39,423 nucleotides of DNA from an uncultured Oscillospiraceae bacterium. GTDB taxonomy: Bacteria; Bacillota; Clostridia; Oscillospirales; Oscillospiraceae. A program made the position numbers and the translations under genes. Location of the stretch: NCBI GenBank assembly GCA_947600025.1, contig CANQFY010000011.1, positions 1 through 39,423 on the forward strand. Direction: 5' to 3'. Every line of letters begins with the position of its first letter. The stretch's first letter is position 1. Shown here piece by piece: positions 1-39,423 of the stretch. The notes below the pieces were generated by a model. It was not told the DNA's origin, searched no databases, and saw nothing but the letters and a program-made list of their open reading frames with translations.

Positions 1-131
1 TTGGCCAGGGACACGGCCACGTTGGCCTCGCCGCCGCCGAAGGAGAACTCCAGGTGATCCGCCTGGACAAAGCGCTCGTAGTTGTAGGGCTGGAGCCGAA
101 CCATCAGCTCGCCGAAGGTGATAACTCTCAT
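1..131 (-). CDS. kdgK: PfkB-family sugar kinase, probable 2-keto-3-deoxygluconate kinase (N-terminal 43 residues only)
   Basis: Only the 5' end is inside the window; the gene runs off the left edge. The protein begins MRVITFGELMVRL and soon has the glycine-rich stretch FGGGEANVAVSLA, typical of the N-terminal substrate-binding region of PfkB/ribokinase-type kinases. Placement directly behind KDPG aldolase makes 2-keto-3-deoxygluconate kinase the likely activity: it would make KDPG, which the aldolase then splits. The ATG overlaps the aldolase stop codon (ATGA, 128-131), and a GGAGG lies about 8 nt upstream inside the aldolase gene, so translation is probably coupled. The family is clear from the visible part; the exact sugar is an inference from context. 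Confidence 0.8.
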   Translation of the reverse strand, partial: MRVITFGELMVRLQPYNYERFVQADHLEFSFGGGEANVAVSLA

Positions 132-772
132 TTCTTTCTAGCCTCCTTGACGATCTCCACGGATTTTTCGCACAGCTTGGTGATCTTGTCCCATTCGCCG
201 TTTTCGATCAGGTCGGCGGTGACCATGTAGCTGCCGCCGCAGGCGCAGATCACGGGGCTGGCGGCGTAGTCCGCCAGATTCTTCAGGCTGATGCCGCCGG
301 TGGGCATGACCTTGAACATGGGGAAGGGGGCGGACATGGCCTTGATCTTGGCCAGGCCGCCGGACTGCTCGGCGGGGAAGAATTTCAGGACCTCCAGGCC
401 CAGCTTATAGGCGGTGTGATAATCGGTGGGGGTGGTGCAGCCGGGGAAGATGGTGACGCCCTTTTCCTGGCAGTAGCGGACGATGTCCGGATCCAGGCCG
501 GGGGTGACGATGAATTTGGCCCCGGCGGCCAGCGCCTCGTCCACCTGCTTGGTGGTGAGGACGGTTCCCGCGCCCACCAGCATCTCCGGGAAGCTCTCGG
601 ACATAATGCGGATGGCGTCGGCCGCGCCGGCAGCCCGGAAGGTGACCTCCGCCACCGGCACGCCGCCTTCGATCAGAGCCTTAGCCAGGGGCGCGGCGTC
701 CCGAGTGGGATGGTTCAGCTTGATCACCGGAACCACGCCGATTTGACTGATTTTCTGCTGTAATTCGTTCAT
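128..772 (-). CDS. eda: 2-keto-3-deoxy-6-phosphogluconate (KDPG) aldolase
   Basis: 214-residue class I aldolase of the KDPG/KHG family, which splits KDPG into pyruvate and glyceraldehyde-3-phosphate in Entner-Doudoroff or hexuronate breakdown. The conserved catalytic glutamate is E42 in VAEVTFR and the Schiff-base lysine is K130 in LKFFPAE. The phosphate-binding glycine motifs GAGTV and MPTGGIS are present. I chose the ATG at 772 because GGAGGAGATCGC sits directly before it; an upstream in-frame start would add 12 unconserved residues. Length is normal for the family. It is the first gene of a minus-strand operon with the sugar kinase and has a near-consensus promoter about 90 bp upstream. 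The operon suggests use of uronic acids or related sugars. Confidence 0.93.
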   Translation of the reverse strand: MNELQQKISQIGVVPVIKLNHPTRDAAPLAKALIEGGVPVAEVTFRAAGAADAIRIMSESFPEMLVGAGTVLTTKQVDEALAAGAKFIVTPGLDPDIVRYCQEKGVTIFPGCTTPTDYHTAYKLGLEVLKFFPAEQSGGLAKIKAMSAPFPMFKVMPTGGISLKNLADYAASPVICACGGSYMVTADLIENGEWDKITKLCEKSVEIVKEARKK

Positions 773-866
773 GCGATCTCCTCCTATGTAATGATTTGAG
801 AGAAACAAATAAAATCCGCCGGGCAGAGAACGGGGAATTTAGTCAGCCTGCCCATATTTCTCCTTC

Positions 867-895
867 ATTATAACGGAAAAAACCGCCTGTGTCAA
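867..895 (-). promoter_or_regulatory. Sigma-A promoter for the eda-kdgK operon
   Basis: On the minus strand TTGACA (895-890), a 17-bp spacer and TATAAT (872-867) match the consensus exactly. Transcription would begin near 860 and leave a leader of about 88 nt before eda. No clear operator palindrome was seen. Confidence 0.85.
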
Positions 896-1033
896 TTCCA
901 TTTCCCGGCATTTCCATGGACGATCCGGGAGAAAAAACCGGGAAAAACCGATGCGTTCCGTCTCCCGCGCCCAGCCGCCCCTTGGGGGCCAACGGATGGA
1001 TGCCGGAGGCGGGACGTACCGCTTCCCGGGGGA

Positions 1034-1052
1034 GGGGGCCGGAAGGGCCCCC
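1034..1052 (-). terminator. GC-rich hairpin downstream of spo0A
   Basis: GGGGGCC (1034-1040) pairs with GGCCCCC (1046-1052) around a 5-nt loop, 16 bp past the spo0A stop. No T-run follows on the minus strand, so this is at best a weak or factor-dependent terminator. Nothing else was recognised between 896 and 1067. Confidence 0.4.
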
Positions 1053-1067
1053 GAAACGGCGGCGGAT

Positions 1068-1847
1068 TTACAGCTGGGCCGCGTCCGCGCTTTTCAGCTG
1101 CAGCTGCAGCTTGTCCGCGATCAGAGCGATGAACTCGGAATTGGTGGGCTTTCCCTTGGTGTTGGATACGGTGTAGCCGAAGAACCGCTGCAAGGTGTCC
1201 AGATCTCCCCGGTCCCAGGCCACCTCGATGGCGTGGCGGATGGCCCGCTCCACCCGGGACGGGGTGGTGGCGAAGGTCTTTGCCACCTGGGGATAGAGGA
1301 CCTTGGTGATGGCGTTGATCACGTCCATATCCCCCACGGCAATGATGATGGCCTCCCTCAGATATTGATAGCCCTTGATGTGGGCGGGTACGCCGATCTC
1401 ATGGATGATGTTGGTGACCATGGTCTCGATGCTGGCCTTGTCCGGGCGGCGGCTCAGATTGGTCCGGCGGTTCTCCCCACCCCGGATCTCTTCCAGCCGT
1501 TCCACCAGCGCGGTCATATCGCAGGGCTTGAGCATCAGGTATCTGGCCCCCAGATTGGCGGCGGCGGAGGCGACATACTCCGTCACGAAGCCGGAGGTGG
1601 CCAGGGTAACCGGCCGGTGCTCCATGCCGGAAATGGCCTTGAGAACGCTGATCCCGTCCCGCTTGGAAAGCATCAGATCCAGCACCAGCACGTCCGGCTT
1701 CCGCTCGGAGACCATGCGGATGGCCTGCTCCCCATCCCCCGCCGTCCCCAGGACCTGGAAGCCGCCGGCCCGTTGCAGCTCAGCGGTCAGACTGGCGCAG
1801 AATTCTTCCGTATTGTCCGCAATGATCACGGTTGTACAGTTGTCCAT
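1068..1847 (-). CDS. spo0A: Spo0A, master response regulator of sporulation
   Basis: 259-residue response regulator. The N-terminal receiver domain (about 1-125) has acidic residue D11, the phospho-acceptor D57 in LVLDLML, and K107 in LMLKP. The C-terminal effector domain contains the Spo0A hallmark [19 protein letters not shown] and the recognition-helix region [17 protein letters not shown]. Phosphorylated Spo0A binds TGTCGAA-type 0A boxes and controls entry into sporulation. I chose the ATG at 1847, which follows AGGAGAGG with 5-nt spacing; an in-frame ATG at 1865 is also possible. In many Firmicutes spo0A follows spoIVB; here it has its own promoter and no such neighbour. Its presence identifies a spore-former, or a recent descendant of one. 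Confidence 0.96.
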
Positions 1848-1916
1848 AACATCCTCTCCTGACATATGAAATTTCTCCCCGTGCCCGTGGTGCTGCCACC
1901 GGGCTGCGACAAATAT

Positions 1917-1945
1917 AATTTAGCATAAGAAAACACTTTTTTCAA
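1917..1945 (-). promoter_or_regulatory. Sigma-A type promoter for spo0A
   Basis: Minus strand TTGAAA (1945-1940), 17-bp spacer, TAAATT (1922-1917). It lies about 70 bp upstream of the chosen spo0A start. A sigma-H promoter, known for spo0A in Bacillus, was not clearly seen. Confidence 0.65.
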
Positions 1946-2016
1946 GGAAAAACCTAAACAATCGTTCGGGAAAAAGTTTGGTTTTCAGACAAAAACCACG
2001 GAAATTCTACAAGAAA

Positions 2017-2033
2017 CGTCGAAAAATGTCGAA
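2017..2033 (+). promoter_or_regulatory. Tandem 0A-box-like sites between spo0A and pepF
   Basis: CGTCGAA (2017-2023) and TGTCGAA (2027-2033) lie in the same orientation exactly 10 bp apart, one helical turn. The second matches the Spo0A box core exactly; the first differs at one base. They sit in the shared regulatory region, about 70 bp upstream of the spo0A -35 and about 36 bp upstream of the pepF -35. Autoregulation by Spo0A is the simplest reading, but pepF could also be the target. Confidence 0.5.
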
Positions 2034-2068
2034 AAGTAGGGAGAACCGGAAAAATCAAACCGGGCCAG

Positions 2069-2097
2069 TTGACGAAACCTTGCCGCTGTTGTAGAAT
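2069..2097 (+). promoter_or_regulatory. Sigma-A promoter for the pepF-M18 operon
   Basis: TTGACG (2069-2074), 17-bp spacer, TAGAAT (2092-2097). An AAAGGAG ribosome binding site follows before the pepF ATG at 2129. Confidence 0.75.
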
Positions 2098-2128
2098 AGG
2101 TACGTCTTTTTGAAAGGAGCGATTCGCT

Positions 2129-3892
2129 ATGAACGATGTTTGGAATTTGGAACCGATCTACCATGGCTTTGACGACCCCGCTTTCGCCCGGGACTATGAA
2201 ACCGGCAAGGCTTTGATTGCCCAGTTCGCCGCCTTCGCGGAGAGCCTGCCAGAGCGGGCGCCCGCCCAGGCCCTCCGGGAGGGCGTGGCCCTGGAGGAGA
2301 AGATCTCCGCCATTGTAGGGAAGATGGCGGGCTACGCCTCCCTGCGCCAGTCCGCCAATACCAAGGACCCGGAGGCCGGTTCTCAGTTGGGCCGGATCAT
2401 GCAGCTGTTCAGCGGCTTGGCGGGCCCCCGGGCCGCCTACCAGGACTGGGCGGGAAAGCTGCCGGATTTGATGGACCTGGTGCTGGGTGATCCGGAGCTA
2501 AAGGACTATGCCTACCGCTTTTCCAACCTGGCGGAGAACAGCGCCTATCTGCTGCCCGGTCGGGGCGAGGAGATCGCCGCCAAGCTGGGCATGTCCGGCG
2601 GGGACGCCTGGAGCGACTTGCAGCAATACCTGACCAGCACCGTGCCGGTGACCTACCGGGGGAAGCGGACCAATCTCTCTACCATTCGGAATCTGGCTTA
2701 CGACCCGGATCCACAGGTGCGGAAGGACGCCTACGAGGCGGAGATCGCCTGCTATGAGCGGATCGCCGACCCGGTGGCCTATGCCCTGAACTCCATCAAG
2801 CTGGAAACCATCTCCGACTGCCAGCTCCGGGGCTACGCCTCCCCGCTGGAGCGGACCTTAAAGCACGCCCATATGAAGCGGGAGACCCTGGACGCCATGT
2901 TCTCCGCCATCGACGAGTACCTGCCCAAATTCTGGAAGTACCTGAAGACCAAGGCCAAGGCTCTGGGCCACGAAAACGGCCTGCCCTGGTATGATCTGTT
3001 CGCGCCTGTGGGCGCCGCCTCCACCACCTTTACCGCCCAGGACGCCCGGGACTATCTGGTGAATCTCTTCGCCGGGTTCGATCAGGAGCTGTCCGACATG
3101 GTGGCCCGGGCGTTCGACAACGCCTGGATCGACTTCTATCCCCGGGACGGCAAGGCCGGCGGGGCCTTCTGCGCCAGCGTGGAGTGCCTGGGGGAGAGCC
3201 GGATCCTGACCAATTTCGACGGGATGTTCACCGACGTGGTCACCTTGGCCCATGAGCTGGGCCACGCCTTCCACAACCAGTGCATCCGGGACCACCGGCC
3301 CATGAACCACGGCTATTCCATGCCCGTGGCGGAGACCGCCTCCACCTTCAACGAGTGCGTGGTCATGGCCTCCGCGATCCAGGCGGCCAAGGACGAAGCG
3401 GAGAAGCTGAACCTGATCGAGTCCCAGCTCCAGGACGCTACCCAGGTGATTTGCGACATCTATTCCCGCTACCGCTTTGAGACCATGGTGTTCGAAAACC
3501 GGGAGGAGCGGTTTATGCACGCCCCCACCCTCTGCGATTTTATGTTAACCGCCCAGAAGCAGTCCTACGGCGACGGTCTGGATCATAGCTGCCTGCACCC
3601 CTATATGTGGGTGTGCAAGAGCCACTACTATGGCCCCACCTTCTACAACTTCCCCTATGCCTTCGGCGCGCTGTTCGCCCGGGGTCTGTACGCCCAGTAC
3701 GAAAAGGAGGGCGCCGCCTTCGTGCCCAAGTACAAGCGGCTGCTCCACACCACCCCCATTGCCTCCGTGGAGGACGCCGCCCAGGTGGCCGGCATCGATC
3801 TGACGGACGGGAACTTCTGGCGGGGCGCTCTGGATACCATCGCGGAGCAGATCGACCTGTTCTGCGCACTGGTGGAGGGTGGCCGTGGATAA
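2129..3892 (+). CDS. pepF: Oligoendopeptidase F family zinc peptidase (M3B)
   Basis: 587-residue cytoplasmic metallopeptidase that would cut short peptides into smaller ones. The zinc motif is H375-E-L-G-H379 (AHELGHAFHNQ); the third ligand is probably the glutamate in AETAST, near residue 402. No signal peptide or membrane segment is visible. The length is typical of PepF (about 600). The start has a clear AAAGGAG site and a good promoter. The stop overlaps the next gene, an M18 aminopeptidase, so the two form a peptide-degrading unit in which endopeptidase products can be trimmed from their N-termini. Possible 0A boxes upstream raise the question of stationary-phase control. Confidence 0.93.
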   Translation: MNDVWNLEPIYHGFDDPAFARDYETGKALIAQFAAFAESLPERAPAQALREGVALEEKISAIVGKMAGYASLRQSANTKDPEAGSQLGRIMQLFSGLAGPRAAYQDWAGKLPDLMDLVLGDPELKDYAYRFSNLAENSAYLLPGRGEEIAAKLGMSGGDAWSDLQQYLTSTVPVTYRGKRTNLSTIRNLAYDPDPQVRKDAYEAEIACYERIADPVAYALNSIKLETISDCQLRGYASPLERTLKHAHMKRETLDAMFSAIDEYLPKFWKYLKTKAKALGHENGLPWYDLFAPVGAASTTFTAQDARDYLVNLFAGFDQELSDMVARAFDNAWIDFYPRDGKAGGAFCASVECLGESRILTNFDGMFTDVVTLAHELGHAFHNQCIRDHRPMNHGYSMPVAETASTFNECVVMASAIQAAKDEAEKLNLIESQLQDATQVICDIYSRYRFETMVFENREERFMHAPTLCDFMLTAQKQSYGDGLDHSCLHPYMWVCKSHYYGPTFYNFPYAFGALFARGLYAQYEKEGAAFVPKYKRLLHTTPIASVEDAAQVAGIDLTDGNFWRGALDTIAEQIDLFCALVEGGRG

Positions 3893-5165
3893 GAGAACCG
3901 TTGGACTGCTGAATTATCTGGGCGCTGCCCACAGCGCCTATCACGCCATTGATCTTTTGGTCAAGGAGTTGACTAAAGCGGGCTACTCCCGCCTGGCGGA
4001 GGAGGAGGACTGGGACATCGTCCCCGGCGGGAAGTATTTCCTGACCCGGAACAGCACCAGCCTCATTGCCTTCCGCACCCCCACCGGGAATCCCAAGGGC
4101 TTTCTGATGAGCGCCAGCCATTCCGACCGGCCCACCTTGAAGGTGAAGGAGAACGGGGAGCTGGTGAGCAATTACACCCGCCTTGCCGTGGAAAAATACG
4201 GTGGGCTGTTGATCGCCCCTTGGTTGGACCGGCCATTGTCCCTGGCGGGCCGGGCCCTGATCCAGACTCCCGAGGGCATTGAGGGTCGGCTGGTGGACAT
4301 CGACCGGGATCTGCTGCTGATCCCCAACGTGGCGATCCACATGAACCGGAAGGCCAACGACGGCTACGTTTGGAACCTGGCGGTGGACACCCTGCCCCTG
4401 ATGGGGGGCAAGGACACCGCGGGCGCCTTCCAGCGGCTGCTGGAGCAGACCGCCGGGGGCCCGGTGCTGGGCCACGATCTGTACCTCTACGTCCGTCAGA
4501 AGCCCACGGCCTGGGGCATGGAGGAGGAATTTCTCTCCGCCCAGGGCCTGGACGATCTGGAATGCGCCTGGTGCTGCACCCAGGGCTTCCTGAACGCGGC
4601 GGACAGCGGCAGTGTGCCGGTGCTGTGCGTTTTCGACAGCGAGGAGGTGGGCTCCTGCACTGCCCAGGGCGCGGATTCCGAGCTGCTGGAGGGCACTTTA
4701 GAGCGGATCAGCAAGGGCCTGGGGGTCAATCCCCGGCGGATGCTGGCCCAGTCCTTCATGGTCTCGGCGGACAATGCCCACGCCGTCCATCCCAACCACC
4801 CGGAGTACGCCGACCCGGCCAACGCGCCGGTGCTTAACGGCGGGATCGTGCTGAAATTCAACGCCGGCCAGCGGTACACCACCGACGGCCTCTCCGCCGC
4901 CATTTTCCGGAAGGTCTGCCATATGGCGGACGTGCCCACCCAGACCTACTATAACCGCCCGGATATCTCCGGCGGGTACACCCTGGGCCGGATCTCCCTG
5001 AACCACGTCAGCGTGGCCACGGCGGACATCGGCCTGCCCCAGCTGGCGATGCACTCCTGCTACGAGACCGCCGGGGTGAAGGACGCATTGTACCTGGAGG
5101 AGGCCATGGCCAAGTATTACTCCTGCACCCTGGGCTTCTGGGACAGCTGCATCTCCCTGGGATGA
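3885..5165 (+). CDS. M18 family (aspartyl) aminopeptidase
   Basis: 426-residue zinc aminopeptidase related to aspartyl aminopeptidase (ApeB/DnpEP type), releasing N-terminal acidic residues from peptides in the cytoplasm. Visible metal-site motifs are SHSD (H79/D81), DSEEVGS (E253/E254), HAVHPNHPE and a C-terminal LAMHSCYE. I chose the GTG at 3885 because GGAGG at 3874-3878 leaves a 6-nt gap; a GTG at 3879 would leave none. The gene overlaps pepF by 8 bp in a different frame, which points to translational coupling. The exact residue preference cannot be read from the sequence. Confidence 0.88.
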   Translation: MDKRTVGLLNYLGAAHSAYHAIDLLVKELTKAGYSRLAEEEDWDIVPGGKYFLTRNSTSLIAFRTPTGNPKGFLMSASHSDRPTLKVKENGELVSNYTRLAVEKYGGLLIAPWLDRPLSLAGRALIQTPEGIEGRLVDIDRDLLLIPNVAIHMNRKANDGYVWNLAVDTLPLMGGKDTAGAFQRLLEQTAGGPVLGHDLYLYVRQKPTAWGMEEEFLSAQGLDDLECAWCCTQGFLNAADSGSVPVLCVFDSEEVGSCTAQGADSELLEGTLERISKGLGVNPRRMLAQSFMVSADNAHAVHPNHPEYADPANAPVLNGGIVLKFNAGQRYTTDGLSAAIFRKVCHMADVPTQTYYNRPDISGGYTLGRISLNHVSVATADIGLPQLAMHSCYETAGVKDALYLEEAMAKYYSCTLGFWDSCISLG

Positions 5166-5202
5166 GCAAATTGCCCAAATTATATGCAAATACATTCACT
5201 TT

Positions 5203-5239
5203 TTCGACACTTGCGCTAAATCCCATCCTATGATATAAT
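5203..5239 (+). promoter_or_regulatory. Promoter for the ABC ATPase gene with an adjacent 0A-box-like site
   Basis: TTGCGC (5211-5216), a 17-bp spacer and TATAAT (5234-5239) form a sigma-A promoter. TTCGACA (5203-5209), the reverse complement of the 0A core TGTCGAA, ends one base before the -35. The position suits a regulator site, but a 7-bp match is expected several times by chance in a window of this size. Confidence 0.6.
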
Positions 5240-5241
5240 GA

Positions 5242-5281
5242 GCCTATCTCGGTGGAGTATGCCTACTCCACATAATAGGCA
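5242..5281 (+). promoter_or_regulatory. Palindromic operator or alternating hairpin at the transcription start
   Basis: GTGGAGTA (5252-5259) and TACTCCAC (5264-5271) form a perfect 8-bp inverted repeat around TGCC. TGCCTA (5260-5265) can instead pair with TAGGCA (5276-5281), and GCCTAT (5242-5247) with ATAGGC (5275-5280). The pairings exclude each other in part. Because the -10 ends at 5239, this could be a repressor operator at the start site, or the first part of a switching RNA leader. Confidence 0.45.
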
Positions 5282-5295
5282 CATTCCGCCAAAAA

Positions 5296-5426
5296 AGGAG
5301 GAATATAAAAATACCGCTTGACTCGCGGTGCGGCAGTGTGGAGACCTGCCGTAATGCAGTGCCGCTTTATTCATCGGCGGCTGCGAGAACGTACATTGAG
5401 GATTCAGTACGTTCAGAGTCGGAAGT
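5296..5426 (+). promoter_or_regulatory. Structured leader before the ABC ATPase, with an orphan Shine-Dalgarno
   Basis: AGGAGG at 5296-5301 is the best ribosome binding site nearby, yet no ATG, GTG or TTG lies within 15 nt of it; the real ATG is at 5427, preceded only by GGAAGT. Between them GACTC (5320-5324) pairs with GAGTC (5416-5420) and encloses GCGGCA (5330-5335)/TGCCGC (5360-5365), the competing pair CGGCAG (5331-5336)/CTGCCG (5346-5351), and GAACGTAC (5387-5394)/GTACGTTC (5407-5414). This may be a regulatory RNA, or an insertion of about 116 bp that separated the gene from its original ribosome binding site. Confidence 0.4.
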
Positions 5427-6620
5427 ATGGCAACATTGACCCTGAAGAACATCAAGAAGATCTACCCGTTCAGCGGCGACGACACCAAGAAGAAGAAAAA
5501 GAAGAAGGGCGACGAGCAAGAGGAGAAGAAAGTCAATCTCCAGGTCACGGACAAGGGCGTGGTAGCCGTCCAGGAATTCAATCTGGAGATCCAGGACAAG
5601 GAATTTATCGTCCTGGTGGGCCCCTCCGGCTGCGGCAAGTCCACGACCCTGCGGATGATCGCGGGCCTGGAGGAGATCTCCGAGGGCGAGCTGTACATCG
5701 GCGATCGGCTCGTCAACGACGTGGCCCCCAAGGACCGGGACATCGCCATGGTGTTCCAGAACTACGCGCTGTATCCCCACATGACGGTGTACGACAACAT
5801 GGCCTTTGCCCTGAAGCTGCGCCACACCCCCAAGGCGGAAATCGACAAAAAGGTGAAGGAAGCGGCGGAAATTCTGGACATCACCCAGTACCTGGGCCGG
5901 AAGCCCAAGGCCCTGTCCGGCGGCCAGCGGCAGCGGGTGGCCATTGGCCGGGCCATCGTTCGGAACCCCTCCGTCATGCTGATGGACGAGCCCCTGAGTA
6001 ACCTGGACGCCAAGCTCCGGAACCAGATGCGGGCGGAGATCATCAAGCTGCGGGAACGGATCAATACGACCTTTATCTATGTGACCCACGACCAGACCGA
6101 GGCCATGACCCTGGGGGATCGGATCGTCATCATGAAGGACGGGTTCATCCAGCAGATCGGCACGCCTCAGGAGGTTTTCAACCATCCCTACAACCTGTTC
6201 GTGGCCGGCTTTATCGGCACGCCCCAGATGAACTTCTTCGACGCCCAGCTGGTGAAGGTGAACGGGAAGTACGCCGTGCGGCTGGACAATCTGACGGTGG
6301 AGCTGTCGGAGGACAAGCAGGCGGCGCTGGCGAAGAACAAGGTCGCGGAGCAGGCGGTGACCCTGGGCGTCCGTCCGGAGCATATTTCTCTGGCGGAGAC
6401 GGGCATCGAGGCGAAGGTGGACGTCCACGAGATGATGGGCTCCTCCGTGCACCTGCACGTCACGGCCATGGGGCAGGATGTGGTTCTGGTGGTGTCCACC
6501 ATGAACATGACCGGCGCGGAGATCGAGGCGCTGACCTCCGGTTCCACGGTCCACTTCCAGTTCCAGGGCAACGTCTGCCACGTCTTCAATAAGGAAAACG
6601 GGGTCAATTTGGAAGCTTAA
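5427..6620 (+). CDS. Sugar ABC transporter ATP-binding protein, MsmK/UgpC/MalK type
   Basis: 397-residue cytoplasmic ATPase that would energise carbohydrate ABC importers. Walker A is GPSGCGKST (65-73), Q-loop Q111, signature LSGGQRQR (163-170), Walker B VMLMDEP (183-189), D-loop SNLD, H-loop H221. The C-terminal part (about 240-397) is the TOBE/MalK-like regulatory domain. Permease and binding-protein genes are absent here, as is common for a shared ATPase serving several sugar importers. Odd points are a highly charged insert at about 20-36 (seven lysines in a row, then acidic residues) between the first strand and Walker A, and a weak ribosome binding site after a long structured leader. 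Confidence 0.92.
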   Translation: MATLTLKNIKKIYPFSGDDTKKKKKKKGDEQEEKKVNLQVTDKGVVAVQEFNLEIQDKEFIVLVGPSGCGKSTTLRMIAGLEEISEGELYIGDRLVNDVAPKDRDIAMVFQNYALYPHMTVYDNMAFALKLRHTPKAEIDKKVKEAAEILDITQYLGRKPKALSGGQRQRVAIGRAIVRNPSVMLMDEPLSNLDAKLRNQMRAEIIKLRERINTTFIYVTHDQTEAMTLGDRIVIMKDGFIQQIGTPQEVFNHPYNLFVAGFIGTPQMNFFDAQLVKVNGKYAVRLDNLTVELSEDKQAALAKNKVAEQAVTLGVRPEHISLAETGIEAKVDVHEMMGSSVHLHVTAMGQDVVLVVSTMNMTGAEIEALTSGSTVHFQFQGNVCHVFNKENGVNLEA

Positions 6621-6631
6621 ATTACATTTTT

Positions 6632-6674
6632 CCGGGCGGCGCCTTTCCGCGCCGCCCGGTTTTCATGTTTTTTC
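6632..6674 (+). terminator. Terminator after the ABC ATPase gene
   Basis: An 11-bp GC-rich stem (6632-6642 with 6649-6659) with loop CTTTCC is followed by TTTTCATGTTTTTT, a typical intrinsic terminator. Confidence 0.9.
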
Positions 6675-6808
6675 AGGGCTGCCATTCCGGCCCCGGGGAA
6701 GGGGAAAGTGTCCACAGGTGTATTTAACAGGCGGACGCATGCGGGCTTGTCTTTTTTACAGATACAAATGGCGGTTTTGTAAAAAATGCCTATTTGTGTA
6801 GGTTTCTC

Positions 6809-6951
6809 TTGACAAATCCATGGAAAAGTATTACTCTTTTAACATATGGTCTGAAAAGGGTGTTTCGGGCGGACGGAATCGGGACAGAATCTGTCCGTGG
6901 AGAGCGTTCTCGGGCCCGTTTGAAAGTTGAAAACCATCCTCATTCGAGGAT
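6809..6951 (+). promoter_or_regulatory. glgP promoter and leader with two palindromes
   Basis: TTGACA (6809-6814), 17-bp spacer and TACTCT (6832-6837) make a plausible promoter. The leader holds a perfect palindrome, GGACAGA (6882-6888)-A-TCTGTCC (6890-6896), and a hairpin ATCCTC (6936-6941)/GAGGAT (6946-6951) just upstream of the ribosome binding site. Either could be a regulator site. Nothing was recognised in 6675-6808. Confidence 0.55.
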
Positions 6952-6976
6952 CATTTATAGAATGGGAGAATTGCAT

Positions 6977-9310
6977 ATGAGCTATAACTGTCTGAACATC
7001 CTGCGCTGGACGGAAGCGAAGCTGAAATATACCTACGACGTTTCCCTCCAAGAGGCTACGCCCCAGGAGCTTCACGAGGCACTGGGCGAGGCGGTGATGA
7101 TGGCCATCAGCGATAACTGGAGCACCAGCAAGCGTACCCGGATGCACCAGCGGAAGGCCTACTACATCTCCGCGGAGTATCTCATCGGCCGGCTGGTGTA
7201 CAGCAATCTCTATAACCTGGGCATTTTGGACGAGATGAAGCAGATTTTTGCCGAGCGGGGGGTGGATCTGGCGATCCTGGAGGATATCGAGGATGCCGCC
7301 CTGGGCAACGGCGGCCTGGGCCGTCTGGCGGCCTGCTTCCTGGACTCCGCCGCCAGCACCAATATCCCCCTGTCCGGCTATGGCCTCCGGTATCGCTTCG
7401 GCCTGTTTAAGCAGAGCTTCGACACCGAGGGGGGCCAGAGCGAGAGCGCCGACGATTGGACCAAGTACGGTGACCCCTGGTCCTACCGCCGCTACAACCA
7501 TACCGTCAAGGTCTCCTTCCCGGACCATACCGTTCTCGCGGTGCCCTACGACGTGCCCATCATTGGCTACGGCACCCAGAATATCAACACCCTTCGCCTC
7601 TGGCAGTGCGAGGCGGAGGAGGAGCTGGACTTCAACGCCTTCAATGAGCAGGACTATCAGCGGGCCCTGACCCAGAAGAACAAGGCCGAGGACATCACCC
7701 GGGTGTTGTACCCCAACGACTCCACCTTGGAAGGTAAGCGTCTGCGGATCAAGCAGCAATATGTGCTGTCCTCCGCTTCCTTGCAGGACATGATGCGTAC
7801 CTACAAGGCCAGCCATGGCAACGATCTGAGCCATTTCGCGGAGTTTTACGCCGTGCAGCTCAACGATACCCATCCGGCCATGTCCATCCCGGAGCTGATC
7901 CGGCTGCTGATGCTGGAGGGCATGGGCTTTGAGCAGGCCTTCGCCATCGCCCAGCAGACCTTCTCCTATACCAACCACACAGTCATGGGCGAGGCTTTGG
8001 AGAAGTGGCCGCTGGATCTGCTGCGCAGCGTGGTACCGGAGATCGTGGACATCATTCTGCGCATCGACAGTAAACTCAAGGCGGAGCATCCGGGTCTGTT
8101 CATCGTCCGGGACAATACCGCTCATATGGCGAATCTGTCCGTCTATGTGGGTTCCTATGTCAACGGCGTGGCGGAGATCCACTCCAAGATCCTCCAGGAC
8201 GACCTGTTCCACGACTGGTATCAGATCTACCCCAACCGGTTCCAGAACAAGACCAACGGCGTCACGCCCCGCCGGTGGATGGGTCTGTGCAACCCAGAGC
8301 TGACCCAGCTCCTGCGCTACCGCATCGGCAACGATTTCCTGAAGGACCTGGACCAGCTGGAGAAGCTCAAGCCCATGATCAACGACGATATGGTTCGCCA
8401 GTTCAACGCCGTCAAGCGGGCGAAAAAGGAGCAGCTCTGCGCGGTGCTGGCCCAGCATGAGGGCATCCGGTTGAACCCCGACTTTATCTTTGACGTGCAG
8501 GTGAAGCGGCTCCACGAGTACAAGCGGCAGCTGCTCAACGCCCTGTCCATTGTGGACATTTACTTCCGCCTGAAGGACGGCAGCCTTACCGACTTCCAAC
8601 CCACGGTGTACCTCTTCGGCGCCAAGTCCGCCCCCGGCTATGTCCGGGCAAAGGCCATTATCCGCTATATCAACCGCGTTGCCAAGCTGGTCAACAACGA
8701 TCCGGCGGTGAACCATCTGTTGAAGGTGGTCTTTGTGCAGAACTACAACTGCTCCTATGCCGAGCATATCATTCCCGCCGCCGACATCTCTGAGCAGATC
8801 TCCCCGGCGGGCACCGAGGCCTCCGGCACCGGCAACATGAAGCTGATGATGAACGGCGCCGTGACCCTGGGCACCCTGGACGGGGCCAATGTGGAGATTG
8901 TCAAGGAGGCCGGCTGGGAGAACAACTATATCTTCGGCGCCACGGTGGAGCAGATCAACGCCTGCCGGGACAGCTACTATGCCCGGGGTATCTACGACAC
9001 CAATCCCCGGCTTCATCGGGCCATCGATACCCTGGTGGACGGCACCGTGCCGACGGACGAGGCCCAGCAGGAGCTGTACCACGCCCTTTTGGACGGCGCC
9101 AGCTGGCACAAGGCGGATCACTACTTCCTGCTGCTGGACTACCAAGCCTATCTGGACGCCAAGCTCCGGGCCAACAAGGACTATGCCGACCGGCTGGCCT
9201 TTGGCCGCAAGTGCCTGATGAACGTGGCCAGCTCCGCAAAATTCTCCTCCGACCGCACCATCCGGCAGTACGCCGAGGAGATCTGGCATATCAAACCCAC
9301 CCAGTACTGA
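6977..9310 (+). CDS. glgP: Glycogen/starch phosphorylase (GT35)
   Basis: 777-residue PLP-dependent enzyme releasing glucose-1-phosphate from glycogen or alpha-glucans. Family signatures include EDAALGNGGLGRLAACFLDS, KTNGVTPRRW, and the cofactor site GTGNMKLMMNGAV with PLP lysine K622. I chose the ATG at 6977, which follows GGGAG with 8-nt spacing; an in-frame ATG 15 nt upstream is less well placed. No other glycogen genes are adjacent, so it appears to be a single-gene unit with its own promoter and terminator. Together with the sugar-ABC ATPase and mutarotase nearby it points to carbohydrate storage and use. Glycogen and maltodextrin phosphorylase cannot be told apart with certainty by reading. 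Confidence 0.95.
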   Translation: MSYNCLNILRWTEAKLKYTYDVSLQEATPQELHEALGEAVMMAISDNWSTSKRTRMHQRKAYYISAEYLIGRLVYSNLYNLGILDEMKQIFAERGVDLAILEDIEDAALGNGGLGRLAACFLDSAASTNIPLSGYGLRYRFGLFKQSFDTEGGQSESADDWTKYGDPWSYRRYNHTVKVSFPDHTVLAVPYDVPIIGYGTQNINTLRLWQCEAEEELDFNAFNEQDYQRALTQKNKAEDITRVLYPNDSTLEGKRLRIKQQYVLSSASLQDMMRTYKASHGNDLSHFAEFYAVQLNDTHPAMSIPELIRLLMLEGMGFEQAFAIAQQTFSYTNHTVMGEALEKWPLDLLRSVVPEIVDIILRIDSKLKAEHPGLFIVRDNTAHMANLSVYVGSYVNGVAEIHSKILQDDLFHDWYQIYPNRFQNKTNGVTPRRWMGLCNPELTQLLRYRIGNDFLKDLDQLEKLKPMINDDMVRQFNAVKRAKKEQLCAVLAQHEGIRLNPDFIFDVQVKRLHEYKRQLLNALSIVDIYFRLKDGSLTDFQPTVYLFGAKSAPGYVRAKAIIRYINRVAKLVNNDPAVNHLLKVVFVQNYNCSYAEHIIPAADISEQISPAGTEASGTGNMKLMMNGAVTLGTLDGANVEIVKEAGWENNYIFGATVEQINACRDSYYARGIYDTNPRLHRAIDTLVDGTVPTDEAQQELYHALLDGASWHKADHYFLLLDYQAYLDAKLRANKDYADRLAFGRKCLMNVASSAKFSSDRTIRQYAEEIWHIKPTQY

Positions 9311-9314
9311 GATT

Positions 9315-9349
9315 TTTCCCCGCTTCCTGCCGGAAGCGGGGAAATTTTT
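9315..9349 (+). terminator. Terminator of glgP
   Basis: TTTCCCCGCTTC (9315-9326) pairs with GAAGCGGGGAAA (9333-9344) and is followed by five Ts. Confidence 0.92.
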
Positions 9350-9371
9350 GCCTCGGGGGAAAGGGACCCCC

Positions 9372-9404
9372 CAAAATTGCCGCCCGGCCAATTTGGCCGG
9401 GCGG
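9372..9404 (-). terminator. Terminator of the convergent cysteine-rich gene
   Basis: CCGCCCGGCC (9380-9389) pairs with GGCCGGGCGG (9395-9404) around AATTT, 8 bp past the stop at 9412. On the minus strand it is followed by CAATTTTG, a short T-run. Confidence 0.75.
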
Positions 9405-9411
9405 TGGGTCT

Positions 9412-10263
9412 TTATAGGGTCTGGTAGCCGCAGCCGCAGTTGGGGGTGTCCTCCCCGCCGCCGTGCTGGTTCTGATCGCATCCTTTGGGAGTGAACTGTC
9501 CCGTGGGGAAGGGGATGCGGCTGAACATCTCGCAGGGGTCCTCGGCGCAGCCCGGGGAGTCGCAGCATTCCTTGGTGGGTATGCTGTAATCCAGCACCGG
9601 TACCACCAGCTGAGCGTCCCGCTCCAGGCGAATAATGGAGAATTGGCCCAGGGTGACGAACAGGCGTCTCCGCTCCCCGGAGACCACCAGCTCCTCGTCA
9701 AACATCCGGCTGATGGCGCTGGGAATCTGCACCGTTGTGGTTTCCTGGCAGGGGCAATCGCAGACATCCCGCACCTTGGAGCTGAGGACCATGGGATCCA
9801 GCACCTCCACCACAGCGGTGGGCAGGTTGGTGCTGTACCGGGTCAGGCCATCCAGATCGCCAATGCGGGTATCGCTGGTGAAGATGTGGGCCCGGCTCTC
9901 CTCGCCGCAGAGGACAGCCCGCTTGGAGAATACCGCCAGACCGTAGAGGGAGGCGGGCCGGCCGCTACCGATCACCGCGTCCGCCAGGATCCGGTAGTAG
10001 AAGGTCACGTCCACGCAGTAGTGGTTCCGGTCGAAGGCTACCGGCTCCACATCAATATAGGTGTACAGCAGATCCGCGCACCGGACCCGAGCGCCGGCGG
10101 CGGAGTCCAGTACGGTTTGGGAACCGCTGGTCAGATAGACCCGCAGATCCTCGATGCAGTCCTTGTCCCGGCAGCTGTCCGTGATCTTTTGCGTATGGAT
10201 GGACATCGTGTCCCGCGGATTGTCTGACCTGCACCGCGAGACATCCTGAGTTTGCTCTGGCAT
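9412..10263 (-). CDS. Cysteine-rich conserved clostridial protein of unknown function
   Basis: 283-residue protein without signal peptide or membrane segments. Near the N-terminus it has ITDSCRDKDCIEDLRVYLT, and it ends in a Cys/Gly-rich tail (KECCDSPGCAEDPC, PNCGCGYQTL); a CDCPC motif sits mid-protein. The middle part reads like a compact beta-rich domain (YIDVEPVAF, YCVDVTFYYRI). From memory, similar proteins are widespread among spore-forming Clostridia without assigned function. Cysteine clusters of this kind occur in spore coat proteins, so a coat role is a guess worth testing. The start at 10263 has GGGAGG with an 8-nt gap. An inverted repeat lies just upstream and no strong sigma-A promoter is visible, which would fit a sporulation sigma factor but does not prove one. 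Confidence 0.75.
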   Translation of the reverse strand: MPEQTQDVSRCRSDNPRDTMSIHTQKITDSCRDKDCIEDLRVYLTSGSQTVLDSAAGARVRCADLLYTYIDVEPVAFDRNHYCVDVTFYYRILADAVIGSGRPASLYGLAVFSKRAVLCGEESRAHIFTSDTRIGDLDGLTRYSTNLPTAVVEVLDPMVLSSKVRDVCDCPCQETTTVQIPSAISRMFDEELVVSGERRRLFVTLGQFSIIRLERDAQLVVPVLDYSIPTKECCDSPGCAEDPCEMFSRIPFPTGQFTPKGCDQNQHGGGEDTPNCGCGYQTL

Positions 10264-10289
10264 GAAAAAAACCTCCCGATGGTTGATGC

Positions 10290-10315
10290 ATAAGCGAGAG
10301 AAGAAAGTCGCTTAT
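10290..10315 (-). repeat. Perfect inverted repeat upstream of the cysteine-rich gene
   Basis: ATAAGCGA (10290-10297) and TCGCTTAT (10308-10315) are exact complements separated by 10 bp, 27 bp upstream of the start codon. It is either an operator or a leader hairpin. CATAAACT-like sequence further upstream on the minus strand faintly resembles sporulation -10 elements. Confidence 0.5.
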
Positions 10316-10388
10316 AAGACAGTTTATGCGGGGGGCACCAGACTGTGCCAGGCAAAAGGGGCCGCGGATGCCCGCCGGGAGGAAAAAG

Positions 10389-11384
10389 TCAGGCGAAGGA
10401 GTAGAGGGTCTGGCTTCGGTAGGTTTTCCCAATGCTCTGGGGCCAATGGGGATGATGGACAAAGTCGGGATAGAACTGAGGCTCCAGGGCGACGGCGCTG
10501 TGGGGTGGGTAGGAAATGCCCCCCTTGCCGGTATCCCGGAGGCTGTTCGCGGTATAGACCTGGATGCCGGGGCAGTCGGTGGTCAGGGTCATGGTTCGGC
10601 CGGAGTGGGGGTCTGTCAGCCGCACCGCGCCCGTCAGAGCAAAATCGTGATCCAGGCCGGAGGATAGAGGCGGATAGTCCGACGCCGCCAGCACCTCCCG
10701 GAGGGCCCTGGGGGCGTTTAGATCCATGGGAGTGCCCGCCACAGGCCGTTCCTCTCCGGTGGGGATGGAGAAAGCGTCCGTGGGATGGAAAAATTTGGCC
10801 GGAAGGGTCAAAAGCTGATCCATGGCAAGCTCCGGCCGGTCCTGGCCCGCCAGGTTAAAATAGCTGTGGTTGGTCAGGTTGAATACCGTGTTCCGGTCGC
10901 TCTCCCCTCGGTAGGTGATCCGCAGGGCCCTAGGCGGTTCCAGGGCGTAGGTGACCCGAATGGTGGCGTTTCCCGGAAAGCCCTGGTCCCCGTGGGGGCT
11001 CTGGAGGCGGAAGGTGACGCTACTTTCCGTCAGGGTCTCCACCTGCCAGAGCCGGAAGGAATAGCCCTCCGGGCCGCTGTGGAGGCTGTTGGGCCCTTCG
11101 TTGGCCGGTAGGCGGACTTCCACTCCGTCCAGAAGAAAGGCCGCCCCCCCGATCCGATTGGCGTTGCGCCCCACTGTGGCCCCCAGATAGCCTGTGCCCC
11201 GGGCATAGCCTGAAACCTGGTCGTAGCCCAGCACCACGTCCTCCGTCGTTCCACCGGCGTCGGGGACCAGGAGCCGGACCAGGGTGGCGCCGAAGTCCGT
11301 GATCTGAGCGGTCAGACCAAAGCCGGTCAGGGTGTACAGCCGCGCCTGGGAGCCGTCTTCCAGGCGGCCAAAGAATGTTGTCAT
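10389..11384 (-). CDS. galM: Aldose 1-epimerase (galactose mutarotase)
   Basis: 331-residue enzyme interconverting alpha and beta anomers of galactose or glucose in the cytoplasm. Catalytic residues expected for GalM are present: H102 in SLHSGPEGY, H173 in LTNHSYFNL, and base E301 in VALEPQFYPD. NRIGG and the SSGLDHDF region are typical. The start has GGAG upstream. It is read away from nrdD, and no other Leloir-pathway gene (galK, galT, galE) is adjacent, so the exact sugar and pathway remain open. The cysteine-rich gene downstream on the same strand lies 125 bp away and is probably a separate unit. Confidence 0.92.
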   Translation of the reverse strand: MTTFFGRLEDGSQARLYTLTGFGLTAQITDFGATLVRLLVPDAGGTTEDVVLGYDQVSGYARGTGYLGATVGRNANRIGGAAFLLDGVEVRLPANEGPNSLHSGPEGYSFRLWQVETLTESSVTFRLQSPHGDQGFPGNATIRVTYALEPPRALRITYRGESDRNTVFNLTNHSYFNLAGQDRPELAMDQLLTLPAKFFHPTDAFSIPTGEERPVAGTPMDLNAPRALREVLAASDYPPLSSGLDHDFALTGAVRLTDPHSGRTMTLTTDCPGIQVYTANSLRDTGKGGISYPPHSAVALEPQFYPDFVHHPHWPQSIGKTYRSQTLYSFA

Positions 11385-11515
11385 AGGATCCGCTCCTTTT
11401 CGTTTTTTTCATTTTAACAGAACGAATGGGTTTTTGCAACCTCTTCGCCGCCATTTCTACGGCGGGCGGACAAAATCGGGGAAAAATCTTTACATCTGAG
11501 ATTTTTCTCCGGGAG

Positions 11516-11563
11516 CAACAATATTTTGTGATTGCCACTTGACAAAGCCACAAGATGTAGTAT
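11516..11563 (+). promoter_or_regulatory. Probable NrdR operator: two NrdR-box-like sites 32 bp apart
   Basis: Sites at 11516-11531 (CAACAATATTTTGTGA) and 11548-11563 (CCACAAGATGTAGTAT) match the remembered NrdR consensus ACACAATATATTGTGT at 12 and 11 of 16 positions. Their starts are 32 bp apart, three helical turns, the phasing known for paired NrdR boxes. The second site overlaps the -10 of the nrdD promoter, as expected for a repressor. nrdR itself is not in the window. Confidence 0.6.
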
Positions 11564-11566
11564 AAT
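11539..11566 (+). promoter_or_regulatory. Sigma-A promoter of nrdD
   Basis: TTGACA (11539-11544), 16-bp spacer, TATAAT (11561-11566); both hexamers are perfect. A strong AAAGGAGG site precedes the ATG at 11620. Confidence 0.88.
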
Positions 11567-11619
11567 TATCCTTGCACGGTCGCCGCAAATCCAGCCGCGC
11601 ACAAAGGAGGACTCTACCA

Positions 11620-13842
11620 ATGAAAATTATCAAACGCAATGGCGCTGAGGTTGTATTCGACATAGAGAAAATCGTGATGGCCATTACCAAGGCCAACAAC
11701 GCCGCCGAAGAAAGCTACCGCATGACCCCCCTGCAGATCCAGCGCATCGCGGAGAACGTGAAAATCAGCTGCGAGGAGATGGGCCGCAGCCCCTCTGTGG
11801 AGGAGATCCAGGACTTGGTGGAGAAATCCATCATGGCCCATGGCGCCTTTGAGGTGGCCAAGGAGTATATCACCTACCGCTATACCCGCAGTCTGCTCCG
11901 CCAGTCCAACACCACCGACGACCGGATCCTGAGCCTCATCGAGTGCAACAACGAGGAGGTCAAGCAGGAGAACGCCAACAAGAATCCCACCATCAACGCG
12001 GTCCAGCGGGACTACATGGCCGGGGAGGTGTCCAAGGACATCACCCGCCGGATCCTGTTGCCGGCGGACGTGGTGGCCGCCCACGAGGCGGGCATCATCC
12101 ACTTCCACGACGCGGATTACTATGCCCAGCACATGCACAACTGTGATCTGGTGAATCTGGAGGATATGCTGCAAAACGGCACCGTCATCTCCGGCACCCT
12201 GATCGAGAAGCCCCATTCCTTCTCCACCGCCTGCAATATTGCCACCCAGATCATTGCCCAGGTGGCCTCCAACCAATACGGCGGCCAGTCCATCAGCCTG
12301 ACCCATCTGGCCCCCTTTGTCCAGGTCAGCCGGGAGAAGATCCGCCGCACTGTGGAAAAAGAGATGGAGGCGTTCCATATCCGTCCCGATGAGGAGGCCG
12401 TCTCCCGGGTGGTGGAGGAGCGGCTCCGGGACGAGGTCCGCCGGGGCGTTCAGACCATCCAGTACCAGGTGGTGACCTTGATGACCACCAACGGGCAGGC
12501 ACCCTTCATCACCGTGTTCATGTACCTGGGTGAGGCCAAGGATGAGCGGGAGAAGAAGGACCTGGCCATGATCATCGAGGAGATGCTCCGCCAGCGCTAC
12601 GAGGGTGTGAAGAATGAAAAGGGCGTGTGGGTCACCCCCGCCTTCCCCAAGCTGATCTACGTCCTGGAGGAGGACAATGTGGCCGAGGGCACCCCCTACT
12701 TCTACCTGACCCGCCTGGCCGCCCAGTGTACCGCCAAGCGGATGGTCCCCGACTATATCAGCGCTAAGAAGATGCGGGAATACAAGCTCAGCAAGGGCGA
12801 GACGCCGGGCCACGGCGATGTGTACACCTGCATGGGCTGCCGCAGTTTCCTGACCCCCGACCGCTCCGGCAACGGCTGGGACAACGTGGCCAACGCGCAA
12901 AACTATGAGCCCGGCAAGCCCAAATACTACGGTCGGTTCAACCAGGGTGTGGTGACCATCAACCTGGTGGACGTGGCGCTGTCCTCCGGCCGGGATATGG
13001 ACAAGTTTTGGCAGATCTTCGACGAGCGGCTGGACCTGTGCTACCGGGCCCTGCTGTGCCGCCACGAGCGGCTGAAGGGGACGCTGTCCGACGCCGCTCC
13101 TATTTTGTGGCAGTATGGCGCTTTGGCCCGGCTTCCCAAGGGGGAGCCCATCGACAAGCTCCTCTACGGCGGCTATTCCACCATCTCCCTGGGCTACGCG
13201 GGGCTGTATGAGTGCGTCAAGTATATGACTGGCAAATCCCACACGGACCCGGAGGCCAAGCCCTTTGCCCTGTCCGTCATGCAGCACATGAACGACGCCT
13301 GCCAGACCTGGAAGGCCCGGCACAACATCGATTTCTCCCTTTACGGCACGCCGTTGGAATCCACCACCTATAAATTTGCCAAGTGCCTGCAAAAGCGGTT
13401 CGGCATCATCCCCGGCATTACGGACAAGAGCTATATCACCAATTCCTACCATGTCCACGTCACCGAGGAGATTGACGCCTTCACCAAACTGGCCTTTGAG
13501 GCGGAGTTCCAGCAGCTCAGCCCCGGCGGCGCCATCAGCTATGTAGAGGTGCCGGATATGCAGAACAATATCGATGCCGTGCTGGAGGTCATGCGGTTTA
13601 TCTACGACAATATCATGTATGCCGAGCTGAACACCAAGTCCGACTACTGCCAGGTCTGCGGCTATGATGGCGAGATCAGCATTGAGGAAGAGGACGGCAA
13701 GCTGGTGTGGGTATGCCCCCAGTGCGGCAACCATGACCAGAGCAAAATGAACGTGGCCCGCCGGACCTGCGGCTATATCGGCACCCAGTTCTGGAACCAG
13801 GGCCGAACCCAGGAGATCAAGGATCGGGTCCTGCATCTGTAA
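11620..13842 (+). CDS. nrdD: Anaerobic ribonucleoside-triphosphate reductase (class III)
   Basis: 740-residue glycyl-radical enzyme making deoxyribonucleotides without oxygen. The N-terminal 90 residues are an ATP-cone allosteric domain (MKIIKRNGAEVVFDIEKIV). Active-site cysteine motifs MHNCDLVNL and YTCMGCRSF are present, followed by a zinc-binding pair CQVCG/CPQCG near 690 and the C-terminal glycyl-radical loop RTCGYIGTQFW with G718. Length and order are normal. The activase gene nrdG usually lies next door but is absent here and must be elsewhere. The promoter carries a probable NrdR operator pair. The enzyme implies anaerobic growth. Confidence 0.96.
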   Translation: MKIIKRNGAEVVFDIEKIVMAITKANNAAEESYRMTPLQIQRIAENVKISCEEMGRSPSVEEIQDLVEKSIMAHGAFEVAKEYITYRYTRSLLRQSNTTDDRILSLIECNNEEVKQENANKNPTINAVQRDYMAGEVSKDITRRILLPADVVAAHEAGIIHFHDADYYAQHMHNCDLVNLEDMLQNGTVISGTLIEKPHSFSTACNIATQIIAQVASNQYGGQSISLTHLAPFVQVSREKIRRTVEKEMEAFHIRPDEEAVSRVVEERLRDEVRRGVQTIQYQVVTLMTTNGQAPFITVFMYLGEAKDEREKKDLAMIIEEMLRQRYEGVKNEKGVWVTPAFPKLIYVLEEDNVAEGTPYFYLTRLAAQCTAKRMVPDYISAKKMREYKLSKGETPGHGDVYTCMGCRSFLTPDRSGNGWDNVANAQNYEPGKPKYYGRFNQGVVTINLVDVALSSGRDMDKFWQIFDERLDLCYRALLCRHERLKGTLSDAAPILWQYGALARLPKGEPIDKLLYGGYSTISLGYAGLYECVKYMTGKSHTDPEAKPFALSVMQHMNDACQTWKARHNIDFSLYGTPLESTTYKFAKCLQKRFGIIPGITDKSYITNSYHVHVTEEIDAFTKLAFEAEFQQLSPGGAISYVEVPDMQNNIDAVLEVMRFIYDNIMYAELNTKSDYCQVCGYDGEISIEEEDGKLVWVCPQCGNHDQSKMNVARRTCGYIGTQFWNQGRTQEIKDRVLHL

Positions 13843-13855
13843 AGAGAATCAAATC

Positions 13856-13883
13856 GGGCCGGGCGCTTCACGTCCGGCCCCTT
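13856..13883 (+). terminator. Weak terminator between nrdD and the acetyltransferase gene
   Basis: A 10-bp stem (13856-13865 with 13871-13880, one G-U pair) is followed only by CTTTG, so readthrough into the next gene is likely. Confidence 0.55.
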
Positions 13884-13906
13884 TGCGTGGGAAAGGGGAG
13901 AGAAGT

Positions 13907-14482
13907 ATGCGGATCGAATACCGAGATATCGTATTGCGGGACTGCCGGGAGGAGGACATCGAAGACGAGCTGCGCTGGATGAACGCCCAGACCCAGTGGA
14001 TGGACGAGGACACGCCCTGGGAGCGGGCGGAGCCGGTGGACCCGGCCTTTCTGCGGGAGGAGATGCTGGACATGATCCGGGACGCCGCCGCCAACGACCG
14101 GCGCTCCCGGCTGGAGATCCTGGTAGGGGACCGGCATGTGGGCTTCGTCTGTGCCTATCCCTTTGCCACCGCCGACCTGGCGGCTCGGACCGGGGCGGCG
14201 GCCACAGGCCTGGCCCTGGGCATCGAGCTGTGCGAGCCGGAATACTGGGGCAGGGGCTACGGCACCCAGGCACTGGCCGCCTGGACCCGCTACTGCCTGG
14301 ATCAAGGGGCGACCCACCTGTTTCTGGAGACCTGGTCCGGCAACCGCCGGATGATGGGCTGCGCCGAGAAGCTGGGTTATTCCGTCTGCCTCCGGGAGAT
14401 CGGCGCCAGGACCGTCAACGGCAGATCCTGGGACGCTCTGACCTACGCTCTGGACATCGGCGGATTTAACGCGGTGTATTGA
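13907..14482 (+). CDS. GNAT-family N-acetyltransferase (RimJ/RimL-like)
   Basis: 191-residue acetyltransferase of the RimJ/RimL-like branch. The acetyl-CoA-binding motif is seen in EYWGRGYGTQALAAWTRYCLD, and the C-terminal part has NRRMMGCAEKLGY. The protein begins MRIEYRDIVLRDCREEDIEDELRWM, typical of this branch. The ATG at 13907 follows GGGGAG with a 6-nt gap. The substrate could be an amino acid, a protein N-terminus or an antibiotic and cannot be read from the sequence. It may be partly cotranscribed with nrdD because the hairpin between them is weak; no functional link is evident. Confidence 0.85.
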   Translation: MRIEYRDIVLRDCREEDIEDELRWMNAQTQWMDEDTPWERAEPVDPAFLREEMLDMIRDAAANDRRSRLEILVGDRHVGFVCAYPFATADLAARTGAAATGLALGIELCEPEYWGRGYGTQALAAWTRYCLDQGATHLFLETWSGNRRMMGCAEKLGYSVCLREIGARTVNGRSWDALTYALDIGGFNAVY

Positions 14483-14490
14483 AAAGACTG

Positions 14491-14530
14491 ACCCCCTCCG
14501 GGCCCTCGACACCGAGGGCCCGGAGGGGGT
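14491..14530. terminator. Shared terminator of convergent genes
   Basis: A perfect 17-bp stem (14491-14507 with 14514-14530) around GACACC lies between the plus-strand acetyltransferase and the minus-strand operon. T-runs are short on both sides, but the stem is very strong. Confidence 0.75.
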
Positions 14531-14546
14531 TTCGCTTGCGAATGAC

Positions 14547-15599
14547 TTAATCCTGAGCCAGAAATTTTTCCCCGCATTTGGGGCAGGTAATCTGAATTTT
14601 ACCCTTGCCCTTGGGCACCCGGAGGGCGCGGCGGCACTTGGGGCAGGTAAAATAGTTGTAGGCCGAATCCTGGGGCTCGCCGGTGGGACGGGGCGGTTCT
14701 TGCTCCTTCGGCTTCTTGGAGGGCTTGGGCTCCTTTGGCGGCTTGGGCTGTTTCGGGGGCCGCTGCCCGGCGGAAAATGCCGGCATTTGGAACAGCGGGC
14801 GGCCCGGGAATTTTCCCATGACCATCTCCTGCCAAATAAATTGCCAAAGGAGCAGATAATCCAGCGGCAGGAGCAGCAGGAACAGCGTCTGCCAGGAGCC
14901 CATCAGGATAATGGCCAGCACGCTGGCGGCCAGGGCGATTCCCGTCCCCGCCAGGGCCCAGGAGCGGGCGTCCTGCTTTGCTTGCTCCACGGTCTGGGGG
15001 TCCGGGATTCCCTGATCGCAGTACCCCTTGTATTTTCGGCTGGCAAACAGAGCGGCGCATCCCACGATCAGCAGCAGCAATATCGGGGCCATCCGCAGCA
15101 GGGTCCCCACCAGGCTGATGACCAGCAGAATTCCCACCAGCGCCCACAGCTTGCCATAGAGATTGGGGTTGCTCTGTGGGACCTCGCCGCCGGAAGCGGA
15201 CTCCTGCCAGGGCCGCTCCGGCGGTTCCTGTTTTGCCCCGCCGGAATTTTTCAGAAGCAGCAGCATGGCTCCGCCGCCGGCGTGGTGCAGGGGGCATCCG
15301 GCCTCCACATGGCCCACGCAGCGCTCCGCTTTTTCGTCAGGGCCATTATAGATCCTGCCGTCGGCGGCGACCCGGCCCACGCAGCCGGACGCCCCGTCGG
15401 AACGGTAGATTTTGCCATCGGCGGTCACATAGCCGATGCTTGCCGCTTCCCCGGGTCCATAGATCTGCCCGTCGCCGGCCACACGGCCCACGCAGTGACC
15501 GGCCTCGGCGGTGGGATGGTCGTAGATCTGCCCGTCCGGGCCGGTGTGGCCCACGCAGCGGCCTAACTCCGCCGAGGGATGGTTGTAAACCCGGCTCAT
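14547..15599 (-). CDS. Repeat / four-helix membrane / zinc-ribbon protein of unknown function
   Basis: 350 residues with a modular layout. Residues 1-105 hold about five copies of a 19-24 residue unit with the core CVGxVxxDGxIY (CVGHTGPDGQIY, CVGRVAGDGQIY, IGYVTADGKIY, CVGRVAADGRIY, CVGHVEAGCPL). Four hydrophobic helices follow (about 152-168, 171-187, 214-233, 237-256), then a Pro/Lys-rich linker (280-310) and a C-terminal zinc ribbon with C319/C322 and C339/C342. I do not recognise the full arrangement. The start overlaps the lipase stop (ATGA) and has GGAGG upstream, so it is the third coupled gene of the operon. A role in sensing or scaffolding at the membrane is only a guess. Confidence 0.8.
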   Translation of the reverse strand: MSRVYNHPSAELGRCVGHTGPDGQIYDHPTAEAGHCVGRVAGDGQIYGPGEAASIGYVTADGKIYRSDGASGCVGRVAADGRIYNGPDEKAERCVGHVEAGCPLHHAGGGAMLLLLKNSGGAKQEPPERPWQESASGGEVPQSNPNLYGKLWALVGILLVISLVGTLLRMAPILLLLIVGCAALFASRKYKGYCDQGIPDPQTVEQAKQDARSWALAGTGIALAASVLAIILMGSWQTLFLLLLPLDYLLLWQFIWQEMVMGKFPGRPLFQMPAFSAGQRPPKQPKPPKEPKPSKKPKEQEPPRPTGEPQDSAYNYFTCPKCRRALRVPKGKGKIQITCPKCGEKFLAQD

Positions 15600-16450
15600 T
15601 TTGCCGCCTCCTTCAGATATGTTTCCAGCGCGGGCAGACGGTCCAGGGCGGTATTTCGTCCGATCTGGTACACCCGCTCCAGTTCCTCCGGCTTTTTCTC
15701 CATGCTGCCGATGCGCAGCGCCTCCGGCGGCCGGAGGACAAAAACCTCCCCCTTTTGCTCCTTCTCCCGGATGGCGGCGGTGGTCTGATTGTACCGCAGG
15801 TGCCGATCCGCCATGGCCTCCACCATTTTTGGGTAGCCTTTCAGCAGCATCCGGGCCAGGGGAACCAGATTGTTGGGCTTTTTCACATAGTCCAGAGGCT
15901 GGGTCAGGATGACCACGTTTCCACGATAGCCCAGGGACTCCATGTACTCCAGGGGCACCGAGTCGGCGATGCCCCCGTCCAGGAGCTTTTCCTCCCCAAT
16001 TTCCACCACCCGAGACACCAGGGGCATGGAAGCGGAGGCCCGCATCCAGAGAATATCCTCCCGGTCTCCGCTGTCGCACCGATGGTACACAGGCTTGCCG
16101 GTGGTCACGTCGGTGCAGGTGACGTAAAAGGCCATGGGATTTTCCCGGAAGGCCGCCGTGTCGAACACGTCCAGCTCCGTGGGCAGGGTGTGGTAGCAAA
16201 ATTCGACATTGTACAGGTCTCCCGTGCGCAGCAGGGAGTCGAAGCTGCAGTACCGTTTGTCGGCGCAGTACCGCTTGTTGTACCGCAGGGCCCGGCCGGG
16301 CTGGCGGGATTTATAGTTGCAGCCGAACACCGCTCCCGCGGAGACACCGATCAGGCCGTCAAAGACGATGCCCTGCTCCATAAACACATCCAGCGCGCCG
16401 CAGGTGAACATCCCCCGCATGGCGCCGCCCTCTAAGATCAGTCCCCGCAA
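15596..16450 (-). CDS. Patatin-like phospholipase (RssA/YjjU type)
   Basis: 284-residue serine lipase-fold protein with the Ser-Asp dyad of patatins: glycine-rich oxyanion motif EGGAMRG (7-13), nucleophile elbow GVSAG with S37, and DGG with D158 in KLLDGGIADSVP. The start is probably TTG at 16450, where the reading frame and GGAG about 10 nt upstream agree; an ATG is not available there. It overlaps the gene before it by 13 bp and the gene after it by 4 bp, so all three are probably made together. No signal peptide is seen, so it acts inside the cell, presumably on phospholipids or lysophospholipids. The true substrate is unknown. Confidence 0.87.
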   Translation of the reverse strand: MRGLILEGGAMRGMFTCGALDVFMEQGIVFDGLIGVSAGAVFGCNYKSRQPGRALRYNKRYCADKRYCSFDSLLRTGDLYNVEFCYHTLPTELDVFDTAAFRENPMAFYVTCTDVTTGKPVYHRCDSGDREDILWMRASASMPLVSRVVEIGEEKLLDGGIADSVPLEYMESLGYRGNVVILTQPLDYVKKPNNLVPLARMLLKGYPKMVEAMADRHLRYNQTTAAIREKEQKGEVFVLRPPEALRIGSMEKKPEELERVYQIGRNTALDRLPALETYLKEAAK

Positions 16451-16785
16451 TGGTCGTCCGCTCCTTTCCCGGAAGAAAACAGTCCCCCATCGATAATACC
16501 CAGCCGCTGAAAAATGGGGTAGAGGTAGCTGGCCCCAAACGTCCCCAGGGTTTTGGGCCCCGGCACGGCTCCGGACAATTCGACCGCTTTGCGGTAGGCC
16601 TGGTTGACGGTGGAGCGGGTGATGGATTTTTCCTTCCGATCCACGAACAGCTCGTTGCCCCGCAGGGTGAAGCGAAAATGCAACCCTTTGGCGGTAACCA
16701 ACTCCGTCCCCGCCAGCGCCTCCAGCCGGGTCCAGAGGGCGATCTCCTGAGGCGTGTAGAGACTGGTATTTGCGTAATTTGCCAC
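16438..16785 (-). CDS. Small conserved protein of unknown function, first gene of the lipase operon
   Basis: 115-residue protein, starting at a GTG (16785) with GGGAGGGAG upstream; the promoter lies only 34 bp before that. The sequence (LYTPQEIALWTRLEALAG, FTLRGNELFVDRKEKSITR, GPKTLGTFGASYLYPIFQRL) is soluble and mixed alpha/beta, with no membrane segment. It reads like a conserved family seen in related gut Clostridia, but I cannot assign a function. It overlaps the lipase start by 13 bp, so the two products are likely made in similar amounts. The acidic, Cys/His-containing C-terminus (GADDHCGD) is notable. Confidence 0.7.
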   Translation of the reverse strand: MANYANTSLYTPQEIALWTRLEALAGTELVTAKGLHFRFTLRGNELFVDRKEKSITRSTVNQAYRKAVELSGAVPGPKTLGTFGASYLYPIFQRLGIIDGGLFSSGKGADDHCGD

Positions 16786-16818
16786 GCCGCTCCCTCCCGA
16801 GTCCTTTAGAATACCTAT

Positions 16819-16847
16819 ATTATGGCACAGGTCGAAGGAAAATGCAA
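16819..16847 (-). promoter_or_regulatory. Promoter of the lipase operon
   Basis: Minus strand TTGCAT (16847-16842), 17-bp spacer, CATAAT (16824-16819). Confidence 0.75.
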
Positions 16848-16864
16848 CCGTTTCCTTAATAGCA

Positions 16865-16891
16865 GAACCCCGCCGGGATCCGGCGGGGTTC
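16865..16891 (-). terminator. Terminator hairpin after the SH3b lysozyme gene
   Basis: A perfect 12-bp stem (16865-16876 with 16880-16891) with a 3-nt loop, starting just past the stop. No strong T-run follows on the minus strand, so termination may be partial. Confidence 0.6.
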
Positions 16892-16895
16892 CAAC

Positions 16896-19400
16896 TTATT
16901 TCACATAGTCCATGCAGATCCAGCCGGTGGTGATCCGGCCCCACTTTACTCCGTCCACCTCGGTGGTTTCCAGCACCTCCACCTTGGTGCCATAGTACAG
17001 ATAACCGACGATGGCGTTGCCAATGCCGGGGGCCTTCCGAACATGGAGGGCGTCGGCGGTAACCGTGCCGGTGATGGTCTGGGAAACTGCGGGCTGGGTG
17101 CTGTCCGTTTCGTCGTCCTCACCGGAGGGCTGGGTGGAATCGGTGGGCTGGTCTTCGGAGGTTTGATCTCCGCCGGAGCCGGAAGCGGCGTCCAGCTGGA
17201 TATAGTCCATGCTGACCCAGCCCTTCTCTGTCTTGCCCCAGACGGTGGCACCCACGGTGCGGGTCTCGGTGATGGTGACCTTGGCGCCGGGATTCAGATA
17301 GGTCAGAATGGAGTAGCTGGTGCCGGGGCCGCTACGGACGTTCAGATAGTCGCTGACCTTGACGGTGCCAGTCTGAGCGGCGGGACTCTGGGAGGCGGAG
17401 GCGGCGTCCAGCTTCACATAGTCCAGGCTGATCCAACCCTTGTCGATCTTGCCCCAGATCATGCTGCCCATGGTCTTCTGCTCGGTGACGGTGACCTTCT
17501 CGCCGTCGGAGAGGTAGCCTAGGATGGAGTAATTGGTGCCGGGGCCGCTGCGGATCCGCAGACTTCCGGCGTTCACCACGGTGCCGGTGACAGCGGAGGG
17601 TGCGGGACTCGTCTCGCCGGTGGAGCTGCCGCCGGTCTGGGCGGCATCCTGCCGCACATAGGTCAGGCTGATCCAGCCCTTGTCGATCTTGCCCCAGACC
17701 ATGCTGCCTGTGGTCTGCTGTTCCAGAATTTCCACCCGGTCCCCGTAGAACAGGGAACCCAGAATGGAATAGCCGGTGCTGGGACCGCTGCGGATCAGCA
17801 GTTCATCGGCAATCACGGTGCCCTTGACGGTTTTGGGCGTTTCCGGGGGATCGGCGGGCTTGGTTTCTTCCGGCGGCTGAGTGGATTCGGAGGGCTTCGT
17901 CTCCTCCGAGGGATCGGTGGGTTCCGTAGTGGCTGGAGGATCGGTGGGATCGGATGCCGGAGGATCGGTGGGAACCGATGTCGAAGGATCCGTGGGATCC
18001 GATGTCGAAGGATCCGTGGGATCCGTTGCCGGGGGCTCCGTGGGCTTAGGCTCCTCCTGGGAGGGCAGGGGACCGTCCAGCTTCACATAGTCCAGGCAGA
18101 TCCAGCCCTGGGCGATTTTTCCCCAGAGGGTGCCGCCGGCGGACTGTTGGCCGGTCACCTCCACCCGTTCCCGGTTGCTCAGGTAGCCCACAACGGCGCT
18201 GCCGGTGCCGGGCGCGGAGCGGATGCACAGCCCGCTTTCGGCGGTGACGGTGCCCATGACGCCCTGGGCGGGTGCCGGCGTGGAGGGTTCGGAGGTGTTG
18301 GGGTCGGGATCGTCCGGATTCTGGGGATTTGTGCCTACGGAGGCGTTAAACACTTGGTCAAAATTGGTGTAGCACAGGGCGATCCAGCCCCGGTCAAATT
18401 TACCCCACTGATAGCCGTCGGCCTTGTGGGTGGCGGTAATGGTCAGCTTTTCGCCGTCATAAGCCCGGCCGACAATGCCGTAGTCCAGGCCCGGGCCCTC
18501 CCGCAGATTGACCCAGTCGGCGTCCACTACCACCTCCACAGCTTCGATGGCGTTGCCGTCTGGGATCTGCTCGGTGGTGTCAACCTCGGTGCCGTCCACG
18601 CTCCAATGGGCGTAAAGGGTAGCGCGCCGCTGATTCTCTCCAAGCTCGGTGACCTGGGTGCCGCCCAGCCGGGAGGTGTACCAGCCCTCGAAGGTGTATT
18701 CCACCATGACGCCGTTTTCTTCGGCGATGTAAGTGGCCTCCGCCATGGGGACCGCGCCGGTGCCCACTTCAAAGCCCTGCACCGGGGCGTCGGTGGTGCC
18801 GCCGCAGGGATTGTAGCGGACGTAGGAATACTGCTGGGGCATGACGTTGGAGTAAACCCCGTTTAAGTACATATTTGCTTCCTTCAGCCGTCGCTCCACC
18901 AGGGTGTCCATGACCACGCCGCCGGCGTTGCACCACTGGGTGATCCGAAAGAGCAGCTCGTTGCCGGTGGTGCCGTTGCGGATGGCGTCCCGGAAGTTGC
19001 CCACGCCGTTCAGGTTCGTCCAGCCATCGCCCACGTTGTAGGTAAACAGCAGCAGAGCATCGAACTGATTCTGTGTCAGATTCAGGCCGCAGGCATCGAT
19101 AAATTTGTTCAGGGAGCCCTCAAAGCTGGACAGATAGGCCCGCAGGAGGTATTCCGCCTCGGCCTCGGTGATGCCGGTTTCCATGAGCCGCTCGGCATCC
19201 TCGTTGCTGATGCCGGAGCCGTAGCCGATGGAGTACTGGCTCACGTCCCAGTAGGGCTTGGCGCAGAAGCCTTCCATCTCCTTAAGCAGCGCGACACACT
19301 CATCGCTGGTGACCATATTAGATTCGGCATGAACCGGGAAGGTCAACATGCCGATCAGAAGGATCATCGACAGCGCGATGCACACGATTCGTCGTTTCAT
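16896..19400 (-). CDS. Secreted phage-type lysozyme (GH24-like) with an InlB-type repeat and six SH3b domains
   Basis: 834 residues. A signal peptide (1-25, cleavage near VHA-ES) precedes a GH24-like lysozyme domain with E43 in EMEGF, D52 in YWDVS and a serine (S57) in YSIGYG where T4 lysozyme has threonine. A Listeria-Bacteroides (InlB-B/Flg_new) repeat (TFEGWYTSRLGG...LYAHWS) follows, then six SH3b domains ending in WGKIxxGWISLDYVKLD-like motifs. A Pro/Thr/Asp-rich linker lies between SH3b two and three and is encoded in part by 24-bp tandem repeats. SH3b domains bind peptidoglycan, so the protein likely cuts or remodels the cell wall outside the cell. The ATG at 19400 has a strong promoter upstream. 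Confidence 0.9.
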   Translation of the reverse strand: MKRRIVCIALSMILLIGMLTFPVHAESNMVTSDECVALLKEMEGFCAKPYWDVSQYSIGYGSGISNEDAERLMETGITEAEAEYLLRAYLSSFEGSLNKFIDACGLNLTQNQFDALLLFTYNVGDGWTNLNGVGNFRDAIRNGTTGNELLFRITQWCNAGGVVMDTLVERRLKEANMYLNGVYSNVMPQQYSYVRYNPCGGTTDAPVQGFEVGTGAVPMAEATYIAEENGVMVEYTFEGWYTSRLGGTQVTELGENQRRATLYAHWSVDGTEVDTTEQIPDGNAIEAVEVVVDADWVNLREGPGLDYGIVGRAYDGEKLTITATHKADGYQWGKFDRGWIALCYTNFDQVFNASVGTNPQNPDDPDPNTSEPSTPAPAQGVMGTVTAESGLCIRSAPGTGSAVVGYLSNRERVEVTGQQSAGGTLWGKIAQGWICLDYVKLDGPLPSQEEPKPTEPPATDPTDPSTSDPTDPSTSVPTDPPASDPTDPPATTEPTDPSEETKPSESTQPPEETKPADPPETPKTVKGTVIADELLIRSGPSTGYSILGSLFYGDRVEILEQQTTGSMVWGKIDKGWISLTYVRQDAAQTGGSSTGETSPAPSAVTGTVVNAGSLRIRSGPGTNYSILGYLSDGEKVTVTEQKTMGSMIWGKIDKGWISLDYVKLDAASASQSPAAQTGTVKVSDYLNVRSGPGTSYSILTYLNPGAKVTITETRTVGATVWGKTEKGWVSMDYIQLDAASGSGGDQTSEDQPTDSTQPSGEDDETDSTQPAVSQTITGTVTADALHVRKAPGIGNAIVGYLYYGTKVEVLETTEVDGVKWGRITTGWICMDYVK
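17938..18033 (-). repeat. Four 24-bp tandem repeats in the lysozyme linker
   Basis: Units at 17938, 17962, 17986 and 18010 each encode an eight-residue PTDPxxSx module. The near-identical units could expand or contract by slippage and change linker length. Confidence 0.85.
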
Positions 19401-19434
19401 GCGGTGAATTTCCTCACTTTCGTGGTTTTCCCGT

Positions 19435-19463
19435 ATTATAGCAAAGTTTACTGTAAAATGCAA
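19435..19463 (-). promoter_or_regulatory. Sigma-A promoter of the SH3b lysozyme gene
   Basis: Minus strand TTGCAT (19463-19458), 17-bp spacer, TATAAT (19440-19435). Between this promoter and that of mnmA (19464-19626) the DNA is AT-rich with no gene recognised. Confidence 0.82.
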
Positions 19464-19626
19464 CCCCTGTTTCACGAAAAAATTACACTTTGTTACTTAT
19501 TTTTCGAAAAAAAGATTGGATTCACTGGAAAAAACAGGAAATATTTCCATTATTTAGGAAGATAAATTCCTGGTTTCCATATCAAATTAACAAATAAGTT
19601 ACATTTTTCATTCATCAGGCTCCCGG

Positions 19627-19655
19627 TTGCGTTTTTCATAAAATTGTGATAAAAT
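19627..19655 (+). promoter_or_regulatory. Sigma-A promoter of mnmA
   Basis: TTGCGT (19627-19632), 17-bp spacer, TAAAAT (19650-19655), 32 bp before the ATG. Confidence 0.75.
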
Positions 19656-19686
19656 ACCGGAAAACGCCAAAGTGGGAGGTGGGGAC

Positions 19687-20787
19687 ATGGCGGAAAAAAA
19701 GGCGCTTATCGCCATGAGCGGCGGGGTGGACAGCTCCGTTGCCGCCTATCTCACATGCTGGGCGGGCTACCGGTGCGTCGGGGCGACCCTGCGGCTGTAT
19801 GACAATCAGGAGCTGGGCCTTCCCATGGAGAGTACCTGCTGCTCTCTGGAGGATGTGGAGGACGCCCGGTCGGTGGCCTTCCGGTTGGGGATGCCTTACT
19901 ATGTGTTTAACGAGCAGCAGACCTTCCGCCGAGAGGTCATGGATAAATTCGCCCGCTGCTACGAGGAAGGCCGGACTCCCAATCCCTGCATCGACTGCAA
20001 CCGCTATCTGAAATTCGGCGCGCTACTCCACCGGGCGGAGATCCTGGGCTGCCAGATCCTGGTCACGGGCCACTATGCCCGAATCCGCCGGGAGGGGGAC
20101 CGACACCTATTATATAAAGCGGTGGATTCCGGGAAGGATCAGAGCTATGTCCTTGCCATGCTGACCCAGGAGGTCCTGGCGAAGCTCCGGTTCCCTCTGG
20201 GGGAGCTGACCAAGGAACAGACCCGGGCCATCGCCCGGGAGCAGGGGTTTGTCAATGCCCAAAAGCGGGACAGCCAGGACATCTGCTTTGTGCCGGACGG
20301 GGACTATGTGGCCTTTTTGGAGCGATATATGGGGAAATCCTATCCCCAGGGAGATTTTTTGGACCAAAACGGCCAGGTTCTAGGCCGGCATCGAGGTGCG
20401 GTGGCCTATACTTTGGGCCAGCGGAAGGGCCTGGGCCTGGCCATGGGGACGCCGGTGTATGTCTGTGCCAAGGACATGGCGGCCAATACCGTCACCGTGG
20501 GGCCGGAGGCGGCGCTGTACCGCCGGGAGCTGGTGGGGGAGGACTGGAATTGGTTCCTCTTCGACAGCCTGCGGGAGCCCCTCCGGGTGGAGGCCAAGAC
20601 CCGCTATCGTCAGGCCCAGCAGCCTGCTACCGCCTACCCCATGGCGGATGGGCGGGTCCGGGTGGTGTTTGACCAGCCTCAGCGGGCCATCACGCCCGGC
20701 CAGGCGGTGGTGCTCTACCAGGGGGATCTGGTGGTGGGGGGCGGAACCATCACCCAGGTGAGAGAGGAGGACCGGGTTCCTTATTAA
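19687..20787 (+). CDS. mnmA: tRNA 2-thiouridylase MnmA
   Basis: 366-residue enzyme that puts sulfur on uridine 34 of tRNAs for Lys, Glu and Gln. The PP-loop is SGGVDSS (11-17). The catalytic cysteine is C101 in PNPCIDCNRYLKFG and the partner cysteine is C200 in DSQDICFVPDG. GHYARI and the C-terminal beta-barrel with TPGQAVVLYQGD complete the family pattern. The ATG at 19687 follows GGGAGG; a GTG 15 nt earlier is less likely. A sulfur-donating cysteine desulfurase gene, often adjacent, is absent. tRNA genes follow on the same strand but have their own promoter. Confidence 0.95.
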   Translation: MAEKKALIAMSGGVDSSVAAYLTCWAGYRCVGATLRLYDNQELGLPMESTCCSLEDVEDARSVAFRLGMPYYVFNEQQTFRREVMDKFARCYEEGRTPNPCIDCNRYLKFGALLHRAEILGCQILVTGHYARIRREGDRHLLYKAVDSGKDQSYVLAMLTQEVLAKLRFPLGELTKEQTRAIAREQGFVNAQKRDSQDICFVPDGDYVAFLERYMGKSYPQGDFLDQNGQVLGRHRGAVAYTLGQRKGLGLAMGTPVYVCAKDMAANTVTVGPEAALYRRELVGEDWNWFLFDSLREPLRVEAKTRYRQAQQPATAYPMADGRVRVVFDQPQRAITPGQAVVLYQGDLVVGGGTITQVREEDRVPY

Positions 20788-20851
20788 GAGGAGCCCGGCT
20801 CAGGGGCTGTGCCTACTTTTCCGAAAAAATGGAGGAACCGAAAGTTTTTTC

Positions 20852-20880
20852 TTGACAGCCGGAGGAAAGAATGGTACAAT
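20852..20880 (+). promoter_or_regulatory. Promoter of the tRNA pair
   Basis: TTGACA (20852-20857), 17-bp spacer, TACAAT (20875-20880), 33 bp before the first tRNA. Confidence 0.88.
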
Positions 20881-20912
20881 ACAACTTGCCCGGTTCCGTC
20901 CGGCAATTTTCC

Positions 20913-20989
20913 GGGCCTTTAGCTCAGTTGGTCAGAGCCTCCGGCTCATAACCGGATCGTCCCGGGTTCGAATCCCTGAAGGCCCACCA
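20913..20989 (+). tRNA. tRNA with CAU anticodon (Met elongator, or Ile2 after lysidine change)
   Basis: 77 nt including encoded CCA. Acceptor GGGCCTT/AAGGCCC, D-stem GCTC/GAGC, anticodon stem TCCGG/CCGGA with loop CTCATAA, T-stem CCGGG/CCCTG with loop TTCGAAT. The T-stem has one C-U mismatch at its second pair. The first acceptor pair is G-C and the anticodon stem lacks three GC pairs, so it is not the initiator. Met versus Ile2 cannot be decided by eye. Confidence 0.92.
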
Positions 20990-21027
20990 GAGTGTTCAGG
21001 CACGTCCTTTTATATAGAAGAATAGAT

Positions 21028-21080
<53 letters not shown>

Positions 21081-21103
<23 letters not shown>

Positions 21104-21163
21104 AGAATACGCCCCCCGGCACAGCCGGGGGGCGTATTCTTGGCAGGGGCACAAGGACTTGAA
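21081..21163. repeat. 83-bp near-perfect palindrome that includes the 3' end of tRNA-Trp
   Basis: Two exact 40-bp arms (21081-21120 and 21124-21163) are separated only by ACA. The first 23 bases of the left arm are the T-loop, T-stem and acceptor strand of tRNA-Trp. The inner 17 bp are a GC-rich hairpin that could end transcription. The right arm therefore holds an inverted copy of the tRNA 3' end. Confidence 0.95.
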
Positions 21164-21275
21164 AGATGAAATGCGACAGTCCGGTGGACTGTCGCCGGCC
21201 CGGGCTTGACCGGGCCGATCCATCATTTTCTCCCCACCGGGGAGAAAATGGAAACAAGTCCTTGTGCCCCTGCCA
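21083..21275 (+). mobile_element. tRNA-Trp 3'-end direct repeat flanking a hairpin-filled segment
   Basis: The last 21 bases of tRNA-Trp (21083-21103) occur again exactly at 21255-21275, 172 bp apart. Between them are four successive perfect hairpins and no gene. tRNA 3' ends duplicated in direct orientation are the usual trace of site-specific integration, so this may be an att-flanked remnant or a small non-autonomous element. That reading is inference; the repeats themselves are exact. Confidence 0.6.
21173..21250. repeat. Three back-to-back perfect hairpins
   Basis: 21173-21195 (10-bp arms, loop GGT), 21196-21217 (8-bp arms, loop GCTTGA) and 21224-21250 (12-bp arms, loop ACC) follow one another almost without gaps. 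This resembles palindromic intergenic repeat units (REP/MITE-like). Confidence 0.9.
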
Positions 21276-21277
21276 CC

Positions 21278-21321
21278 GTCGTCGCGGACTCTGTATCATT
21301 CGCGACGACTTTTCGTTTTTT
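21278..21321 (+). terminator. Terminator downstream of the tRNA-Trp repeat
   Basis: GTCGTCGCG (21278-21286) pairs exactly with CGCGACGAC (21301-21309), followed by TTTTCGTTTTTT. It starts 2 bp after the second tRNA-Trp 3' end. Confidence 0.85.
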
Positions 21322-21373
21322 CAGAGCCAATCGTTTGATTCAAACGGTCGGCTCTTTTTTTCTAGGAAAGGAA
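21309..21373 (+). repeat. Copy A of a 53-bp terminator/leader repeat
   Basis: 21309-21361 is identical to 24645-24697. It holds an interrupted hairpin (AGAGCC/GGCTCT outside, CGTTTG/CAAACG inside, 21323-21355) and a run of seven Ts, then the shared CTAGGAAAGGAA, which looks like a ribosome binding site. It may stop transcription from the tRNA side or regulate the short frame that follows. Confidence 0.9.
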
Positions 21374-21474
21374 TGGCGTCCACAATTTTCGACGATTTCT
21401 CAAACGTATTCTGCGCCGTGCGGATGAATGACCCCCATGAAAAAGCGCCGAGGTTTTATCCAACTCTGCCATAA
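21373..21474 (+). CDS. Possible 33-residue protein, unknown
   Basis: An ATG (21373) placed 3 nt after AGGAAAGG opens a frame of 33 residues beginning MASTIFDDFSNVF. It has no recognised motif. Its only support is the ribosome-binding-site-like sequence shared with the other repeat copy; it could be the shortened front of a lost gene or chance. Confidence 0.25.
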   Translation: MASTIFDDFSNVFCAVRMNDPHEKAPRFYPTLP

Positions 21475-21480
21475 CCGGCT

Positions 21481-21512
21481 AAAAAAGGGGGCCAGGCTGC
21501 GGCCTGGCCCCC
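21481..21512 (-). terminator. Terminator of the surface-protein gene
   Basis: A 10-bp stem (21487-21496 with 21503-21512) is followed on the minus strand by six Ts. Confidence 0.92.
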
Positions 21513-21528
21513 AGAGAATGGTGTGGTT

Positions 21529-24402
21529 TTACTTCTTTCGCTTGGCCTTCGCCAGGAGCAGCGGGATCGCCGCGCCGGAGAGGGCCAGCAGCGCCAGCAG
21601 GGACAGTACGGGGGCGCTGTCGCCGGTCTGGGCCGGGCCGGAGGGCTCGGTGGTGGAGTCCGGCTTCGTGGTGGGAGACGTGGAGGGATTCGTGGGCGTC
21701 GGGATGTCGGGGAGGGGTGGTAGGCTACCTGCCGCGCCGCAGACGGTGCAGACGCCATTCACATAGTGGTGGGGCGCTTCGTCCACCCGCTGGGTGCAGC
21801 CATCATTCTGGCAGTCGTGATAATGGGTGGTGGGGCCGACGATCCACTCCTCCGTGGGCACGTGTGTCTGGCCCGGGGTAGTGGGATAGCCGCAGACGGT
21901 GCACAGCACGGCGGTGGTGCAGTCGCCGTCGTCCTCGCCCGGGGTGTGGGGCTTGACAAAGTCGATGGAGGTGCAGCCCTCGTTCTGGCACTGGCGCCAA
22001 TGGCCCGCGGGGCTGGAGAAGTAGGCGCCGTCAAAGTTATGGGAGGGTTTCTTTTCCTCCAGCACATAGCCACATTCTGTACACTTCTTCTCCGTCAGGC
22101 AGTTGCCGTCGTCCTGATCCGGGGTGTGGGCGATGAGGGGAGTCTTGTAGTGGCAGCGGGCACATTCCTCGTAATGGCCATCGGAGTTAAAAGCCTGCGC
22201 CATGTCGTGGGCCTGCTGATCCTTAATGTCGTGGCACTTGGCACATTCCATCCAGCAGTTGACGGCATCGCTGGTCAGCTTGTAGTCATGGTCGCAGGGG
22301 GCGGTGAGCTTGGGAATGACGGCGCCCTTCTTCACGACCTTCTTGCAGTCGTTGCAGTACAGGTCGCCGGTGTAGCCGTCCTCCGTCTCGGTGGCGGGCT
22401 TTTGGTTCTGGAGCTGGGTGTGCACATGGTTATCGGGGTCGATTTCGCCCTCCCAGCCGCAGACGGCGCAGTTGGCCTTGGCGACGCAGGTGCCCGGGGT
22501 GATGGTGTGGGGGGTCACGGGGGTGGTGTAGGTACACTGGGTGGGGCTGCCTCCCAGAACGGTCCTGTTGGTGCAGCGCTTCCAGTGGCCGGTGGCGTCA
22601 TACTCGTAGCCGTCTGCCAGCTTGTGCTCCCTCACAGGGGCGTTGCCCTTCCAGCCGCAGATGTCGCAGTAAATGGGCTCCTGGCAGTTGAAATGCGCCA
22701 GATGCTCTGTATAGACGTGGTCCTCGAAGGTCGTTGTGTACTCGCAGCCCGAGTTGGTGCACTTGTAATTGTGGCCAGCGGAATTGGACTTGATTGTGAG
22801 GTTGTGGCTTGGCTCAGCCTCTCGGACAGTCAAACCGCACACCGTGCACTTATCCGCCGTTGTACAGTCGTGATCGTTATTGGTTTCATGCTTTTCCTTA
22901 TCAATGTAGCTGGTGCAGTGGGGGTTCTGGCACGGTCGGTAGTGATAGGTCCCGTCCGAAGCATAATCGGTCGCGTAGTTATGGTCTTTATTTCCTCCGA
23001 GGGTATATCCGCAGAGCTCGCAATAATCGATCCGGTTGCAGAGATAGTTCTTGGGATAGACATGATCTTCCCGCTCGGACTGGTACTTGCAGCCTTCATT
23101 GGTGCAGTAGGCAGAATGGCCGTTTTCGTCCTTCACCCAGCTTAGGTTATGACTCGCCTGAGCGGCCCGAGTCGCGCCGCAGACGGTGCAGACCTCGGGG
23201 GTAGTGCAGTCGAAGTCGTCGTTCACATAGGTGTGACCCAGAGCGGGGCCGTTCGGGTACACGTCGATCGCGGTCCCGCAATTGGCGCAGACCTTGCCGT
23301 AGGCGCCGCCCTCGGTGCAGGTGGCGGGCTTGAGATTGGCACCCGGATGGTCACGGTTATAGCGGTCGCACTCCTCCTGCGTCAGGGAGCGGGGACCCTC
23401 ATAGGTGTGGGTTGCGGGGAGCTCCCAGTCCGCGCTCTGGGCGCCGCAGCGGGTGCAGTAACGTCTCTTGATCGTCTTGGAGCCGGGCTTGGAGCAGTCG
23501 CCCACAGATACCGTCTCCCAATCCGACCAGGCGTGGCCCAGCTTGGAGGTGTCCTTCCGGTCCTTCACCGCGCCGCATTTGCTGCACTGGTCGTAGGAAT
23601 AACCGTCTTCTGTACAGGTGGCGGCCTTTTCGACCCGTTCCCATACATGACCGCCGTTATCTCCTACATAGCCCGTGCCATCTTTCCGCCAGCCGCAGAC
23701 GGAGCAGTACCTAACTTTCTCCGTGCTGCCGCAGACGGTGCCCTCGATGTAATTGTGGCCCAGGGGCTTCATTGCATGGCCCACGATCATGAAAATTCCG
23801 TCTTCACAATCCGCGCAGTGAAAAACTGTCTGCTCTTCGCCATACTTCGTACACGTCGGCGGTATAATTACCGTTTCCACCGCTCCCCTGGTATGGCCCA
23901 TTCGGAAGCCGGCATTCGCCGTACCGCCATCTCCCTCCGCCACGATCGACACCACGGGGAACTTTGCGGTATCCGCAATTGGGGGAAGATAGCTGGTCAG
24001 GTCCACGAGACTGCCATCGCTGGAGATCGTATTTACGTCTCCATCCACAGTCACGGTGATCGTGGTCGCGCCAGTGACGGTGACCATGGGAGCATAGCAA
24101 TAGAAGCCACTGCTATTCAGCTTCCCATTGACCGTAATCTCCGGCGCGGCGGCCTTGGGCCCAGGCGCCTCCATGATGAGAGCGACCGGGGCATTGATGG
24201 GGGCGTCAGCATCGACAGGGGAACTGGGCGCCTCTGTCGGCTCCTCGACGGGAGCCGGGGGGGTTTCTTCGTGTTCACAGTCTTCCGTGTGGATGTGGGG
24301 CTCCTGGGCGTCAGCAGCGCTGACCCCGCTAATCAGCATGGGCAGCACCAGGACCGCGCACAGCAGCAGCGCCAAAAGACGCTTGAGATACTTACGTTTC
24401 AT
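21529..24402 (-). CDS. Large Cys/His-rich cell-surface protein with a sortase-like anchor
   Basis: 957 residues. The signal peptide is MKRKYLKRLLALLLCAVLVL... up to about residue 29. Most of the rest consists of about 20 short cysteine knuckles of the form C-x-x-C-G (CSVCGW, CTRCGA, CANCGT, CTVCGA, CELCGY, CDICGW, CTECGY), alternating with Hx3-4C or NxxC segments (YCTNEGCKY, RPCQNPHC, ECARCHY). A Pro/Thr linker then leads to PAQTGD, a hydrophobic stretch and KAKRKK, the layout of a wall-anchoring signal, although PAQTG departs from LPxTG. The pairs could bind zinc or form disulfides. The protein is probably displayed on the cell wall; its ligand is unknown. It lies in an accessory region between two identical 53-bp repeats, suggesting it arrived as cargo. 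Confidence 0.82.
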   Translation of the reverse strand: MKRKYLKRLLALLLCAVLVLPMLISGVSAADAQEPHIHTEDCEHEETPPAPVEEPTEAPSSPVDADAPINAPVALIMEAPGPKAAAPEITVNGKLNSSGFYCYAPMVTVTGATTITVTVDGDVNTISSDGSLVDLTSYLPPIADTAKFPVVSIVAEGDGGTANAGFRMGHTRGAVETVIIPPTCTKYGEEQTVFHCADCEDGIFMIVGHAMKPLGHNYIEGTVCGSTEKVRYCSVCGWRKDGTGYVGDNGGHVWERVEKAATCTEDGYSYDQCSKCGAVKDRKDTSKLGHAWSDWETVSVGDCSKPGSKTIKRRYCTRCGAQSADWELPATHTYEGPRSLTQEECDRYNRDHPGANLKPATCTEGGAYGKVCANCGTAIDVYPNGPALGHTYVNDDFDCTTPEVCTVCGATRAAQASHNLSWVKDENGHSAYCTNEGCKYQSEREDHVYPKNYLCNRIDYCELCGYTLGGNKDHNYATDYASDGTYHYRPCQNPHCTSYIDKEKHETNNDHDCTTADKCTVCGLTVREAEPSHNLTIKSNSAGHNYKCTNSGCEYTTTFEDHVYTEHLAHFNCQEPIYCDICGWKGNAPVREHKLADGYEYDATGHWKRCTNRTVLGGSPTQCTYTTPVTPHTITPGTCVAKANCAVCGWEGEIDPDNHVHTQLQNQKPATETEDGYTGDLYCNDCKKVVKKGAVIPKLTAPCDHDYKLTSDAVNCWMECAKCHDIKDQQAHDMAQAFNSDGHYEECARCHYKTPLIAHTPDQDDGNCLTEKKCTECGYVLEEKKPSHNFDGAYFSSPAGHWRQCQNEGCTSIDFVKPHTPGEDDGDCTTAVLCTVCGYPTTPGQTHVPTEEWIVGPTTHYHDCQNDGCTQRVDEAPHHYVNGVCTVCGAAGSLPPLPDIPTPTNPSTSPTTKPDSTTEPSGPAQTGDSAPVLSLLALLALSGAAIPLLLAKAKRKK

Positions 24403-24443
24403 AAAAAACTTCCTGCCATATTTTTTGCATAGAGCGCGAAACT

Positions 24444-24514
24444 TCCACCTACGGTGGACTCCTTAGAGGATATGTCCGCCCTCTAAGTATAGCCGATAAA
24501 CGCACCGCCGTCAA
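24444..24514 (-). promoter_or_regulatory. Promoter and hairpin leader of the surface-protein gene
   Basis: Minus strand TTGACG (24514-24509), 17-bp spacer, TATACT (24491-24486). The transcript would start with hairpin CTTAGAGG/CCTCTAAG (24487-24480 with 24469-24462), then TCCACC/GGTGGA (24458-24444), before AGGAAG and the ATG. Confidence 0.75.
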
Positions 24515-24620
24515 CTATCATTGCAAAAAAGGTCATAATTTCGTGCAAAAACCCACACGCCTTCCGCTTTTTGTAGACTTGAACCCTCGTGGTGGGTGGA
24601 ATACCCCAAAAGTCAAGATC

Positions 24621-24657
24621 AGCAGGCAGGAAGAATCCCGCCTGCTTTTCGTTTTTT
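24621..24657 (+). terminator. Terminator before copy B of the repeat
   Basis: AGCAGGC (24621-24627) pairs with GCCTGCT (24640-24646), followed by TTTTCGTTTTTT. As in copy A, a different hairpin is fused to the same T-rich tail. Confidence 0.75.
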
Positions 24658-24714
24658 CAGAGCCAATCGTTTGATTCAAACGGTCGGCTCTTTTTTTATT
24701 TTCTAGGAAAGGAA
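24645..24714 (+). repeat. Copy B of the 53-bp terminator/leader repeat
   Basis: 24645-24697 is identical to 21309-21361; after a 5-nt insertion the shared CTAGGAAAGGAA (24703-24714) follows. The sequences then diverge at once. The two copies bracket the surface-protein gene in direct orientation, 3,336 bp apart. Confidence 0.92.
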
Positions 24715-24915
24715 GTAGAACTTATAGAGTACCGAAACGAAAAACACCGCGTCGTATTTTCCGAGGCAATCAAGGGCCTCAATCAAAAGGACAGGGCCCT
24801 CATGGCGGCGCTGTATCTGCTGACCGCGGAACACAAGCTCTGGACGCGGATCAGAAGGTTCGTGGAACGCGACGAGATCCAGTTCGACAAACACAATCGT
24901 CACGCAGTGCGGTGA
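24715..24915 (+). pseudogene. Truncated gene resembling small proteins of Firmicute mobile elements
   Basis: An open frame of 66 residues (ELIEYRNEKHRVVFSEAI, LNQKDRALMAALYLLTAEH, TRIRRFVERDEIQF) follows the shared ribosome-binding-site-like sequence directly, but the first codon is GTA where a start codon is expected. The frame stops early after a short unrelated tail (HNRHAVR). From memory, similar sequences occur as longer proteins in conjugative-element gene sets of gut Firmicutes; the family assignment is uncertain. Loss of the start and a shortened end indicate a decayed remnant. Confidence 0.55.
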
Positions 24916-24935
24916 TGAGCCTGCGCTGGCATTTA

Positions 24936-25079
24936 TCATTCTTTCTGGCCCTGGGCTGCCTTCAGATATTTGAAAAAGTACGCCATCTTAATGTTGCACA
25001 TGGTCGTCAGCACCATGGCCATGGGATCAATTTCGCTGTTGACCGTCCCGATGGCCTGCCAGGTATTGGTGAATGTTTC
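24936..25079 (-). pseudogene. 3' remnant of an unknown gene
   Basis: A 47-codon open frame ends with MVLTTMCNIKMAYFFKYL and a stop at 24936. It has protein-like composition but no ribosome binding site, and a stop codon lies directly before its first codon. It looks like the C-terminal end of a lost gene pointing opposite to the neighbouring remnant. I do not recognise the family. Confidence 0.4.
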
Positions 25080-25119
25080 CTAATGACTCACGCGCTTTTG
25101 CGGCCAGGCCATTTGCTGT

Positions 25120-25593
25120 TCAGATGGATTCTACGTCCATCGTATGCAGATACATCCGGCTGTCGGATTCCTCCCCGTCGCCTCGAACGGGACAGAGATA
25201 ACGCCAGCCGTACCGTTCGTAGAACGAATCGTGGTCAGTGAGTAGGTACAGCGTGTTAATTCCGCGGTGGGCCATGTCGGCGCATGCAAATTTCAGCAGT
25301 GCCCCGGCCACCCCTTGGCATCGCCGGTCCGGCTCCACATAGACCGCGCAGACGTTGGGGCTCAGATCGCGCCGGGGGTGAAAGTCGTTTTCTATGATCC
25401 CCAGGCCGCCGATGAACCGCTGCCCCTCCCGGGCGACGTACCACTCCGGCACGGGGCCGGGACAGTGAAGACACGCATCCATGCTCTCCAGGTAGGCATC
25501 CAAGGGGATGCCCCATTTTTCGTGGAACCACCGGGCCATCCGTTCCTTTTCGGCGGGATGATCGGAGAGGCGGTAAATTTCATAGGTTAACAT
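25120..25593 (-). CDS. GNAT-family N-acetyltransferase, last gene of the SCIFF operon
   Basis: 157 residues. The acetyl-CoA loop is in RRCQGVAGALLKFACADMAHRG, and a second conserved part is LLTDHDSFYERYGWRYL. The front (HPAEKERMARWFHEKWGIP) matches a common small GNAT type. The ATG at 25593 has AAGGA with a short gap; the gene overlaps the decarboxylase-like gene before it by 14 bp in another frame. It therefore depends on the same transcript as the SCIFF maturase. Whether it acts on the SCIFF product, on a polyamine made by its neighbour, or on something else is unknown. Downstream of it begins the accessory region. Confidence 0.85.
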   Translation of the reverse strand: MLTYEIYRLSDHPAEKERMARWFHEKWGIPLDAYLESMDACLHCPGPVPEWYVAREGQRFIGGLGIIENDFHPRRDLSPNVCAVYVEPDRRCQGVAGALLKFACADMAHRGINTLYLLTDHDSFYERYGWRYLCPVRGDGEESDSRMYLHTMDVESI

Positions 25594-26926
25594 TATTTTC
25601 CTTAATAACATGACAGGTTTCAATCCCATAGTAGCGGAAGCAGGCGAGGGTCTCCCGGTCCAGCCGCTCTCCAGGTACGGCGGGCAGCACCGCCGGCGGG
25701 CAGGCCGCCGCCAGCTGGCCCAATACCCGCCCAAGGCAGGCTTCCAGGGGCAGCTCCTGGGTGGGGGAGAGCAGCGCCTCCCGCAGGGAACAGACCTTCT
25801 CCGGCCGCCCAAGGGGCGGGGGAGGTTCCCGCACCGGCTCCCGCCTGGGGACCGCTTTTAGAGCCGCGACGGCCCGCTCCAGGCCCCGCGGCCCCACCTC
25901 CGGGGTGAACATCATCACAAGATGTTCTTTATCCGCCAGTTCGCAGACGATGCCCTGCCCGGCCAGGAGCGCCCCCAGATCTTCCCCAGTGTAGCCATAG
26001 TTCTGGGGAGCCAGGGTCAGCTTCATGGGTTCTCCGCCCACCAGCGGGAAGCCGGCCCGGGCCAGCGACCCTTTGGCGGCGTCTAGGGCGGCGGCAAAGG
26101 CCGCCAGACGGGTGGGGTAGTCCCCGGATAGGTAGGCGTTGGCCCGGTCCAGAGACTGCAAAATGAGATAGGATGGGCTGGTGGTGGCAAACATCGCCAT
26201 GGCCCGCTCCGCCTGAGCCGCCAGCCATTCCGGCAGGGTGGGGGAGAGATGCAGATACGCCCCGCCGGTGAGTACCGGCAGGGTCTTGTGGGCCGAGTCG
26301 CAGCAAAGGTCTGCCCCCAGAGCCAGGGGATGCCGGTTTTCCGGCAAAAACCGGAGGTAGGCCCCGTGGGCGTTGTCCACCAGCAGCAGGGCGCCCCGGT
26401 CATGGCAGACCCGGGCCAGGGGCCGCAGGTCTATCTGATTTCCCAAATAGTCCGGGCTGGTCAGATAGACCGCCGCCGCCGGATTTCTTTCCAGCGCCTC
26501 CGCCAGCTCCTCCGCCGTAACGGCGCAGGAGAGTAGATTCTCCCCATAGAGCCAGTCCACCTCCAGATCCAGCAGGGCGGCGGCGGAAAGGAAGCTCTTA
26601 TGGGCGTTCCGCCCAGCTAAAACCCGGGGCCTTTTCCCGGTCTCCCGGGCGTATTGCAGGGCCAGATACCCCATGGCCCGGATACACAGGCTGGACCCCT
26701 CGGTGGAATACACCGCCTGTCCCGCTCCAAAGAGGGCGGCGGCAATGGCCTGACTCTCCGCCAGAATCCCCTGGGCGTGGTACAGCACATCCGCCCCGGG
26801 AATTTCCGTGATGTCTAGAGCCTCGGGACCCAGCGTAACCGCGCCCTTGTGTCCGGGCACGTGGAGCCGCAGGGGCGCGGCCCCGGCGTATTTCGCCACG
26901 AAGTCCGAAAGAGGCGTTAGACTCAT
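25580..26926 (-). CDS. Orn/Lys/Arg decarboxylase-family PLP enzyme (YaaO-like, short form)
   Basis: 448-residue fold-type I PLP protein. N-terminal LHVPGHKG is characteristic of the family. The cofactor site is DSAHKTLPVLTGGAYL with lysine K214, preceded by VDNAHGAY (D184, H187). It lacks the N-terminal wing domain of the large inducible decarboxylases and resembles the short Bacillus YaaO type. It would remove carbon dioxide from a basic amino acid to make a polyamine precursor; which amino acid is not clear. The ATG overlaps the stop of the radical SAM gene (ATGA), with GGAGG close by, so it is coupled to SCIFF maturation. That linkage is the interesting part of its context. Confidence 0.88.
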   Translation of the reverse strand: MSLTPLSDFVAKYAGAAPLRLHVPGHKGAVTLGPEALDITEIPGADVLYHAQGILAESQAIAAALFGAGQAVYSTEGSSLCIRAMGYLALQYARETGKRPRVLAGRNAHKSFLSAAALLDLEVDWLYGENLLSCAVTAEELAEALERNPAAAVYLTSPDYLGNQIDLRPLARVCHDRGALLLVDNAHGAYLRFLPENRHPLALGADLCCDSAHKTLPVLTGGAYLHLSPTLPEWLAAQAERAMAMFATTSPSYLILQSLDRANAYLSGDYPTRLAAFAAALDAAKGSLARAGFPLVGGEPMKLTLAPQNYGYTGEDLGALLAGQGIVCELADKEHLVMMFTPEVGPRGLERAVAALKAVPRREPVREPPPPLGRPEKVCSLREALLSPTQELPLEACLGRVLGQLAAACPPAVLPAVPGERLDRETLACFRYYGIETCHVIKENNVNL

Positions 26927-28293
26927 TTCCCCTCCACGGCCTTGGCCGCCTCCAAATAGATGGCGCACTCCATTCGTTTCTTGAACAGCTCACAGCCGTA
27001 GGGGTAGATGCCTTGAATTTTCCCGGAAAAGTGATAGGCGTTGGCGGCGCAGCCGCCGGCGCAGTAGAGCTTGGCCCAGCAGTCGGCGCACTCCGGGCGG
27101 GCGTAGACGTTGCAGGCGGCAAATTCCGACTGGACGGCGGTATTGGTGACGCCGTTCCAAATATCTCCCAGACGGAACCGCTCCTCCCCCACAAATTGGT
27201 GGCAGGGGTATAGGTCCCCCCAGGGGGTGACGGCCAGGTACTCCGTGCCGGATCCGCAGCCGGAGATGCGCTTATAGATGCAGGGCCCGCCCTTCAGGTC
27301 GATCATGTAGTGGTAGAAGGTGAAAGGCCGCCCCTCCCGCCGCCGCTGGAGCATCAGCGCCGCCAGGTCCTCGTATTGCTGTAAGACGATGGGCAGATCC
27401 GCCTCCGTCAGGGCCATGGGGTCGCCGGGGGCGCAGACCACCGGCTCCATGCTCAGCTCGGTAAAGCCCAGGTCCAGCATGGTCTGGATGTCTTTTAGAA
27501 AATCCGGGTTCTGGTGGGTGAAGGTGCCCCGCATATAGTAACTCTTATTGCCCCTCGCGGCCACCAGCTTCTGGAACTTGGGGACGATCCGCTCCCAGGA
27601 GCCCTTCCCGGCGTAGTCCACCCGGAACCGGTCGTGGACATCCTTCCGCCCGTCCAGACTCAGCACTACATTGTGCATTTCCCGGTTGGCAAAGTCAATG
27701 ACCTCATCGTCGATAAGCATCCCGTTGGTGGTGAGAGTGAAGCGGAAGCGCTTTCCGGTCTCCTGTTCCCGCCGCCGGGCGTAGGCCACCAGCTCCTTCA
27801 CCACGCCGAAATTCATCAGCGGCTCCCCGCCGAAGAAGTCCACCTCCAGATTTTTCCGGCTGCCGGAGTGGGCGATGAGAAATTCCAGGGATTGCTTTCC
27901 CACCTCGAAGGACATCAGGGCCCGCTCCCCGTGGTACTTTCCTTGGCTGGCGAAGCAGTAGGAGCAGTTGAGGTTGCAGCTGTGGGCCACATGGAGGCAC
28001 AGGGCTTTCACGACCCCGCCGGTCTTGGCCTTCAGCGTCCCCGCCATGGGGGCAAAGCGGTCGGGGGTGAAGAGCTTCCCGGCCTCTTTCAGGGAAAGAA
28101 GGGCGTCGTAGATCTCCTCCACCTCCTGGGCGGGTAGGGAGAATTGTTCGGCGATCTGGGCCACCGCCTCCCCCCGGGGGACGGCTTCAAAAAGGGAGAT
28201 CAGCTCATAGGTTTCGTCATCTACCAGATGGATGCTGCCGGAGCAGGTGTCCAGCACGATGTTCAGCCCGCCCATGCGGTATTGATGGATCAT
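26923..28293 (-). CDS. scfB: SCIFF peptide radical SAM/SPASM maturase
   Basis: 456 residues. The N-terminal 90 residues form a peptide-recognition-like region. The radical SAM cluster site is C106-x3-C110-x2-C113 in AHSCNLNCSYC, followed by FFGGEPL and VLSLDGRKDVHD. The C-terminal SPASM region has cysteines in GCGSGTEY, YPCHQF, ARPECADCWAKLYCAGGCAA and CELF, expected to hold two more iron-sulfur clusters. Enzymes of this family make Cys-to-Thr thioether links in SCIFF peptides. The precursor gene lies directly upstream, separated by a terminator hairpin. The ATG follows AAAGGA. The product of the pathway has no agreed function. Confidence 0.95.
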   Translation of the reverse strand: MIHQYRMGGLNIVLDTCSGSIHLVDDETYELISLFEAVPRGEAVAQIAEQFSLPAQEVEEIYDALLSLKEAGKLFTPDRFAPMAGTLKAKTGGVVKALCLHVAHSCNLNCSYCFASQGKYHGERALMSFEVGKQSLEFLIAHSGSRKNLEVDFFGGEPLMNFGVVKELVAYARRREQETGKRFRFTLTTNGMLIDDEVIDFANREMHNVVLSLDGRKDVHDRFRVDYAGKGSWERIVPKFQKLVAARGNKSYYMRGTFTHQNPDFLKDIQTMLDLGFTELSMEPVVCAPGDPMALTEADLPIVLQQYEDLAALMLQRRREGRPFTFYHYMIDLKGGPCIYKRISGCGSGTEYLAVTPWGDLYPCHQFVGEERFRLGDIWNGVTNTAVQSEFAACNVYARPECADCWAKLYCAGGCAANAYHFSGKIQGIYPYGCELFKKRMECAIYLEAAKAVEGK

Positions 28294-28323
28294 AGCTTGT
28301 CCTTTCTCTCGTCGCGGTCATGA

Positions 28324-28349
28324 AAAATGCCGCCCGGGGGCGGCATTTT
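28324..28349 (-). terminator. Terminator between the SCIFF peptide and its maturase
   Basis: AAAATGCCGCC (28324-28334) pairs with GGCGGCATTTT (28339-28349) and is followed on the minus strand by Ts. Partial readthrough would give much more precursor than enzyme, as in many peptide-maturation operons. Confidence 0.85.
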
Positions 28350-28361
28350 ATGGGGCGGTCC

Positions 28362-28508
28362 TTACTCCTCGGAATTTTCGCACTGCTGGTTGGCGATGCC
28401 GCAGCTGGTCTTGCAGGCGGACTGGCAGGAGGTCTGGCATTCGCCGCAGCCGCCGTTCTCGGCGCTCTTGCACAGGTCCCGGGTCTCAAGGGTCTTGATA
28501 TGTTCCAT
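28362..28508 (-). CDS. scfA: SCIFF (six-cysteines-in-forty-five) ribosomal peptide precursor
   Basis: 48 residues with the hallmark core CGECQTSCQSACKTSCGIA (21-39). Cysteines are at 13, 21, 24, 28, 32, 36 and 43, so there is one more than the six that name the family; the extra is C13 in RDLCKS. The start MEHIKTLETR is typical. The ATG at 28508 has GGAGG with an 8-nt gap and a strong promoter. Nearby threonines (26 and 34) are candidate partners for thioether bridges made by the maturase. The peptide is near-universal in Clostridia, and its role remains unknown. Confidence 0.96.
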   Translation of the reverse strand: MEHIKTLETRDLCKSAENGGCGECQTSCQSACKTSCGIANQQCENSEE

Positions 28509-28541
28509 GGGTCGATCCTCCTATGTTTCGATTCTGGAAGC

Positions 28542-28570
28542 ATTTTACCACAATCCCCCCTTTAAGTCAA
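28542..28570 (-). promoter_or_regulatory. Sigma-A promoter of the SCIFF operon
   Basis: Minus strand TTGACT (28570-28565), 17-bp spacer, TAAAAT (28547-28542). Confidence 0.82.
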
Positions 28571-28601
28571 TATCCAATTCCCAATTTCCCCCAGCGCCCT
28601 C

Positions 28602-28674
28602 TTGCATTTTTCCCCACGATGTGATATTCTAACAATAAGCCGGGGGCAAAATCGGCTGTCCCTGGCCGTTTTGC
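28602..28674 (+). promoter_or_regulatory. tdh promoter and leader hairpin
   Basis: TTGCAT (28602-28607), 17-bp spacer, TATTCT (28625-28630). A hairpin, GCAAAA-T-CGGC (28646-28656) with GCCGTTTTGC (28665-28674), ends 3 bp before AAGGAGG and could affect ribosome access. Confidence 0.7.
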
Positions 28675-28688
28675 ACAAGGAGGCTGCT

Positions 28689-29726
28689 ATGAAAGGATTT
28701 ATGGATGCGTTGGTAAAACCCACGGCCGGACCGGGGCTGGAGCTGCGCCAGGTACCCATACCCATGCCCGGGCCGGGCGAAGTGCTGATTCGGATTCGGA
28801 AAACCGCCATTTGCGGCACCGATGTCCACATCTACAACTGGGATCCCTGGGCTCGGGAGCATATCAAGCCCCCCATGGTCATCGGCCATGAGTATGTGGG
28901 GGAGGTGGCGGCGCTGGGCGCCGGCGTCACGGGCCTGACTGTGGGCCAGCGGGTCAGCGGAGAGGGCCACATCACCTGCGGCCGCTGCCGCAACTGCCAC
29001 AACGGCGATATTCAGTGGTGCAAAAATACCACCAGCGTGGGGGTGGACCGGGACGGCGCCTTTGCCGAGTACCTGTGTATCCCCCAGGGGAACGTGATCC
29101 CCATTGAGGACAGCCTGCCGGAGGATGTGGTGGCCTTTTTCGACGCCTTCGGCAACGCCACCCACACCGCTCTGATGTGGAACCTGGTGGGGGAGGATGT
29201 GCTGATCACCGGGGCGGGGCCCATCGGCATGATCGCCGCCGGGATCTGCAAATACGCCGGGGCCCGGCGGGTGGTCATCACGGACCTCAACGACTACCGC
29301 CTGGAGTTGGCCAGGAAAATGGGCGTGGACGCGGCGGTGAACGTGGGCCGGGAGGAGCTAACGGAGATCATGGGCAAGCAGGGCCTGGTGGAGGGCTTTG
29401 ACATTGGCCTGGAGATGTCCGGCAGCGGCGCGGGCCTCCAGCAGATGATCGGCGTCATGCGCAACGGCGGAAAAATTTCCCTGCTGGGCATCTCCAACAA
29501 GCCGGTGGCTCTGGATATGAACCGGGTCATCACCAAGGGCCTGACTCTCCAGGGCATCTACGGCCGCCGGATGGACAACTGGCACCAGATGTCCTACATG
29601 GTCCAGGGCGGTCTGGACCTGACCCCGGTGATCACCCACCGGTTTTCCTACCGGGAATTTGAGAAGGGATTTGCCGCCATGAACAGCGGCGAATCGGGAA
29701 AAGTGATTTTAGACTGGACAACATAA
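28689..29726 (+). CDS. tdh: L-threonine 3-dehydrogenase
   Basis: 345-residue zinc-dependent dehydrogenase turning threonine and NAD+ into 2-amino-3-ketobutyrate. The catalytic zinc site has C42 (AICGTD) and H67-E68 (GHEYVGEV); the structural zinc has C97, C100, C103 and C111. The NAD-binding loop is [12 protein letters not shown]. The ATG follows AAGGAGG. kbl starts 10 bp downstream and uses the unstable product, so the pair breaks threonine down to glycine and acetyl-CoA. Related polyol dehydrogenases share the fold, but the neighbour settles the assignment. Confidence 0.95.
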
Positions 29727-29736
29727 GGAGGCTACC

Positions 29737-30924
29737 ATGAAATCTGCCCTTGAAAAATACCGCCGGGAGTTGGACTCCATCCGCCAGGCCGGCACCTGGA
29801 AGGACGAGCGAATCATCACCACTCCCCAGCGCTCCGCCATCGACACCACCGCCGCCCAGGGCGTGGTGAATCTGTGCGCCAATAACTACCTGGGCCTTTC
29901 CAACCACCCCGCCCTCATCCAGGCGGCGAAGGACAGCTACGATACCTGGGGCTTCGGCCTCAGTTCCGTCCGGTTTATCTGCGGCACCCAGGCCATCCAC
30001 AAGGAGCTGGAGGGGAAGCTGGCGGAATTTCTGGGCATGGAGGACGCCATTCTCTACTCCTCCTGCTTTGACGCCAACGGCGGCCTGTTCGAGACCCTGC
30101 TGGGGCCGGAGGACGCGGTGATCTCCGACGAGCTGAACCACGCCTCCATTATCGACGGTGTGCGGCTGTGCAAAGCCAAGCGGTTTCGCTATAAAAACAA
30201 CAATATGGAAGACCTAAGGGCTCAGCTGGAGGCCGCTCAGGCGGCGGGGTGCAAGGTCAAGCTCATCGCCACCGACGGCGTGTTCTCCATGGACGGCTAC
30301 ATCGCCAATCTGCCCGGAATTTGCGACCTGGCGGAGAAATTTGACGCCCTGGTGATGGTGGACGACAGCCACGCCGTGGGCTTCATGGGCGACACCGGCC
30401 GGGGCACCCCGGAATTTTGCGGAGTCCAGGGCCGGGTGGACATCCTCACCGGCACCTTCGGCAAGGCCCTGGGCGGCGCCTCCGGCGGCTATACGGCGGC
30501 GAGCAAGGAGATCGTGGCCCTGCTGCGGCAGCGCAGCCGCCCCTACCTGTTCTCCAACACCCTGGCCCCGGCCATCTGCGCCGCGTCCTTAAAGACCATC
30601 GAGCTGCTCACGTCCTCCACGGAGCTGCGGGACAAGGTCCACGCCAACACCGCCTATTTCCGGGAAAAGCTGGAAAAGCTGGGCTTCGACGTGCTTCCCG
30701 GCAGCCACCCCATCGTGGTGGTGATGCTCTACGACGCCAAGGTGGCGGCGGAGTTCGCTTCCCGGATGCTGGAAAAGGGCGTCTATGTGGTTGGTTTCTC
30801 CTATCCCGTGGTGCCCCAGGGCAAGGCCCGGATCCGCACTCAGATCTCCGCCGGCCATGAAAAGGCCGACTTAGACCGGGCCATCGAGGCCTTCCGCCAG
30901 GTCAAGGCGGAAATGGGCATCTGA
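29737..30924 (+). CDS. kbl: Glycine C-acetyltransferase (2-amino-3-ketobutyrate CoA ligase)
   Basis: 395-residue PLP enzyme of the alpha-oxoamine synthase family. It splits 2-amino-3-ketobutyrate with CoA into glycine and acetyl-CoA. The PLP lysine is K243 in GTFGKALGG, with [12 protein letters not shown] and [13 protein letters not shown] before it. N-terminal [10 protein letters not shown] is typical. The start has AAGGAGG. It forms a tight operon with tdh; two further genes with short spacers (25 and 9 bp) follow on the same strand and are likely on the same transcript. Confidence 0.95.
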
Positions 30925-30949
30925 TATTCTTTTAGAGGGGGACAACGCC

Positions 30950-31804
30950 ATGTCCATCGACCGCCTGCAGGAGAAAATCCGCAAACTGAAAAGTCCCACC
31001 ATGATCCGCTTTTCCCCGGGGGCGGATCAGCTGCCCCCACCGCTGGCGGCGCTTCCGCTGTCCGAGGGCTACGGAAACCTCTGCCGGGAGCTACTCACCG
31101 GCCTGACCGATTTGGTCCCCGCCGTCCGATTTTCCTTCGGGGGCTTTGCCCTGCTGGGGACGACGGGCTTGGAGGAGCTGAAAAAGTGCCTGACCCGCGC
31201 CCGGGAGCTGGGTTATTACATCGTCCTGGACGCCCCGGAGCTACTGACCCCTCAGGATGCCGCCGGCGCCGCCCAGGCGCTGAAGGACTGGGACTGGGAC
31301 GGCCTGGTGCTGTCGCCCTACTTGGGCAGCGACGTGATCCGGCCCTTCCTGCCGGACTGCCGCCAGGATAAGACCTTGTTTCTGATGATTCGGGGCGCTA
31401 ACCGCTCCGCGTCCGAGCTGCAGGATCTGCTGACCGGCACCCGCCTGGTCCACCAGGCGGCGGCGGAGCTGGCGGACCGCCACGGGCAGGGCATTTTCGG
31501 AAGCTGCGGCTATTCCCAGGTGGGGGCCGTGGTCGGGGCTCCGGCGGAGAGCGCCCTGAAAACCCTGCGGAGCCGTTATAACCGGCTGTTTCTGCTGGTG
31601 GACGGCTGCGACGCCCCCGCCGCCAACGCAAAGAAATGTGCCGCAGCCTTCGACCGCTTCGGCCACGGCGCGGTGGTCTGCGCCGGGGAATCCGTCACTG
31701 CCGCTTGGAAGCAGGGAGAGGATCCAGAAGATTATGTAAACCAATCGGTCCAGGCCGCTCAGCGCTTGAAGCGAAACCTGTCTACCTACGTCACGATTCT
31801 CTAG
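30950..31804 (+). CDS. Orotidine-5'-phosphate-decarboxylase-like protein lacking catalytic residues
   Basis: 284 residues, similar along most of its length to subfamily-2 PyrF: MSIDRLQEKI at the front, LVPAVRFSFGGFALLG, ARELGYYIVLDA, LSPYLGSDVIRPFL, RGANRSASELQDLL, GYSQVGAVVGA. Active PyrF has AVKPQ, then DxKxxD, a PGxGAQGG phosphate loop and a late arginine. Here these read AVRFS, DAPELL, VDGCDAPAAN and CAGESV, so the catalytic lysines, second aspartate, phosphate loop and arginine are gone. It is probably a pseudoenzyme with a new role, binding or regulatory. The frame is intact, GAGGGGG precedes the ATG, and it follows kbl closely. Decay is unlikely given the clean frame. Confidence 0.75.
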   Translation: MSIDRLQEKIRKLKSPTMIRFSPGADQLPPPLAALPLSEGYGNLCRELLTGLTDLVPAVRFSFGGFALLGTTGLEELKKCLTRARELGYYIVLDAPELLTPQDAAGAAQALKDWDWDGLVLSPYLGSDVIRPFLPDCRQDKTLFLMIRGANRSASELQDLLTGTRLVHQAAAELADRHGQGIFGSCGYSQVGAVVGAPAESALKTLRSRYNRLFLLVDGCDAPAANAKKCAAAFDRFGHGAVVCAGESVTAAWKQGEDPEDYVNQSVQAAQRLKRNLSTYVTIL

Positions 31805-31813
31805 GAGGGCGCC

Positions 31814-32446
31814 ATGGCCTTTGATTTCAAGAAAGAGTACCGGGAGTTTTACCTGCCCAAGGCCAAGCCGGAGCTGGTGACAGTGCCCCGGATGAACTAT
31901 TTGGCGGTCCGTGGCGCCGGGGACCCCAACGAGGAGGGCGGGGCGTACAAGGCCTCTATCGGCCTCCTATACGGCGTTGCCTACACCATTAAGATGAGCA
32001 AGCTGGGGGACCACCGGATCGAGGGGTATTTCGACTTCGTGGTGCCGCCGCTGGAGGGCTTCTGGTGGCAGGAGGGTCTTGAGGGCTTCGACTACCGGCG
32101 AAAGGAAGAATTTCACTGGATCTCGGTGATCCGTCTGCCGGACTTCGTGACGGAGCAGGACCTTAACTGGGCCCGGAATGATGCGGAGCGGAAGAAAAAG
32201 CAGGACTTTTCTCCGGTGGAATTTCTGTCCCTGGAGGAAGGTCTATGTGTCCAAATGCTCCATGTGGGCCCCTTTGACCGGGAGCCGGAAAGCGTGGCGA
32301 AAATGGATGAGTTTCTCCGGGAGTGGGGCTATGAAAACGACTTTTCCCCCACCCGTCTCCACCATGAGATCTACCTCTCCGATGTGCGAAAGCTGCCCCC
32401 GGAGCGGTGGAAAACCGTGATCCGCCACCCAATTCGAAGGAAATAA
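31814..32446 (+). CDS. GyrI-like small-molecule-binding domain protein
   Basis: 210 residues with no DNA-binding domain. The front (FKKEYREFYLPKAKPELVTVPRMNYLAVRGAGDPN) and the end (LHHEIYLSDVRKLPPERWKTVIRHPI) are typical of free-standing GyrI-like/YdhI-type proteins, whose fold binds or hydrolyses hydrophobic small molecules. The ATG follows AGGAGGG and the gene begins 9 bp after the PyrF-like gene, so it is likely the last gene of the tdh operon. What it binds is unknown; a link to threonine breakdown is not evident. Confidence 0.82.
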   Translation: MAFDFKKEYREFYLPKAKPELVTVPRMNYLAVRGAGDPNEEGGAYKASIGLLYGVAYTIKMSKLGDHRIEGYFDFVVPPLEGFWWQEGLEGFDYRRKEEFHWISVIRLPDFVTEQDLNWARNDAERKKKQDFSPVEFLSLEEGLCVQMLHVGPFDREPESVAKMDEFLREWGYENDFSPTRLHHEIYLSDVRKLPPERWKTVIRHPIRRK

Positions 32447-32451
32447 GCTGT

Positions 32452-32490
32452 GCCGCCGGACCCGTTGGGTCCGGCGGCAATGTTTATTTT
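32452..32490 (+). terminator. Terminator of the tdh operon
   Basis: A perfect 12-bp stem (32452-32463 with 32467-32478), loop GTT, then a T-rich stretch ending TTTTTT. It overlaps the end of the convergent protease gene. Confidence 0.88.
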
Positions 32491-33704
32491 TTCATTTCCT
32501 TTTCGATGGCGGCGATCCGCTGGCTCAGGGGCGGGTGGTCGTAGGTCAAAAGGACCTCCCACTTGGAGGGGGCCAGGTCCGCCAGATTTTCCTTGGACAG
32601 CTTTTTCAGCCCCGAGATCAGGGCCTCGCCATAGCCCTCCTGGACCGCCTGGGCGTCGGCCCGATACTCAGCCCTCCGGGACACTGCCCCGGCCAGGATG
32701 GAGAACAGGGGCATGACGATCTGGGACTCCACCAGCATCACCAGCAGCAGCGCGAAGCCGTAGTTCCGTCCTGCAAAGCCAAAGTCCGGATAGATGGCCT
32801 CGGTCCGCACCGTGGCCCAGGCCAGGACCACGATCAGAAGCATCTGAGCGATGCCGATGACGCTGTTTTTCAGGGTATCCTTGTGGAGCCCGTGGCCCAG
32901 CTCGTGGGCAAAAACTGCCACGATCTCATCCGGCGTCATGGCGGCGATCAGGGTGTCATACAGCACGATGGTCTTGGTTTTTCCCAGGCCGGAAAAATAG
33001 GCGTTGGCCTTGGTGGTCCGCTTGGAGGCGTCCATGACCTGGATCTCCTTCACATGGTAACCGTATTTTTCCAGCAGAGCGGTGAGCTTGGTCCGCAACT
33101 CCCCCTCCTCCAGAGGGGTGAATTTGTTGAACAGCTTGGAAAAAATGGGGGCCAGGAACATGACGGCGAAGAGGAACGCCACCATCACCCCGGAGAACAG
33201 CAGCAAAATCCAGTCGCCCAGGGCCTCGTAGATGAGGATAAACAGGCTCATCAGGGCGAACAGGAGTACCAAAGTGATCAGAAAGGACTTGAACTGGTCG
33301 GCAAAGAAGGTTTTCAGAGTCATTTTGTTGAAGCCGTACTTTTCGTCGATCTTCATGTTAAAAATGTAGCTGAAGATTGTGCCCAGAACGGTGTCGATCA
33401 GCACGAAGACGCCCAAAACGCTCATCATGCCGAAATACGGGTTCCCGCCCACGGCCACCAGGGGCATGACGTTGAAAGCGATCAGGGCAATGTACACACA
33501 GTCGTTGAAGAAGGTGGCGATAATGGCCGCCTGGCAGGTCTCCTTGTGATAGGCGCTCCACTTGGCGTAGGTCTCGCCGTCGTACAGGTCCTTGACGTTG
33601 TCGGGGATGGGGTTGTCCTTGGACTTGTAGCTGAGATACTGAACGAACAGGTCATAGCACAAGATCAGGCCCATCAAAATCAGGCAAATCAGTTTGTAAT
33701 TCAT
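32484..33704 (-). CDS. M48 family integral-membrane zinc protease (Ste24-like)
   Basis: 406 residues with several membrane helices (about 2-25, 58-80, 92-115, 140-160, 163-188, 283-300, 316-340). The zinc motif is H267-E-L-G-H271 with the third ligand probably E346 in RRAEYRADAQA. Both the layout and SKRTTKANAYFSGL match Ste24/CAAX-protease-like M48A enzymes. In bacteria such proteases take part in membrane-protein quality control; the target here is unknown. The ATG follows AAAGGAG. It is a single gene with its own promoter, read away from murB. Confidence 0.92.
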   Translation of the reverse strand: MNYKLICLILMGLILCYDLFVQYLSYKSKDNPIPDNVKDLYDGETYAKWSAYHKETCQAAIIATFFNDCVYIALIAFNVMPLVAVGGNPYFGMMSVLGVFVLIDTVLGTIFSYIFNMKIDEKYGFNKMTLKTFFADQFKSFLITLVLLFALMSLFILIYEALGDWILLLFSGVMVAFLFAVMFLAPIFSKLFNKFTPLEEGELRTKLTALLEKYGYHVKEIQVMDASKRTTKANAYFSGLGKTKTIVLYDTLIAAMTPDEIVAVFAHELGHGLHKDTLKNSVIGIAQMLLIVVLAWATVRTEAIYPDFGFAGRNYGFALLLVMLVESQIVMPLFSILAGAVSRRAEYRADAQAVQEGYGEALISGLKKLSKENLADLAPSKWEVLLTYDHPPLSQRIAAIEKEMKK

Positions 33705-33736
33705 AGCGAAGCTCCTTTCGATCGGTTCTTGCCTCC

Positions 33737-33765
33737 ATTATAGTCCCCCGGCGGGGGGATTTCAA
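33737..33765 (-). promoter_or_regulatory. Promoter of the M48 protease with a palindromic spacer
   Basis: Minus strand TTGAAA (33765-33760), 17-bp spacer, TATAAT (33742-33737). The spacer contains TCCCCC/GGGGGA around a CG-rich centre, a possible operator. Confidence 0.75.
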
Positions 33766-33794
33766 GAGGGGAAGAAAAAAAGATGGGGGAAGAA

Positions 33795-33823
33795 TTGCAT
33801 CTTGGAGGCAGATGTGATATACT
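33795..33823 (+). promoter_or_regulatory. Promoter of murB-whiA-dnaE
   Basis: TTGCAT (33795-33800), 17-bp spacer, TATACT (33818-33823). Confidence 0.78.
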
Positions 33824-33878
33824 ATTTCTAACTGTACACCCGGCCCGGCGGGCCCCATTTTCTTCCAGGGAGGATCAT

Positions 33879-34778
33879 ATGACGGCGTTTCAGCAGGCAT
33901 TTTCCCGGCTTGCCCCCGGGATCGAGATTCGCTTTTCCGAGCCTCTGGCCAAGTACACCTCCTTCCGCATCGGCGGCCCGGCGGAGGCGCTGGCCCTGCC
34001 AAAAAATCCGGAGGAGCTGAAGACTCTTCTGGCGGCCTGCGGGGCGCTGGGGGCGGCCCCGGCCATCCTGGGGGCGGGGACCAATGTCCTGGCTCCGGAC
34101 GAGGGGATCCAGGGCGCCGTGATCTGCCTGCGGGGGCTGTGCGGCGCGGAGGATCTGGGGGCCGGGCGCGTCCGATTCGGGGCGGGGCTGTCCCTGGCCC
34201 GGGCGGCGGATTTCGCCGCCAAGTTGGGCCTGTCCGGTTTGGAATTTGCCCACGGCATCCCCGGTACCGTGGGGGGCGGCGTATATATGAACGCCGGCGC
34301 CTACGGCGGGGAGATCGGCCAGGTCTGTACGGAGGCGACCACCCTGGATTTTCAGGGGCGGACCCATCGCTATTCCCGGGAGGAGCTTTCCTTTTCCTAC
34401 CGGCACAGCCGGATGCAGGAGCTTATGCAGATCGTGGTCAGCGCCGAATTTGCCCTGATTCCCGCCCCGGAAGAACAGATCCGCGCGCAAATGCGGGAGC
34501 TGTCGGCCAGGCGCCGGGCCTCTCAGCCTCTGGAATACCCTTCCGCCGGTTCGGCCTTCAAGCGGCCCCGGGAGGGGTACGCCGCCGCCCTGATCGACGG
34601 CGCGGGGCTGAAGGGCTTTCGGGTCGGGGATGCCCAGGTTTCAGAAAAACACGCCGGTTTTGTGATCAATCGGGGCGCCGCTACTGCCGAACAGGTGAAG
34701 GAGCTGCTGCGCCGGGTGACGGAACGGGTGTATGAAGACAGCGGGATCACGCTGGAGCCGGAGATCCGGCTCTGGTGA
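33879..34778 (+). CDS. murB: UDP-N-acetylenolpyruvoylglucosamine reductase
   Basis: 299-residue FAD enzyme making UDP-N-acetylmuramate for peptidoglycan. The FAD-binding part shows YTSFRIGGPAEALALP and GAGTNVLA, then HGIPGTVGGGVYMNAGAYGGEI. The substrate domain has YPSAGSAFKRP with the catalytic serine and GFVINRGAATAEQV. It belongs to the shorter type II MurB found in Firmicutes. The ATG at 33879 follows AGGGAGG. It is the first gene of the unit leading into whiA and dnaE. Confidence 0.95.
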   Translation: MTAFQQAFSRLAPGIEIRFSEPLAKYTSFRIGGPAEALALPKNPEELKTLLAACGALGAAPAILGAGTNVLAPDEGIQGAVICLRGLCGAEDLGAGRVRFGAGLSLARAADFAAKLGLSGLEFAHGIPGTVGGGVYMNAGAYGGEIGQVCTEATTLDFQGRTHRYSREELSFSYRHSRMQELMQIVVSAEFALIPAPEEQIRAQMRELSARRRASQPLEYPSAGSAFKRPREGYAAALIDGAGLKGFRVGDAQVSEKHAGFVINRGAATAEQVKELLRRVTERVYEDSGITLEPEIRLW

Positions 34779-34798
34779 ATAGAAAGAAGGCGAACACC

Positions 34799-35722
34799 AT
34801 GGCATCCTCCTTTTCCGGCAGCGTCAAAGCGGAGCTGTGCCGGAACAATGTGCAACGGCAGTGCTGCGCCCGGGCGGAGTGCTTTGGGGTGCTGCTCTTC
34901 TGCAACAGCTTTGGCCCGGCGGGAGTAAGGATCATCACCGAGAGCCGGGAATTTGCCCAGCGGCTGCCGAAGCTCTTTAAGCGGGCCTTTTCTGTGGCCT
35001 TTGACCAGGCCCCGGAAAAGGACGGCGCAGGAAAACTGATTTTCCAGATCACGGCGCCGGAGAAGATCCGTCTGATCATGGACCAGTTTGGCTTCAGTCC
35101 GGCGGACACCCTGGCCCTCTATGTCAATCTGCCGGTGGTGGAGGAGGACTGCTGCAAGGCATCCTTCCTCCGGGGGGCTTTTCTGGCGGGAGGTTCGGTG
35201 ACGGACCCGGCCAAGGGCTACCACCTGGAGCTGGCTACCACCCACCTAAGCGTCTGCCGGGAGACCTACGCACTGATGGAGGAGGTCATGGGCTTTTATC
35301 CCAAGACCGCCGCCCGGGGCGGTGGCCAGGTGCTCTATCTCAAGCAGAGCGAGCGGATCGCCGATTTTTTGACCTATTTGGGCGCGCCGGTAGCGGCCAT
35401 GGGGATCATGGAGGCCCGGCTGGAAAAGGAACTGAACAACAAGGTCAACCGCCGCTGCAACTGTGACGACGCCAACACCACCAAGGTGGTGGAGGCGGCC
35501 CAGGAGCAGTGCGAGGCCATTCATTTTTTGCGCGGCCAGGGACGGCTGGAGAGCTTGCCGGACAAGCTCCGGTTTGCCGCCCTGGCCCGGGAGGCCCATC
35601 CCGAGGCGTCCCTGACGGAGCTGGCGGAAATGATGGAGCCGCCCATTACCAAGAGCGCCATGAGCCACCGGCTCCGCCGGCTGACGGAGCTGGCGGAGGA
35701 AGGGAAGGAGGCGTCCACATGA
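34799..35722 (+). CDS. whiA: DNA-binding protein WhiA
   Basis: 307 residues: an N-terminal LAGLIDADG-like domain (about 80-200) with FLRGAFLAGGSVTDPAKGYHLE, and a C-terminal helix-turn-helix (LTELAEMMEPPITKSAMSHRLRRL). WhiA affects cell division and sporulation in Gram-positives. I chose the ATG at 34799 because AGAAGG lies 8 nt before it; a GTG at 34775 lacks a good site. In many Firmicutes rapZ and yvcK sit just before whiA; here murB is directly upstream. The stop overlaps the dnaE start (ATGA), so these genes are probably coupled. Confidence 0.95.
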   Translation: MASSFSGSVKAELCRNNVQRQCCARAECFGVLLFCNSFGPAGVRIITESREFAQRLPKLFKRAFSVAFDQAPEKDGAGKLIFQITAPEKIRLIMDQFGFSPADTLALYVNLPVVEEDCCKASFLRGAFLAGGSVTDPAKGYHLELATTHLSVCRETYALMEEVMGFYPKTAARGGGQVLYLKQSERIADFLTYLGAPVAAMGIMEARLEKELNNKVNRRCNCDDANTTKVVEAAQEQCEAIHFLRGQGRLESLPDKLRFAALAREAHPEASLTELAEMMEPPITKSAMSHRLRRLTELAEEGKEAST

Positions 35723-38700
35723 GTTTTGTCCACCTCCACGTCCACACGGAGTACAGCCTTTTGGACGGGGCCTGCCGCATCGGCTCCATGATGGACAGGG
35801 TGAAGGAGCTGGGCCAGGAGGCCGTGGCCATCACCGACCATGGGGTGATGTACGGCTGCATCGATTTTTATAAGGCCGCCAAGGCCGCGGGGATCAAGCC
35901 CATCATTGGCTGCGAGGTCTATGTGGCCCGGCGGGGCATGGCGGACCGGATCTATGGCGTGGACAACGACCCGTACCATCTGGTGCTGCTCTGCGAAAAC
36001 CAAACCGGCTATGAAAACCTCTGCCTGCTGGTGAGCCAGGCTTTTCTGAACGGATTTTACGGCAAGCCCCGGGTGGATCTGGAGTTGCTGCGGCAGCGCC
36101 ACGAGGGGCTGATTGCCCTGTCCGCCTGCCTGGCTGGGGCCATCCCCCAGTATCTGATGGAGGACAGCTACGACAGCGCCAAAAGCTACGCCTTGACCCT
36201 CTCGGAGATTTTCGGCCCCGGAAATTTCTTCCTGGAAATGCAGGACCACGGGATCGAGGCCCAGCGGGCGGTGAATCAGGGCATCCGCAGGCTGGCCCGG
36301 GAGACGGGCCTTCCGCTGGTGGTCACCAACGACGCCCACTACCTCCGCCGGGAGGACGCCAAGATGCAGGATGTGCTGCTGTGTATCCAGACCGGCAAGA
36401 CCGTGGACGATCCCAACCGGATGAAATTCCAGACCGAGGAATTTTACCTGAAAAGCGAGGAGGAGATGCGCGCCCTCTTCCCGGACTGCGAAGAAGCCTT
36501 TGAAAATACGGTGAAAATCGCCCGGCGGTGCAATGTGGAGTTTGTCTTCAATCAGTACCACCTGCCGGAATTTCCGGTGCCCACCGGGGAGGACAGCGAG
36601 GTCTACTTCCGGCGGCTGTGCCTGGAGGGCTTTGAGAAGCGCTATGTGGATCCGCCGGCAGAGTACCGTCAGCGGCTGGACTATGAAATGAACGTCATAT
36701 CCCACATGGGTTATGTAAACTACTATCTCATCGTCTGGGATTTTATTCGCTATGCCAAGGAGTCCGGCATTCCCGTGGGGCCGGGCCGTGGCTCCGGCGC
36801 GGCCTCCATCGCCGCCTACTGCCTCCACATCACGGAGGTGGACCCCATGAAGTACGGGCTGATCTTTGAGCGGTTTTTGAACCCGGAGCGGGTCAGTATG
36901 CCGGATTTCGACACGGATTTCTGCCAGGAGCGCCGGGGCGAGGTCATTGACTATGTGACGGAAAAGTATGGCAAGGACCATGTGGCCCAGATCGTCACCT
37001 TCGGCACCATGGCGGCCCGGGGCGCCATCCGGGACGTGGGCCGGGCCCTGAACTTCACCTATGCCGAGACCGACGTGGTGGCCAAGCTGGTGCCCACCAC
37101 CCTTCACATCACACTGAAAGAGGCGCTGAACGTCTCCCCCCGGCTCAAGGAGATGTACGACGGGGACCAGCGGGTGAAGACCCTCATCGATACCGCCATG
37201 AGCCTGGAGGGCATGCCCCGGAACACCTCTACCCACGCCGCCGGCGTGGTGATCACCGCTAAGCCGGTGGACACCTATGTACCCTTGTCCCGGAACGACG
37301 ATACCATTGTCACCCAGTACACCATGACCACCATCGAGGAGCTGGGCCTTCTCAAAATGGACTTTTTAGGTCTGCGGAACCTGTCGGTGATCGCGGACGC
37401 CGAGGAGCAGATCCGCCGAATCCAGCCGGACTTCTCCATCCAGGAGGTGCCGGATTTTGACCGGGAGACCTACGCCATGCTGGCGGAGGGGAAGACCCAG
37501 GGGGTGTTCCAGCTGGAGTCCGCCGGGATCACCGGGGTCTGCATGAATATGAAGCCCACCTCCATCGAGGACTTGACGGCCCTGGTGGCCCTGTACCGCC
37601 CGGGCCCCATGGAGTCCATCCCCACCTTTATCGCCAACAAGCAGGATCCCAGGAGGATCACCTACAAGACTCCCCTCCTGGAGCCCATTTTGAAGGTCAC
37701 CTATGGAGTCATCCTCTACCAGGAGCAGGTCATCGAGATCTTCCGCTCCCTGGGCGGCTACTCCATGGGCCAGGCGGACAACATCCGCCGGGCCATTTCC
37801 AAGAAAAAGCAGAAGATCATCGACGCGGAGCGACCGGTATTCGTCTACGGCGACCCCAAGCAGAACATCCCCGGGGCGGTGGCCCGGGGGGTCAGCGAGG
37901 CGGCGGCCCAGTCCATTTACGACGAGATCGTGGCCTTCGGCGACTACGCCTTCAACAAGGCCCACTCCGCCTGCTACGCCGTGGTCAGCTACCAGACCGC
38001 TTATCTCAAGTGCCACTATCTTCTGCAATACATGGCGGCCCTCATGACCTCGGTGCTGGACTATTCCGAGAAGGTGGCGGGCTATATCGCCGAGTGTAAG
38101 GAGTGGGGGATCGCCACGCTGCCACCGGACATCAACCGCTCCGAGGACCCCTTCGTGGTGGAGGGGAACGCCATCCGCTTTGGACTGGGGGCCGTGAAGA
38201 ACGTGGGCCACGGGCTGATCCGTTCTCTGGTGGAGAAGCGCAGTGAGGGCGGTCCCTTCCGGTCCCTGGAGGATTTTCTCCAGCGGATGGGGGACGGAGA
38301 GCTGAACAAGCGGGCCGTGGAGAACTTCATCAAGTGCGGCGCCATGGATTGCCTAGGCCACCGCCGCAGCGAGCTGCTGGCGGTGTACGAAACCATGATG
38401 GACAGCGTCGCCGCCACCCGGAAGCGGAATCTGGAGGGCCAAATGGGCCTGTTCGCCATGGTCCAGGGGGAGGACAGGGGGGCCAGCGTACCCATTCCAA
38501 CCCTGCCGGAGCTGGACCGGGCGCAAAGAATGTTAATGGAGAAGGAAACCACCGGCATTTACCTTTCCGGCCACCCCATGGACGACTACCGGGCGTATCT
38601 GAAAAAGACCCATGTGGCGCCCATTTCCGAGCTGATGGCGGAGGATTCCCAATTTGCCGACGATCAGATCGTGCAGATCGCCGGGATCGTGCAGACCGTC

Positions 38701-39174
38701 AAGATGAAGACCACCCGGAATAACTCCATGATGGCCTATGTCACCCTGGAGGATGATACCGCGTCCATTGAAATGCTGGCCTTTTCCAATGTGCTGAGCC
38801 AGTACGGCGGCTACCTCCGGGAAAACGCTCCGGTGGTAGTCACAGGCCGCCTCTCCCTCCGGGACGATAAGGAGCCCCAGCTCGTAGTGAACCGGGCCCA
38901 GCCCATTTCGGACTTTTCCGGCGGAACCCAGCCGGCGCCGGCCCCCCAGAGCAACCGGCTCAGCGGCAGCACCTTGTATCTCCGGCTTCCCTCGGAGCAA
39001 GACCCCCGGCTGCGGAAGGTGCGGGCCATGCTGAATATGTTCCCGGGGGATGCCCAGGCGGTGGTGTACTTTGCCGATACTCGGATCCGCCGGGGCACCC
39101 GCTGCGGCCTGGACAGGAGGCTGGTGGGAGAGCTGGAAAATGTGCTGGGAAATGGGAATGTTGTTGTCAAATAG
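35719..39174 (+). CDS. dnaE: DNA polymerase III alpha subunit DnaE
   Basis: 1151 residues. The N-terminal PHP domain begins FVHLHVHTEYSLLDGACR. The polymerase active site has the aspartates D398 and D400 in PDFDTDF, with GPGRGSGAAS before it and GVFQLES plus ALYRPGPMESIP after it. A helix-hairpin-helix/tau-binding part and an OB fold (VQIAGIVQTVKMKTTRNN) complete the DnaE type; no PolC-style exonuclease insert is present. It acts in chromosome replication together with PolC in low-GC Gram-positives, including their GC-rich relatives. The ATG at 35719 follows AAGGAGG and overlaps the whiA stop. Confidence 0.97.
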   Translation: MSFVHLHVHTEYSLLDGACRIGSMMDRVKELGQEAVAITDHGVMYGCIDFYKAAKAAGIKPIIGCEVYVARRGMADRIYGVDNDPYHLVLLCENQTGYENLCLLVSQAFLNGFYGKPRVDLELLRQRHEGLIALSACLAGAIPQYLMEDSYDSAKSYALTLSEIFGPGNFFLEMQDHGIEAQRAVNQGIRRLARETGLPLVVTNDAHYLRREDAKMQDVLLCIQTGKTVDDPNRMKFQTEEFYLKSEEEMRALFPDCEEAFENTVKIARRCNVEFVFNQYHLPEFPVPTGEDSEVYFRRLCLEGFEKRYVDPPAEYRQRLDYEMNVISHMGYVNYYLIVWDFIRYAKESGIPVGPGRGSGAASIAAYCLHITEVDPMKYGLIFERFLNPERVSMPDFDTDFCQERRGEVIDYVTEKYGKDHVAQIVTFGTMAARGAIRDVGRALNFTYAETDVVAKLVPTTLHITLKEALNVSPRLKEMYDGDQRVKTLIDTAMSLEGMPRNTSTHAAGVVITAKPVDTYVPLSRNDDTIVTQYTMTTIEELGLLKMDFLGLRNLSVIADAEEQIRRIQPDFSIQEVPDFDRETYAMLAEGKTQGVFQLESAGITGVCMNMKPTSIEDLTALVALYRPGPMESIPTFIANKQDPRRITYKTPLLEPILKVTYGVILYQEQVIEIFRSLGGYSMGQADNIRRAISKKKQKIIDAERPVFVYGDPKQNIPGAVARGVSEAAAQSIYDEIVAFGDYAFNKAHSACYAVVSYQTAYLKCHYLLQYMAALMTSVLDYSEKVAGYIAECKEWGIATLPPDINRSEDPFVVEGNAIRFGLGAVKNVGHGLIRSLVEKRSEGGPFRSLEDFLQRMGDGELNKRAVENFIKCGAMDCLGHRRSELLAVYETMMDSVAATRKRNLEGQMGLFAMVQGEDRGASVPIPTLPELDRAQRMLMEKETTGIYLSGHPMDDYRAYLKKTHVAPISELMAEDSQFADDQIVQIAGIVQTVKMKTTRNNSMMAYVTLEDDTASIEMLAFSNVLSQYGGYLRENAPVVVTGRLSLRDDKEPQLVVNRAQPISDFSGGTQPAPAPQSNRLSGSTLYLRLPSEQDPRLRKVRAMLNMFPGDAQAVVYFADTRIRRGTRCGLDRRLVGELENVLGNGNVVVK

Positions 39175-39175
39175 C

Positions 39176-39204
39176 TTCCCTTTTTGGAAAAACTATGCTA
39201 TACT
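39176..39204 (+). promoter_or_regulatory. Possible promoter of the lipoprotein gene
   Basis: TATACT (39199-39204) is a good -10, but the -35 17 bp upstream is only TTCCCT (39176-39181). Confidence 0.45.
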
Positions 39205-39255
39205 ATAAAAAGCGTCTGCTTTAAGCGGAAGCGGCGGGAAGGAGAGGTGCCCCAA

Positions 39256-39423
39256 GTGGAAAGAATACCGCGTTTTTTGGGGGTCCTCCTTGTGGCCCTG
39301 CTGCTTTCCGGCTGCGCGCTGGTGACGGTGGATCAGATGTACGCCCCGCCCCGCCGCTCCCAGGAGGACCAGGCCCTGCAGTCCGCCATTGATCAGGCCA
39401 TGACCGGCCTGGAATACAGCGCC
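39256..39423 (+). CDS. Lipoprotein of unknown function (N-terminal part)
   Basis: A GTG start after GGAGAGG opens a frame that runs off the right edge (56 codons visible). It has a basic start, a hydrophobic stretch and the lipobox LLLSGC, so it is exported and lipid-anchored. The sequence after it (VDQMYAPPRRSQEDQALQSA) resembles, from memory, larger repeat-containing lipoproteins of gut Oscillospiraceae; the family cannot be confirmed from this piece. Its position directly after dnaE suggests its own transcription. Confidence 0.75.
   Translation, partial: MERIPRFLGVLLVALLLSGCALVTVDQMYAPPRRSQEDQALQSAIDQAMTGLEYSA

Follow-up and report, generated by a model that had tools for sequence, protein, structure and literature searches.

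The tRNA-Trp locus

The window, by which we mean the whole 39,423-nucleotide stretch of DNA analysed here, comes from an uncultured Oscillospiraceae bacterium (genome G000) and carries a pair of tRNA genes on its forward strand. These are tRNA-Met (CAT) at 20913–20989 and tRNA-Trp (CCA) at 21028–21103, both called by ARAGORN and Rfam, with a promoter-like site upstream of the pair on the same strand (20852–20880; TTGACA-17-TACAAT, 11/12). A DNA search of this genome, whose assembly is about 96% complete, returned no second locus for the pair at E ≤ 1e-20. Because this is the single locus found, the tRNA-Trp gene is presumably functional.

An initial annotation had pointed to an 83-bp palindrome at 21081–21163, and we find it as described: two arms of 40 nt each (21081–21120 and 21124–21163) are 100% complementary across a 3-nt spacer. 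Given the limits of tRNA-Trp, the left arm begins at the T-loop and holds the final 23 bases of the tRNA, which recur inverted in the right arm, again as first read. The palindrome is far above chance expectation, as the RNA fold of 21028–21320 has a z-score of −15.8 and none of 200 shuffled sequences was equally stable. In the minimum free energy RNA structure, the T-arm of the tRNA is paired with the right arm of the palindrome.

The palindrome, to which no strand is assigned, is only one part of a larger feature. It is made up of the tRNA 3′ end, a first hairpin on the forward strand (hp1, 21104–21140; stem 17 bp, loop 3 nt) and the last 23 nt of tRNA-Trp in inverted orientation on the reverse strand (I, 21141–21163), of which the T-arm (21152–21163) is conserved across the family described below. 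Overlooked in the first reading were additional perfect hairpins beyond the palindrome and a third copy of the tRNA-Trp 3′ end, this time in direct orientation. Without strand assignment, hairpin 2 lies at 21173–21195 (stem 10 bp, loop GGT, the strongest covariation), hairpin 3 at 21196–21217 (stem 8 bp) and hairpin 4 at 21224–21250 (stem 12 bp). The direct copy (D, 21255–21275, forward strand) reproduces tRNA-Trp nucleotides 56–76, from T-loop to CCA, at 21 of 21 positions, and we read it as the displaced 3′ end of the tRNA. Directly behind D, sequence and fold point to a probable host terminator on the forward strand (21278–21319), with the stem GTCGTCGCG/CGCGACGAC followed by TTTT; its loop is longer than the limit of our terminator scan, and it is outside the list returned by that scan. 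A similar sequence also lies 3′ of D at the tRNA-Trp of the relative G155. With D placed just before the terminator, 21104–21275 can be read as 172 bp inserted downstream of tRNA-Trp and ahead of its terminator, in the order hp1, I, hairpins 2, 3 and 4, D. The window's hp1 lacks a T-run and is absent from the terminator-scan list, so transcripts may well run across the palindrome.

Independent assemblies of relatives hold a unit of this kind at tRNA-Trp (G155, G156) and at tRNA-Pro (G026, G036, G155, G156), the inverted tRNA end of the G036 unit being near full length (22/24). The recurrence of such units in separate assemblies makes an assembly artefact unlikely. The similar inserts of close relatives, found at tRNA-Pro and in tandem, are 82–92% identical to the window in the longer matches, and a second copy in the window's own genome lies away from any tRNA, on contig G000:C93 (91% over 120 nt).

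A family of units behind tRNA genes

To survey these units we used R1, a covariance model of the unit core built from 14 sequences. The window, which is one of the 14, matches it at 21155–21218 on the forward strand with 88.4 bits. Units were recovered in 120 of 136 genomes of the genus (E ≤ 1e-3), with up to 33 per genome. Across the order, 27 of 394 genomes have matches (E ≤ 1e-4; the weakest partly checked), the window's own genome and one congener among them, and under the stricter filters applied to a phylum sample (E ≤ 1e-5) the only positive genome of 398 is the window's own. A DNA pattern search of named genomes returned 38 stretches, every one titled as an Oscillospiraceae or Clostridia metagenome-assembled genome (MAG), and many of these MAGs come from the guts of sheep, goat, deer, yak and buffalo, or of rabbit to judge by the sample name Lapin. 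The phage and plasmid collections searched gave no match, and a pattern search found none in viral contigs. We found no published description of such units in the full-text literature, judged by titles and abstract openings, with preprints and subscription papers outside the scope. The family, widespread behind the tRNA genes of gut bacteria, is apparently undescribed.

In five genomes (G000, G018, G019, G066 and G148), at least 49 of 105 units start 24–60 nt past the Rfam-defined end of a tRNA on the same strand, a lower bound because it draws on 150 of 170 tRNA matches. By the tRNA matches listed, another 11 stand in tandem with tRNA-adjacent units, 11 lie within 2 kb and 8 are at a contig start, proximity to which was checked for forward-strand units only. 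The other 26 are outside all of these classes, and some of them reach off the contig end; at least the G148:C24 unit and one G019:C50 unit run past the ends of their contigs. The tRNA genes directly followed by units number at least 14 in G148, 12 in G018, 13 in G066, 7 in G019 and 3 in G000, the last having units behind tRNA-Trp, tRNA-Lys (two in tandem) and tRNA-Arg(CCG). We also noted that contigs G023:C203, G000:C15 and G000:C37 stop or begin at or near units or right behind a tRNA. With contigs ending at units, short-read assemblies probably undercount the arrays.

For comparison of the parts, we assembled 62 distinct tRNA-adjacent units, at 20 tRNA species, from the good-match loci fetched for genus and order. 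Identical copies were removed. Units were recognised by a hairpin rule no more than 110 nt from a tRNA ending in CCA, and tRNA adjacency in this set therefore holds by construction. The set contains a few doubtful members, such as L247 at tRNA-Gly, and two units with too short a sequence 3′ of the core.

The tRNA-derived parts of the unit

Both tRNA-like segments follow the sequence of the tRNA beside them. In the 62 units D matches the local tRNA at 18.0 of 21 positions on average and other tRNAs at 11.9, and the unit's own local tRNA is the best match in 50. Where there is enough sequence (60 units), D agrees at 17 or more of 21 positions in 45 and at fewer in 15. The first matching base is tRNA nucleotide 56 in 35 of these 45 units, nucleotide 55 in 8 and nucleotide 57 in 2, a count that leaves out the 2 short units and the 15 with poorer D. 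The junction is sharp: it lies within the T-loop, between GTT and CRANTC, and D extends from there to CCA. The usual start at 55–57 recurs at five loci outside the genus family (L122, L131, L132, L136 and L137), while at some loci of another family (G449, G391) D is, by eye, just about 14 nt of acceptor end.

The search motif for I fixes three T-loop bases, restricts three more and leaves the T-stem free, and it finds I in 59 of the 62 units. Agreement with the local tRNA in the T-loop (56–59 of 59 per position) is independent only in part, since the motif itself fixes or restricts these bases; at the freer positions it is 58, 58, 58 and 56 of 59. The inner T-stem agrees in 52–56 of 59 units, and further out the match fades to 43 and then 35. 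Overall, the T-stem of I fits the local tRNA at 4.10 of 5 positions versus 2.57 of 5 for non-local tRNAs (p ≤ 5e-5 by permutations that take no account of relatedness). For the acceptor half of I, agreement is low in most units (mean 5.5 of 12), and a near full-length I occurs in three of the 62: the window, the G036 tRNA-Pro unit and a tRNA-His unit of G002. Between tRNA and I, the two halves of hp1 are almost perfect inverted copies of each other in 59 of 62 units, and in 39 of 59 units hp1 carries a terminator-like run of at least four T.

Casposons and MITE-like elements at tRNA 3′ ends duplicate the tRNA 3′ end, and the units share that duplication. This could mean that each unit is a tiny non-autonomous transposon that inserted just past CCA through a Cas1-type (casposon) or DDE enzyme, with D as its target-site duplication. 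In favour, the local tRNA supplies D even in units whose I seems to have been brought from another tRNA, such as the G026 tRNA-Pro unit with its Trp-like I and the G155 tRNA-Pro unit; a duplication accounts for this more readily. A copy away from tRNA genes, that of G000:C93, also exists. Counter to this, we noticed no terminal inverted repeats by eye, and a transposon leaves unexplained both the tracking of the T-arm by I and the gene-bearing units, described below, that have the same D. We consider this origin improbable.

Covariation of the hairpins

Among 113 distinct units, 99.2% of the hairpin 2 cells are paired, and both helices combined contain 295 two-sided changes compared with 58.6 in shuffled alignments; slid controls gave no more than 66. 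Four of five covariation measures were reached by none of 500 shuffles; the fifth, the number of pairs with change on both sides, was 13 against a shuffled mean of 10.9 and was reached by 13 of 500. All of these counts lean towards the model structure, to which the alignment (A4) was fitted.

Strongly conserved hairpins in a same-strand position behind tRNAs could be expected of a structured regulatory RNA or a tRNA-processing element co-transcribed with the tRNA. Set against this, the stem of hairpin 2 contains almost no wobble: with the best-pairing stem taken per sequence, 6 of 1,130 pairs are G-T and 3 are A-C, and a fixed-column count agrees (5 G-U cells in helix 1). Wobble is present in the tRNA stems at these loci, with G-T at 27 of 343 acceptor pairs and 38 of 245 T-stem pairs. 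Furthermore, hp1 resembles a terminator in many relatives, and no Rfam family matches the unit at gathering score, which in the window only the tRNAs and malK-I reach. Around the unit, 17 Rfam matches with E-values up to 5 all fall below gathering (the best, mir-5984, with 48.4 of 95 bits), as expected for a long hairpin. On the wobble counts we set the structured-RNA-gene reading aside as very unlikely. Covariation almost without G-T, unlike that of the neighbouring tRNA stems, suggests instead that the hairpin 2 palindrome acts in DNA form. Folded as DNA, the segment of the window from I to D is predicted to form a closed 21-bp stem bearing three hairpins (−60.2 kcal/mol, z = −13.6).

Origin of the perfect arms in the window

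The initial annotation had proposed that the palindrome might record a fold-back duplication during replication. A comparison is offered by the G155 tRNA-Trp unit, which is identical to the window over the stretch running from the T-arm of I to the end of hairpin 3 and different in hp1. In that unit the outer I shows substitutions and a gap of 2 nt relative to the tRNA; in the window it equals the tRNA exactly. The G156 tRNA-Trp unit resembles G155 in hp1 and in its unmatched outer I. A fold-back or template-switch event is thus plausible for the exact outer half of the inverted copy in the window, where G155 differs. The feature as a whole is more than a simple fold-back duplication of one tRNA, since the inverted T-arm is a regular component of a module that occurs at 20 tRNA species, together with conserved hairpins, a direct copy of the tRNA end and tandem arrays.

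We suggest that the perfect 40-bp arms probably arose through a later, local template-switch correction of a near-palindromic segment formed by the tRNA end, hp1 and I. This is the simplest account of the arms, although the direction of change is inferred, and in the reverse order a full-length I may be the fresh state that decays later. To that extent the comparison favours fold-back, in a weak form and for the window copy alone. In a stronger form, no mobile element would be involved, and the units would result entirely from copying at tRNA terminators, by fold-back or through quasi-palindromes. This form accounts for the perfect arms of the window and fits an hp1 that is a near-perfect inverted repeat in nearly all units (59/62). 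However, it does not produce the conserved loop of hairpin 2, the directly oriented D or the genes that lie between copies of D. We regard this stronger form as hardly probable at all, and fold-back survives only as the source of the window's perfect arms.

Tandem arrays and gene-bearing cassettes

The units are arranged in tandem arrays with spacings of about 135–180 bp, and among the loci that we inspected, which do not amount to a census, six have genes between D copies. At L214, a tRNA-Tyr locus of a goat MAG, three D copies match at 21 of 21 positions, and open reading frames (ORFs) of 195, 71 and 199 amino acids separate the second copy from the third. L327 (tRNA-Val; D copies 21, 21, 21 and 16 of 21) holds a 136-amino-acid ORF and a tyrosine-integrase fragment inside the cassette, and L254 (tRNA-Met; 21, 21, 15 and 17 of 21) an LCM-type methyltransferase. 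At L251 (tRNA-Tyr; 21, 14, 19 and 18 of 21) we found a ParE-type toxin with a Phd/YefM-like antitoxin, the latter marginally under its Pfam cut-off; at L250 (tRNA-Tyr; 21, 18 and 16 of 21) a 184-amino-acid ORF; and at L261, where no tRNA was found (16, 13 and 15 of 16), four ORFs, one of them a sortase. A shuffled-key control at the same thresholds gave 0.05–0.54 D copies per gene-bearing locus. The automatic D-pair finder missed L254, and L327 was outside its input. Minus-strand frames at L250, L251 and L254 were left out of the ORF counts, and the D pairs at L073 and L100 were left out of the cassette count because of different T-arms or an own tRNA copy.

At two loci of G018 the whole tRNA gene is present twice, Pro (GGG) at L100 (G018:C1) and Tyr (GTA) at L250 (G018:C15). 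Each copy has its own unit behind it, with genes in between, including a helix-turn-helix regulator at L100.

On balance, the anatomy of the units, their tRNA adjacency and tandem arrays, the fit of D and I to the local tRNA, the sharp start of D and the gene-bearing members lead us to view 21104–21275 as probably one empty, gene-less cassette of tRNA-anchored, integron-like cassette arrays. In the passages cited, integrons pair an intI integrase with a cassette array (PMC8618304), CALINs are attC arrays without intI (PMC8618304, PMC4792948) and crossover takes place at a GTT/AAC triplet (PMC4792948). The units resemble the integrons described there in their tandem cassettes with or without ORFs, one of them a toxin–antitoxin cassette, in a palindromic, structured site at one cassette end, and in the CALIN-like state of having no integrase nearby (PMC8618304, PMC4792948). 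In integrons the attC site is recognised by its folded palindromic structure; in the units, the segment from I through the hairpins to D is predicted to fold and covaries strongly. Integron cassettes stand in tandem and generally have an ORF, and as most of the units that we read are gene-less, they are only partly typical in this respect.

The differences are also substantial. The anchor is a tRNA gene rather than attI, as the adjacency in the five genomes indicates (at least 49 of 105 units 24–60 nt behind a tRNA), D and I track the sequence of each tRNA, and a genome has several small arrays. The junction falls between T55 and C56 of GTTC, and D mostly begins at C56 (35/45), hence without GTT. 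No intI was found with the arrays in the PF00589 search of 8 genomes or among the 22 recombinases compared. With tandem cassettes present and with no intI, no attI and no GTT/AAC junction, the units are outside the integron definition.

Recombinases and tRNA islands

The PF00589 search gave 59 matches in 8 genomes, and we compared 22 tyrosine recombinase sequences from 25 loci, of which three yielded none through the motif filter, leaving out G065 and many weaker matches. Within this set, the unit-rich genomes G148, G018, G066 and G019 have only XerD and a XerC-like gene in common; in G148, XerD scores above its NCBIfam cut-off, and the XerC-like gene is best matched by TIGR02224, below the cut-off of that model. 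The same comparison recovered the XerC-like gene alone in G000, both genes in G021 and neither in G035, and the R1 genus search found no unit in G021 or G035. No dedicated recombinase tied to the arrays emerged from the 22.

On G000:C93 (L002, 1500–1620 and 1787–2079), the off-tRNA copy is a truncated unit that precedes a small tyrosine-recombinase gene by about 170 nt. This gene is cut by the contig end, and on its other side the unit follows a gene that by eye resembles aspartyl-tRNA synthetase. We considered this pair as a counterpart of intI and attI and dropped it: homologues of the recombinase occupy 29 loci in 25 of 136 genomes, and a unit adjoins at one of the 29, that of G000 itself.

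Alternatively, the units may be remnants of islands that integrate into tRNA genes (ICEs, prophages or satellites). Tyrosine integrases acting at the T-loop would have left D as nested attR fragments, internal deletions would have produced the short units, and I with the hairpins would be ancestral DNA bound by integrase or excisionase. Arguing for this case, a displaced direct tRNA 3′ fragment, a T-loop boundary or crossover and an intact tRNA are signatures of tRNA and tmRNA islands (Islander type) in the part of the survey cited (PMC4383910), and the window has both the tRNA and the displaced fragment, with D at 21 of 21. In addition, recombinase genes end near two arrays, and the L327 cassette contains its tyrosine-integrase fragment. 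At L069 (G026:C52, 1803–2600) the end of a large serine recombinase (Zn_ribbon_recom) comes shortly before a four-unit tandem array that ends in D copies of tRNA-Trp. At L197 (G449:C19) the end of a tyrosine integrase comes first; next, by eye, is a tRNA fragment that extends back as far as the anticodon region, and then the array. It looks as though an element entered the tRNA here and pushed the array away from it.

Counter to this, units of similar size, with tandem spacings of about 135–180 bp and a covarying core, are found at 20 tRNA species, and the unit-rich genomes compared share no integrase family beyond XerD and the XerC-like gene. Because the tRNA fragment at L197 is longer, extending to the anticodon region, that element appears by eye to use another site; both it and the L069 serine recombinase look like separate elements, and we rejected them as enzymes of the arrays. 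Units also have no match in the phage and plasmid collections searched or, by pattern, in viral contigs. They differ from islands in their length of about 135–180 bp without an integrase, in the internal inverted T-arm and in their tandem runs. Gene-less units are too short for the internal tyrosine integrase of an island, and the L327 cassette holds a fragment of one. As far as the cited part of that survey goes, candidates shorter than 2 kb or without an integrase were rejected, and Xer and integron integrases were left out (PMC4383910). An island origin is, to our mind, unlikely.

A proposed cassette cycle and its implications

Under the preferred reading of tRNA-anchored cassettes, each cassette would comprise the tRNA 3′ end from T-loop nucleotide 56 to CCA, then hp1 or genes with hp1, then I and hairpins 2–4. 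A site-specific recombinase supplied in trans would exchange strands at T-loop nucleotides 55/56 between the tRNA, or an existing D, and an incoming cassette. Pairing of I with D could create a double-stranded site within a folded single strand or a cruciform. With every insertion the tRNA would stay whole and its old 3′ end would be displaced downstream, becoming the next D. We hold the folded-strand step, within this reading, to be possible but rather doubtful.

A precedent for such a step is known. In phages of the CTX-phi type, a folded strand forms the double-stranded recombination site, and that site is dif. Integration of the folded single-stranded phage genome is XerCD-dependent in the account cited (PMC3089051). 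The units would be similar in their proposed folded-strand site, and among the tyrosine recombinases compared, the unit-rich genomes have only XerD and the XerC-like one in common. They differ in that the site is the T-loop of a tRNA rather than dif, and G021, where the R1 search found no unit, has both Xer genes.

Recombination and mobility of the units are themselves inferred from sequence patterns. The Trp-like I of G026, and an hp1 that differs between G000 and G155 around the same core, indicate that the movement of whole, unchanged cassettes is too simple a picture. Such mosaics of hp1 and core, together with this Trp-like I, units without a tRNA and the D of about 14 nt elsewhere, leave room for degraded islands or a target-duplicating transposon.

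It is conceivable, if somewhat short of probable, that the units represent a new class of cassette collector. It would use many tRNA docks through the near-universal T-loop, give each cassette a dock-repairing tRNA end and an inverted T-arm, maintain up to a dozen or so small parallel arrays per genome and have no dedicated integrase, relying on host XerC/XerD or an integrase in trans. If so, the capture of gene cassettes would extend beyond integrons with their intI/attI platform, with tRNA genes as hosts of arrays, and uncultured gut Oscillospiraceae would run several cassette arrays per genome. The arrays would offer a new hunting ground for accessory genes, overlooked by searches that require an integrase or more than 2 kb, as well as a direct test of recombinase use of the universal T-loop. 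They would also account for recurrent palindromes behind tRNA genes, which may break assemblies.

Two further observations concern the window itself. A terminator-like sequence (CAGAGCCAATCGTTTGAT…) is dispersed, occurring at 21309–21373 and 24645–24714, with copies of about 90% identity in G000:C1, G000:C12 and close relatives. The malK-I cis-regulatory RNA lies at 5248–5432, with a score of 145 bits.
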